Positions 1 to 64,000 of a stretch of DNA of 64,000 nucleotides are shown piece after piece (position 1 is the stretch's first letter; the number at the start of each line of letters is the position of its first letter). The stretch covers positions 48,090,501 through 48,154,500 of the forward strand of contig NC_091255.1 of assembly GCF_042477335.2 (NCBI RefSeq). Reading direction: 5' to 3'. Origin of the DNA: Ovis canadensis (lineage: Eukaryota > Chordata > Mammalia > Artiodactyla > Bovidae). A program made the position numbers and the translations under genes. The notes under the pieces were generated by a model. That model was not told the origin of the DNA, did no database searches, and was given only the letters and a program-made list of their open reading frames with translations.

Positions 1-249
1 AGATAGTAAATCAACTATACATCAAAAAAATTTTATTAAAACAACAAAAGTATACACTGAATGGCTTATGCAGTTTTTTACGTGTATATTAAATTTCACA
101 GTAAAAAAAAAAAAAGCAAAAAACAGAACTCAGTCCTCTCAGGATGGAGGGGGCATCAGGGAATAAGTATAGGTGGTGGGGGACCCCATAATGATACCAA
201 GAAGGAATAGTCATAGTAATAATAATAATAGTAGTCATAATGATAGCAG

Positions 250-425
250 CTACTGTTCAGTGTGCCAGGTACTGTGTTACATGTTTCACATCCATTATCT
301 TATTTATTCATTACAAAAATCCTACAAAGTGCTATTATCATATTCACTTGAATGAATGGGAAAACTAAAATTCAGAAAGGTTAAGTGAATTGCCTAAGAT
401 CTCACAGCTAGTAAGAGTCAACGCA
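250..425 (+). repeat. MIR SINE, old and diverged
   Basis: The run goes from a 'tgtgccaggtactgt' core to 'gttaagtgaattgcctaagatctcacagctagtaa', the usual order of MIR core and 3' segments. It lies in CACNB1 intron 3. A weaker MIR-like stretch follows at about 440-540. Confidence 0.7.
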
Positions 426-667
426 GAAAGAGTGAAAATGTTTAGCTCCTGTTATGTGTGCAAAGAGTTTTAGGCACTTATTACACTTTATAAGGAGGCA
501 GGTATTATAGCTTACATTTTTACAGTTGAAAGACAGAGGCACATGGGAGGCGTACGTCCGCCGGAAGTGGCTGGCTGGGCCAAGACTTGACTCGGGTCTG
601 TCCAGGCTGTCTCTAAGGCACAAGGTAAGGGAAACAATGCCAGCACAGCCCCTCCCAACTTTCTCAC

Positions 668-787
668 CTTGGCCTTCTCTAGCTGGGCTAACGCCTGACG
701 CTCTGCCTCCTTCCTTAAGGCTTCCCGGTCCTCCTCCAGAGACACGTCAGAGTCCGACGGACGGCTGGTGTAGGACTCTGCTGAGCC
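668..787 (-). CDS. CACNB1: CACNB1 coding exon 3
   Basis: Encodes residues 58-97, [10 protein letters not shown] to LEKAK, including the acidic/helical [19 protein letters not shown] segment that precedes the SH3 domain. The acceptor is TTTTCAG and the donor AAG|GTGAGA. This is the last CACNB1 exon in the window; 1-667 is intronic. Confidence 0.95.
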
Positions 788-2172
788 CTGAAAATAGACA
801 GGGCCAGCTCAGGGCCAACACCGCCTCCCCAGCTCCTGGGCCGCAGAAGGCACCAGCGTGAGACCACAAGGGCTAGGAGAAGATGGTATTAGACAGGAAG
901 AGCCTGAGAATGAGGTCTGCAGGCCCCTGGGAAGAGTGTGGCCCTAGAAAGGGTGATAGCAACAAGCAGGGAATTATGGCAGATCCAAGGACAGCTGCTT
1001 GGGGCCCAGGGAGGGGTGGGAACCTGATAGGGTGCAGTGCAGAGGCGGAGTGCCAATGGTCAGTCTCCATTCCCTACTCCTCCTTCCCTCCCCTGCTCCC
1101 AGAACCCGCTGAGACAGACTCAGCACAGGCCCAGTGAGTCCTTCCAGGGGCCACAGCCACCAGCTTAGGTCTGAGCCCTCTGCACTGGTGGCCATGAGCA
1201 GCCTGCTCCATGTGCTAGGGCCACACAAAAATTTGCTACCTTCTGCTCAAGGGTGAGGGAAGACAGAATCCTACCTCCCCTGCCAGAAGGTGGAAAGCCC
1301 CAACCCTTAGGCTCTTATAAGATACAAAAAGGAACCCAAGGTTCCTGGGGTGGAGCAGACAGGAGAAACACATCAAGAGAAGAATACGAGCAGGCTTTCC
1401 CCTTGCATTAGGGCGGCCAACTGCCAGCATTGAGGCAGGTTCAGAATTCTGGGTGTGCCAGGAAGCTGGCCTTGACCACACAGACCATCCCAGGGCACAA
1501 GGAACTCCCTCAGCAATGCAGACACATGTGTAAGGCACACATAGCCCAGGAGGTGAATGAACATGTTCATTCATGGATATACTTGTATGTGCAACTTCAA
1601 GTCTGTTTGGGAGCGTGTGGTCTGTAGTATGTCCTGGTACATGACTGAATGCATACAGGTCCCTGTGTGTGCACACAGGGCAGAGGCAGGGGGGCACCCT
1701 CAGTGTCTGTGTCCCCAAGGGCATGTGAGGACAGGAGCCAGAAGGTGTGGATTTATTGCTACAAAGGGCCGGAGGGGATGTGATGAAAGGGTAAAACTGC
1801 AGGGGTGGGAGGGTTTTCTTCTGAAGACAGGAAAGGGTCACTTGGCCAGGAATGCCCATTAGCCTGGTATGGAGGGGACCTCGGAAAGAAAGAAGACCAG
1901 GTCCCATCTCCCCAGAGCACCCTCGTCATCAGCCAGTGCAGTGGCCCATCCATTTCCCAGCCAAATCAGGAAAATGGGAGACTCTGAGAGGAAAACCGGG
2001 GGGTGAGGTGGGGTTTTCATAGAAGCTGGAAAAGTGATACAAAGGAAAGAGTGAAAACCAGTGAATCAACTACTCTTTATCCCTCCTGAGCACTCATAGT
2101 CAGGAAGACAGCCACCAGGAGAGCCAGAGGAACAGACCCAGAGATGGAGAGGGACAGGCACTTACTGACCCC

Positions 2173-2204
<32 letters not shown>

Positions 2205-5200
2205 TGCGTGCATACCAGAAATGGCAGGAGACAAGGCAACAGTGAGAAGGCAAGGAAACAGGCTGGAGTGAAGGCCTCCCACCAGCTTTCCTGAGGGGCT
2301 GCTCCCGCCCCCCACCCCCGCCTTCACTCCATCCCCAGCTCACCACTACGAGGGTCTGGTTGGGCGCCTCCATCCCGGCGCCCTCGGAGCCTGGCCCTGC
2401 TGGCCTAGGGGGTGGCCCAAACTGCCCGTTCCCCCAGGGGGCTCAGGTTACAAGCAGAGTTGCTACATGTGCAAACTGCTAGGGTATATTTAGCTCAGAA
2501 ATGTGGCAAGGCCTGCCCCCCCACTCCCTGCCACCTACTGGGGGTCAGAGCTGGGGAGCTGAGAGGAGAAAGGATTGGAAACTGGGGTCTGATCCCCTAG
2601 GTTGGCAAACACTGAAGGAATGAGGCCCTTTTCTGTCAAGAGGGGCTCCACTGAGCACAGCGTCATTTTTCCTAGCCCTGGCCCTGGTCCTGCCCCAGTC
2701 CTACAACACACACAGGGGATGAGGGAAAGATCAAAGAAAAGACTTCCCACTTGTATGTGTATTTAGGAATCCTGGGAAGAAAGGTCCCTTTCCTGACCCT
2801 CTCAAGTCAGGCCTGGGCTTTCGAGTGCCAAGTGTTGTGGAGACATAAGAATCAAAAAGAAGGGCCTCACTCCAGTCAGTAGTGGATCTGCCTGGCATCA
2901 CCCTCTCTCTCTTGGCCTGGGGGTGGCTGACTTTCCTACTGTCCTCTGTCCGCATGTGCCTGCTCGTTTTTTTTTCGATGTACTCCTTCCTTGTCTGATC
3001 GTAAGCCCCTCTCGCCTTTTTTGGGTACCAGGCTTTGTTGAGATGCTCTGTAGTCATAGCAACCACATGGCTCTCTCACTGCTTCTCCCTGAGCCTGAGA
3101 TGGCCTGGGGTTGAGAGTTAGAACAGAGATGAGAATGGCAACTTCCTGACTGAGAACAGAAGACCCCAGAAGGCCATTCAGTTACACCCCCTGCCCTTTC
3201 ATTCAGGGGTGCTGGGCTGAAGTCCTCTCTAAAATCAACTTCCTGCTGCCTCTCCGCCACCCCCCACACATGTTCTCTCTGCATATTAAAGAACAGTCAC
3301 AACTGGATGTGAGGAGGGCGTTTCCCCCGATCCATACCTAATCAGGGCTCCAGGGACCCAAATGTCCTGGCTCCCCATTTTGTAGGACCTCCCTCTACCC
3401 CATGCTGTCACAGATTCTGGGGGAGGACATGGAAGAAGACAGCCGGCAGGGGGAGTGGGTGACAGCCTGAAGCAAGCTAGAAGGAGGCAGGCCAGGCTGT
3501 CCCTGAATGAGATGACGCAGGCAGGCAGCAGGGGCTGGTGCCTGGTGCTGGGGGAGGGGCTGGGCGGGGGCTGAGGGAGTGGGTACAGCTGACAGTATAT
3601 GCAGAGGAGGTCATGGGGTGTAAGGGTGATGGGTGGTTCTAGGCAGGTAACAAATGACGTGGGGGAGGGTGCCTGGAGAAAGCCTCAGACCCAGCTCACC
3701 AATCCTGGTCTCCACCAACCAGCCACCTCCCTCCTCTCAACCCAGCCTCCCCATTACCTGGCGGACAAAGCTGTTGGATGTTGTATCCGAGGATGTGCTC
3801 CCATCCGACCTTTTGAACCGCCCTTTCCTCTTGCTGTATTTGCCCTGGAGAAGCCAGGAAGGGACAAGAGTAGAATCTCAAAGACCCTTGCCCAGCCCTC
3901 ATCCCATCAAGTCCAGAACTACTGCCAAGCCTTGGCAATATCATTCCCTGATCTCAAGAGCCTGCCCCTCCATCTTCTTCCTGAGATGGTACAGCCCGAG
4001 GGAGAAGGAGGGCCCAGACCACAGCCATGGGGTGGGGGACAGAGCAAGAGAGCCCTAGGAAGCACACACAGAAACCCCCAAACCAAGTCAGAGGTTGGGA
4101 AGGGGGAGGTGCTGAGAAGCTGGAAGCTCATTAGGCAGCAAAGCTAATTAAGATGCTGGGCAGGCTGCAGAGGCCTGGGGGGAAGGGAGAGACTGCCTGC
4201 AGTGCTGGGGGTGTGGAGAGAGCCCCCGGGAAAGTCCCCTTCCCTCTCCACTTCAGCTGGAGCAGACCGGGGCTGAATGTGCCTATAGCCCCCAGAGAGA
4301 AGAGGAATCGCCAACCCAGGCCCAGCTTGGCTTTCCTGAGCCCAACTCTTGCCTTGTTTTTTGCAGAGCGGGGAGGGGAGTTGCAGCTCTCTGGTCTTAG
4401 AGACCTAAAACGATTAGATTTCTAGGGAGGAGGGGAGGGGACATGAAACTGTATTTGGAAAGTAAATATCTAACCCCAACCTTGACCCATGGGGGAAGAT
4501 TTAGCACACCCCTCATCCTGGTAGGACTCTTTTTCAGCCCCCTTTTCACAATCACAGTGATCATACCTCTTCCCAAGAGGGCAAGAGACATCAAGCCCTC
4601 TAGCCCTCAGCTGCCACTGCCCACGTCCTGTCCCATGATGCCCACCAGGCTGCATAAATCTAAATGCCCCTTGGCCCTCCCCCAAGAGAAACCGAGGACA
4701 CGGCCCCTGAAGGGCCTCCGGGAAGCCGGGCTCAGTCTCGCTGGCTAGGCTCCTGGCTTGGGTGGTGTGGACACTGCCTGACCTCTCAAGTAGCCACCCA
4801 TTCAGGTATTTCCAGACCTCCTGGGAAGGGGGCTGCTTCTTTGCCCTACCCAACTCACATATACACATCGGCCCCCAGGCAATCTAGAGTGAGAGGGGAT
4901 GATTGAGGGTCCAGGCCCTCCAAGCCGCTGTCCACAACCTCCATCCTAGAGTTTCTTTGCCAAAGAAGCTAGATAAGCCATAATCAGACTAGAGGCTCTG
5001 GTTCCTTGGGCTTGAGTACAAGGAGATGGAATGGATAGATGGGCGAGACACCTGGGAACTCTTCAAGAATCCTCCCTCCCTCACATTCTCTCAAACCAGA
5101 CATATATCCAACCTCTAGGACTGAGGATCCCTATGAATTTAAGAGGATTCCCCCAGTGAGCACAAGGCTCTCTTTCACAACATCACCACTATCCCAGGCT

Positions 5201-6369
5201 AGGAAAAGGGAGTGGCACCCAGAGGGACAAGGGACAGCTGAAAGGAAGGCCCCAGTCAGCTGCCTCCTAGGCTCCAAGGGGCCTGGGGTGGAGAAGGGAA
5301 GTATTTTTAGGTCTGATCTGACACCCCCCGCCCCACGCGCCCATCAGCCATACTATCATGGTGGTTACAGTTGCTCCAGGCTGGCCACAGCAAGAAAAGA
5401 GTTAATGCTGTCCTAGCCCTTGTGGTGTTGCCAGAATGGAAAAGGACATGCCCCAGAGAAATTCTTGGGCACGACCACCCCAGACTCTGCTGATTTCTCC
5501 ACCGGCACCCTCCACCTCAAGAATATCCCTTCTTGGGGGTAACCAGTGGGTACAGGAAAAGTGTGAGTGGGGGTGGGGAGGCAGACCCCCCCCCCTTTCC
5601 CCAGGTAACACAGTTTCTTCCCCTCCAGGACAGTGAGTTGGCATCCGTCCAACTTTCCAAACTTTGGAGGCGTTTTCTGGGGCTAGGGGGATGGGTCGAG
5701 AAGGGCTAACACGGGTGTCGGGGGAGGGGAGGTGGTCTGATATAGAGGTGGAATTGAAGTGGCTGGGACGGGGGCCTAGCTCGGTGCTGGTCCCTTCCCC
5801 ACCCTCGAGGGCCAGTGTCCGCAGCTCTGAAGGCCTGCTGGCACCGCCCTCTGACCACCGCCTCGGCCATCTCCCAGTGCCACCCCAACTCCACCCACAC
5901 CCGCCCGGAGCCCCTGAGCGTGCTCTGCGTCGCCCCCTTTGCCTGAGCTCCCTCTCTAGCCTCCCTCAACCCCCGGATCCCGCCGCCAGCACCCACACTC
6001 TTGACCCACTGGAGCCGGTACCCAAGGAGCAAAGCCCCTGACGCGGGGGAGAGGAGGAGGCGAGGGTGACAGGCGGCCCGACCGCCCCCTCCCCGCTCTG
6101 CAAAACCGCAGCATAACTCCCAGCCAAGCGCCCATCAATCATTCACTGGCAGGGATGGGGGGCGCAGAGCCTTTTCCCCTCCACGCCGGGCATATAACCC
6201 CTTTCTCCCCGGTCCCCCCTCGATCCGACCCCACAAGGTCTACGGGAGCGGCCCCCTTCCCTCGATCCCAGCCATCACACCTCACCTGTGGGCTGGGGTC
6301 GAAGACCTCCATGGGGATCTCCTGGGAGGATGGGTAAGGGCCCCGGGACATGCTGGTCTTCTGGACCAT
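668..6369 (-). CDS. CACNB1: CACNB1 (5' part): voltage-gated calcium channel beta-1 subunit, coding exons 1-3
   Basis: The cytoplasmic beta-1 subunit binds the alpha-1 interaction domain of CaV channels (CaV1.1 in skeletal muscle, CaV2 in neurons), promotes surface expression and tunes gating. Three exons on the minus strand join in frame: 6369-6286 (28 codons), 3844-3758 (29) and 787-668 (40), all in phase 0 with GT-AG borders. They give 97 residues of the N-terminal region, starting [10 protein letters not shown] and ending AQLEKAK, just before the SH3 domain. This agrees with the remembered human protein with very few substitutions. The SH3 and guanylate-kinase-like domains lie beyond base 1. 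Introns 1 and 2 are about 2.4 and 3.0 kb; they contain a CA microsatellite and old MIR-like repeats. The start is the first ATG of the conserved N-terminus, inside a CpG island. The gene is head-to-head with RPL19, about 3 kb away. Confidence 0.96.
2174..2202. repeat. (CA)n microsatellite
   Basis: About 14 uninterrupted AC dinucleotides in CACNB1 intron 2; likely length-polymorphic. Confidence 0.95.
3758..3844 (-). CDS. CACNB1: CACNB1 coding exon 2
   Basis: Encodes residues 29-57, [10 protein letters not shown] to SFVRQ, a basic then Ser/Thr-rich segment. The acceptor is TCTCCAG and the donor CAG|GTAATG. Confidence 0.95.
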
Positions 6370-6720
6370 GGAGAGGAGGCTTCCCTCCGGCCGCCGGCCC
6401 GGCCCAGCCGGGCGCCCTCAACGCATGAGAGAGGCCGTCGGAACCGAGAGCAGCGTAGCCAGCACCCGGTCCAGCCACCTGGCCCGGCCTTCGGTTGCCC
6501 TCTTCCTGCGTTCCCTCCCTCCTCCCGCTCTCTCTGCCGCCGCCGCCTCCTCCGCCCCTGAAGGCTCAGCATCTCCCCCCGCCCCCTCCGCTCCCACCCG
6601 TCCCTCCCTCCCTCCCTCCCTCCGCCAGTCGTGGCCCCGCCCCTCGCAGCCCCTCCGCTCGCTCTGCACAGACAATGGGCGGGAGGCTGCTGGGACGCAC
6701 GCCTCTCCCGGCGAGCTCAG
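5780..6720. promoter_or_regulatory. CpG island / CACNB1 promoter and first exon
   Basis: Dense CpG and GC-rich sequence surrounds the CACNB1 start codon at 6369. The upstream side for minus-strand transcription, about 6400-6700, holds GC boxes and a (CCCT)n tract near 6600-6623. No TATA box is evident, as expected of a CpG-island promoter. The exact transcription start cannot be fixed from sequence alone. Confidence 0.75.
6286..6369 (-). CDS. CACNB1: CACNB1 coding exon 1
   Basis: Encodes residues 1-28, [10 protein letters not shown] to DPSPQ. The donor is CAG|GTGAGG, with GT at 6285-6284. The 5'UTR continues upstream in a CpG-rich stretch. Confidence 0.95.
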
Positions 6721-7750
6721 GTCTCCGACTGGCCTAGGGTGAGGGTGGCCACTCTGGGGGACATTAGAAACCTTGCCAAGGGGCTGAGTGTGGGGGGTGA
6801 GAGGGTGCGGTTTACCAGCGGATGCCAAGCGCGGATGGAACCGAAGCGCGGATTAGCATGGCTGGCACCGCCCCCCGCTTCCGTCCCAAACCGCTCTTCC
6901 TAGCTGGTCTCCCCATTCCATTCCAGGCTGGGCCACCGGAACTTCCCAGCCCTGGTGATCCTGGGACCCGGCTTTAACTCCTTTCTCCCCATTGTTGTCC
7001 CAGGCCGCCTTGAGCCAAACAGAAAGGACCCTCCCTCCCCAATAGGTTGGTGCCGGATGGCTGGAGGCTGAAGCTGGGGTGGGGAGGGTGTCCAAACAGA
7101 GTTTAGCAGAGACAGCAACAGGAAATCCCAGGGATTCAGGAGTCCTATTGCCCTAGCGCTAATAGCTATACCCCAAGCCTTTCCAAAAGGCCAGGGGTGG
7201 CTTGTGTGAGGTCTGTGTTCCTGGGTAGAGAGGGAAGAGGAGGAAGAAATGTGGAGCTGAGACTGGAGAGTGGCGAAAATCAGATCTAATGCCCTGTGAC
7301 CTGGAATTGTTCCCCCCTTCATCCCTTATTTGGGGACAGATATCCAAGGCCTGGACCTCAACCACCATGATCTGTGAAGCTAAAAGGAGTAGAGGATTCT
7401 GGCAAGAGGCCTTAGTGCCAACTTGGTTCAGGCTCTTTCTGGTGGTGTGGCTCTGGGCACATCAGTACACCTCTCCTGTAAAATGGGTTTACTGGTACTG
7501 TGGTGTCTTTGTCACCTGGGATTTTTGGGAGGAAGAGGAAATTAAGTGATGGGTTTCTGAGATGTTTGGAGATGCTGTAAGATGCTGTGCAGGGCAGGGG
7601 TGGGGTAGGGAAGGGAGGGGAGAGTGTCAATTTTGACAGGAGGACCTGTTACCACCTTACTTGACCCCTTCCCAGGCTCCACAAAAAAGAGAAATGAGAA
7701 GTAGAATGGAGATTTGCCCAGGTTCGATGGCTCTAAAAATAAGCCAAGCT

Positions 7751-8046
7751 GGGAGTTTTCTGGCAGTCCAGTGGTTAGGAGTCCATGCTTTCACTGCTGA
7801 GTGAAAGTGAAGTCACTCAGTCGTGTCTGACTCTTTGCGACCCCATGGACCATAACCTACCAGGCTCCCCTGTCCATGGGATCTTCCAGGCAAGAGTACT
7901 GGAGTGGGTTGCCGTTTCCTTCTCCAGGGGATCTTCCCGACCCAGCGATCAAACCGGGGTCTCCCACATGGCAAGCAGACGCTTTACCATCTGAGCCACC
8001 AGGGAAGCCCAGGTTTAATCCCTGACTGGGGAGCTAAGAGCCTGAA
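7751..8046 (+). mobile_element. CHR-type SINE interrupted by a younger Bov-tA SINE
   Basis: The outer element starts at 7751 with the typical 'gtccagtggttagga' head and resumes at about 8011 with 'aggtttaatccctgactggggagctaag'. The block 7801-8010 between them is a Bov-tA SINE in the opposite orientation, running from 'cactcagtcgtgtctgactctttgcg' to 'ccaccagggaagccc'. The Bov-tA therefore inserted into an existing CHR-type copy. Confidence 0.85.
7801..8010 (-). mobile_element. Bov-tA SINE
   Basis: Near-complete ruminant tRNA-derived SINE. On the minus strand it starts GGGCTTCCCTGGTGGCTCAG and ends near the AGTCGTGTCTGACTC complement. It is nested in the CHR-type element. Confidence 0.9.
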
Positions 8047-8306
8047 AACTGGCCCTTCTAAAAGTAAGCCAACCTGCTGTGTTCTGCTGGAGGGGAGTCT
8101 GTGGAATACACTGACTCCTCCTTCTCACCCTGGGTTTTGCAACAGGTGTGGGTCAGCCCTAAGATCCAACCCTAAGCAGGGCTCCCATCTTTCCCTTGGA
8201 CACAAGAGAGCCTGGTATGAGAGAGAAGGCCTGGGTTTTGTAGAAAGACCTGGGTTTTCAATTTCTCTATTGTGAAAAATTGGCATAAATTTTCATTCCC
8301 TTCCTC

Positions 8307-8451
8307 TTTTTTTTTTTTTTTTTTTTTGAGGGGGTGAGGATGGCCACACCACACTGCTTGTGGGATCCTAGTTCCCTGACCAAGGATCAAACCTGGGCCC
8401 TCAGGCAGTGAAAGCACAGAGTCAAATCCTCTGGACCATCAGGGAATTTCT
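8307..8451 (-). mobile_element. CHR-type SINE with perfect target-site duplication
   Basis: A poly(T) tract at 8307-8327 marks the 3' tail of a minus-strand insertion, and the 5' head lies at about 8445. A 15-bp direct repeat, ttcccttcctctttt, occurs at 8296-8310 and 8452-8466. This indicates an intact L1-type target-primed insertion. Confidence 0.88.
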
Positions 8452-8490
8452 TTCCCTTCCTCTTTTGGACCTCATCAGTACTATTTAGCT

Positions 8491-8710
8491 GGCTTCCCAG
8501 CTAGCCCTAGTGGTAAAGCACCCACCTACTAATGTAGGAGACATAAGAGAAGAAAGTTCGATATCCTGGTCAGGAAGATCTCCTGAAGGAGGAAATGACA
8601 GCCCACTTCTGTATTCTTGCCTGGAGAATACCATGGACAGAGAAACTTGGAAGACTACAGCCCAAATGGTCACAAAGAGTAGGACAGACTGAAGCGACTT
8701 CGCATGCATG
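8491..8710 (+). mobile_element. Bov-tA-class SINE
   Basis: Starts 'ggcttcccagctagccctagtggtaaag' and runs through the 'ggaggaaatga..gcccacttctgtattcttgcc' body to the 'gtaggacagactgaagcgactt' 3' end. It is moderately diverged. Confidence 0.88.
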
Positions 8711-9299
8711 CTCTATGTAGCATCCAGGAAAGTTCAGATGATGGATATGGGGTTACCAGCTGGAGCAAAGTAAGGAGTTAGAACCAGAACTCAGCTTTAT
8801 GTTTCTTGGACCCGGGAATGTTCTCCTTGGGTTCTTAACCAAGCCTTCGGTTCTCCGAAGCAAGAAGAAGGAACTATGAGAGGTCCTGTCGTTTGATTTT
8901 TTAAAGACTTTCCAACTATTCTCTCACTCACTTGCTATTTCTCAAGTGCCTACTTATGTGCCAAGCTGTATGAGCCAAACCCAAGACTGGTTCCTGCCAT
9001 CATGGAGCTTGTCTTAAAGCCTTCTTTTGCAAATTAGATATAACTATACAGGTACACTATACAGAGGAGGAAATGGAGGCACTAAGTAATTAAGGACCAC
9101 AGTGGCTCAAAAACTAATGTCCTGCACTCCAGGGCTCTCCAGTTACTGGGAGAGTGAATAAATAGTTGCTTTTGTCTGGTATCTGAGCTCATTCTCTCTT
9201 GCTTCATTCCCCCGCTCCCCGCCCCCCTACCCCCATTAATAAAACATCCTTCCACAGAACCCACTACACCTGGGAGGAGTAGGCCACTCTAGCAAAGCC

Positions 9300-9640
9300 C
9301 CTTTATCCCGCCTGCGCAATCCAGCTGACTTCCGGCTTCCACTACGCACGTCATCGGGTACCCTCGCTGCGCATGCCTAATAGGAAGTCGGACTATACCA
9401 CTTTGGCATACCGAAGGGGGATATTTTCCATGTTTTAAAGTTTAAAACCGACTCCTGATGTTAGACTTCTATTACTCTGGGTCTTTTCAGAATATATAAG
9501 TAAGTATAAGGTGGCGGAATATGAAAGGACCGAACGGGAATACGGGCGAAAGCGGAACGGGTGATGGACTCTCCCCTTCACAGATAATGGGAGGAGCCTA
9601 GCGAGGGCAAGTTCTTTCCTTTCGCCGCTGCGGCCGCGGC
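9300..9640 (+). promoter_or_regulatory. RPL19 promoter region with 5'-TOP start
   Basis: The likely transcription start is the C at 9614, opening a pyrimidine run ctttcctttcgcc that matches the terminal oligopyrimidine start of ribosomal-protein mRNAs and makes them mTOR/LARP1-responsive. Upstream are an ETS/GABP-type ACTTCCGGC at 9328-9336, an NRF1-type TGCGCATGC at 9368-9376, a second GGAA core near 9382, and an A/T-rich gaatatataag at about 9490. The CpG-rich area extends to about 9950. These sites are motif calls only. Confidence 0.8.
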
Positions 9641-9641
9641 C

Positions 9642-13211
<3,570 letters not shown>

Positions 13212-13269
13212 AGTTCTCCCCCTCTTCTCTGTACATAGTGGCCTCGGCAATTGCATAGATCACTCATTC

Positions 13270-13275
13270 AATAAA
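13270..13275 (+). terminator. RPL19 poly(A) signal AATAAA
   Basis: Canonical hexamer 59 bases after the stop, giving the very short 3'UTR usual for this gene. Cleavage is expected about 15-25 bases later, near 13290-13300. Confidence 0.92.
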
Positions 13276-13871
13276 AGACAAGCCTTTATCTGCCTAACTC
13301 TCTGCTTCCAAAGTCTTCAGTGGGGTTTTCACTGTTTACAGGACCAGAACTGAGGACTGGGATACAGACCCTTCCCTGGGTTCCTGGTGTGTTGCTTCCT
13401 TGACTCCTAGCCTCTGGTCAGGTTCATGCCCCTTCCATCCATGGCATGTGGGGCCTACTTTGAAGGGAGGGGAGGAATGACTTCTACCCAGGCTTCGGAT
13501 ATTGTGCCTCAAAACTGCCCTTTACAGCAGAGTATGAGTGGCCTCAGATGTTGGTTTTTGGTTGGTATTCAGTTGTGAGTTGTCACATTAATTAAAAGCG
13601 ACAGAAAATAGTATGCTTGTGCTCCTCAACTGCACTGAGGTTCAAAGTTGCAGTCTGCTGCCTTGGAACCCCAGGACAGTGGGGATTGAACCACCACTGG
13701 TCCAGAAGGTATCTGAACCGAACCGCTGGCTGCTGCCTGAGCTCTTTAGACAGACTTATTAAGATAGAACTGAAGCCATAATCTTGAGCATCCCTGTTTT
13801 AAATTTCTAAACCTTTTTTTCTTTCCTGTCCTTATCAGTACTGTTTTCTGTTTTTGTTTTTTGCTTTATAA

Positions 13872-14068
13872 CCATCAAAGTGAAAGTTGCTCAGTCGTGT
13901 CCAACTCTTTGCAACCCCATGGACTATACAGTCCATGGAATTCTTCAGGCCAGAATACTGGAGTGGGTAGCCTGTCCCTGCTCAGGGGATCTTCCCAACC
14001 CAGGGATCGAACCCAGGTCTCCTGCATTGCAGGATTCTTTACCAGCTGAGCCACGAGGGAAGCCCATC
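13872..14068 (-). mobile_element. Bov-tA SINE
   Basis: Minus-strand copy running from 'gctcagtcgtgtccaactctttgcaac' to 'gagccacgagggaagccc', flanked by a short ccatcaaa direct repeat. Confidence 0.9.
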
Positions 14069-15249
14069 AAAAGGTCCAAAAAAGACTTTCTTGGCAAGAG
14101 TTGGAACAGAGGCACATACGCACACTTGTCAAAGCTACTCTGGGTTAACTTTATGCTCTGCAAATGAGAAGTAGGTTTTATTTTCCCTGTTATATGGTAG
14201 TAATAACCAATAAATTTTTCAATAAAGTATGTGCTCTATGAGCTAAAATACTGAGGCATTTACATCGACTTGCATTGATTCTGTAACATTATAGTGTATT
14301 TGCTTCTCCATTTTCAGATGAGAAGAGGTTAAGCCACGTGTTGGGAGTCACCCGTTCAGCCTGAATTAGTGTTGCATCGTTAGGGATGGGGAGAATGAAT
14401 TTGAGATGAATAACCTGGCTTAGTTCCCAGGCCTCAAGCTTTGGAAGACGGCAAGAGATGTCTTTGATGGTCAGAAGGATCCAGTCACAGTGGAGGATGC
14501 CTGGAAGAGCTGACTTGAATATCTTGAGTGGGTAACAGTTTGAGGGACTGGTGTCCAGGTGGAAGGGATCAGTCAACCGATTAAATGCAGAAGTGTCAGC
14601 CCCGGTGAGAAGTGGGAAGGAAAGGGGAACAGCTATGACTGGTGCCCCTCCTGGTTACTTCCCTGCCTTCCACCTGTCTTCAGGAGGAATTCTTTTGGAA
14701 TAATGAGAAGGCCAGGAAGGGGTCTTCAGGGTGTGTAATAATCTGCATTTGGTGTGGAAAAGCCAGGGCTAAAGTGATCTTGAGGGCAGTAGACCTGTCC
14801 CCATCTCTGCCTGTAGTCTTGTCCAGTCTGGACAGGTAGGGAGATGGGTAACCCAAGGCAGGGAGGCGCAGACACAATAGTCATAACAACCTCGACCACC
14901 ACCCATGTGCATCAGAACCTGGGCTGAGAGAACACTGATTTGGGGTTCCCGCCATACCAGCCTGTGCATAGTGTGTCCATAGGACCTGCTGTAAGCCTGT
15001 CAGTCTAAATGGGGAAGCTGTGGCCTGGAGGAAGGGCTATCCCCAAGCTGCCTGGAGCATGAGACGCCTTCCCATGCCTGGACCAGAGGAGGAAGGGCAT
15101 GAAGGCCACCCACCTCCACCTTCTCCAGGCAAGAAAGAGATGACAGGAAGGACATTTAGAACCTTCACTGGGGCTCCTGAGTCGCCCGCACAGAAAAGGG
15201 TTGCCATCATGGACCAGGAGATGGTGCTATTCCCTCACAGGTCACTGAA

Positions 15250-15461
15250 ACGAAGATAAGTGGTAGTCCTACAGTCGTGTCTGACTCTGCAACCCCATGG
15301 ACTGTAGCCCACCAGGCTCCTGTCCGTGGGATTCTCCAGGCAAGAATACTGGAGTGGCTTGCAATTTCCTTCTCCAGAGTGTTCCCAACCTAGGGAATGA
15401 ACCCAGGTCTTCCGCACTGCAGGCAGATTCTTTACTATCTGAGCCACAAGGCAAGCCAGAC
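15250..15461 (-). mobile_element. Bov-tA SINE with 14-bp target-site duplication
   Basis: Complete minus-strand copy. cacaggtcactgaa is found at 15236-15249 and again, identical, at 15462-15475, which fixes the insertion borders. Confidence 0.92.
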
Positions 15462-15751
15462 CACAGGTCACTGAAGATATAGGAAACTGCCTTACTTTGG
15501 TGAGGGGCTGAAGGGAGGGGGAGGGACGAATTAGGTTGTAGGAGCCTATCTCTTGGGAAGGCTTGCATTTAATCACTTCTTTCTGAAGCTCACTCCAGGG
15601 CTAAGGTTACCTCTTTCCACCACCGGCCTCTAACCCCTTTCCAGGCAGTGCCTTGGAGGGCCCCCTCAGCAGACAGATCCCCTAAAGTAATCACTGGATC
15701 TCTTCCAGTCCTGGAGACTTGAGAACTTCTAATGAAATGACATGTCCATTC

Positions 15752-16020
15752 AGGACTTTCGTCATGGTCCAGTGGTTAAGAATCTACCTGCCAATGCAAG
15801 GGACACAGGTTCGATCCCTGGTTCTGGAAGATTCTTCATGCTGCGGAACAAAGAAGTCCATGAGCCACAATTACTGAGCCCACACGCTGCAACTACTGAA
15901 GCCTTCGCACGCTAGGGACTGTGCTCCGCAGCAAGAGAAGCCACTGCAATGAAACCCACACACCACAACTAGAGAAAACCCGCGCGCAGCAACAAATACC
16001 CAACACAGCCAAGAGAAAAA
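15752..16020 (+). mobile_element. CHR-type SINE with target-site duplication
   Basis: Head 'ggactttcgtcatggtccagtggttaagaatc', body 'gagccacaattactgagcccacacgctgcaact', A-rich tail. gacatgtccattc at 15739-15751 is repeated with one change at 16021-16033. Confidence 0.9.
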
Positions 16021-17129
16021 GACATATCCATTCTCTCAAGAGCTTGCAACTGGGCCCATCATATAATTTTGCATACCCTTTAAAGGGGTTCATGGCCCCA
16101 AGTAAAGACTCCCTAAGCAAGTCCATTTCTGGAGAAGGAAACTGAAGCCTGGAAGGGCCCCCAGAATCCAAGCTTGGCTTGAACACCAGCACCCACCTTT
16201 GATTCCTTCAGATGTGCATGGGTGAGGGGGAGGGTGACTCAGAGTGGGCTGCACCTGACAGGTACAAGCACAGCTGCTGTGCCTGGAGAAAGGCTGAGGT
16301 CCCTGGTGCTCGCTCTGAGGTGGAAAGATGAACCACCTGGGCTGGCTCCCCAAAGCACAGGGAGAGAGGAGGCTGGAGGTATGCGCTGTCTTCCTCGCAC
16401 TCTTGAGCAGGTGACCCCGACATCCTAAGCACTGGGGAGGGGGTGTTAAGGAGGTGGGGGCGGGGGGAAGGCTGAAGGCGCCAAAGGCAGCATGGCTAGT
16501 AAGATGGGGGGGCCTTACTCTGTCTGCATCTCCCTGCCTCCATCTCTGGTTTCCATCTTTCTGCCCTTTTAGGCCTCATGTTTCTGGCCCTCAGACTTCC
16601 CCCCTTTTTGCATCTCCCCTAAACCTAGATAACCTTAATCCCTCAGGGTGCCCAGGTTAAGCTCCGGCTGAGGTGGGGGGACAGAGGGCACAGACAACAG
16701 CCAAATGGTGGGTGGGCACCACCAGGAGGTTGCTGAACATCCTCCACCCCAGGCCAATGGTGTTGCTACTCCTGCCACCCCCAGAGTGGCCACAGAGGAG
16801 CGCTGCGGCTACAGCGGGGGCACCAGCTGTTCCCAGCCCCCAGGCTGTGAGCCTGCTGTAGGGTGGTTCAGCCACCCGAGAAAGCTGCTGTGTTCAGCAG
16901 TGCAGCAAATGAGCTGGCGGGAGGCGGGGGTCCAGGCCAGCTGCCGGCTGGTACGGACGCAAGCGAGTGTTCAGAAGGTTTGGCTGAAAGTCTCTGACTG
17001 TCTCCAGGGGGTGAAGTCTTGACCCCCGGAGCCCCTCCAGCATCTCCAGGGGTCTCTGTTTCCATCATACTGGTTTAAGGCCCTGAGGAACCCAGGATCA
17101 AGTTGGGGAAGAGTTGAACTGGGAAGCAA

Positions 17130-17370
17130 GAGATAGAATTTCTGAAACCAGCTCGACCATTAATTTGCTGGGTGACCTTGGGCAAGTAATGAGTCTGCTC
17201 TGTGCCTCAGCTGCTCCGTGTAAAAAAGGGACAAGTTTGGGCTGGATAATCTGTTTGACCATGGGCAAGCCACCTAATATCTCTAGAAGTCAGTTCCATC
17301 ATCTGTGAAAAGGGGACACCACCACTTTCCTCACTGGGTCCTTAAGAGGATAAAATAAGTCCTGGCACAG
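17130..17370 (+). repeat. MIR SINE, old
   Basis: 'accattaatttgctgggtgaccttgggcaagta..ctctgtgcctcag' is the MIR body. A similar module follows ('gggcaagccacctaat..catctgtgaaaagggg'), so two copies or a duplicated fragment may be present. Confidence 0.7.
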
Positions 17371-17639
17371 TTTCCCAGACACAGTAGGTGTCTATTTGTG
17401 TGAGTTCCCCTCTTTATAAGCCTTTCCACTGGGTCTGTGACCCTTTTATCCAATCCCACCATCAAGGGTCCTAGGAAGGGGAGTCACCTTCCTCCTGCTC
17501 CTCTGCTGCCTCCCCACCCCCATCATTCCTGGATGAAAGGGACCAAAGCAAGCATGGTTGGGGACCCAGGGACTGGTCTCACCTGGCCCATCTTGATTTG
17601 GGGGTGGGGGTCTGGAGGGCAGAACTGGATGGGTGGCTA

Positions 17640-18090
17640 TCCGGAGGAACAGGGCCCCCACCCGTTCTGCATTCTGGCGGCACGCGGTTGCCCTGGCACC
17701 TCCGCAGCCCGCCTCTCCCTCCCTCGGCGCGCGCCCCTCTGTCTATAAATAGCCCAGGACGTGCTCGCCTGGGCGATGACGCGCCCCGGCGTGCCGGAGG
17801 GGAAAGGCGGCTCTGCCGAGCAGGTGGGCGGCGGGCACTGCGGCGGGAGGGGCGCCACTGGGGCCCCCTTGTGCCAGGCTCCCAATGATGGGCGTGATTG
17901 AGTCATCTCAGGGCCGCACGGTCCGCCAACGTATCTGCCTCGGGCTTAGGGGGCTGCGGGGGCGAGGCTGATCTCGGGTGGATATTGAGGCCGCCAGACC
18001 CTGGGTTCGGCTGGTCTCCGGAAGCACCTCTGGGTGGGCAGAAACGCGGAGGTGCATGCCCGCCCGCTGAGCGACGCAGGTCCACATCGA
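17640..18090. promoter_or_regulatory. Orphan CpG-rich block with perfect MEF2/TATA-like site
   Basis: A short GC- and CpG-rich block lies downstream of both neighbouring genes, well away from either promoter. CTATAAATAG at 17743-17752 fits the MEF2 consensus CTA(A/T)4TAG exactly and could also act as a TATA box. A TGAGTCA AP-1 site lies at 17899-17905. Together these suggest an enhancer or the promoter of an unannotated transcript. The function is inference from motifs and base composition. Confidence 0.45.
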
Positions 18091-18359
18091 TCTAGAAAAT
18101 GACCGCAGCCCCACTCTCTCTCCCTCCAGCGTCCCCCAAACCTCCTCCTCCATTTCCTCAGATCTGGAGTGAGGAGGCGTGGGGACCCTCACTGTCAGGG
18201 CCAGCCCAGCCCCTGTATCCCTCCTCTCAGAGATGAACGAATTCTCCACCTTCAGACTCTCTCCTATTTTGGTCCACACCCACCACACCCCCCAGGCCCC
18301 GCCCACCCCTTCCCTTCCTCTGACCCAAGCTGATAGATACATAGAACAGCCAGGTTGGG

Positions 18360-19752
18360 ACAAGAAACATTTAATTAGGAGTCTGGGGACTCAGCAGTGC
18401 CCCAGCAGACTCCTCATGCAGCCTCATGTACAGTGGGCATTGGGCCCGACCCTGGGATATTGCTGGCGGGGGGCCTCATGGCAGCAAACAGGGCAGTGTG
18501 GCTTGAGTTCCTTCCCCTCTGCGAGGGAGAGGTGGGGCAGGGGCCAGTGGGTAGGAGCGTGTGCCCCTCCCACCACATGGGAGGGTGTGACTGTGCCCAG
18601 GATGGGGGTGGCATTGGCTGGCACGATCAAGGGCACAAGAGGAGGCTCAGAGCTTGGGGAGGAAAGGGAGGTTGGCACCAGAGAAAACCAGCCTGCAAGG
18701 GAGGGGTCCTCTTGCGTGTCCCCACACACCCCTTCCCCCAGCATGCCTACCCCCTTCCCTTTCTGGTGGTCAAACAGAATTCATTGTCTCCCACTCCTGC
18801 TTCCTCCCAGGGCTGTGTCCTGGAAAAGGGACCAGATGCAGCCAGAAAAAGGGCCCCCTGCAAAGGCAGCCCTGTCCCCCACAAAGCCCCAAGGGAGGGG
18901 GTAAGGGAGGGCTATTGCAGGGTCAGTCCTGAGGGTGGGGTTCCTGGGGCAGGCCTGGCAAGGCCTGGGACAGGAACTGAGCATTCAGAGTCCTGACAGT
19001 GAAATGGGGATTGTTTTGATCAGGTGGGCCGGTGCGTTTCTGTGTGCAGGCCGCTCTTGGATGTGTCCTCTCCCAGTGAACAAGGGTAGAGTGAGGTTGC
19101 TCTGTGGTGACTGTCCTACTGGAGGGGACAGCCTCTGATTTGCCACACTCTCCCCAGACCTCAGCCCTCCCCTCCTCTGTCCACCCAAGTTTCAAGTAAC
19201 AGGAGAGAGAGCCACAGAACTTTCCTGAGAGTTGATGGAGTGACAGAGGTGATAAGACCAGGGTCCTCCCACAGCCCTGAGCTCCCTCCCCACCCGGAGC
19301 TGGGGCTGAGGGACCCAGGAGGGCCCCACTCCCAAAGTGACAGCTGCAGGGTCACACATACAAGGGCCCAAGCAGAGGCTCTGTGAGGAGAGGGGTGTCA
19401 GGCATGCAAAGGTGTGGTGGGCAGGGGTAGGCTCTCTGGAAGAGGCAGCCCAGATGTTCCTCAGGAACTTCCTCTCAGGGCTGTGGACTCTGCATGGCAA
19501 CTGGACCGGGGGGACCCACCTGGAGTTTTGCCATTGCCTCCCACTTTCTCCTCCTCCCCACCCTCAAGTCTCAGAGCTGCAACCTCTTCAGGGCACCCCA
19601 GGACCCCAGAAATAACACCTTTCTCAGTACAGAAAGCTCCCACGCCATGGTGAATGGCCCCTGGGAGAGGAGCAGAGGGAACCCCCCGAGGGGCCAGAAG
19701 CTAGGAGGGCTGGGCACGGGCAGAGGCGGCTTCTGGGTCCTCTTGGCTTCTC
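18360..19752 (-). other. STAC2: STAC2 3'UTR
   Basis: GC-rich, repeat-free sequence between the STAC2 stop codon and the candidate ATTAAA. It contains no recognisable ruminant SINE, consistent with transcribed, constrained sequence. Confidence 0.65.
18370..18375 (-). terminator. STAC2 poly(A) signal ATTAAA (candidate)
   Basis: tttaat on the plus strand reads ATTAAA on the STAC2 strand, about 1.38 kb past the stop codon. No better hexamer is evident nearer the stop, and the length fits my recollection of the STAC2 3'UTR. Confidence 0.6.
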
Positions 19753-19857
19753 TCAGATCTCGGTCAGGGCATCGGCTGGAACCAGGCCCCGCTTCTTGCC
19801 ACTGCTGACGCGGATGAAGCCGTCAGCATCTTTGCTCCTGCCCACACCCACACAGAT
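19753..19857 (-). CDS. STAC2: STAC2 exon 11 and stop
   Basis: Encodes [10 protein letters not shown] through DALTEI, then TGA at 19755-19753. This is the C-terminal SH3-like end shared by STAC proteins. Confidence 0.95.
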
Positions 19858-22800
19858 CTGAGCGGGAGAGACACAACGCTGAGGCCTGGCACTGCCTGCC
19901 TCCCTGGCCCCGAGTCCTGCTGATGCCTCCCATGGGGCCTATCCCAAGGGATGATGGGACCAGCATCAGATGCGGCTGGAGCCGGGGTGATGGGAGCAGA
20001 TCCCATGAGAATCCAGGGCACAGCAGCAAGAACCAAGCGGACAGCAGACACGGAGCAGCACTTCGGGGCTGACCTTTGAGATCAGCTGGTCTAATGCCCC
20101 TGACAAACTCCCCGTTTCCCAGAGGAGGTAACAGTGGGGAAAGGACTTGCCCGTGGTTGACAATAACGTTCAGACCTAAGCCTCTGGACTCCTACACCAA
20201 TGCTCTTCCCCCAGCTGTCTCTAACTAACATAACTGAGCCCATGCCTGTGTTGGCCACCAGCCCCGGTTCCCAGCAGTCTCACTGCTGCTTCTTCTCTCT
20301 TTTCTTAGTGAGAATCTCAGTTCCCCAACCAGGGATTGAACCTAGCCCATGGTAGTGAAACTCTGGAATCCTAACCACTGGGTCACCAGGGAAGTCCCCT
20401 GTCCCACTGCTTCTAATCTGCCCTCCCTCCTGCCCCCAGGCTCCAAGCCTCCTCCTCCTCCAGGGTGCTCGCCCACGTTCCTGCCACTTATCTGCCTCCT
20501 ACGCCAGCCTCTCCAGCCATGCAGGGCCCAGGTCCTCACCTGGTTCTCCTTGAGGCTCATGTAGCCTTGTTCCTTGTTCCCGGAGAAGGGTTGGCAGCAG
20601 CGCCAAACGTTCTCGCCTGGTCTCACCCGCTGCACAAAATTAGCTGGGAAGAAGCCAACCCGGTCGCCGATCTTGCCCTGGAATGAGGCTGGCAGTGAGC
20701 GCTGTGCTGCCCCAACCCCAACTGCTTTCTCTAGACCTAATATCCACTCAGAGCCAATGCCATCATCCTGTAGATCCTGGGTTATTTGTGTTTGAGCCCT
20801 TAGTTGGGGGACTTCTGGGTTGGGAAGGGCACAAGGTAGGTAGGCAGAGGGCCAAGACTGGGGCATGGAGGGGAGAAGTAAAGGCAAGACCTGAGGGTGA
20901 GCCTAGGCCTGGCTAGGTCGTGGAGGAAGGGGGGTGGGTGTTAGGGAAAGTGCCCTCCATGGGTCTGGGCTAGTCGGGTGCCTACCACCGCTCACCCTCT
21001 GCTCCCCACCCTGCCACATCACCTTCCACCAGTCCTCATTAGAGTCATCCACCAGCATGATCCGGTCTCCAGGCCTGGGACAAGAGAGTGTGGGGGGGGA
21101 GGGGGTAGCATGTGGGGCAGGAGGGACCTGCCCACCCTGCATCCCAACAGTCCTAGACCCCCAGGTCCCCTGCAAGGGCACTCGATGGCCTCTGTGTGAC
21201 CATAGGTACACAGGCACTATCTAGGACAGAGGCCTGGCATCAGTACCAAGCCTCTTGGACTCTGGCCCCTCTGTCTCATTTGGGGGCTCAGTAGCCTCCA
21301 GCATGCCAGGCAGAGGCTCCTGAAAGTCCCCCTCACACTCATGTTGCAAGGTCTGGGAGCGCAGGGCCCTGAGGTTGGAGGCAGGCAGCCCCCGGGATCG
21401 GGGTAGGGGTGGGAGAGAGGCGGGGCAGCTGGGGGACTCACTGCAGAGCCAGGTCATTCTTTTCCTGGGGCAGGAACTTATAGAGCGCCACGTAGGAGTA
21501 CATGGGCCCCACATCCTTCCGGAGGGCAGGCCTGGCGGGCTGCGAAGAAGCTCAGGGTCATGGCTGGGGGAAGGACACCTTTATTACTCCACCCACTCTC
21601 CCCTTCCCCTGATTTTGCCTACCCGGGGGCTAGGATATGGGACAGTGACAGAGAGAGGTCAGAGTCTCCTGTCTGCTGTGCCCATACACCCCTGAGGGAC
21701 TGGGCCAGGGATGGGAAGGGGGCACCTCCTTTGCCTGCTGCACTGGAACTGCCCACCCTTGGGAGTAGGAGTGGGCTCAACAGGCATGGGTCAGCGTTGG
21801 GAGGGGTAACACCCCTGCCTCCCATGCCTACTGACCCTAGCATTGCCCATCCCTGTAGACTGAGGATAAATGATGGCACAGTGAGACTCCTATTCAGCAT
21901 GCTCTCACCCACCTAGGGATCAGTGACAAGGAGAAGGATGTCCCCTTTCCACCTGGCCGGCCAAGGCTCAGTGCCACCCCAACCTCACCTGTTGTCCTGG
22001 GCTCTTCTCCTCTGGTCCTGACCCTTCGCTCTCGGCTGGGGCTGTGAATACTGCAGATGCCAGGGTGGGGCCAGAGTGTGAGGCTGCAGGTGGTGGCCCC
22101 CCTGTGCTCCGCTCCTGCCCCTGCTCCCCAACCCCACTCACCGCTGTCGCCAGGGCCCTCCTCTGAGCTGCGGATGCTGCCCTCCCCATCCTCGGTCAGC
22201 TCATCCCGCTCGCTCTGGGGATACAGAGAGGGGAGGGCTCAGCCCCCGACCCTCTGGGACCCCTGCCCCCTCCCTTTGGTGTTCCCCATACCAGGCTCCT
22301 TGTGGGGGACTCAGAGGTGCTGCTGAAGCTGGAGCGGTTCATCAGGGCCAGGGAGGTGCCATAGCGCAGGGTCTCGTACACAGGGTCTACCTTCCCGCTG
22401 GCCCCTGCCGAGGAGTCACCATCAAGGCCAGGCACCTGGCTGCCCTGCTGGCCGCCCTGCTGGCTGCCCTGCTCAGCCAGCCCTAAAATGAATTCTGCAT
22501 GCCCCTCACCTGCCCCTCCCAGGTCTCCCTAATTGCAGTGAGAACTCCATGTCCTCCCATGGTACCCAGGCACAAGCCTGAAGCCTCCTCGACCCCTCGC
22601 CCTCTGCACTGCCCATGTTCACTCCATCACCTCTTCTTGCCTCCCAAACAAGTCTAGCATCTGCTCACTTCTCTCCATCTCCATGACTGCCAGCCTGATC
22701 CAAGTTACCAAACTGGCAACCATCCTAGCTTCCCCATGGTCTCCCTGCTTCTCTCCAGCCCCTCCAATCCACATAGTAGCCAGAATGCTCTTGTAAAAAC

Positions 22801-25800
22801 ACAAAAATTGACCTTAGAATAAAATTCAAAGACTTGTGGTTACTGAGGAGGGGTGGGGGGAGGGATGCTCTGGGAGTTTGGGATTAGCAGATACAAACTG
22901 TTATATAGAGAACAGATAAACAACAGGGTCCTACTGAATAGCACAGGTAACTATATTCAATATCTTGTGATAAAACATAATGTGAAAGAATATGAAAAAG
23001 AATGTATATATATATAAAGAATGTATATAACTGAATCGCTTTTCTGTAAAGCAGAAATTAACACAATGTTGTAAATCAACTATACTTCAATAAATTAAAC
23101 TTAAAAAAAAAAAGAATAAAGTTCAAAGAACACTCTTAAAAGGGACCCTAAGGCCCCGCACCCAGAGTTCTATCTCACCTGCTCACTCCCAGCCTCATTG
23201 TCCTTTTTCTGCCCCTTTCTGCTTCCGGCCTGCCTTCTGTCCACACTGGTCTTCCCCAGATCCTCAGGTTAATTCCCTATTCCCTTCAGGTCTCCTGGAT
23301 GCCTTCTTTGTCTCTGCGGATGAGGTGGATGCCTTTTTATCCTCCCTTTGTTTCCTATCCTTCGGTTTCAGGCATTCACCAAATGGCTAACTGATGACTT
23401 GTGTGACTATTGTGTGTCTAGCTCCCTTACTAGACCATGAGCGCCACCTTCTTTAAGACTGCATTCCTGTGTCTAGCACAGTGCCTGGAGCCTAGCAGGT
23501 GCTCTATAAAGCTTTTGTTGAAGGATGGATGGATGGATGGATGAACAGATGAATCAACTCTACATTCAGGACAGGAACATCCAAAGAATTAGGGGGAGGG
23601 GAAGATGAAGAGAAATCTAAAAAAATTAAAAGGGAGTGGTAGCAGTGCCAAGAACAGGCAGTGCCAGCGTAACTCAAAGCCCATCTGAGGAGTGTGTGGG
23701 TCTCTCCTCACACTGCAGGGATGAGGGGCAATGCTGGACACTCACCAGTGGGTGGGGACTCCTTGCTCACGGCACAGGCTGGTGGAGACTCATGTACCAG
23801 GAGTGGGGAGCTGAAGTTGCGGCGGAAGGAGGAGGACTGTGGCAAAAGCAGGCAGAGAGAGGGTATGGAGAGGTCACGGCCTCCGAGAGCCTGGCCTTCC
23901 CCAAGCCCAAGCACCCCTCGACCTGAGGAATCAGCCCTGAGTGGCACTCAGAGCCCCAGAAGCCAAGCCTGGGAGCATGAGTCAGCCATCTCCAGGTGGT
24001 CCCCACTCACCGTCTTGCCTGGGCATTGCTGGTGGGAGATCTCCTCGGAGCACCAGAGGTGGACGCTGACTTTGCATGTCTTACACCGCAAACCCTGCTT
24101 GGAATTTCCTGGGAAGAACAAGAGGGGTGGTCAGTGACAGGGGGTAATCAAGATGGGCTACATCCATGGGGATGGAGCAAAGGAGGTAGGTTAGGGCGTG
24201 GGGGGAGCAAGGGATTGGGCTTCCTCATGCCAGCCTGGGGCCAAGCTCTGAGCGCGGACCCCGGTACAGTCAGGGTGGAGCTGACTCTGAAGCCTGAGTT
24301 GTTAGTAAATCCTGAGACCCCACCCACCCTCAAGGGTGCTATGTGTCCGCCCACGTGGAGGGGCAAAGGTAGGTCTGGGGACCATGAATAGTTGGAGCCT
24401 CGACATCAGGCAGTCCATTGCATGGGCCCATTCCCCACACCCACCCTGGCCCCTTCTGTTGCCACCCAAGCACCTACCCACAATGAGCTGGTGGCACAGC
24501 TCACAGGGGTTGGCTCGCTTGAAGACGTGTTCCTGGAAGCTGTGCAGCCTCACTGGTTTGAGTGGTGCCAAGGGGCGTGGGACTGGGCAGGGGGATGGGG
24601 TGGGGGTGGGCAGGCCCCGGTCTGCGGAGGCTGGTGGTGGGGTAGGAGGGGGCAGCGGGGTCGGGGGCGTCAGCAGCACCTCGGTGGGGCACTTAAGCTC
24701 AGAGCCGGAGCGAAATAAGAAGTTCTCAACGCTCTTACTTCGGAGGATGGTCTTGAGAGAAAGAGAGCGCTTGAACCGCTGGAGCTGAGAGAGGAAGAGG
24801 GATGGTGAGCCTGGAGGGAGCTGGCTCCCGGGGCTCTCTCCTTGGCCAGCAGCAGCCTGAAGGTGAGAGCCAGAGGTGATACAAAGCTTCTCCTGAGAGA
24901 GAGGCTGCCAAGTTCCCGAAGGTAGGTCACCACCCCAGGTGCCCACAAGAGCCAGGCAGGGAAACTCCTCTAGCAAAGGAGTTCTGACTGGACAGGCATA
25001 ATTAGGAGTGGTGGGGACTGTGGCAAACTGTATGGCCAGCAAGTAGCTGCTGGTCTCCTCTACCAGCTGAGGCTAGTCTATATGAGCAGCTCAGCATTGC
25101 TAGGGTTCTCAATTTTTAAAAAGAAATCTAGACTTTTTTTATAAATGTAAGTTTTTTTTTTTTTGGTAATTTTATTTTACACTGCATGTGTAATCTTAGT
25201 TTCCTCATCAGGGATCGAACTTGTGCCCCTTGCATTGGAGCATACAGTTTTAACCACTGGATCACTAGGGAAGTTCCATATAAATGTGATTTTTTAATTA
25301 AAAAAATTAATCCGCTTAATGAACTTATGAGATTTAAAGTCAGTTAAGAGGGACTTCCCTTGTGGTTCAATGGTTAAGACTGCGTTTCCAGGGAGCTTCC
25401 TGGTGGTCCAGTGGCTGAGATACCTAACTTCCAAATGCAGGGGGACCAGGTTCGATCCCTGGTCAGGGAACTATATCCAGCATGCTACAATTAAAAGAGT
25501 CTGTCTGCCGCAATAAGGATCAAAGATCCCACATGCCACAGTTACAACCTGGTGCAGCCAAATAAATATTAAAAAAAAAAAAAAAAGACTGTGTTTCCAC
25601 AGTGGGGAATGGGGGTTGGGGGTGATGAGGGGGTTGAGGGATGGTCTTGGGAAAATCCCCCATGTCGCGTGGCCAAAAAAAAAAAAAAGTCAGTTAAGAA
25701 ATTGAGACTCTTATGTGAAACTGAATAGAAACAAATTCAAGAGATTTTATTCCCTTTTTTTCTTTGCAGAAATGGTAGTATACTATTTCTCCTGTACCTT

Positions 25801-28800
25801 GCTTTTTTTCACTTAACAGTAAATCTTGGAAATCATTCCATACCAGTACACAAAGAGTTTCAGCATTCTTTTTCTATGGCCACACAGGAATTTCGTTGAA
25901 TGGGTGTGCCATTTACTTGAGTTAACAAAATAATACTTTGGGGGCCAAACAAAACATGCCAGGTCCTCAGTTCTTGCACAGGAAGAGGGGAGTGGTCTCT
26001 CTGGACCCTCTTCCTCAGTGTTGATTCTCCCCCTGAAACACCTCTCCAGCCCATCCCTTGCAACCTCTCAGCACCCCCAGAGCCCTGCCCTAGTTCAGGC
26101 TCTGGCACCCTCAGTCTGTTCAAGGCTATAACTCTTTGCCTCCACCTGGCCCATCCCCACCTGTTCTCCATGCAGCAGGAAGGTGACCCCTGACGATGCA
26201 AAAACCATGCATGGCTCCTCAGGACTCAGTCAAGGCCTTTGTGCCTGCCAGGGCACTACTACTTGGCCACACCCACCCTTCCACCCCATGCCTTCCACCT
26301 GAGTTCAGACATAATGACTTGAACTCATCTGTATTTTATGCCTCTGAGTGTTTGACATGCTTGTCCTCTTCTCTGACTTACCCAATTATGTCTCACTTTC
26401 TATCCTCCAGGGTTTCCTGTGACTATTCTTCCTCGGGGGAGCTATCTCTTCTGTAGGGATTCCTTTTAGTAAAGAGCTCTGATCAGGTTTATGTTTTGTC
26501 ATTTACTTCTCACTCCTCCAGGAGGTTGTGAGCCCCTGGAGAGCAGGGAAAGTTGTTTCAAATCCCCATAATGGGCTTCAGCACATAGAAGATGCTCATT
26601 CCATGTTTGTGGAATAAATGATGAGCAAGTGGCTTGAACCCTAAACAGAGTGCATGTTCTGGAGCATAGGGTGGATTCTGCATGAGGCCGGAGCACATTG
26701 ACCACCTGATGTGAAGAGCTGACTCATGGGAAAAGACCCTGATGCTGGGAAAGATTGAGGGCAGGAGGAGAAGGGGGCCACAGAGGATGAGATGGTTGGA
26801 TGGCATCACTGACTCAATGGATATGAGTTTGAGCAAGCTCCTGGAATTGGTGAAAGACAAGGAAGCCTGGTGTGCTGCAGTTCATGGGGTCGCAAAGAGT
26901 CGGACACAATTTAGTGTCGGAATAACAATGACAAAGAGCTATTTCTACTGCTCACCCAAACACACCCTTATTCTGCCTGGAATGAAATCTGGACCGCCCT
27001 ACCCAGACCCTTGCCCCACTCACCTCCTGTTCAGAGCCCTTTCTCCTGCCCACTTCTTTCCACCAATGATTAAAAAAAAAAAAAAAAGATGGGGGGAGGG
27101 GACATAGGGCGGGGAGACTTGGCCCAGATTCCCGAGCTGGGATACCAGGCAACCTGTGTGCCATGGCTGCCAGCTTGGCAGCCATGCCAAGAGGATGGAA
27201 GTGGAGACCCCTCTAGCCCTGGGGAGGCCAGCAGGCCACAGGACAAAGGGGAAGCAGAGGGGGAAATGTTTGGGCACGAGGCGGGTCCTGGTGTGCCAGC
27301 TGAAAGGCCAGACAGAGCCCTGGGGTGACTGGCATGTTGAGTTGCCCACCTCCTTCCAAATCCAGTTTCCTGGCCAGCACTGTGGGCTTCTTTGTGTGTC
27401 TCTGAGAAGCAGGGCCCCAGGCCCCAGATGCCAGGGTGCTGGGGCAGAGGTGGAGGCCCAGAGGGACAATTAATTAGAACACAAATGTGTTCTATGGGCC
27501 AAACGTGGCTCTGGAGGCTCTGACAGGCCTGGAGGCTGGTGAACCAACCGCTGCTCTGCCCAGGGGCTGTAAGCACTGAGCACAGGAGGCCTCTGGGAGG
27601 ACGAGCTGAGGGTAGGGGGCAAAATGAAACCTGCGGCTGAAGGCAAGAGGAAGGAGTCAGCGTTAGGTGCTTTCTAAGCAAGACAGAAAGCAAGAACCTG
27701 AAAACCCCAAAGCAAAAACCTAAACGTATGGGGGACTTCCCTAGTGGTCTAGTGGCTAAGGGAGGGGGCCCAGGCTCCATCCCTGGTTGGGGAACTAGAT
27801 CCCACATGCCGCAACTAGGAGTTTGAATGATGCAACTAAAATGGAGACCCAGTGCAGCCAAAATAAATGAATATTAAAAAACAAAACAACTAACTTTATA
27901 AACATAATGAGAGGTGGTTATTATCAGAGTCCTGGAATGGATATGTAGCATCTCATTAACCTTCCACCATCCTCTGAGGTAGTGACAATTATTGTCCCAC
28001 TTTTCAGGATGAGGAACTGAGGGGTTAAATTACTCACTCATCATGCGTCCTCAGCTGCTAAGGAGCAGAGCTGGGACTTGAACTAGTGGCTTTGGCTACT
28101 GAGCCCAAGGAGTAAGGCGCCCTCTGCCTTGGCCCTCACCTCTGCCCCTCAGTTGTGCCACGGGCTTGTCATGAGATGTAAGCTTAGAAAGAGTGGCCAC
28201 CTGGAGCAGTGCCCACCTGCACCACTCTGGCCACAGCCCCTTGGAACTGCCGTCTGACTCTGTTGGTCATCTCTTGTGATGGCAAGAACACCCTCTCTTG
28301 GGACAGTCATTCCATCTTTGGGCAGCTGCAATCGCTGGAAAGTGCTTCCCTATATAGAGCTGAAACCTGCCTCCCTGCCTATCGGCCCTTGTTCCTCCCT
28401 TGGCTCCAGAAAGGGCTACTCCCGCTTCCCCACATCAGTTCTTCAAATATTTGAAGACATCAATCATGTTCCCCCCTTCTGAGGCCATTACTTCCAAAGT
28501 AATCCTCACAGGATGAGGTTTCAAGCTTCCCTTCTGTCCAGCCTGTGCCCTTTCCTGGTCCCTGCTTGGCCTTAGTGCCAGAAGCCACCGCTGCAGGGGA
28601 CCAGAGGCCTCTGGAACAGACTGTTCCCCAGCACTGGGGCAGTCCTGACTCTGCCCCAGATCCCAGGAGGGTAGAGAGGCAGGAAGGAATAACACCTGGG
28701 GTGGCTGGCGGATGTCAAAGGCTGTGGCTGGAGGGCAGGTGCAGGCATCTCTGCTAAATGGCTTAATGCCTGCCCACTCCAGAGACATCAGCCTTGGCCA

Positions 28801-31782
28801 CCCAAACCCATCTGGACTCAGCCTGGCCAGGTATTTCCACTCCTGGGACTCTTAGTTTCCAGGGAAGACCTCCCCACCACTATCTTTTTGGTGCCCCTAC
28901 TGTCCCAGGACCCATTCCCTGACAGGAGAAAGTTGCCATATACCCTGGCAAACGGGCACATCTGCATCCCATTTCCTCCCCACCTCCCACCCAATCACCG
29001 CCAAAGCACCAGGAGCTTGTCTGGCTTGGAGCCTGGACCACCAGGCCTGTCATTCTGAGTCCCCTCGGAGGCAGGACCTGGCCTGCCTGCCTCCTCCCCG
29101 GCTCTCCACACCCTGGATGGTCCTTTCTTCCCTCAGTTCCCACCAGCTCCTGAAAAGGTATCAGGCAAATGGCAGATGTGACACAAGCTGACTCAGATGG
29201 CAGAGCTGGCATGACAAGGTTTTCCCAAGAATGGCAGAGGGGTGATGGCAGACCCCATGAAGTAGGATGGGATGGGGACCCAGAGAGGGCAATGCTGACA
29301 CTAGGAAGCTCACTGAGTACCTTAGGTTTAGGAGTAACACCAGGCTTAGAGTGGGCAGGAGGCTGAATTTGGGCTGCAAGAAATTCCCAGGGACCCCCAA
29401 ACACTGATAAATAAGTCTGGAATGTTGGCTTCACAGCCTAACAGGCACCAGCGTCCTCTGTCGTACCTGCCTCAAACTGAGCTGGGTGGGCAGCAACCAA
29501 CCCTCTCCCTTCCTTCCCCTCCACCCCTACAGTCTGAAGACAGAAGCTTCCTTGGACAAGTTGAGATGGGGGGATGGAAGGAGGCTGGCAAAGGTTCTGA
29601 ATTCTCTCTGCCCACCTCTGCTCTCCTGAGTGCCTTCCCCCCAAAGCCAAAGCCCAGCCCGTGTTGTTATTACGGAGCCCTTCATAAGCGATGTACAGGG
29701 AGGGGGGCAAAGGGGCAGGGATCCAACTGACCTGGTACAGAGGGACCAGGTCAGGTATACACTCCCTTCCTTCCCTGCTCCTCAGATCCCCATGGCTCAG
29801 ATCCAGAGGTGATGGAATGAGGTGGTCCTTGGGCTGGGAGAAAGGAGGCACAGACCTGCCAGGCCCTGGCAGGCCCCTCCCCACACAGCTGAGCTTGCAG
29901 ATTGCTGAGGCAGCGCTGCTCAGCACTCTTGCCTGCCTTCAGAAAGCCCTTAAGGAGGGGCGGAGTGGCCAGGCCGTTGTGTGGGAAACAGGGCAGGACC
30001 TGAGAGGCCCCCAGTGCTCTGGGAAGCAAGCAGGGAGGTTGTATGTTTCTGTCCAGGGTGATAAGAAGGCAACTGAGGTCAGAATGGGGTCTGTTCCTGG
30101 GACCCTCTGCTTGAAAGAAACTGTCACAGTTATTCCAAGCAATATCCTCCCACCCCAACACCTCATTCTTCTCCCAGTAGATTTGACTCTCTGAAGGGGA
30201 GTTAACTCTGTGGCCTGAGAGCCCAGGGTTTCCAGTTCTCAGAAGGAAGCAGGAGGTCAAGCGTGAATCTGAAGTCTTGGACATGGAGACCCACTGGGTC
30301 CCTCCAGTTTAGGGACAGGAAGCCTACCTGGGGGTGCCTCAGCCAGACTCCATCCACTCTGGCCTTACTCATCTTTCCTTGGTCATTCCCTGGATGACCT
30401 TGACCTTGAATTAACCTCATATCCTGGGAAGTAGTCCAGACAGAATTAGGAGGAGGATGGGCATGAGAAAAAGCTATAGATGAACTAGTGATACCACGGG
30501 GAGCCCAAGATGGCACCCATTTCTGGTCCGGGCTGCCCTCCTCCTCATCTGGGTAACAGAAGCCAAGTGGGAACCAATTACCAGGGTGGAAAGGAAAGGG
30601 TAACCTTGGCCTGAAGTCTGGGGAGGGGGCAGAGAGCACTCCCCATCCCCAGGGACCCTGCTCAGGTTGCTTCCCGCATAACTTCTTGCGGGTCAGCATC
30701 TAGAACTTGGGGAGGCAGCAGATAGATCAGAGGTGGGGGTTGCAGAATGTGAGCCCTCTTGTGTTCTCCGTCCCCCTCCCCGCCCCCAGCCCCTTCAGCG
30801 CCAGGAGTCTGAGCTGCGCCTGACTTCACTGGGGAATAATTTATTCATTGTGACTCCCGCAGGAGTAATTAGGGTTAATTATGACATTCATTAATTACGA
30901 TGACTTCCCTTTTTGCTTCTACCCGCTCCCCACGCCCCCACTACCACCCAGCCCCCGTCCCGCTGGTAGGGTGGGGGTGGGTCTGCCTGTCTTTCTGCTC
31001 CGGAGCCGCAACGACAGTCCGCGGGTCCCCGCCCGTTGATGGCCCGCGCTGCCGCAACACCCAGCGCGAACTCGGAAGCTGCGCACCCCGGGGCCGCGGG
31101 CTCACGTCGCCTAACCGGGCTGGGAGGAGGGAATGTCGGACTGCGGCGGGTCAGAGAGAGCCATCTAGAGACTCTGAGATAAACACGCAGAGAACCCGGG
31201 AGAGACGCACAGAGAGATACTAAGGCAGAGACAAACAGGTTGTAGAGACACGGGCAGAGAGACACGGGCAGAGAGAGAGGGACAGACTGAGCTACAGGCG
31301 GAGACCTGGCGGATACAGGAGAGGTGCGCCTGGCGCGCACACTCGGGCGCGTACACCGGCCCACACCCGCTACACACCGCTACACACTCCCTCCGCTTTC
31401 GCTGCGCCGACTCCCTCCAACAAAGCCGAGTTACAACCTCCCTGGAGGGTCGCGGGGGAGCTCCGCTCATCACGCGCGCAAGGGCGTGTCGTGTTTGAGT
31501 GACGGGAGCTGTTGCGGTCCCTCATCCGAACCTACTGCCCCTGGGTCGCCGCGCGGAGCGTTAGGGACCACACGGGCCCTTCCACGGTGACTCCAGGGCA
31601 CCGGAGGCCACAGTGGCAACTGAGTCGGGAGGAGGATGCCCCGGCTGGGGGCGCACAGGGCAGGGGTCCAGGCCTCGCGCCTCTCGAGTTACCTTGGTTT
31701 CCTGGAGGGCAGAGACGGTCCCCGGGGGGGTGTGGGTGGCAGCGTCATCCGGTTCGTTCTCCTTCTCGCTCATTTCGGTCAT
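19753..31782 (-). CDS. STAC2: STAC2: SH3 and cysteine-rich domain protein 2, complete
   Basis: STAC proteins are cytoplasmic adaptors that bind CaV1 channels through their SH3 domains and slow calcium-dependent inactivation; STAC2 is mainly neuronal. Eleven coding exons join in frame to 408 codons plus TGA: 31782-31693, 24784-24478, 24108-24011, 23836-23746, 22404-22292, 22214-22142, 22050-21989, 21539-21442, 21074-21023, 20677-20540 and 19857-19753. Order: acidic N-terminus ([10 protein letters not shown]), a Ser/Pro-rich linker, a C1-type zinc finger from about residue 85 ([31 protein letters not shown]), a Ser-rich linker, a first SH3 domain ([33 protein letters not shown]), and a second SH3-like segment ending VPADALTEI. 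All borders are GT-AG. The protein is three residues shorter than the remembered human form, explained at exon 7. Intron 1 is about 6.9 kb. Confidence 0.96.
20290..20400 (-). mobile_element. CHR-type SINE fragment
   Basis: 'agttccccaaccagggattgaacc' through 'accactgggtcaccagggaagtcccc' reads as a minus-strand CHR-type head in STAC2 intron 10. Confidence 0.8.
20540..20677 (-). CDS. STAC2: STAC2 exon 10
   Basis: Encodes [10 protein letters not shown] through SLKENQ. It completes the first SH3 domain ([11 protein letters not shown]) and opens the second ([10 protein letters not shown]). Confidence 0.95.
21023..21074 (-). CDS. STAC2: STAC2 exon 9
   Basis: Encodes [17 protein letters not shown], including the SH3 RT/n-Src strand and the ligand-binding tryptophan pair. 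Confidence 0.95.
21442..21539 (-). CDS. STAC2: STAC2 exon 8
   Basis: Encodes [10 protein letters not shown] through NDLALQ, opening the first SH3 domain ([14 protein letters not shown]). The donor is CA|GTGAGT. Confidence 0.95.
21989..22050 (-). CDS. STAC2: STAC2 exon 7 (acceptor shifted relative to human)
   Basis: Encodes [10 protein letters not shown] through KSPGQQ. The usable AG is 9 bases inside where my recollection of the human protein (..DSASPVFTAP..) would put the border. At that upstream point the sequence reads GG, not AG, so the ruminant product should lack three residues. Confidence 0.85.
22142..22214 (-). CDS. STAC2: STAC2 exon 6
   Basis: Encodes [10 protein letters not shown] through GPGDS and one base. 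This is an acidic linker. Confidence 0.94.
22292..22404 (-). CDS. STAC2: STAC2 exon 5
   Basis: Encodes [10 protein letters not shown] through SPTRSL, a Ser-rich conserved linker. The donor is CTG|GTATGG, ending in phase 0. Confidence 0.94.
22833..23112 (+). mobile_element. L1 3' end with target-site duplication
   Basis: A 5'-truncated artiodactyl L1 ending 'cagaaattaacacaatgttgtaaatcaactatacttcaataaa' plus poly(A). agaataaaattcaaaga at 22816-22832 recurs with one change at 23113-23129. It lies antisense in STAC2 intron 4. Confidence 0.88.
23400..23545 (+). repeat. L2 LINE 3' end plus (GGAT)n
   Basis: 'actagaccatgagcgcc..tgtctagcacagtgcctggagcctagcaggtgctctataaa' matches the L2 3' end. It is followed by four GGAT units at about 23524-23541. 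Confidence 0.7.
23746..23836 (-). CDS. STAC2: STAC2 exon 4
   Basis: Encodes [10 protein letters not shown] through ESPPT and one base of the next glycine. This is linker sequence after the C1 domain. Confidence 0.94.
24011..24108 (-). CDS. STAC2: STAC2 exon 3
   Basis: Encodes [10 protein letters not shown] through QQCPGKT, the second half of the C1 zinc finger with its remaining Cys/His ligands. Confidence 0.95.
24478..24784 (-). CDS. STAC2: STAC2 exon 2
   Basis: Encodes [10 protein letters not shown] through CHQLIV and one base of a glycine. It contains a proline-rich run ([13 protein letters not shown]) and the first half of the C1 zinc finger. Confidence 0.95.
25150..25276 (-). mobile_element. 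CHR-type SINE
   Basis: A T-rich tail at the left edge, then 'tcatcagggatcgaacttgtgccccttgc' to 'ccactggatcactagggaagttcc'. It is a minus-strand copy in STAC2 intron 1. Confidence 0.8.
25350..25685 (+). mobile_element. CHR-type SINE with a second SINE nested in it
   Basis: The outer copy (about 25350-25390 and 25600-25685) is bounded by aaagtcagttaaga at 25336-25349 and 25686-25699, a perfect 14-bp duplication. The inner copy (about 25391-25586, ending in poly(A)) is bounded by gactgcgtttcca at 25378-25390 and gactgtgtttcca at 25587-25599. Insertion order is therefore clear. Confidence 0.92.
26500..26625 (+). repeat. L2-like LINE 3' end, old
   Basis: 'gaggttgtgagcccctggagagcagggaaagttg..cttcagcacatagaagatgctcattcc..gtggaataaatga' has the L2 tail structure. 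Confidence 0.6.
26715..26912 (+). mobile_element. BovB (RTE) 3'-end-derived element
   Basis: 'gactcatgggaaaagaccctgatgctgggaaagattgagggcaggagg' through 'catggggtcgcaaagagtcggacacaa' is the BovB 3' end, ending in the piece shared with Bov-tA SINEs. It lies in STAC2 intron 1. Confidence 0.88.
27732..27890 (+). mobile_element. CHR-type SINE
   Basis: 'gggacttccctagtggtctagtggctaag' head, 'ccctggttggggaactagatcccacatgccgc' body, A-rich tail at about 27860-27890. Confidence 0.88.
27905..28110 (+). repeat. MIR SINE, old
   Basis: 'ctcattaaccttccaccatcctctgaggtagtgacaattattgtcccacttttcaggatgagg' then 'gcagagctgggacttgaac' is the MIR core and 3' part. Confidence 0.75.
30830..30900. promoter_or_regulatory. 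Cluster of homeodomain-type TAATTA sites in STAC2 intron 1
   Basis: Three TAATTA cores at 30866-30871, 30876-30881 and 30892-30897, plus AATAATTTATTCATT just upstream, sit in an AT-rich island inside otherwise GC-rich sequence about 0.8 kb downstream of STAC2 exon 1. This density is typical of a homeobox-responsive enhancer. Function is inferred from motifs only. Confidence 0.4.
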
Positions 31783-32345
31783 GGTTAGGGGAGACGGGAA
31801 GAGAGGGTGCCGAGACCCGACGGCAGCCCACCTGGAAGCAGGCTAAGGGTGGCAGGCGTCTCTCCGGGACCTGAAGCCCTTAGAGACAGCCCCCCAACCC
31901 AGTGAACCCCTGGAGAAACCCGCCCAGGCAAAGCAACCCCCACTCCCGGCTGCGGGCGGAGAAAGTTCCTGGGTTGGTGGGTGAGAGGAGGCAATTATAC
32001 GGAGCCTAGGAAGCAGGACGACCCCAGGAGTGAGGATCAGGGGTCTGAAGAAGATGCTGCTCGGAGCGATGGGAGGAGGGAAGAGGGGACTCGGGTAGGA
32101 ACCGAGGGAGGGAGCGATGGAGCTGTCAGTGTCCGGCCCGCTCCGCTGTCCTCTGCGCCCGCCCCCCACCCCCTCCCCCTTCCCCTCCCCCCGCCGGCCC
32201 CAGCCGGGCACCCGGCGGCCCCTCCGCCCAGTCCTCGCCTCCCAACTTTGATTTAGGAGGTCGCCTGGTCCCTCCCCCTTCCCTCTGCCGCTCCCCCGCG
32301 CCGCTATGCAAATCAGGTTCTAAGCTATTGGCTGCTGCGGTGGCC
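30960..32345 (-). promoter_or_regulatory. STAC2 CpG island and promoter
   Basis: CpG-dense sequence spans STAC2 exon 1. Reading on the STAC2 strand there is a CCAAT box (32331-32327), an octamer ATTTGCAT (32313-32306), then GC-rich sequence down to the start codon at 31782. Transcription probably starts near 32.2-32.3 kb, giving a 5'UTR of about 0.45-0.5 kb. Confidence 0.65.
31693..31782 (-). CDS. STAC2: STAC2 coding exon 1
   Basis: Encodes residues 1-30, [10 protein letters not shown] to ALQETK. The second methionine at codon 4 also lies in good context, but the conserved start is codon 1. The donor is AAG|GTAACT. Confidence 0.95.
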
Positions 32346-33198
32346 AGGAGGGCGAGCTGGGCGGAGCTTGGGGGGGGCTCGACACGATGGGGAGGAGCTT
32401 GGAGGGCAAAAGAAGTGGAGGGGGCAGTTTCACACTGAAAAATCCGGAATGGGGGTGGGGGAGCATGACAAGGTTGAAGGAAGGTTCAGGAGATCATATT
32501 AGAGTCTGGAAGGGTTAGAGGAGGATAGAAATAGGTTGGATTTGCGGAAGGAGAGCCGAGAATGAGATGAAGGTAGGACTTCCTGAGAGTGAAGAGTGGG
32601 GATCCTTCCACCCCATTAACTGGATGTCTCTCTGCCCTGGAGACTTTCTCTCCAAATGTACACATCCTTGGACTGTGCGGTAGGGGTTTCTTCTGCAAAT
32701 AATAGACAACTTAACACCATGTGTCAAAGGCCAGCCCTGTCCTGGAAAGCAGGCCAACGACATGGCTTTCCAATCCTGTTGTCTGGACATCAGCAGAGAA
32801 GAGGCCTCAGTCCCCACACTTGAGGTCCCCAAACCTCTCCAAGACATTCCCCCTCCTAAAGATCCTACCACAAGTGAAGTTAGATGGGGGTAGGGAGAGG
32901 TGGACCCTCCAAAGAGTCTTCTGTCCACTTGATCTGAAGCCACCTCTGCTAATGCATGTCGCTCACCTGCCATTTCCTCAACTTCTCTGCTCTCCCCTCC
33001 TGGCCCTTCTGGCCCTTCATCTCTGGGCCTGTCCAAGAAAATGGAGGGAGGTTGGAGACTGAGAGAATCCTTCTCTGGGTGCGGGTGGAGAGACTTCTGG
33101 GTCTAAGTCTCCTTCCTCCTCATCTCTGTAGCACTCAGAAGGGTCCTGCCTTTATGCCAGCCCTGGAGGAGGATCTGAACCCTGTGTCCCTCCTCCCA

Positions 33199-33218
33199 CC
33201 CCCCCCCCCCCCCCCCCC
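33199..33218. repeat. Poly(C) tract, 20 bases
   Basis: Uninterrupted run of cytosines; probably length-variable and prone to sequencing error. Confidence 0.9.
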
Positions 33219-33705
33219 GTGCACACAGCCATTCACGTGCTCTCCCGCCTCTTGAAGATGAGCTCACGTTGGAGTTGGAGCACTGCTCAGGTTACAGCAT
33301 CTAGGGAAAGAGATTTATTTGCCAGTGGCAGAAGTAGGACAAGGGCAGACAGGCGGGTCTGTGGCTGTGGGGGCTTAGTCTCCTCCCCCTCCAGATCCAC
33401 ACATGGCAGACTCTCTGAGTGCTCGCTTTCCTAAAAGGAGTTTCCACAGAACCTGACCTCAGCCCTCAGTCCAGTTTCCCCAAAAGCCCATTCGTGATCA
33501 GCCTCTCCTGTTCGCCTCTGAGGGCCACCCTCTTCCCGCCAGCCCAGCACAGGTCAGCCCAACAACCTCTCCCTAGGCAACCCAGACTTAAGAATGCTTG
33601 GAGCACCTTTAGATGGTATCATCAGGCCTCTATCTCTAGCACTCTTGAGCTGGAACAAACAAGCTTCTTCTGTGTTTGGAGACCTCCTGAGGGATGTATG
33701 TACCT

Positions 33706-33916
33706 CTGTGTGTGTTAGTTGCTCAGTTGTGACCAACTCTTTGTGACCCCATGGACTATATATAGCCCATAAGGCTAATCTGTCCATGGAATTCTTCAGG
33801 CAAGAATACTGGAGTGGGTTGCCATTTCCTTCTTCAGGGGATCTTCCCAACCCAGGGATTGAACCCGGGTCTCCTGCACTGCAGGCAGATTCTTTACCAT
33901 TAGAGCCACCGAGAAG
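33706..33916 (-). mobile_element. Bov-tA SINE
   Basis: Minus-strand copy from 'gtgtgttagttgctcagttgtgacc' to 'attagagccaccgagaagg', flanked by a short gtacctct direct repeat. Confidence 0.9.
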
Positions 33917-36222
33917 GTACCTCTATTTCCCCCCAAAGAACTGAGGCTCTGGCTTCCTTCGAGTCCAATAACTGGGTAGTCACTAATTCACTCGACCTTG
34001 GGTAGGTAACTTTTAAAGCTTTGATTTCTTCATCAGCAAAATGGAGACTCTGCCCAGCTAATTGTTCAGAGGATGAATGAGATAGTGCAATATACCACTT
34101 AGCCTAGGAAAGGCAGACACAGAAAGTTTTCATTTTCTTCTTTCTCTCCTTTTTTCCGGGGGACTTGTCTCTTCCTAGGTCTTTTTCTGAGGCAGAGAGA
34201 AGAAACAGCTTCCTTTCCTCACTTTCCTCAGCTGTTTGGAGCCTGTTATGTCATGGAAGAACTAACCCAGAAGGAGACCCTGACTAGACATGGGAAAGAA
34301 TTCTCAGGGGAATCAGTGGTATGGGGGACCAAGGAAAGGCAGGGAAGTCGGTGGGCTCTGGGGCTCATCTGGTCTCAGCAATAGAAGCCTAAGGTAGAGC
34401 AAATATGGAGGAGGCAGGGGGCTGGATCCCATGACCTCTGGATGTCCTCTCTGGCTGACAGCCTTCGTGTTTCAGAGCGATCTTTCATGAACTAAGTCTG
34501 AGTCATTGTCTCAGTGCTGACAATTCCCACTGCAGTGGCTCAGAGCTGGGGCGGGAGCAACGGGGCTAGCTTCTCTTGGGGGCACACTGTCCATCTTAGA
34601 TTTGGAGGGCAGAAATGAGGGGCGGGTGGAGCAAGGGGCAAGGCATTCCAGGAGGATGAGTGGCAGTCACTCTCTCAAAAGGGCTCTCAGACCGGAAGTC
34701 ATAACAGAACTACCAGGAGGCCTCTTGCTAGGAGAGCTGAGTGAATGAACACAGCTGCTGGGCTCTCAGGAGCCTGGGGATGATGGGATAGACAGATGAC
34801 TTCAAATCTGCATATGGCCAAGGTTCAGCACACTAAGAGAACCTGGTCCTCACCACGGTCTGCCCTTTTTTCCTACTCTGTGATCTTGGGCAGAGAGCTG
34901 TCCATCATCTCTGGAGGGTCCTTAGTTTCTTTCTCTTTAGATTGGATAAATTGGACTAGATTATTTTGAAACGGGGAGTTGGATTAAATGCGGAGGATAA
35001 TTGTCGGTCTCTTAGTGTTCTTTTGAGCATTATATAAATTAATATAAGTAAATGATTGGACCCAGAAAGTACATAATAGTTACTATTGTATTTTTAAAAA
35101 ATTTTAAGGATTCTTATTAACCTTGGGTTTGTAGTTGAGTTTCAGGGAGTTCATGAACCCCTCGAAGTTATATCAACTTCTGGAGGATAAGCATTTTCTG
35201 GAGGAGAGTCCAGAGCTTTCCTCTGCTCCTCAGAGAATCTAAGATCCCCCAAGATTAAGAATCACCAGCCTGAAAGACGCCAGGGCCCTCCACTGGGGGG
35301 TTGAGATTCTTTGACCACTATTCCATAAGACTGACCAATTTTCTCCTGTAAACACCTTCAGTTCAAGCCCCTCCCTGCTTTGGCCTCTGCCCTCATGGGT
35401 TGTCAAGGACAGCCCAAGCTCAGCACACGAGTGGCTGGCCTTTCCCTCCAGCTTTAGAATCGGGGTTCCCAAGTTGGGGAGTTTGTCATGGTTGAGGCCA
35501 AGCCTGGGTTCTCATCTCCAGCTGGGGATGAGGAAAAGTGCCCAGGGTCAGTGGGGCTGGGAATGCAGAGAACACAGTGAGAGGCCTGGCCTTGTCCCAT
35601 CTCCCTCACATCCCCCTGCCAGCCCACCCCATGGGCCCCAGAGGCAGATGCCGCTCTAATGAGCTAAGGCTCGTGGCAGGCATCGGTAATTATGATTTTA
35701 TGGAAATATAGAAGGCTCTTACGCAAGTGCCTGACACACTTCCTGGCTGTGGCTTCTGGGACAGCAAAGTCCCCAGGGCCTGGAGGAGGGCCTCTCCACC
35801 CCTTGGAGCTCGGGACACTGGCATAGAGCCACCCTTCCACTGCCTGTGGCACTGTCCCTAACACGCCCTGAGTGAGCTGCCCCCTCCCTCTGTGCCTTAG
35901 GCTCCTTGGAGGGGCACAACATGGGCTCCAGCATGTGAAGCCCCTCCCCCACCCCACCAGGCTGAACTGTCCCAGAGACCTGTTTTCACAGGAGGGGGAT
36001 GTTTCCCTCTCCTCCAATAAGAATGCCTCTCTTTCCAAGAAGATGCCCCTTCTATTCGGTCTCTGTTCTCCTTGAGGCTGGGGACATAAGGCTGATGGCA
36101 GCCTGTGGTGGGGAGGTCATAACCCCTGGCTGCCCCTCCCAGGCCCTATGCCAGTTTGCCCACCACCCTCTCCCATGCCTCTGATGTCCTGAAGTCTCCC
36201 CATACCCACCCACAAAGCATCT

Positions 36223-36236
36223 GTTACCAAGGCAAC
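36223..36236. promoter_or_regulatory. RFX-type X-box GTTACCAAGGCAAC
   Basis: Two inverted half-sites, GTTACC and GGCAAC, with a 2-base spacer fit the RFX X-box consensus. The site is intergenic, about 4 kb upstream of STAC2. Motif evidence only. Confidence 0.4.
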
Positions 36237-36723
36237 AGCAATGTCATCACTTTTGGGTGAGCAAAGAGGTGGAGCCCAGTGGATGGGGTGGAGCTGTTAG
36301 GGGTTAGAATTTTGGAGATATGAGCACCGAGGGCCCCCAAACTCTTAAGGGAGGATCTTTTGCTGCAGAGGGGCCCTGGGCACACACTGGGGTGCAGACT
36401 GCTACTGAGAGCTGGTGGGAAAGAGGGAGGATGAAGTGTGGAAGGAACAGGATCCGGGTGTTAGAGGAGAGGGTGACTGGCTTTATTAAGTGAGAGAAGC
36501 ATGAGGGTGATGATGTTAAAGAGAGGTTGAGGCAGGCAGGATGGGGCCCGCCTGAAACTCCTCCCTTAGTGTTCAGCTCATTAACTCCTCCAGGGCAGAG
36601 ATTTTCTGGCTGGGGACCGTTGAAACAGCCGCTGGAGTTCCCTGGGCCAGGCTGGACCCACACCGCCCCCTGCAGGCTACACAGAAAACAGCACTGGATA
36701 TCTTTCGGGTAGGAGTGTTTAGT

Positions 36724-36942
36724 GGGCTTTCCAGGGGGCGCCAGTGGTGAAAGGACCTGCTTGCCAATGCTGGAGACACAAGTGAGGCAGGTTCGATCTC
36801 TGCGTCGGGAAGATCCCCTGGAGGAGGAAATGGCAACCCACTCAAGTACTGTTGCTGGGATAATCCCATGGATAGCGGAGCCTGGCAGGCTACAGTCCAT
36901 AGGGTCGCCAAGAAACAGACATGACTGAAGCGATTTAGCAGG
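36724..36942 (+). mobile_element. Bov-tA SINE
   Basis: 'gctttccagggggcgccagtggtgaaagg' head, 'gatcccctggaggaggaaatggcaacccactc' body, and 'acagacatgactgaagcgatttag' 3' end. Confidence 0.9.
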
Positions 36943-37546
36943 TGTAGGTGGGGCCTTTAACAGTCTGCATTTGTGACATCTAAACCATGGGGTCCTACTA
37001 AGTGCCTAGAGAGGCTCTGGGCTCCGGGGGTGCCTGTTTACTGCGTTTGAAGCCCTCTTGTAAATCCTGACTCAGAGAGTGCCAACAATACAGGGGGTCC
37101 CTCTGAACAGACTTGGGGGTAGGGAGCAGTGGGGACAGAGATGTGCCTTGAGCTGAGCTGACAGAGGCCATCAAGAGGGCTGGAAGGCAGAGGGAACAGC
37201 CTGGGCAAAGCCCAGCTGTGAAATAGAACAGACTGTTCTGGAAGCTGCAGGACTGTAAGCAAGGGAGAGGGGGAGTGAGAGGGAAACGCAGAGGAAAGTG
37301 GACCAATGGCTGTGGGTGCTGGGCCAGGAAGATGGGTTTTCCTGCACAAACAGGCTCCTCAGACTCACTCATGGGAACCCAGGTGAACAAGCATCATGGG
37401 GCGTGAGGAGAGAGCAGGTGGGCAAAGTGGTTCACTCAGAACTGGAAAGGAATTTAAAGACATGGCTCTAAATTAAGTGTTTGTGCAAGCCTTCCTTTTG
37501 ACTCCAAGAATATCCATATTAGTTTTCCCACTAAAAAATGATTTTA

Positions 37547-37727
37547 GGGACTTTCCCTGATGCTCCAGTGGTTAAGAATCCACCTTCCAATGCAGGGAAC
37601 TCGGATTCAATCCCTGGTCACAGAGCTAAGACCCCACATGCCATGAGGCAACTAAGCCCATATATCCCAACTAGAGAAAGCTCAAGTGCCATGATGAAGA
37701 CCTAGCACAGCCAAAAAAAATTTTTTT
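37547..37727 (+). mobile_element. CHR-type SINE with target-site duplication
   Basis: Head 'gggactttccctgatgctccagtggttaag' and an A/T-rich tail. aatgatttta occurs at 37537-37546 and 37728-37737. Confidence 0.88.
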
Positions 37728-38014
37728 AATGATTTTAAGCATTAACCGCTGTGTACCACTGATGCCTGGAAGATGGGCATGGTTACCCAGGGGTTTTCAT
37801 AGCCCAGCTTGAGAATGTCACCAAGAGTGATGATGGTATGGTCATTCTTGTGTCGTAGGAAGATCCCTCTGGCTCCCAGGGGTAGCAACATGGAAGCAGA
37901 GCCAGAGTAGTGGGCTAGGAGCCTTCTAACGGGATGGCCAGGAACGAGTCCTGTTTTGGCCTGGGTGCATGGCAGTGAGGTGACTCAGGGTCCAGCCCAC
38001 TCTCACTAGCTAAT

Positions 38015-38253
38015 CAGTTTAGTTCAGTTGCTCAGTCATGTCCGATTCTTTGCGACTCCATGGACCACAGCACGTGTGCCAGGCTTCCCTGTCCATCGTC
38101 AATTCCCAGAGCTTGCTCAAGCTCACGTCCATCGAGTCAGTGATGCCATTTCATCCTCTGTCGTCCCCTTCTCCTCCTGCCTTCAAATCTTTCCCAGCAT
38201 CAGGTTCTTTTCCAATGAGTCAGTTCTTCGCATCAGGTGGCCAAAGTATTGGC
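38015..38253 (-). mobile_element. BovB-derived 3' end with target-site duplication
   Basis: Contains the complement of the BovB 3' end ('tcccagcatcaggttcttttccaatgagtcagttctt'). It is bounded by cactagctaat at 38004-38014 and 38254-38264, a perfect 11-bp duplication. Confidence 0.88.
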
Positions 38254-38854
38254 CACTAGCTAATAACCTTGGGCAAATTACACAGACTGTAATTGGGACC
38301 TTCTTACCTCAAGAGGTGGTTGTAACATGCAGTGGGACCTGGAAGACCGAATACCCCAGAAAAGCTGTTTCCTTGCAGCCTTCACTGCTACTCATCCCAA
38401 GGGAATTCTCAAGTCATAGCCACACCTGAGGAAATCAAAATCCTGTATCCTGTCTCTCTGCCATCATTAGCCCCCCCACCCCCATTCTACAAAACCAACC
38501 GCAGCAGCCCAGCCACTATCATTCATATTTGCCCATCTTCAGAGCTCATGGGCCAGGAGTGGAACAGAAAGTATTTTGTCCCCATTTTGCAGCTGGAGAG
38601 GCTGAAGCTCAGAAAGGTCAGAAGTCCTTCTTCTCATCAGAATCCAGGTTCCAATACTTCTTTGAGAGCTGTTGAATAAATGAATGCATGAATCATTCAG
38701 ATCCCCACATCAGCCCCTTTCTTTTCAGGAGGGGGAGTAGACTTTACTCTCCAGCTCCTCAAGTTGAAATGTTGCTTGGAGACTCGTTTCAGAATTCCAT
38801 ACACATTTGTCAGGCAGAGTGTGTCATACAGTACAGTCATTAGGAGAAAGGATT

Positions 38855-38975
38855 GTAGTTCAGGCAGCCTGGGTTCAAACCCTGGCTGTGTCTTATCTTA
38901 GCTGTGTGACCTTGAGGTAGCTACTTAATCTCTTGGAGCCTCAGTTTCCCCATCTGTATAACTGGGGGGAGGGAG
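38855..38975 (+). repeat. MIR SINE, old
   Basis: 'gcctgggttcaaaccctggctgtgtc..gctgtgtgaccttgaggtagctacttaatctc..cctcagtttccccatctgta' is a well-preserved MIR body. Confidence 0.85.
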
Positions 38976-39194
38976 GCAGTGATAATAGAATAATAGAAAA
39001 AAAATAGCATTTATCTTAGAAGGTAGATGGAAAAGCGCTCTGAAGTCACACTGAGCACTAAAGAGCTGTTTGTTAAATAAGCAGACCCTCTACATTTCTG
39101 TGTTATATAAATAAACCTACGCTTTCAAGTGTTAAATAAATTAACCTGTATAATGGACTAGGCACTGGAAATATACAGAGAAAAGGACATCTAT

Positions 39195-39320
39195 ATTGGG
39201 AGTCCATTGGTTAAGACTCCCCATTTCCACTCTAGGCTATGTGGGTTCTGTCCCTGGTCAGGGGCTTGAGATCCTGATCCCACACACTATGCAGTGCGGC
39301 CACAACAAATAGATAAAAAA
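39195..39320 (+). mobile_element. CHR-type SINE, diverged
   Basis: 'gagtccattggttaagactcc' head, 'gtccctggtcaggggcttgagatcctgatccc' body and A-rich tail. Confidence 0.75.
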
Positions 39321-39696
39321 ACACCTATATTTACTGAGGGCTCAATTATTATCTCATTCATTATTACCCAGCCCTGTGGGGTAGAGGTTCTCATCATCCC
39401 CTTTTTATAGTTGCAGCATGAACCTCAGAAGGGTTTAGTTTCTTGCCCAAAGCCACACAGCTGTGCTTGCACTCAGGGTCTGTCTTGAGAAACAGTCTTA
39501 AACCTAAACACTAACCCACCTCTTAGTCTCTACTTTCAAGGGACTTCCACTCTGATGGGGAAATAAACATTAAGCAAAGTGAACAAAGGAAAAACTGCAT
39601 GTCAGATGTGAAGGAATTTGGTGAAGGGCTGAGACACATGGAGAACATAAATGCCAACTGGCTGTGTGGCAGAAGGGTTTTAAGAAGGAGGAAGTG

Positions 39697-39905
39697 GACT
39701 TCCTTGGTGGTAGAGGGTTCAGAATCCTTGTGCCAATGCAGGCGACATGAGTCATGCCTCAGGGCAACTAAGCCCCAGCGGCACAAGCTTGCGCATTGCA
39801 ACGAAGAGTAGTCCCCAGTCTCCACAACTAGAGAAAGCCCACACCCAGCAACAAAGTGCAGCCAAAAATAAATAAATAATTTTAAAATATATTATTAAAA
39901 AAAAA
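39697..39905 (+). mobile_element. CHR-type SINE
   Basis: 'tggacttccttggtggtagagggttcagaatcc' head, 'cacaactagagaaagcccacacccagcaac' body and long A/T-rich tail. Confidence 0.85.
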
Positions 39906-40121
39906 AGGAGGCGGTAACTTTGAAACATGAACCGAATACCTTTCCAACGTGAGACTTCCTGATGGTGAGAACTCTCAGGAATACAAGACTGGGGACTCAA
40001 AGATAGGTCTGTGCATCTTCAAACTCTAGGGGGCTGCTGTTCAGTATGATGCCTTGTGGAGTTGCGCACCTGGAAGCCTCAGAAACAGTTTGTTGGGAAA
40101 GGAAATCACCCTGCTACTACT

Positions 40122-40340
40122 GGCTTATAATTGTAGCTCAGCTGGTAAAGAGTCCACCTGCAATGCAGGAGACCCCACTTCGGTTCCTGGGTCAGGAAGA
40201 GTCCCTGCCTGGAGAAGGGAACAGCTATCCACTCCAGTATTCTGGCCTGGAGAATTCCATGGACAGAGGAGCCAAGCAGTCTACCGTCCCTGGGGTCTCA
40301 AAGAGTCAGGCACGACTGAGCAACTTTCACTTACTACTAA
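40122..40340 (+). mobile_element. Bov-tA SINE
   Basis: 'gtagctcagctggtaaagagtccacctgcaatgcaggag' is the tRNA-like head; it ends 'gtcaggcacgactgagcaactttcactt'. The tRNA resemblance belongs to the SINE. Confidence 0.9.
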
Positions 40341-40664
40341 AAGGTAGGTTCAGTGAATGGATGAGGGACACTCTTCTCAGCCCCTCTTCCTCTGACAGAG
40401 CAGTAGGCTTTACACTCTAACTCTTCAGGTAAGAACATTGCCTGGGATAAAAGACAAAACAAAAAAAATTTTGATTATCGGAGAAAGACAGTGAATTATT
40501 CCTTAGCAATTTTTACAGAAAAAAAATTAGTTACTTCCTTGGCTTAGGGTAAGGAATAACTCCAAGGGTATTACTAGGATCGAGTTATGCCATGCCTAGA
40601 CAATGACAGAGCTGTTTGGATGTGAAAAAAAATCCACCTTAAAAAAATATATCATGCTTTGGGA

Positions 40665-40750
40665 CTTCTCTGGCAGTCCAGCTAAGGCTTCCATTATAGC
40701 ACACACGGGTTCAGTCACTCGAGGGGGAATTAAGATACTGCATGCCTGTG
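40665..40750 (+). mobile_element. CHR-type SINE fragment
   Basis: 'gggacttctctggcagtccagctaaggcttcc' matches the head of the element; the 3' part is missing or strongly diverged. Confidence 0.6.
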
Positions 40751-41214
40751 GTGCCGTCCCCCTCCCCAAACCAGCTCCTGGTGGTCTCCTCTGAGGGCCC
40801 ACACCAGTCTCCGCCTTTTCTACTTCCATCCTCTGTAACAACCACCTCCCACCGCCTACTCTTTCCTTCCCCACTGCCACTCCCTCATCCTGCTCCACCC
40901 AGACCAGGGCCACGCCCTGCCTCCTGACCCTTCCTGACCCTGCCGAGTCCCTGCCTCTGGCCTTCTTGGTATCTTGCTCTGTCCAACCTTGGAGGGTCCC
41001 ATGGTGGGGATCTTCTGGCTTTGAATCCAACTTTGGGCAGTGGGTGAGTCTTGAAGTCTTAGGGGTCTCAACAGGGATCTTGGGGACTCAAAGTTTCTTT
41101 GGCCCCCATTGGCAGGAATGTTCCCATCCCCTTTTCTCCTTCGGTCTGGCTTCATAGGAGAAGAATGTAGGTACAGGATCCGGGGCCAGATGCCTGGAGG
41201 AACCCAGCTCGTGT

Positions 41215-41263
41215 GGGGGGTTGGGGGGTGGGGTGGGGTGGGGTGGGGTGGGGGCGGGGAGGG
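41215..41263 (+). other. G-rich tract with G-quadruplex potential
   Basis: Successive runs of four to six guanines separated by single T or C bases, more than enough for a four-stranded fold with one-base loops. Confidence 0.7.
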
Positions 41264-42122
41264 TGGCATACTCTTTGGTTTTCCTTCTCCCTTCCTCTGA
41301 GGAGGGGCTGCCAGAATCACAAAGCCTGGATAGTTAGGGTCGCATGAGGTCAGGCCACATCTTTGGAGCCCTGTCTCTGCTCTCTGAAACGCCCTTATCT
41401 GTTTACACCAAACACAGTAGTGGGAGGTGGGGGCAGCAGGCCAGGGCTGACTGTGCACAGAGACAACAGGGGCTGAGCCTGAGGAAGGGGGCCGTCCGTA
41501 AACACAGTCTCCCCCAGCCCCAGGGCAGAGGAGAGGCAGCTCGACCAGCCCAGCTGGACCTCCTCTCCTTCTACCTCCCTGAGGAGGGGGCACTCCCAGG
41601 CCCACCCCCTCCTCACAGGTGTGCTCTCCCTCCCATCAGCACCCCCTGAGCTGTTTCCACAGCAAGCTGAACTATATTCTGTAAACTCCAGTCCCCTAGC
41701 TAGGCAGCCCCCAGTGACAGGACAGGTGTTGGGCCATCACTGCCCCTATATGGGGGGAGGCTGGGGGGAGGCCAGGGGGAGCAAAGGCCCTTTGTAGGTC
41801 CACGTGATGCAGTGTGTCTGTTTCTCTTGTCCCCTGTAGCGTCCTGTGAGGGGTCCAGGCAGTGGGTCTCCAGGAATCAATTTGGCTTATGTATCTGGAG
41901 CTAATCTCTTAGCCCCAGGGTGCCCCTCATGGTTCCTGGGCCTCTTGGGGAACGGTGAAGGTGGGGTTAGTGGATATCCATCCCTGTGACTGGTTTTGCT
42001 GCAAAACTGTCTCCCCTTTGAGTTAATGATTGGTGGGGAGCCCTAGGGACATCATTTCCCGATTCCCTCCCAGCTTGGGCTACGTAACAGGTCCTGAGTT
42101 TCCTGGAGCCCTGGTTGCTCAG

Positions 42123-42180
42123 CCAATAAGGGGTCGAAGCCTTGCCCCACCCTTCTGTGTGTCCCTGCCTGTGTATAAAG
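42123..42180 (+). promoter_or_regulatory. CCAAT and TATA boxes of the CP2-like gene
   Basis: CCAAT at 42123-42127 and TATAAAG at 42174-42180 stand 50 bases apart. Transcription would start near 42204-42208, about 65 bases ahead of the ATG at 42270. A focused TATA promoter without a CpG island suggests tissue-restricted expression. This is inferred from motifs and spacing. Confidence 0.6.
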
Positions 42181-42269
42181 CCTGGGGCCCCAGGTGGATG
42201 GCTCAAGGGGTTCAGCCCTACCCTGTGCTGAGCTCTCTGCGACACAGCTGGTCCTGCTCACTCTCCAAG

Positions 42270-42352
42270 ATGCTATTTTGGCACAACCAGCCGGAGCACC
42301 TGTGGCCGAGCCCTGGGGAGCTGTACCCTGGGCCACCAAGCAGCTTGCTCAG
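42270..42352 (+). CDS. CP2-like exon 1
   Basis: Encodes [10 protein letters not shown] through PSSLL plus two bases of an arginine. The start matches the TFCP2L1-type N-terminus. The donor is CAG|GTAAGG. Confidence 0.8.
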
Positions 42353-45310
42353 GTAAGGGCCAGAACCCCTCCCTCCAGTCCTCAGGAAGGCCCTGATCCG
42401 AGTTGTGATAGGCACGGTAGGGCCATCTGTTTCACGCTGGAGATTATGTCCCTCCAGCCCTCAGGAAGGCCCTGTCTGAGTTGTGATGGGCACGGTAGGG
42501 CCATCTGTTTCACGCTGGAGATGATGTCCCTCCAGCCCTCAGGAAGGCCCTGTCTGAGTTGTGATGGGCATGGTAGGGCCACCTGTTTCAAGCTGGAGAT
42601 TATGTCCCTCCAGCCCTCAGGAAGGCCCTGTCTGAGTTGTGATGGGCACGGTAGGGCCATCTGTTTCACGCTGGAGATGATGTCCCTCCAGCCCTCAGGA
42701 AGGCCCTGTCTGAGTTGTGATGGGCACGGTAGGGCCACCTGTTTCACGCTGGAGATGATGGGCTTCCTGCTCTTGGGGGGTGGTTGGTCAGTGCGTGCAC
42801 GCTCAGTCATATCCAACTCTTTGCGAACCCACTGGGAAATGGTCAAATGTACCTGGAATTTAGTGGGTCCCAGGACATCTCGAAACACCCTAACCACCCA
42901 CCCGCTCAGGACACATGTTGGGCGGTCACTGGCAGTCAGGCAGGCCTTGCGGTTGCAAATAAGTAATTGATGGCAGATGTTTGCAAATATTGTCGTGTTG
43001 GGGATTTGCACCTTAAGGGAGGTCTGCTGGAGGCCAGAGGAGCTGAATGGGGACCCCTTAGGCCCTGGCTGCTGCAGGGGTACCTGCTTCAGCAAATTGT
43101 AGGCTCCCTGGAAGGAGAATCTGGCAGGAAGAGTCAAAGCCTCTTGGAGGAGGGGGTGGACAGGGCAGAAGCCAGCTGTGCCTTCCTCTCCCTGGCAGGG
43201 AGGCCTTGCCCTTACCCTACCTGAAGCAGGAAGAGCTGGCCAACATCCTCCGAGTGGAGCAGCCCTGCCCCGCGTTACAGTACGTGCTCTGCGCGGCCAC
43301 CTCGCCGGTCGTGAAGCAGCAGGAGGAGACCCTCACCTACCTGAACCAGGGTGCGCTGGGCCTGGGCATGGAGAGGGGCTAGCGGGGTGCTAGTGGGAGG
43401 CTGGACCCGGGGTGGGCTGGGGGTGGCAGGCAGCCGCTCTGCCCCTGAGAGGGGTGCCCACTTCCCCTCAATTTCTCCTAGGCCAGTCCTATGAGGTACG
43501 GATGCTTTGCAACCCCAAACTGGTCGATGCCACCCAGGAGCCCCGGCTGCTGAAGGCAAGTGCCTCCACTCCCAGAACTGGCAAAGGCCGGCTGTGACTC
43601 TCCCTCTGGCAGGAAGCCAGTGTCATAACAGTGATGTCATTCTCAAGTAGAACCCTCTCGCGTCCACCTTTTCATTTGACCTTCACAACAGCTCAGTGGT
43701 GGCGGGAATTGTTGAGGAAACAGGCACAGTGAGGTGAAGTATTTTCTCAAGGACACAGAGCCAGTAAGTAGCAGAACCAGGATTTAGAAATATATTTACA
43801 TAGCATTATTCACACACACGATTCCATCTCTCAGGGAAAAAAAAAAAGTTTTTATTTAGCTCCCATTCTTTGCCAGAAACTGTTCTATGCACTAGAGATT
43901 CAGAGGTAAAGAGACAGATGTGGCTTCCTTCCTCAGGGGACTTGCGTTCTACTGAGACAAACAGGTCATTGAACAATTTAGATAAGATTACAAGTTGATT
44001 TACAAATCGCAAACTGCTAAGTGCTGCGAAGAAAGAGTGGCTGAGTGCAAAGGGATTAACACCTCCATTTTACAGATGAGGAAACGGAAGCTCTAGGTTA
44101 CTTCCTCAGTTTCACTGCTTGTGGAGTGGCAGGTGGCCTCTGGACGCAGATCTAGTTATTCTAAGTCCTTTTGCCCCCTGCAGGTGGGAGGGAAGGTAAG
44201 GGGGAGGCTGGCAAGGTTGGCCTGTCCCAGAGGTGGGAGCTGGCTCCCAAATGCCCCGGCGCCCTCCTGTGCCCACAGAGCGTGGTGCGGGTGGTTTTCC
44301 ACGACCGGCGCCTGTAGTACAGCGAGCAGCAGCAGCTGGACGGGTGGAGGTGGAGCCGGCCTGGGGACCGCATCCTGGACATAGGTGCCTGGGGAGGGTC
44401 CAGGGCCCTTCAGGGCTGCTGTCTGGCTTAGGGGCCCCTGTGGACGGGAGGTGGCTGAGCCCTGCTCCCTGCCTGCCAATCTGTGCCTGCAGATGTCCCA
44501 CTGTCCATGGGGGTGCTGGAACCTCAAGTGCTGCCCTCACAACTGAACACTGTGGAGTTTTATTGGGACCCAACCAAGAGGACCTCTCTCTTCCTGCAGG
44601 TGAGTCTGAGGCTGGGACAGGAAGGAGGCTGGAAGTCGGATGGGGGTGGCAGCAGCCTATATGGAAAAGAAAAGTGAGCTTGGGTGGAGGTCAGAGGAGG
44701 TAATAAGAATGAATCACTTCCAGAAAGCACCATGAGGAACAAAGGTGGACAAATGTTGATTGAATGTCACCATAGGGAAGGACTTGTTAAACATTAAGGT
44801 GATGGAAGAAATGACAAAACAGGACAGAATTTAGCTTCATAGAAAGTAATGGTCTTCAAAGTATAGGCAAAATTAAAAAGAGATATCAAATGGGAGAAAC
44901 AGTTGCCACATATAACGTATATAATGTTATATTTTAAATACATAAAAAGTTCTCCTATATTAAAAAGTAGATGAAAGCTCAATAGAAAAATGGGCAAAGG
45001 ATATAAGCAATTTATAAAGAAAGATACAAATTGATAATAAATGTAGACAGTTCAAACTCACACAATGTTAATAATGCTAATTAAAACTACATGTATATAT
45101 GCACACACACACACGGCTTCCTTGGTGGTTCAGTGGTAAAGAACCCACCTACCAATGCAGGAGAGATGCCTTCAATCCCTGGGTCAGGAAGATCCCCTGG
45201 AGAAGAAAATGGCAATCTACTCCAGTATTCTAGCCTGGGAAATCCCATGGACAAAGCAATGGCGGGCTACAGTCCATGTGTCACAGAGAGACATGACTTG
45301 GCGATTAAAC

Positions 45311-45357
<47 letters not shown>

Positions 45358-48300
45358 TATACACACTGGCAAAGACTCTTAAAACTATTCTTGGTAAGCT
45401 TTAGAGAAGCAGACAACCTCATGTCCCGAGAATGCAAATTGATGCATCTGTTTTGTAGGTATGTGGGCAAATTTTATTAAATTTAATGTTCATACTCATT
45501 TGCCCAGTAGTTCTACCTCAAGAAATGCAGTGTTGAATAAGTACACAAACATACCTTTAGCCGCTATTCATGCCCCTGCCATTTTTTATATTAAAAGATA
45601 TTAATCAAAATGTCCATCAGATAAGGGTGGACTTTGAAATAGGTGTTTAGTAGTTTATAATGGAAATTGTGTAGCCATTAAAATGATGTTTCGGAAATAT
45701 TTTATGACAAGAGAAACTGCTTTCACATACGTAAAGGCAGAATGCAGACTTGTGTTTAATGTTTGATTTCTGTTTTGCAAAAATAAAAGTGTGTATATAA
45801 AAGTTGTGTTTTTTTCTTGCACAGAGAAAATATAGAAACAATACTTGAATGTTAACAGTACTCTCTCTGAGAGGTGGGGTGATGGAGATGCCCGTATCCT
45901 TTGCACTTTTTCAGTGCTATATTGTACTTAGTTGCTCAGTCCTGACTCTGCGACCTGATGGACTGTGTAGCCTGCCAGGCAAGAATACTGGAGTGGGTTG
46001 CCATGTCCTCCTCCAGGGGATCTTCCCGACCCAGGGATTGAACTAGGGTCTCCTGCATTGCAGGCAGATTCTTTACCAGCTGAGCTACCAGGGAAGCCCC
46101 CCTGCATCTTCTATGTTGAATAGATTTCCTTTTATAATAAAAAGTATTGTCAAAATTCACATATAAGTCCCTTTTTTGAATGTCCTCTGTACTCTAAGCA
46201 CCTGGACGAGGAGCCAGGTGGATATGGCACAATTTCAGTTCCACTACTTCTTGGCATGGACCTTGCCCGGATAATGTAATCTCTACGAGCCTCAGCTTCC
46301 CTACCTGTAAAGTTAGATTCTTTAACTGTTCTTCACAAGATTGCGGGATGGCAATCACAACCACTGTAGTGGTTGTGCAGGTCAGGAAGGCTTCCTAGAG
46401 TAGACTGCTAGGTTTAGCAAATAAAATACAGGACACTCAATTTAGATAAATTTTGAACTGGTACCTACCCTGGAATGAAATGTATGGGCTCAAGTATGAG
46501 CAAAGAGAGCTTTCCCAGTAGAGGACTCTAGAGATAGCTATGCAGGTGTATTGGGGTGATAAGTAGGCTAGATGAGTGGGTCAGTGGGTTCATTGATGGG
46601 AGAAAGAGCAGCCAGGCAGAAAGGCTTGACTCTTTAAGGTGCTTGAATGCCACAGTCAGGGACTTTGCTTCTCCTCTCATAGTCTTAAGGAGCCACTGAA
46701 GGATTTTGGACCAGGTAAAGAACCTAATAAGTTATGCCTTAAGAATAGACACTGGTTGGGGATGGAACGTTGCTGTGGCTGACAGGTAACAGGTTTCAGG
46801 TGAGATCCCTTGAATGTGGGCAGGACCTGGATAGTCACCCTTCTTTCCCATCTCAGGTTCACTGCATCAGCACTGAGTTCACTCCTCGGAAAAAAGGTGG
46901 GGAGAAAGGCGTCCCCTTCCGCCTCCAGATCGACACTTTCAAGCCCAGTGACAAGGAGCTTCCGCTGGAGCACCTGCATTCAGCTGGCTGCCTCGTCAAG
47001 GTGTTTAAGGTACGGGCAGCACGGGGCCCTTTCCCCTCCCTCCCTCCCTCTCAGAGCTGTCACCCTGCCTTGCTGGCTGTGTGGATCTGACTTGGCTTTG
47101 CGGTGGACCCTCACTCAGCCTGCAGGCCCTGAACCTGGGACTGTTTTCTTCTCTGTACACAGACGGATGGGGCTTGGTCTCTTTCTCAGAGCCCTTCCTG
47201 TCAATGAGAAGTGGGCAGGTAAGGAGGGGAACTATGACGTTTCCTTGTCACCCTCCTGCAGCCCAAAGGAGCTGACCAGAAACTGAAAACTGACCGGGAG
47301 AAGATTGAGAAAGAGCCCGTGCATGAGAGAAACAAGTATCAGACAGCCTGTGAGAGCACCGTCTTCATGGAGGTATGTGTGCTGGTCAGTGGGGGCCGGG
47401 GGGAGAAAACATCCTCAGTGTACATGTGGGGAGACTGAGGCTTCAGGTATTGCGGCCGCTGCAGGACCATCAGCACCCCCACATACACACCAGTGAGTCC
47501 CCGTTTCCTGCGAGGACAGACTGTAGTGCCTGCAGTTGACGGTTCCCCGGAGCGACTGTAGTGCCTGCAGTTGACGGTTCCCCGGAGCGGACTCTCACAG
47601 GCTGCCTCTCCTGTGCCCTGCTGCTGCGACCACCCGCCTTTTGCTCCCTCGTCCTGGAGCATCTCCCTTGCTGCTGTAGCTCCTCCAGGAAGCCTTCCCC
47701 GACTCCCCCAGCCAGACCTGAGGCTAGTTTAACTCTCTTCATTGTGTGGAAATTTGATCTACCTGTGAGGGGCTCCTGGGGCGGGGACCAAGTTTGGCCC
47801 GAGGCCTGCCAACAGTCACCACCGCATGCCTGAATGTCCAGGCTAACCTTGCTGTTTGTTTGCCCCGCAGTGTTCACCGTGGCCAGAGCCCATTTCAGGG
47901 GCCCACCCGCCTCCGAGCCCTTTTGCTCTGACCTCTCCCCACTCCTGCAAGCTCCTGTCCCCGGAGAGGTGAGGCAGGATAAACACCTCCTATCAGCCCC
48001 TGGGGTGAGAGTGAAGAGAGAAGCCCTCAACTCAGGAGGCCAGCGAGGGGCAGGCCCAGGGGTGCCACTGAGAGAGCTTCTGGGGAACATGTGGGTGACA
48101 CCAGGACAGGCCTAGGGAACCGTGGGCAGGAGACTGGCCATCCTGCTCTCCCGAGCCAGACTCTCTGCTCCCCCATAGGCTCTGCTCCTCACCATCATTC
48201 GCCTTGGACACCTTGGGGGGCAGCCTAGCTCCTGTGAGTCTTCCCCCACCCCCGACTCTTCCAAAGCCTTCTCAGCAGCTCCCTCTTTTTCCATAATAGG

Positions 48301-51227
48301 GTGGCCCTGCCCCCTGGTGGACAGATGTGGCATGGCCACAGATCGCAAAATGGTTGCCTGATGGCATTGGGCATGTCCCTCCCGCAGGATGAGCCTCCCT
48401 TCTCAGACTTGGGACCCCCAAGGGCAGGGATGTTTCCCCTCCACCTTGTTGTCAGCCCCTGGGTCCATGGTGTTACTTGGACCACTCTTTATGCCTCAGG
48501 GTCTGAATCCCGGAGCCTCCATCCTAGAGACACAGCAGTGGTTGCATCGGCACCGGTTCTCCAGCTACTGCCAGTTGCTGGCCAGTTTCACTGGTGAGGC
48601 TGGGATCTGGTCCACAGGTAGTGACCAGACATGCAGGGGACTGAGGGCACTCAGGCAGGAAGCCTGTCTGTCCTAGCTTGCTCTGTGTCCTTCAACTTTT
48701 ATTTAGAACTAATTGTTGAAAAAGCACAATGCTTGCTAGACTCTCTTCTTGTGCATTAGCTCATACAATTTATACATTACCCTTGAGAACAGGGCTCAGA
48801 GAGGCTAAATAACTTGCCCAAGGGCACATAGCTAGTCGGTGACAGAGGTGGAATTTGAATCCAAATCTGACTGCCATGCCTGGATATACTAGGATTACAG
48901 TGGGTTGTATCCCTTGCCATCCTTGATGCCTGGCCTCTCTTCCCCTAATCTAGCCCTGTCTGACTTTGTAGGCACTGATCTGCTGAAGCTTACTCGCCAG
49001 GACCTTATTCAGATCTGTGGAGCTGCTGACGGGATCCGCCTTTTCAATACTCTCAAAGCCAGGTGCTGGGCATTGCCGACCAGGGTTCCCTTTTCATTAT
49101 AGTGTGCGCGTGCTAAGTCACTTCAGTCACCTCTGACTCTTTGCAACCCTATGACCTGTAGCCTGCCAGGCTCCTCTGTCCATAGGATTCTCCAGGCAAG
49201 AATATTGGACTTGGTTGCCACGCCCCTTCTCCAGGGCATCTTCCCCAACCCAGGGATCGAACTTGTCTCCTGCAACAGCAGGCAAGTTCTTTACCACTAG
49301 GGCTGCCTGGGAAGCCCTTCCAGTGTAGCTATACTTACCAACTCAGCTGCAGTCATTTCATAGAATGTTTAAATGGAAGGCACCTGAAAAACTACTTAAC
49401 CCCAAGTCTTTTTACAAAGTAAGAAACTCAGGAGGACAGTAAGAAAACTGAGGGCAACCTGCTGCCTGAGGTCAGAGCAAGGCTAGCAGAGTTGGGCTTG
49501 TTAGGTTGCTGTGACTTCTGTACCCATCCCGTGTACATCACTCAGTTTCTGGGGGTAAAGGTGGATTTTTCTCTCCTCTCTCCACAGGGTCCAGTGTTCA
49601 CTAAATCTTGGTGACCTCTCTCCCTAGACACCTGGGAGGAGGTGGGTTCTCCCAAAGGGGCTAAAACTGGGACCTGTTAGTTCAGGTATGAATGTAGACT
49701 TTTCTCTTGCCCAGGCCGATCCGACACCGGCTGACCTTGTATGTTGCTCAGGAGACCTCTAGGCAAGACGACGAGGCTCCTAAGAACCCTGACTCAGGTG
49801 AGGTTCTGGCCTCTTGAGAAAAAAGAAAGCCAGGTGTAGCTGCATGAAACCTCTTCTGGTCTGGGACCCAGCATGCCCTTGGCATTCTCATCTTCCATGA
49901 GTTGACTAGTCTTCTCCTTCCAGTATGTCTCCCTGGGTTTATTCCTCCATGCTCTACACTCTCACTCCACAAATTCCATCCAAATTTGTCATTCTATTAG
50001 CACAAGGGATTAGAACCCTATAATCTTGTTATTGTATTCGGGCTTAGTCATTCAGTCCCATCGAGTCTTTAAACTGGAGGTTCCTCTCAATTTGAGGCTT
50101 TGCCAGAGGTTAAGAAATGGGAAGTGAAAATGGAAGTGGATTTATCAGCTTTTTTCCTTTACTCCTTCTCCCCATCTGGGTGCCTCCCAATGAGCTGTTA
50201 CTTTGCCCTCTGGGCAGTGGCACCCTCCACTGACTCCTGCCCCTGTGCTGCCCACACCCCCAGGCTTTTATCAGGAGCTCTCTCTGGATGAACTCAGTGC
50301 TGTAGAGCTCCTGGGGAAACTGGCTGAACTCCTGGCCCTCCCAGCCAATCAGATCCATCGTCTTTTCCATCAGGGCCCCGGGGGCATCCTCATTCTCCTC
50401 AGTGACCAGGTAAAGTAGGCAGTGGTTCCCTGCACGGTCCCACAAAGCCTGGAATACTCTTCCAACCTCGGGCCCAGTCTCGCTGTCTCTGCCCTAGCTT
50501 ATCCTGTTTGGCTCTAAGAACAGAATTCTTAGTGACCCCTTCTCCCTTGCAGGTGGTTCAGAATCTTAAGGATGAATCATACTTTGTGGCTGTGGTGAAG
50601 AAAGGTAGGGGTTTCAGAGGGAGAGGTTGCATGCCTGGCAGGCCCTAGAAAGGTTAAGATTGTCTTATATTGTCTCTTAAATGAGATTGAAAGTTTCCTT
50701 GAAGGTGTGTCGTGGGTACTGTGCCCTGGCTAAGTGGTGAACATCTGCTCCACGCCAGCTTTGTGTCAAAAGGAGTCATATAGCTCAGAAAAGCTACTCA
50801 TTGCTCAGTAAAAAGTAACAATATTCTCATGAGGGGAAAATGCCCGAGTTTCAGGGAGTTATTAGGAGGGAAAGCCCATGCTTTCCCCACCTCACTGTCT
50901 CAACCCCATCAACAGTCATACGGGTCACAAGAGCAGGTGCTTGCTGGACATCACCTGGAGCAGAGCACTTCTGATCAGCAGGCTGGTGGTTCTGGTTATT
51001 CACTGTCTGCCCTCTCTCCCTCCTCTGTGCTCCTGTACCCAGGGAGGTCCTAAAGAGCTGGACTCAGGGGCCCTGGAAGAACACTTGATGTGGCAGGTGT
51101 ACCACAGGCTGCTTTGATGTTTGGGAGCAGCACAATAGGTTGGGGATCTCTCATCTCACTAGAGCCCCTTCTTCTTTAACTGCTTTCAGTGCAGAATCCA
51201 GATGGCTACTACCTGGTTCTGACCTAG
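42270..51227 (+). CDS. CP2-family transcription factor, TFCP2L1-like fourth paralogue, 15 exons, one in-frame stop
   Basis: CP2 factors (TFCP2, TFCP2L1, UBP1) are sequence-specific, oligomeric nuclear regulators with a Grainyhead-type DNA-binding domain. Exons: 42270-42352, 43199-43350, 43482-43555, 44279-44384, 44493-44599, 46857-47009, 47262-47372, 47871-47968, 48179-48233, 48500-48593, 48972-49062, 49715-49797, 50264-50409, 50553-50604, 51190-51227. They read as 480 codons plus TAG, against 479 residues I recall for human TFCP2L1. The N-terminus [10 protein letters not shown] resembles TFCP2L1 (MLFWHTQPEH). Then come the DNA-binding domain (about 65-260; [30 protein letters not shown]), a SAM-like domain (about 325-375; [25 protein letters not shown]) and an oligomerisation domain (about 404-480). 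Codon 116 is TAG (44315-44317) where paralogues have Gln. Exon 10's acceptor is uncertain. Divergence from all three known paralogues shows it is a separate gene. It is either a recent pseudogene or null allele, or translated by means not visible here. Confidence 0.8.
42369..42765 (+). repeat. 78-bp minisatellite, five copies, in CP2-like intron 1
   Basis: Units starting about 42369, 42449, 42527, 42605 and 42683 differ at only a few sites; the first unit is one base longer. The period is a multiple of three and stop-free in several frames, so long chance reading frames exist on both strands. Confidence 0.95.
42787..42833 (-). mobile_element. Bov-tA 3'-end fragment
   Basis: 'gcacgctcagtcatatccaactctttgcga' is the complement of the Bov-tA 3' end, directly after the minisatellite. 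Confidence 0.7.
43199..43350 (+). CDS. CP2-like exon 2
   Basis: Encodes [10 protein letters not shown] through TLTYLNQ, starting the CP2 DNA-binding domain. The acceptor is CTGGCAG and the donor G|GTGCGC. Confidence 0.85.
43482..43555 (+). CDS. CP2-like exon 3 (GC donor)
   Basis: Encodes [10 protein letters not shown] through PRLLK. The reading frame requires the donor AAG|GCAAGT, a GC-AG intron whose other bases match the consensus perfectly. Confidence 0.85.
43655..43790 (+). repeat. MIR SINE, old
   Basis: 'cttcacaacagctcagtggtggcgggaattg..aggcacagtgaggtgaagtattttctcaaggacacagagccagtaag' is MIR core and 3' part. Another old, unidentified repeat follows to about 44090. Confidence 0.7.
44279..44384 (+). 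CDS. CP2-like exon 4 (contains the in-frame TAG)
   Basis: Encodes [12 protein letters not shown], a stop codon at 44315-44317, then [22 protein letters not shown]. The family reads RRLQYTEHQQ here, so one C-to-T change of CAG explains the stop. The frame resumes with full similarity after it. Confidence 0.88.
44493..44599 (+). CDS. CP2-like exon 5
   Basis: Encodes [10 protein letters not shown] through TSLFLQ, within the DNA-binding domain. The donor is CAG|GTGAGT. Confidence 0.88.
45112..45310 (+). mobile_element. Bov-tA SINE
   Basis: 'ggcttccttggtggttcagtggtaaagaaccc' head, 'gatcccctggagaagaaaatggcaatctactcc' body and 'agagacatgacttggcgattaaacaac' end. Confidence 0.9.
45311..45362. repeat. 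Compound (TA)n(CA)n microsatellite
   Basis: A TA run followed by a CA run directly at the Bov-tA 3' end, a common place for microsatellites to grow from a SINE tail. Confidence 0.92.
45928..46105 (-). mobile_element. Bov-tA SINE
   Basis: 'ttagttgctcagtcctgactctgcgacc' to 'gctgagctaccagggaagcccccc', slightly shortened at its 3' end. Confidence 0.9.
46857..47009 (+). CDS. CP2-like exon 6
   Basis: Encodes [10 protein letters not shown] through CLVKVFK, the most conserved block of the CP2 DNA-binding domain ([15 protein letters not shown]). 51 codons in phase 0. Confidence 0.9.
47262..47372 (+). CDS. CP2-like exon 7
   Basis: Encodes [10 protein letters not shown] through STVFME, the C-terminal edge of the DNA-binding domain. 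Confidence 0.88.
47519..47588 (+). repeat. 35-bp perfect tandem duplication in CP2-like intron 7
   Basis: gactgtagtgcctgcagttg and the following 15 bases appear twice in direct succession with no visible difference, so the duplication is recent. Confidence 0.95.
47871..47968 (+). CDS. CP2-like exon 8
   Basis: Encodes [10 protein letters not shown] and a variable Pro/Ser-rich linker. CSPWP is a family hallmark. The acceptor is CCCGCAG and the donor AG|GTGAGG. Confidence 0.82.
48179..48233 (+). CDS. CP2-like exon 9
   Basis: Encodes [18 protein letters not shown], aligning with the 'SSFSLGEGNGSP' linker of the paralogues. Phase is compatible on both sides. Confidence 0.7.
48500..48593 (+). CDS. 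CP2-like exon 10 (acceptor uncertain)
   Basis: Encodes [20 protein letters not shown] through LLASFT, the start of the SAM-like domain. A phase-0 acceptor with a stronger pyrimidine tract also exists just before 48407 and would add 31 residues. I chose 48500 because it gives the family's linker length. Confidence 0.68.
48705..48875 (+). repeat. MIR SINE, old
   Basis: 'gggctcagagaggctaaataacttgcccaagggcacatagctagt' is the MIR 3' part, preceded by the core, in CP2-like intron 10. Confidence 0.82.
48972..49062 (+). CDS. CP2-like exon 11
   Basis: Encodes [20 protein letters not shown] through TLKA, the SAM-like domain core. Confidence 0.88.
49102..49320 (-). mobile_element. Bov-tA SINE
   Basis: Minus-strand copy from 'gtgctaagtcacttcagtcacctctgactc' to 'actagggctgcctgggaagccc', in CP2-like intron 11. 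Confidence 0.9.
49715..49797 (+). CDS. CP2-like exon 12
   Basis: Encodes [19 protein letters not shown] through NPDS, ending the SAM-like region and entering a charged linker. Confidence 0.85.
50264..50409 (+). CDS. CP2-like exon 13
   Basis: Encodes [20 protein letters not shown] through LILLSDQ, most of the C-terminal oligomerisation domain. Confidence 0.88.
50553..50604 (+). CDS. CP2-like exon 14
   Basis: Encodes [17 protein letters not shown] and one base, matching the family's 'MVQNFQDESCFVLSTIK'. Confidence 0.85.
51190..51227 (+). CDS. CP2-like exon 15 and stop
   Basis: Encodes [12 protein letters not shown] then TAG at 51225-51227, aligning with the family end '..NDGYHIILK'. Confidence 0.85.
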
Positions 51228-51561
51228 GCCCAGAGGTGCCCTGCTCAAGAGGAGGAGACTGGTGCCAGCCTGGTTCTTTGGGGTCCTATGTTCACCAGAA
51301 GCCTTGTTAAAATCCTCAGATGCTTCACCAGGGTTCAGGTGAAGAGCTAAACCATCATGTGTTCTACAAGCAGGCCCCAGGCTCATGTTTCTTTCTGCTC
51401 AGCAGCAAGTCGCTGGAACTCGAGACAAGCTGAGCTGAGCTGGCTAAGCCTGTGAGGCCAACACCCTGGCAACATGGATAAGGAACTCTTGCCCCAAGCT
51501 GCTCAACTATAGCTATTCTTGAACAGTGAGGTTACAGAGCTTTATTTTGTAATGTAGTTGA

Positions 51562-51567
51562 ATTAAA
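51562..51567 (+). terminator. CP2-like gene poly(A) signal ATTAAA (candidate)
   Basis: First good hexamer after the stop, about 335 bases downstream, followed by a T/G-rich stretch (ttttgtgtttcatttttagg) suited to cleavage-factor binding. Confidence 0.55.
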
Positions 51568-51589
51568 ATCTTAATTTTGTGTTTCATTT

Positions 51590-52840
51590 TTAGGTTTATC
51601 ATCTACCTGAAACTTAATTTTCTGTGTATTTTTTTCCATGTAGAAAACCAACTTTATATTAAATTAGGTACTTTTTAGTAAGTGATATTAAACCATGTTT
51701 TATTCCATTCCTTCCCCCCTCCCCTTAAAACTTTCTGATGGAAAATTTTAAACACACTGTAAAGAAAAACCCATGTGTGCATGGTGTGGAAGACAGACCC
51801 AAATGCCTTTATTAATCATTTACCCCATTTGTCATTTACTGATCATCTCTGGTGAGTCCTAAACCTGCTGACCTCTGGCTAGGGAGGGTAGGCAGGAGGA
51901 AGACTTTAAACACTGACTGAACTGATTAACAGGATTAAAGGACAGGAAGGGAGAATCTGCATATTGAAGTTCAAAGACCTAGAACTTGCCTCCCACAAAG
52001 GCCAAGGCTGCCTCAATAAGGACAAGGAAGCAGGCAGGCATCTGCTTGTGCCCCTGGAAGGGAGTGTGGGACCCCGTCGGCCCCAGATGACCAATCCAGA
52101 CTAGGCCTTTACCTCATGCAGCATGAGTGATTTCAAGTGAGGCTCATGATTCCACAGGGCTCCCCAGGGGTGTTTCAGGGCAGGGCAGACACCCTGAGAT
52201 CTAAATCGAGGCTGCTGATCCGGCTCTACTTCTCGTCCCTCTCTTCACAGAAGGATAGGGGCACCACTGCCTTTAGCCTTTGTTTATCTTTCAAGCTAGG
52301 AGCCTCCAAGCAGACTAGATACTGAAATGAAGAAATCAAAGCAGGTAACATGTTTACTGTATGCCACTATTATTGCTTTTAATCTTCACAACTCTACAAG
52401 TACTGTTGTCCCTACTTTACCAACAAAGAACTGAGATAGAGGGGTTAACTGGCCAAGAACTGAGATAGAGGGGTCAACATGGAATTTATTTGATTAACCA
52501 TTACACTACTCCCTCACTCCTTTTTAGTCTAAGGGCAGTGCTCTGCACAGATAAGGGACTCAGATTGAACTATCAAATTAATTAAGACAAATGTTGTTTA
52601 GAAACTCTGATTTATGTCTTCCATTCTTCTTAGAGACAAGTGGAGTGGTATATTAATAAGGCTATTGAAAAGATACTAAATACTTAAAAAAAATTAATGA
52701 AGAGTACTAATTAAAGGATAGTAAAAAAAAAAAAAATAAAGATGCCAAAAAGATTGAGCCTCGGGGGCCTTTACACACCAAGGGTTCAAGGACGTTAAGA
52801 ATCTTAGCTACAAGTCAGGCTATTTCTGCAGCAAAATGAA
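51590..52840. other. Gap between the convergent CP2-like and FBXL20 3' ends
   Basis: AT-rich sequence without exons that I can support. It holds a MIR-like fragment near 52350-52480, in which a 29-bp unit (aagaactgagatagaggggt..) is duplicated in tandem at about 52426-52478. It may partly belong to a longer FBXL20 3'UTR; tttatt at about 51808 reads AATAAA on that strand. Confidence 0.55.
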
Positions 52841-52849
52841 AAGTCTTCA

Positions 52850-55800
52850 CAGCTTATTTCCTTTAATTACATCATAAAACAGAAATTAGAACATACAGGA
52901 AACAATAATAGTTACATAACAATTTACTTTATATATTTATATATAAAAAACATTTTTTTTTTTTTTAGTCCAAAGATTTTTAAAGCAAAAGGAATCCTCT
53001 ACTGCCACCTTGGATTTTATTTATTTTAAATAACCCTCCCTCCCCCCCACCCCCCAATCTCAAGCGCCAAAAGTACTGGGTGGAAACACAGTTGCTTGGA
53101 CAGCTAATGGAAGCTTCTAAGTCACCACAGAGGAACTGTGTTGGCCCCAGGGACTGGCTAAGTGTTGGGGCAGGCCTGGTGGAGAAACAAGCAAGAGCAG
53201 CTCCCACACACCGACGCTCTCACTCCAGGGCAGGCCGAATGGCTGGACAGGGCTTAGGCCAGACAGCGATGCTGGGGATCAGACCCTGCCAGTCAGCCAT
53301 TCTCTGCATTTTACCCCTTCCTCAGGGAGTGGGGGTGGAGGCGGGGCAGTGCAAGGGTCAAACAGCCTGATCTGAAGGTAAAATTTCTCCCACAGCACCA
53401 TTTACCCATCCATCTCTGTCCCCAGGCAGAGTCTGACAGGCAGGGGGAGTCCTCACAGTTCTCTGAGCTCTGCACAGGCCTGTTTCTCAGGGCTGTGCTC
53501 TCAGGGTCACTGGAAGGTGGGCAAAGGTGAGGAGAGGAGTTGGGAAATGACCGAGGCAGGTTACCTGGAAAAAAATTCCTGGGAGGAGGAAAAAAGAGGC
53601 AGCCAGAATGGGAGGCATCTGAAGGGTGATCATAAAACAGGAAGGGAGAAAGGCAAAATTAAGGCCTTTCTCTCCCCAGAGCAACTCTTCAGACTGGGTA
53701 GTCACAGATCCTCAGGGGCCAGCTCTGAGAGCTGCAGCATGGTGAGGGAAAAAAAAATCCCCAAGTATCTTACGATGAGCCCCATCTCACAGATCTTGTA
53801 TATGTTAGCGGTTAGTGTATTTTTCAGGGGCAGAGTAAGGAGGGAAGTGAGAGAAGAAATCTCAGGCTCACCTCTTCCTGTACTTATTAGAAATTAACAG
53901 TCATCAGAGAAACACAGATAAGAAATTATTCTTAAGGGAAGGGGAGGAAAAAAAATTTAAAAACTGATGTAAACCCAGAAAAGTAGCAGCAAAGGTTTCA
54001 CTTATTATAGGTCTATTATATAGCACTAGGAAAGAAAATCATTCAAGTCTTTAGGCAGGGAAAGGTAAAGGAATTAATCAAACCATGCCAGTTAGAGACT
54101 CCTTTTTCACGTTCGGATTTTCTAAGACTTTAGGTTCTCATTCACTAGTGCCATAAAAAAAAAGAAAACAAAGAATAATGACATCAGGGGATGAGAAGGG
54201 TTAGGCTAAGGTAACAAACACATACATGTATGTGAGCAGCAGTGTGGGACAGATCTGAATTAATAACAAACAGTATGAGACACTGCAAGCCAAAACTTAG
54301 TGGGGCAAAGCTTTCTTCCTTCACTTTAATTAGAAAAAAAAAAAATTACTTCAAAGGTTTTCCTGGGTTCTTGGGGGTACGGCAGTTGAGAATACATGTG
54401 TCTGGACAGCTCTCTTCCCTCATCTCTCCCTGAGATGGGGATTCTCATTTACTTCCTACCTGCTCTTGCTCTGGTAGAAACCACGCCCAGAAGTTGCTGG
54501 GAAGCACTGGTGGTGTTCAGTGGTGCCGATCCCCCTCTGGGTGACACTGGTCTGCTGTGTGCAAAGTAGAAGCCCTCCTTGCCAGGAAGAAGGGCATGGA
54601 GTTCATTAGATGGAAAGTAAATCTGCTCACATGCGAGGCAGTTGTTTGTACATATTCAGAACAGATGCTCGTACCTGAAGCAAAGTACCCCAGTTCGAGA
54701 ACCAATTTTCTCCTTTACTTTGAATTGCAACTACCATTTCCCCACCCTGATTCTTCAAAACAAGACACTGAAAAATACAGAAAACAAAAAGGGTCAACTG
54801 ATAGTTTTGGTTGTTCATGGTTCTTTTTCCTAAAAGGGCAGTGAACCAACCTGCCTGAGGAAGCACTGAGTCTCAACACCTGGGAACTAACCTCTACCAA
54901 GGTTACTCAACAAAAACAGGAGGCAGAGATGGAAGAATTGCATTATGGCATTTTTTCTTAACACCCATGTAAACTTGTCCAACAATTTTTTTTTCCTGCT
55001 GAAAATTAACTATAACTCTCTTGGGCTCCAAAGATTCACTCAGACTCAGCTGAGAAGTTCTTACTGACTTTCCTAAGGATTAAAGGCTCCAGAGATGTGG
55101 AACTGATGTTCTTAAGGATAAAAATGGGCAAAACAGGTAGACTTGCCCTGGGATATGGGGCAGGGGGGTGGGTGGGCTGCAGAAGCCCTTCATGCAGAAA
55201 ACTTACTTGCCTCAAATGGTAGAAAGTTTCAAGTGAGAGGGCAAGTTAGAGCAGCATGCTCTCTTGCTGGAGATGTCAACATGTTATGTTTGGACATCTG
55301 GACACAGCAAATACAAGCCAAATTACTTGGATTAATTATACCCTACTGAAATGGTTGTATACAGCTTTCTGTATCTTCCAATCTTCTACTTAACATTTAT
55401 GATAGAAATAAAGGTGAGAGGCTGAGACTTTTTAACTCCCCTCACCCTCCTACCACTTTAGGGTTCTTTGGTCCAAGATCATTGTAAGGAGGAGGGTTCT
55501 GCCTCACGACCTCCAATGAAACACCCTGTCTGTCTTCTCAAACAAGACTTGACTAATTCACATGGCCTAGGTTTGAGGTGGTTAAAGATCCTAGAACTGG
55601 TGGGCAGATAGAGAAGGCAATTTTTTAATAAAATGTTCCAGAAGCTCAAAGCATACCACTGAAGGAAGTCTGTCAGCCAGGATGCACAACAGGGATAGAA
55701 AATTAACCTTAAATCATGCACACAGGGAGGGGGAAAAAGCAGAACAGACCGATTTCCTTTAAACCCTTCCTCTCTCGTGGCAGCTGTCATGAGCAATCTG

Positions 55801-58800
55801 ACTTTCAGCCCAATAAACATTAAATGGACAAGGGTCCACCATGACCAAGTGTTCCTTGCTCTAAATAACATAGTCACCAAGGATACGCTGCCCATAGGCA
55901 GGCAGGAAACCAACTCTTCTTTCCTGGGATACTCTTACACTTCCTAACAATTTCAAACTAAGGTTCCAACTCATACTTTGTTTAGCCTCCCATGGCATTT
56001 GTGGGTTATCAAACCAGTAACAATGCATTTTACAAGGCAATTAGAAGAAATAAAAGAACTTGACTGCTACAGCACTGTAGCTATATTGAACCATTTAAAC
56101 AGTTTGGAAAGCCTGAAATAAAGCATCATAAAAATATTCACCAGATTTCCCTCTAAAAGATGATATAAGGAATATGAAAAATTTCTGACTTACATGTCTA
56201 CTAAATCAACTTAATGGATGTGGAAATTTATAAAAACCACTTAAGAAATACTTTCACATCCACTAAAGAGCAGAATAAGATGAGAAATGTTTTTTACATA
56301 AAAGCACAATGTGCTTTCATATTCCAAATATTGGAAAAAAGGGAAGAAGCCAGATTCCCTTATTCCTTATATCTGACAGTTTGATTTCAAATTCAGTAAG
56401 CAAACATCAAAGATCACTCAGTGAAAAATGGCCTGAGCTGCCTTACGGTTACTGAATTCAAGGTTGCCCAGATCAGGACAAGAATTCAGATAGGAAGCTG
56501 GATTGAAGACATGGAAATAAATTTGCAGTATCACTGGGAGTGAAGCGTTAAATAGAAGGTAAGGATGGGTATAGAAAGGAAATGGGAGAAGTCTATGAAA
56601 AAAAAAAAAGCTGGAAATCATCACCTTCATAGGGAGGGTCAATGAAGATATAAAAGATACTGATGATGCTAGAAAACATAAGGGGAAAAGGATGCTTAGA
56701 AAAGAGATGAGCTGGATGTGTAATAACTTTGAGGATACCTTCTTACTTTGCCCAAATCTCTTCTCACTTTTCACTCTGTTTTTTTTTTTTTTTTAATTGA
56801 AGGCACACTCCGGAATCAGACAAAGGGACCTAAGTTTTTCCTAATGTTGAGTCAGGAAATATTACGTTCAAATGACAGGCCCCTTTCCACCTGACCAAAA
56901 CTAACCATGGGTTCTCAAAGTCCTGTATCAACTGACACAGGTTTCAGATTGACATAAAAATACATGTCCTTCCAAGCTTTATGGGTCCCAAGTTTTCTTG
57001 AGAAAAGACCAAGGCTCCTGCCTGACCATATACACACCAGTGCTGCACACTCCAGGGCCTTTATTCTCTCACTGTTCTCACCCGCACAAGCCCAGAGAGA
57101 CTTGCACATGGGTGCACTCTTTGAGAAGAGAAACAGCATTTTCAAGACATTCATGTACTAGTGAATAGGTTTGTTCCTTTCTTAAATAAAGTACCTCAAG
57201 AACTTCAACTGTTGGGAAATTAAAATCCACACTCACTAATAAATCAAGGTTTTATTCAGGCACTATTTTTTTTTTTAAACTTTGTACGTTAGAGCTGTTG
57301 CCCCCTAAATACATATACACACATACATATATATATTAGTTTTGTCTGAGTGAGTTACCTGGGGATCTGAATATTTTCAACCACATCTAGAAGTGTGTGT
57401 GGAAATGTGTATATGTATATATGTGGGATATAGCCAGGAGAGTGGGTTTCACTTTAAAAAAATATATTCCTTATGCGGTAACCTGAAAAGAGGATAAGGG
57501 AAAGGAAATGAAAAATACACATAACTTAAGCTTTTAAAAGGGTGTAATAATAAAATAAGATTTAAAATAAATTTAACATGCTAACTAATGGTGGATAGTA
57601 GATTCCTAGGACCTTTTCAACTAATTGCTTATGGAAAAGTAAATCACATTTTATTCTTACATATGCTTGTATTACTAACACCTGCAGCATTAAAACAAGC
57701 CTTTTAACAGCTTGGATCATGTAGAAGATGACCTAAGATTGTGGTGGGCTGCACATTAATGTCCTAAAAAACCAAAAGTCATCCTATTAAAAAAATCACA
57801 CAAGGTCTCTAACCTTGATGTTTAGAAATCTACTTCTTATACTTCAGAAACTCATTTTACTTCCCTCATCCTCTATGATTTTTTTTTTTTTTTTGATGAG
57901 GGGACCTTCTTCTTGACTCTGAGTCATGGGCACTGAATACTCTGCTCTAAGTTCTGGTGACCAGGCTGCCCAAGACACTGAACCCCCTACTTCCTCTCAA
58001 TGTTCTCTTTCTGCCACCCCAATGCCTTTACCTGGCTTCTCTGATATTTCATTCATGGAAAGCCTGGAGCTCAAGAGAGAGATGGCTGATGGGTTCTGAA
58101 AAGGTTCTAGTCCTTTGAGGCTCCAACATTAGATATGATACCAAACACTGATGTACAGTTGACCAGCTGTTATAGGGTCATTCTCGCATCCCTGATAAGC
58201 TGAAATGGGAGGAAAAAAAGAGAAACAGCCCAGCTCAATCGCACAACTCCTCGAGCAGCATTCCTGCTAAAGTAGGACAAATCTCACAGGCACAAATCAA
58301 GAGATGCCACTGATCACACCTAGATTTTGGTCAATACACAATATTTGAGCTTTGGTGGCAGTGGCTTTCGGTTTCAGCTTTGGGATTTGCCATTCCACTC
58401 TTTCCTAATAATGCATTTCTCTCTCCTCATTAAGTTAGATGGAAGGAAAAATGTGCAGGGGGGAATACTGGGTGTATCATGCATATTATCATTTATCACA
58501 AGATACAACAAAAACCAAAAGGCAAAGTTTGTTTTCATCAAAATAGTCTTAGCTCAACTTCTTCTCATAATTTTTCTTGACTGGCAAAGATTCAGGCAGG
58601 GTCCCCTAATGGTAAAATTTAGAATTAAAAAAATATTTATTGATAATGTCTCTTTTAAAAATGCTTGGTAACCCCAACTAATCATCCAAAATGCAAACTG
58701 TAAACACAACAGCAGCAAAAGAGTAACAACTGAGTGTGAGTGAGCAGACTATGAACAGATGACAGACTGAGCAAGAGTGTAGGAGGGAGCATCGGAGAAT

Positions 58801-59488
58801 GAAAGACAGGTGCACAGTGTGCTACAGAGGCTGACGATTTGAGTGAATAAGTCATCACATCTGGACCACAGTGATTTCAATGCAACCATTTAGCAAACCT
58901 CTGGGCCAAATACTACAACACAGGAGGAGGAATGGACAAGCCTTCTTTGTGAGCATGCTCAGCATGTTGGCATGGGAACAAGGAAGCACATTAGCTCTTT
59001 AGTCATCTCACAATGGATGGCTACCATTTATAGGATGCAAAGAAATTTTCCCTCTGGTCCCTGATACAACATGTATTGTTTTTCTATGCTTTCCTTGACC
59101 CTGGAGGGCTGCAGTTGCTGTTCCAAAATTGCCAAAGAAACCCCTTAACAAAATAAAGAAACCACAGTAGCAGTAACACTGGGTTTGCTGGAATGCCCCC
59201 TTCCATCTACCTTGGTTATGATTTTCTTCTGGGCACATCCAACAGGAATGGTTAAGTTTTACCAATCCACATGATAAAGCCAGCACGAACTCAGTCCCCT
59301 GGTCACAGAGACAGACTGGGTCAGGGTGAGAATGGGTATGCATATTTATGTGTGGCTCTGGGGATCTGGACGCCGCCCTCTCTTTGTAACCTTTGCCCAG
59401 AACACTGGGGTTGCTTCCAATGGAGATCCACCGTAACTCTAGAAGTGTCATTAAATGCTCAGTTCACCAAGGCTGGCCACCTCCACTG
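52850..59488 (-). other. FBXL20: FBXL20 3'UTR, about 6.6 kb
   Basis: Sequence following the FBXL20 stop on the minus strand. It is AT-rich, with many short U-rich and A-rich runs, and has no ruminant SINE or BovB insertion over its whole length. That fits a long, constrained 3'UTR as known for this gene. Candidate poly(A) hexamers on this strand include AATAAA near 53020 and ATTAAA near 52865; a downstream AATAAA near 51808 cannot be excluded. Confidence 0.65.
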
Positions 59489-59596
59489 TCATAGGATGAT
59501 GCAGCATCTGCAGAAGCGCTGTCTGCTGCCCCCTACTGACGGGGGTGGAGTGACAGGTGCGAAGTAGGCGTGGACTTTAATATTGGGTAAATGGGT
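59489..59596 (-). CDS. FBXL20: FBXL20 last coding exon and stop
   Basis: Encodes THLPNIKVHA through RFCRCCIIL, then TGA at 59491-59489. It carries the C-terminal CAAX-like tetrapeptide. Confidence 0.96.
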   Translation of the reverse strand, partial: THLPNIKVHAYFAPVTPPPSVGGSRQRFCRCCIIL

Positions 59597-62500
59597 CTGC
59601 AACAAGACAGAAACGTTACTAAGAGGGAGGCCTTCAACAGAAACAGCAAGGTTGCTTTTCAGAAAAACCAGAGGGACTGAGTGGACATGAAGGCAGAACA
59701 GAGGCTGAGCACAGACAGCAGGTCAAGACCCAGGTTCTACTTCATACCATCGCAGGTTATTCTCAAAGACCATATCAGCTCATATACCTTTTGGTCGCTG
59801 CTTCTATAATAATAAAACTGGGGGGAAAAGTCATGCTAATCTCTTAACCTGTCCCAAAGGGATTCCTGGTCGGATTCCCATAGCTGGAAGAAATTATATA
59901 AACTTAAAAATTAACTTTTTCTAAGCCATCATTGACAATGTTTCCTCTGATATCTTTAAAAACCCATTATCCTCTTTTAACTAACATGCTTCTAACATTT
60001 ACTACATAAATGGTTTCTAAACTCCTACTATGTTCAAGGCATTGTGCTAGTTCTGTAAAGGGACAATGGTCAAGATAGAGATCCTGCTCTTAGGGAACTT
60101 AGGAGTTTAGACATGCACACAGATAGCTACAGCAGAAGAGTGCTAAGTGATTCTTGAGGATTCAGAGGTGGAATCCCTGGCTGGGGTGGAATCCAGCCAG
60201 GCAGGCCTAGGGGCCATAGGCCACAGAAGCAGCTCTGGATGACCTGTGGCTTTCCTCTTTCGGTAAAGAAGAGATATGGATGCGAGGCCTTCCCACTGCA
60301 GTTACATCCTCCATCCTCCAGGTCTAAAGGGAGAGGTGGAACTGAGGTCAACTGGAACTTCAACTTAAACCTGCTGCTCCTTTATGCACTCAGATACTAT
60401 TAAGGCCAACACAGATATTTTTAAAGGTTGGTTGTAAGGGCCAAATTAAGCAGAGTGCCTTTCCCACAACCGGTGTGGAGCAGATGTTCCAATAAATGTC
60501 TGTTGAGCAGAACAATCCAACACCAAGATTCATCCAGTCTTTTATAACCTCTTTGCTGGCAACCTGTCTTTCAGTGATTTGGCTATACATGAGTCTGTTA
60601 AGAAGGATGGGGCAAAAAGAAAAGGTAAAAAACGGTGATCCAACCACCATTTGCTGTCTTAAAAAGAAAAAGATCCCCAGCACAAGAGTTTGATATGAAA
60701 GGCTATACAATTAAAAAATTTAAACCCCATTTAAGTAAATATTTTTTCATGATTTCTTTTCATCCTGCTAAACTTCCATCAGGAACAATAGGAAAGAACT
60801 ATCTACCCTTAGGTTTGCCTGCCATATTTTTTTCTCTTTGTTGAAAATCCAAGTAAATACAAATATCACAGGAATCTAAACCTTAGAAGATGAAATGGAG
60901 GGGGGAAAAAAGGAAAGAGTGCTGAGAAACTAGAGCCAGAGGGTGATGCTGCCATCTTTACCCTGAGTCTCTTGATTCCAGCCCGCGTGATTTGCTGGCA
61001 GTCATAGAGTTCTATCCGCTCGAGGCTGTGACAGCTCTTCAAGTGCTCCAGGGACGCATCTGTGATTAGGGGACAGTTGTCCAGTTCAATCACCTCCAGC
61101 TGGTCATGGGCACAGGCCCCGTTCCCCAGGTGACGAATTCCATCGTCTGTGATCAGCTCACAGTGAGACAGACTCTGCAGGCAAATAGAGCAGGGAAGGA
61201 CACTGAAATACTTAATGGCATTCTTTGAATCAGAGGCCTGGGTGTAATCAGGAAAAAGAGCTTTCTGGTTTGATTCTGAAATGTATCAAGCCATCACTAG
61301 AGCCATGTGGTGAAATGAAGAATGCCTATCAGAGTCGGTGGGGTTCTGCTTTTGATAATCAATGATCAACATTTCTCCGGGTGATTCTAAATACATCTTG
61401 TGAATTCCTATAATGACTGTGGAATAGTTCATAAACAAAATAAGACATCTCCCACAGCCCTCTTGACATACAAATTATTAATTAATACTTTTCCTCTCTT
61501 ACTGGGACAAGGCGGGGCTCAAGCTTTTCCTGTAAAAATTTTTTTGAAATTTGGACTCAATATTGAATACCTGATGCAGGCCATGCCCGAATAGTTTATT
61601 ACCTGAAGATGATTCTTACAGCTGTAAGATGTGGTCACCTGTTAACTTTACAAGTTTTCCTTAAATCCCTGGTTCCTCCACGTGAAACCCAGAACCCCTG
61701 ACTGAAACATGGTTTAATGTGCCACAGAACACCAAGAATGAGCCTAGACACAGAACAGACAACCTGAATTCCTTCTCACAGTGTTACTGGAAGCAGGAGC
61801 AGAGACACCCTCAACGTAAAGCTTTGACTGGTCTGTTTTGCAGGAACATTTAGTCCCAGGGAGAAGCAGACTGTATTTGGGGCCATCTCATCTCTTGGAT
61901 CTCTGGAAACTTAAGCATCATTCAGGCTGGAGTGTAATTCACGCAGGAGGGAGAAAATCTCTTGTCAGTTTTCAGTCTCTAAGCATTGACAGAGGAAACA
62001 TTTAACTTTTCCCGTTTCTATCTTTCTCCCTTTAGACAAGTCCTCCCGTGGTCTTCTGTAGGTTGACAATTTGGAGAAATATACTTTCCCAAGATGGTAA
62101 CCAGACACCAATAGAGCTCAGTTTTGAGTAAATCCAATAAATACATAAAATTTCCAAAGTCAAACTCACCAATACTTGAAGTCGAGGACAGTGTATAGAA
62201 AGTTGGATTAATGTGCTATCTGTTATCTGGAAGAAACATATAAGTTTATTTTAGGTGTAACTGCAAAAAACTCATGGGCCATACCACATTTGACTACACT
62301 TCCAGACTGATATCCTGATAATCATCAAACAACAGAATCTTAAAGTTGAAATCCCATCAGCTACCAGAACCTGTTTTTTGAGAATCTATCCAGGCTAGAC
62401 TTCAATTCACCTAGTCATCTTTGAACAGGTCTGTTGAAAATTATTTTTGAAATAAACGAAAACTTGTCCCCTCGTAACTTTTATCCACTGGACTTTGTCT

Positions 62501-63884
62501 GACCTCCCTAGAGCCATCACAGAAGTGAGTCAGACATTGTTCCATGAAAAAAGATTAATGTAGGAACATCCTCAAGTTTTTAGATATCTGACCCATATTT
62601 TTATAAGCAATGCCACAACTCAGGACTGGTAACTGGCATGTCAGTTATTTTCCTCAAGGATGGCAGAAAGAAGCTGCTGGGTTAACTACAAACATTCAAT
62701 AAGGAAAAACTCCTGAGAAACAACAGTCTTTCATAATTATCTTAGGATGAAAAGTAAATCAGCATTTCTTTTCACATAACTCCACAGGGGCTAAGAAATG
62801 GCAGGGGGTAGGGGATTATAGTGGGCAAGCATGTATGCATCACTCAGAAAGAGTGGACACCAGAAAGGACACACAGGCATGTGCAAGAGACATGTGTGAA
62901 CACATTTTAATAAGGATTAATAGGTACTAAGTAGTGTCCAGGTAACAAACAGTTACCTGGAGTATATATAGTTACTGAATATATAGCTGCTATAGTTATT
63001 GAAGAATCTTTTCTTCTTTATTTTTACCATTAAAAAATTTCACTGCTTTAAGTTTTTATTTTGGCTGTGCTGGGCCTCGTTGCTGTGCACAGGCTTTCTC
63101 TAGTTTTGGTGAGCATGGGTTACTATCGTTGAGGTGCTCGGGATTCTCACTGCAATGGCCTCTCTTGCTGTGGAGCATAGGCTCTGGGGCACACAGGCTT
63201 CAGCAGTTATGGCGCATGGGCTTAGATGCCCTGTGGCATGTGGAACCTTCCTGGACCAGGGATCAAACCCATGTCCCCTGGATTGGCAGGCAGATTCATT
63301 ACCACTGGATCATCAGGGAAGTCCTCTATCTTCTTTTCAGGAGTCCCCCTTTAAAATTTCTCCCTACCCAACTAATAAACTCGAAGCTCTTAACATTGGT
63401 CCTAAAAGAAAGTGTTAATAAGGTAGTAAGTCTGCCTGCCTGAAGGACAGGGTTCCACACAGAGTTGGGTCTCTAGGATTAATGACATATGAGGTTCTGG
63501 GTCCAATTAAGCTAAAAAGGGACAGATATCTATCAGTGTTGTGGGGCTTTAATTATTTACTAGTATCATAACCCTGTAGATCTAAAGAAATATCTTAATA
63601 TCTTTATGATCTGAATGCCTGATCCTTCTTTCTTTTTAATGGCAACCTTACTAATGACATGTATTTTCCTAGCACAAATTGCATGAGCACCTGTGCCTGG
63701 TATGCCTGGAGGACACCTCAATAAATGGAGAGCCAGTAGGCTCTACAATATGAGACGGTAGGGAATTGGATGTTTCGACATGCATGTATATGTACATTTC
63801 TATTATACTGTATTTACAAGTAAAAACCCACAATCTTACCTGAACACACTCTTCCAGGTCCATCTTTTCAAGCTCATGGCAATT
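59489..63884 (-). CDS. FBXL20: FBXL20 (3' part): F-box and leucine-rich-repeat protein 20, last four coding exons
   Basis: FBXL20 is the substrate adaptor of an SCF (SKP1-CUL1-F-box) ubiquitin ligase; known targets include the synaptic protein RIM1 and VPS34. Four minus-strand exons join in frame: 63884-63840, 62226-62170, 61174-60962 and 59596-59489 (TGA). They encode the last 140 residues: N-C-x-x-L type LRRs (NCHELEKMDLEECVQ, HCPRLQVLSLSHCELITDDG, LEVIELDNCPLITDASLEHL, LERIELYDCQQITRAGIKRL) and the tail VTPPPSVGGSRQRFCRCCIIL. The final CIIL fits a CAAX-type prenylation signal, as in the sister protein FBXL2. The sequence agrees with the remembered 436-residue human protein. The F-box and N-terminal LRRs lie beyond base 64000. 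Confidence 0.96.
60962..61174 (-). CDS. FBXL20: FBXL20 penultimate coding exon
   Basis: Encodes 71 residues, SLSHCELITD through AGIKRLR, nearly three LRRs. The acceptor is CTGCAG and the donor AGG|GTAAAG. Confidence 0.96.
62170..62226 (-). CDS. FBXL20: FBXL20 internal exon (19 codons)
   Basis: Encodes ITDSTLIQLS IHCPRLQVL. The acceptor is TTCCAG and the donor TTG|GTGAGT. Confidence 0.95.
63040..63327 (-). mobile_element. CHR-type SINE (long form)
   Basis: A minus-strand copy with 'tttattttggctgtgctgggcctcgttgctg' at its 3' side and 'accactggatcatcagggaagtcc' at its head. It lies in the FBXL20 intron between 62227 and 63839. Confidence 0.87.
63840..63884 (-). CDS. FBXL20: FBXL20 internal exon (15 codons)
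   Basis: Encodes NCHELEKMDLEECVQ, one LRR segment. The acceptor is TTTGTAG and the donor CAG|GTAAGA. Confidence 0.95.
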
Positions 63885-64000
63885 CTACAAAATACAAACA
63901 ACCCAACATTATAGAAAAAACATTAAAAATATAGGAAAAAATTAAGGTCAGAAAACTAAGAAATAGTATTAAATATAACAATGAAATCTCAAGAGCTTCA

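Follow-up and report, generated by a model that had tools for sequence, protein, structure and literature searches.

A fourth CP2-family gene of jawed vertebrates appears to be fading in ruminants and is probably lost through a premature stop in a sheep-like genome

CP2 proteins bind a paired CP2 site via an Ig-like DNA-binding domain and oligomerize via their SAM and C-terminal domains. The SAM domain sets LSF/CP2 apart from Grainyhead, according to one paper (PMC2873413), and the CP2 subfamily is treated as three mammalian genes in two reviews (PMC7471608, PMC6213935). A fourth member is not described in the literature that we found on the family, and the main text of a paper on unitary pseudogenes (PMC2864566) contains no TFCP2, CP2, STAC2, FBXL20 or Tcfcp2. 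The locus presented here, termed CP2-4, lies in a 64,000-nucleotide stretch of sheep-like DNA (the window). It is likely, in our judgment, to be a fourth CP2 gene of jawed vertebrates that arose by duplication of the UBP1 block, came under relaxed constraint in ruminants and is a pseudogene or null allele here due to an in-frame TAG. Its features are as follows.

42123..42179, + strand: candidate core promoter, by consensus match only (CCAAT 42123-42127; TATAAA 42174-42179, 91 bases 5' of the ATG)
42270..42352, + strand: exon 1, start codon and N-terminal residues
42370..42760, no strand: intron 1 minisatellite, 78-base unit x 5
43199..43350, + strand: exon 2, start of the CP2 DNA-binding domain
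43482..43555, + strand: exon 3, followed by the GC-AG intron
44279..44384, + strand: exon 4, DNA-binding domain, contains the premature stop
44315..44317, + strand: in-frame TAG, codon 116 in exon 4, inside the CP2 DNA-binding domain and 67 nt 5' of the exon 4/5 junction
44493..44599, + strand: exon 5
46857..47009, + strand: exon 6, carries L220, aligned with TFCP2 Q234
47262..47372, + strand: exon 7
47871..47968, + strand: exon 8, linker
48179..48233, + strand: exon 9, linker
48500..48593, + strand: exon 10, start of the SAM domain
48972..49062, + strand: exon 11, SAM domain
49715..49797, + strand: exon 12, start of the C-terminal GRHL1_C domain
50264..50409, + strand: exon 13
50553..50604, + strand: exon 14
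51190..51227, + strand: exon 15, includes the terminal stop

The 15 exons span 42270-51227 and their phases agree throughout, from the ATG at 42270 to the terminal TAG at 51225-51227, yielding a spliced length of 1443 nt (480 codons plus the stop). Thirteen introns are GT-AG, while intron 3 is GC-AG (exon end GAAG, intron start gcaagt). Comparison of the product with Pfam, in which codon 116 was read as X and curated cut-offs were applied, gave three domain matches far above chance: the CP2 DNA-binding domain PF04516 (163 bits vs a cut-off of 25), SAM_3 PF18016 (64 bits vs 22.6) and the C-terminal dimerization domain PF25416 GRHL1_C (50.7 bits vs 27). The joined phases and the CP2-family hallmarks claimed in an earlier sequence-only reading are both confirmed by these results, whereas the open 480-codon frame that it described is interrupted at codon 116 by a TAG that it overlooked. 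The locus is a CP2/LSF subfamily member by descent, but not an intact coding gene. As it contains 14 introns, the identity of a processed copy was rejected, which upholds one half of the previous argument from splice phases and promoter; the other half, which spoke against decay, is not supported, given the in-frame TAG and the changes at otherwise invariant residues on the caprine and other ruminant branches.

To place the locus within the family, a tree was built from 40 rows chosen out of 294 proteins fetched, without an invertebrate root. The window groups with Capra and Budorcas at a support of 100/100, and tetrapods, lungfish, Leucoraja and Heptranchias split off together at a 100/99 branch, such that the CP2-4 clade covers mammals, reptiles, birds, amphibians, lungfish and cartilaginous fish. 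Window identity among the orthologues is 95.8% in takin, 94.8% in goat, 88.3% in cat, 75.8% in opossum, 66.2% in tortoise and 56.3% in Xenopus. Judged by this protein tree, CP2-4 forms an old fourth clade of the CP2 family, distinct from TFCP2, TFCP2L1 and UBP1, as the earlier reading had proposed. That reading had also envisaged an old paralogue kept in some mammals and lost in others; its age and its retention in many mammals both stand, but the mammalian framing was too narrow, since the clade reaches fish. Among the 120 matches listed of 2385, none bears the name of a rodent, lagomorph, ape or Old World monkey. A gnathostome-wide grouping of CP2-4 with UBP1, fish rows included, was not rejected (p 0.115, on the tree without an invertebrate root) and is absent from the best tree, whereas a tetrapod-only version was rejected (p 7e-74), with the constraint detaching the fish rows.

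That the locus could instead have been copied recently from ruminant TFCP2L1, by duplication or retroposition, the outcome that a CP2-family tree had been suggested to check, has next to no probability. The N-terminus MLFWH is common to both, and most rows among the matches listed bear the database name 'transcription factor CP2-like protein 1'. However, the AU test rejects a tree in which the window joins TFCP2L1 (p-AU 6e-38, with TFCP2L1 represented by two tree rows, one of them entered by hand), the clade extends to amphibians and fish, CP2-4 possesses its 14 introns, and TFCP2L1 is found separately on C2 with 54.2% identity. A recent TFCP2L1 copy is ruled out by the AU test and this separate locus.

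The genomic neighborhood hints at the origin of the gene.

21023..21494, - strand: STAC2-like SH3 exons, two stretches of 18 and 16 residues, by motif only
59489..61285, - strand: FBXL20 3' coding end (open frames 60869-61285 and 59492-59722; stop 59489-59491)

We take the latter gene to be FBXL20 from its similarity to an FBXL2-like gene beside UBP1. CP2-4 and FBXL20 lie tail-to-tail, with stops at 51227 and 59491, and UBP1 and the FBXL2-like gene are likewise tail-to-tail on a different chromosome (C19), their stops about 3.7 kb apart. This shared pairing points to an old block duplication, in a comparison that covers these two loci. CP2-4 would most likely be a UBP1 duplicate that arose together with FBXL20, the UBP1-FBXL2 block presumably having been copied in the early vertebrate genome duplications. 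On the other side, C1/SH3 patterns for STAC2 found nothing, and a looser motif then gave the SH3-like exons at 21.0-21.5 kb, which we assign to STAC2 by motif only; Pfam found nothing on 10 other window ORFs. With that proviso, the placement between STAC2 and FBXL20 given by the sequence-only reading is supported.

The codon 116 column contains Q in 168 of 175 homologue rows, P in one misannotated row and a gap in 6, the rows including P0140 (TFCP2-like), P0175 (UBP1-like) and misannotated exons. A genome-wide protein search independently flagged '1 TAG' within the same exon match (C11:48134776-48134886), which belongs to the only C11-type CP2-4 locus found genome-wide, and the sequence around the stop matched 0 stretches in viral_contigs. 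The stop cuts the DNA-binding domain, with the SAM and C-terminal domains lost downstream. A C-to-T change would have created it in this sheep-like genome. The mRNA is predicted either to undergo nonsense-mediated decay or to yield a fragment of 115 residues in which no DNA-binding, SAM or C-terminal domain would work, which suggests that the locus is a null allele or a unitary pseudogene of recent origin. Due to the position of the stop within the DNA-binding domain, CP2-4 is probably no longer working in this animal. Like a unitary pseudogene, the locus combines a disabling change, a single-copy gene and the ancestral place, all in one assembly. The stop may be fixed, although a single assembly would look the same for an allele or an error. 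An unlikely alternative is that CP2-4 still works in this species at large, the TAG being either an error of the assembly or a rare allele carried by this individual. In its favor, no lesion other than the TAG was seen in the window, where the start codon, every splice site and the remaining frame are intact, and the goat and takin gene models keep Q116 and are near full length.

Substitutions on the Ovis branch argue against this alternative. For each branch, we counted how many changes fall in columns where at least 97% of outgroup rows agree, masking poorly aligned stretches and, by rule, leaving out the shared changes A47V and V144M. The expectation without constraint is 155 of 480. Controls show 5 of 83 changes at invariant columns, with lemur adding 0 changes; these columns were defined from the same rows as those tested, controls included, so the low control counts are slightly favored. 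With the stop excluded, invariant columns account for 3/7 changes on the Ovis branch (p 0.014) and 8/27 on the Caprini branch (p 0.003), where the p values are uncorrected for several tests, the branches overlap and the counts per branch are small. Caprine changes strike invariant residues about as often as under no constraint. Weighing the other way, goat alone has 1/7, which does not differ from controls, and goat plus takin gives only p 0.043. Further counts come from Bos mutus (11/23), Bos taurus (10/29) and Rangifer (8/26), the lesions of other ruminants being taken from gene models rather than DNA. CP2-4 would accordingly seem to be under relaxed constraint in ruminants. The Ovis ammon x aries gene model P0057, which is independent, has all 7 window-specific changes. 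Also contrary to a functional gene, it omits exons 3 and 4 and adds R196C and R237W at residues found in 98% and 96% of outgroup rows.

The same model bears upon a second alternative, in which exons 3 and 4 would be skipped together and the stop bypassed, leaving a CP2 protein able to oligomerize but not to bind DNA. Such skipping would remove 180 nt and keep the frame, the first stop of the joined product being the terminal one, and would cost the DNA-binding domain 60 residues, with the SAM and C-terminal domains spared. P0057 has exactly this exon 2-5 join, and a precedent exists in LSF-ID, a natural TFCP2 isoform without part of the DNA-binding domain. However, P0057 is a computed gene model that also lacks exons 8 and 9, and nothing else points to selection for such a form, making this scenario very improbable. 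The best reading remains an old CP2 gene that is fading in ruminants and that has become, in this genome, either a null allele or a unitary pseudogene.

What a working CP2-4 would do can be sketched by analogy: its Ig-like DNA-binding domain would recognize the paired CP2 site, and its SAM and C-terminal domains would mediate oligomerization, also with TFCP2, TFCP2L1 and UBP1. The position of TFCP2 Q234 is L throughout amniote CP2-4 (L220 in the window), while it is glutamine in every TFCP2, UBP1, TFCP2L1 and GRHL row examined, and this amniote change may affect DNA binding. Q234 is reportedly one of the two residues altered in Q234L/K236E, a dominant-negative LSF mutant made in the laboratory, which the CP2 literature examined does not mention. 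In the larval skin of frogs, a factor called ubp1 reportedly switches the type of ion-transport cell. It is conceivable, albeit decidedly speculative and improbable, that amniote CP2-4 is a natural damper that enters mixed CP2 oligomers and weakens or redirects their DNA binding, dispensable and repeatedly lost, now in sheep, and that frog ubp1 may be CP2-4 from before the change.

The fourth clade spans jawed vertebrates, and most of its database records carry a TFCP2L1 or UBP1 name: entries of other vertebrates called 'transcription factor CP2-like protein 1' or 'upstream-binding protein 1-like' are CP2-4 orthologues named after paralogues and, unlike the window, most are without any stop. 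As a consequence, cross-species work may mix two genes, in fields such as stem-cell pluripotency, kidney and skin ion-transport cells, and blood pressure. Ruminant decay and the apparent absence from rodents and apes among the matches listed offer a natural redundancy test within the family, and the amniote-wide Q-to-L change is directly testable for DNA binding.

Among the described systems, TFCP2L1 (LBP-9/CRTR-1) resembles CP2-4 in its 15-exon layout (14 of 15 exons were located in this genome), its N-terminus and its CP2, SAM and C-terminal domains, but it forms its own clade at its own locus and only the window copy carries the stop. UBP1 (LBP-1a/b), about 51% identical, likewise lies tail-to-tail with an FBXL2/FBXL20-type gene, yet differs in its N-terminus (MAWVLK...), its clade and its location; a processed UBP1 copy is also present on C14. 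TFCP2 (LSF/CP2c), again about 51% identical, has the same domains, and its solved chain 8y7v_A matches the CP2-4 DNA-binding domain (E 1.1e-100). TFCP2 nonetheless forms a clade of its own and retains Q234 in 8/8 tree rows, where amniote CP2-4 has L.

The CP2-type gene of the window belongs to a fourth CP2/LSF-type clade (hereafter CP2-4), and it is quite probably an ancient CP2 gene that is decaying and has been inactivated in this genome. The sequence-only reading had proposed an intact fourth CP2 gene of fifteen exons. The exons are indeed real, with a spliced length of 1443 nt and consistent phases, and so is the fourth gene, but it is far older than had been supposed and it is not intact, as an in-frame TAG interrupts it at codon 116. 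The features of the locus are as follows.

42270-51227: CP2-4 gene, 15 exons
42370-42760: minisatellite in intron 1, five copies of a 78-base unit, 95% matches
43556: intron 3 donor, GC-AG intron with the strong consensus AAG/GCAAGT
44315-44317: TAG, codon 116, exon 4
47519-47589: 35-base tandem duplication in intron 7, perfect, two copies
59.5-61.3 kb, minus strand: last coding exons of FBXL20

Thirteen introns are GT-AG, the exception being intron 3. The GC donor change is probably peculiar to the CP2-4 gene, since TFCP2L1 of the same genome, judged from its translation, reads on through AAG/GT at that place. The product, with X at the internal stop, matches the Pfam domains CP2, SAM_3 and GRHL1_C, all above cut-offs, and its DNA-binding domain aligns (E 1.1e-100) to chain 8y7v_A, a solved structure of TFCP2.

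A TAG within the same exon match was also reported when the genome that contains the window was searched in six-frame translation. Among 175 aligned homologue proteins the site is Q in 168, P in one (a misannotated exon) and a gap in six, and TFCP2 in the PDB likewise carries Q. A stop well upstream of exon junctions elicits nonsense-mediated decay, and as this one lies 67 nt before the exon 4/5 junction, with further junctions beyond, the transcript would be expected to undergo decay. Any product would possibly comprise 115 residues, terminating within the DNA-binding domain.

The closest model, the computed P0057 of Ovis ammon polii x Ovis aries, shares all seven of the window-specific residue changes that fall within its coverage; takin (95.8% identity) and goat (94.8%) are next, so the window reads as Ovis. 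P0057 lacks exons 3 and 4, and the resulting in-frame join sidesteps the stop; their omission from the model could also stem from the GC donor of exon 3. Exons 8 and 9 are missing as well.

To assess constraint, the residue changes on each branch were counted where they fall at conserved columns, defined by at least 97% conservation across 166 non-ruminant rows; 155 of 480 columns qualified.

Changes at conserved columns over all changes, by branch. The Bos taurus, Bos mutus and Oryx models carry a LOW QUALITY flag from their source, the reindeer and deer models have missing or distorted exons, and the Bos and reindeer counts may include model errors.
Controls: Physeter 0/4; Balaenoptera 0/2; Camelus 0/2; Prionailurus 0/1; Odobenus 1/15; Lemur 0/0; Tupaia 1/21; Diceros 2/18; Crocodylus 0/11; Monodelphis 1/9; pooled 5/83
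Ovis (window): 4/8 including the stop; 3/7 without it
Other Caprini and Oryx: P0057 1/3; Capra 1/7; Budorcas 3/10; Oryx 2/9
Bos and Rangifer: Bos mutus 11/23; Bos taurus 10/29; Rangifer 8/26

Without the stop, the Caprini (8/27) differ from the controls (p 0.003) and do not differ from the unconstrained expectation (p 0.84), and goat plus takin alone, taken together, give p 0.043 against the controls. These branch counts fit a loss of CP2-4 that may be under way across ruminants.

Searches of the same genome with the window protein recovered its own exons on contig C11, TFCP2L1 on C2, TFCP2-type exons on C3 and UBP1 on C19, the C2 and C19 assignments being checked and that of C3 presumptive. 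An intronless UBP1 copy on C14 (L001, G000:C14:72394436-72398008) was also found, with open frames of 306 and 332 residues in two reading frames; P0232 of Ovis aries, a LOW QUALITY entry named "upstream-binding protein 1-like", seems to represent this copy. TFCP2L1 has the same 15-exon layout (14 located, one unreadable) and 54.2% identity to the window protein. In a 40-row tree the window groups with takin and goat at 100/100, and a 100/99 branch separates CP2-4 of placentals, marsupials, platypus, reptiles, a bird, amphibians, lungfish and the cartilaginous fish Leucoraja and Heptranchias from TFCP2, UBP1, TFCP2L1 and a UBP1-like shark protein. Placing the window gene as a TFCP2L1 worsened the tree by 270 log units (p-AU 6e-38), in a tree with only two TFCP2L1 rows, one of them entered by hand, and no invertebrate root.

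The 120 of 2385 matches listed include whales, camels, pigs, carnivores, perissodactyls, bats, moles, pangolin, lemurs, squirrel monkey, tree shrew, colugo, afrotherians, marsupials, platypus, reptiles and birds, whereas rodents, lagomorphs, apes and Old World monkeys are not named among them. Their absence from the matches listed, although marsupials at 76% are present, suggests that CP2-4 may have been lost in those four groups. Two members have whole frames on short contigs (P0081, 481 aa on 1926 bases; P0154, 477 aa on 1718 bases, with 43 member sequences), which, being far shorter than the 9-kb window gene, resemble spliced mRNA; their source tag presumably denotes read assemblies. A turtle member, P0153, is named a claudin-like protein.

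No description of a fourth vertebrate CP2 gene was found in the openly available full-text papers searched, which were few. Two papers list TFCP2, TFCP2L1 and UBP1 (PMC6213935) and tabulate the human family as these three, on 2q14, 12q13 and 3p22, plus three GRHL genes (PMC6585022). In PMC6213935, Xenopus ubp1 is described as switching a larval-skin ion-transport cell type. Amphibian and lizard matches to the fourth-clade query (P0134, P0136, P0138, P0169, P0170) are named UBP1 or UBP1-like, and since several amphibian members bear such names, the frog larval-skin factor may itself be CP2-4. Functional work on frog "ubp1" may thus concern this gene.

Residue 220 of the window protein (exon 6) is L and aligns to TFCP2 Q234, a numbering checked on three TFCP2 proteins (MAWALK from residue 1, C at 233). 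The site is Q in the tree rows of TFCP2 (8/8), UBP1 (5/5) and TFCP2L1 (2/2), and in the GRHL1 and GRHL2 chains. Of 176 aligned rows, 153 carry L here, and every one of these with a named source is an amniote. Another 21 carry Q, of which 19 belong to amphibians, lungfish or cartilaginous fish and the other two are P0175 (UBP1-like) and P0140 (TFCP2-like); the remaining two rows have a gap. Neighbouring K236 is retained in 174 of 174. The dominant-negative LSF mutant combines Q234L with K236E; the papers searched for it made no mention of it. From these two points it is conceivable, if improbable, that amniote CP2-4 weakens or redirects DNA binding of mixed CP2 oligomers through L220.

The gene neighborhoods indicate that CP2-4/FBXL20 and UBP1/FBXL2-like arose by block duplication, because two CP2 genes are likewise paired with related FBXL genes (73% identity over 74 residues for an exon pair, C11 versus C19, E 6.5e-36). 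This duplication would most simply be placed in the early vertebrate genome duplications. A grouping of CP2-4 with UBP1, fish members included, was not the best tree and was not rejected (p 0.115); tetrapod CP2-4 alone forced with UBP1 was rejected by the tree test. In the window, FBXL20 and CP2-4 stand tail to tail with 8.3 kb between their stops, and UBP1 (minus) on C19 similarly has a tail-to-tail FBXL neighbour, the FBXL2-like gene (plus), with stops ~3.7 kb apart.
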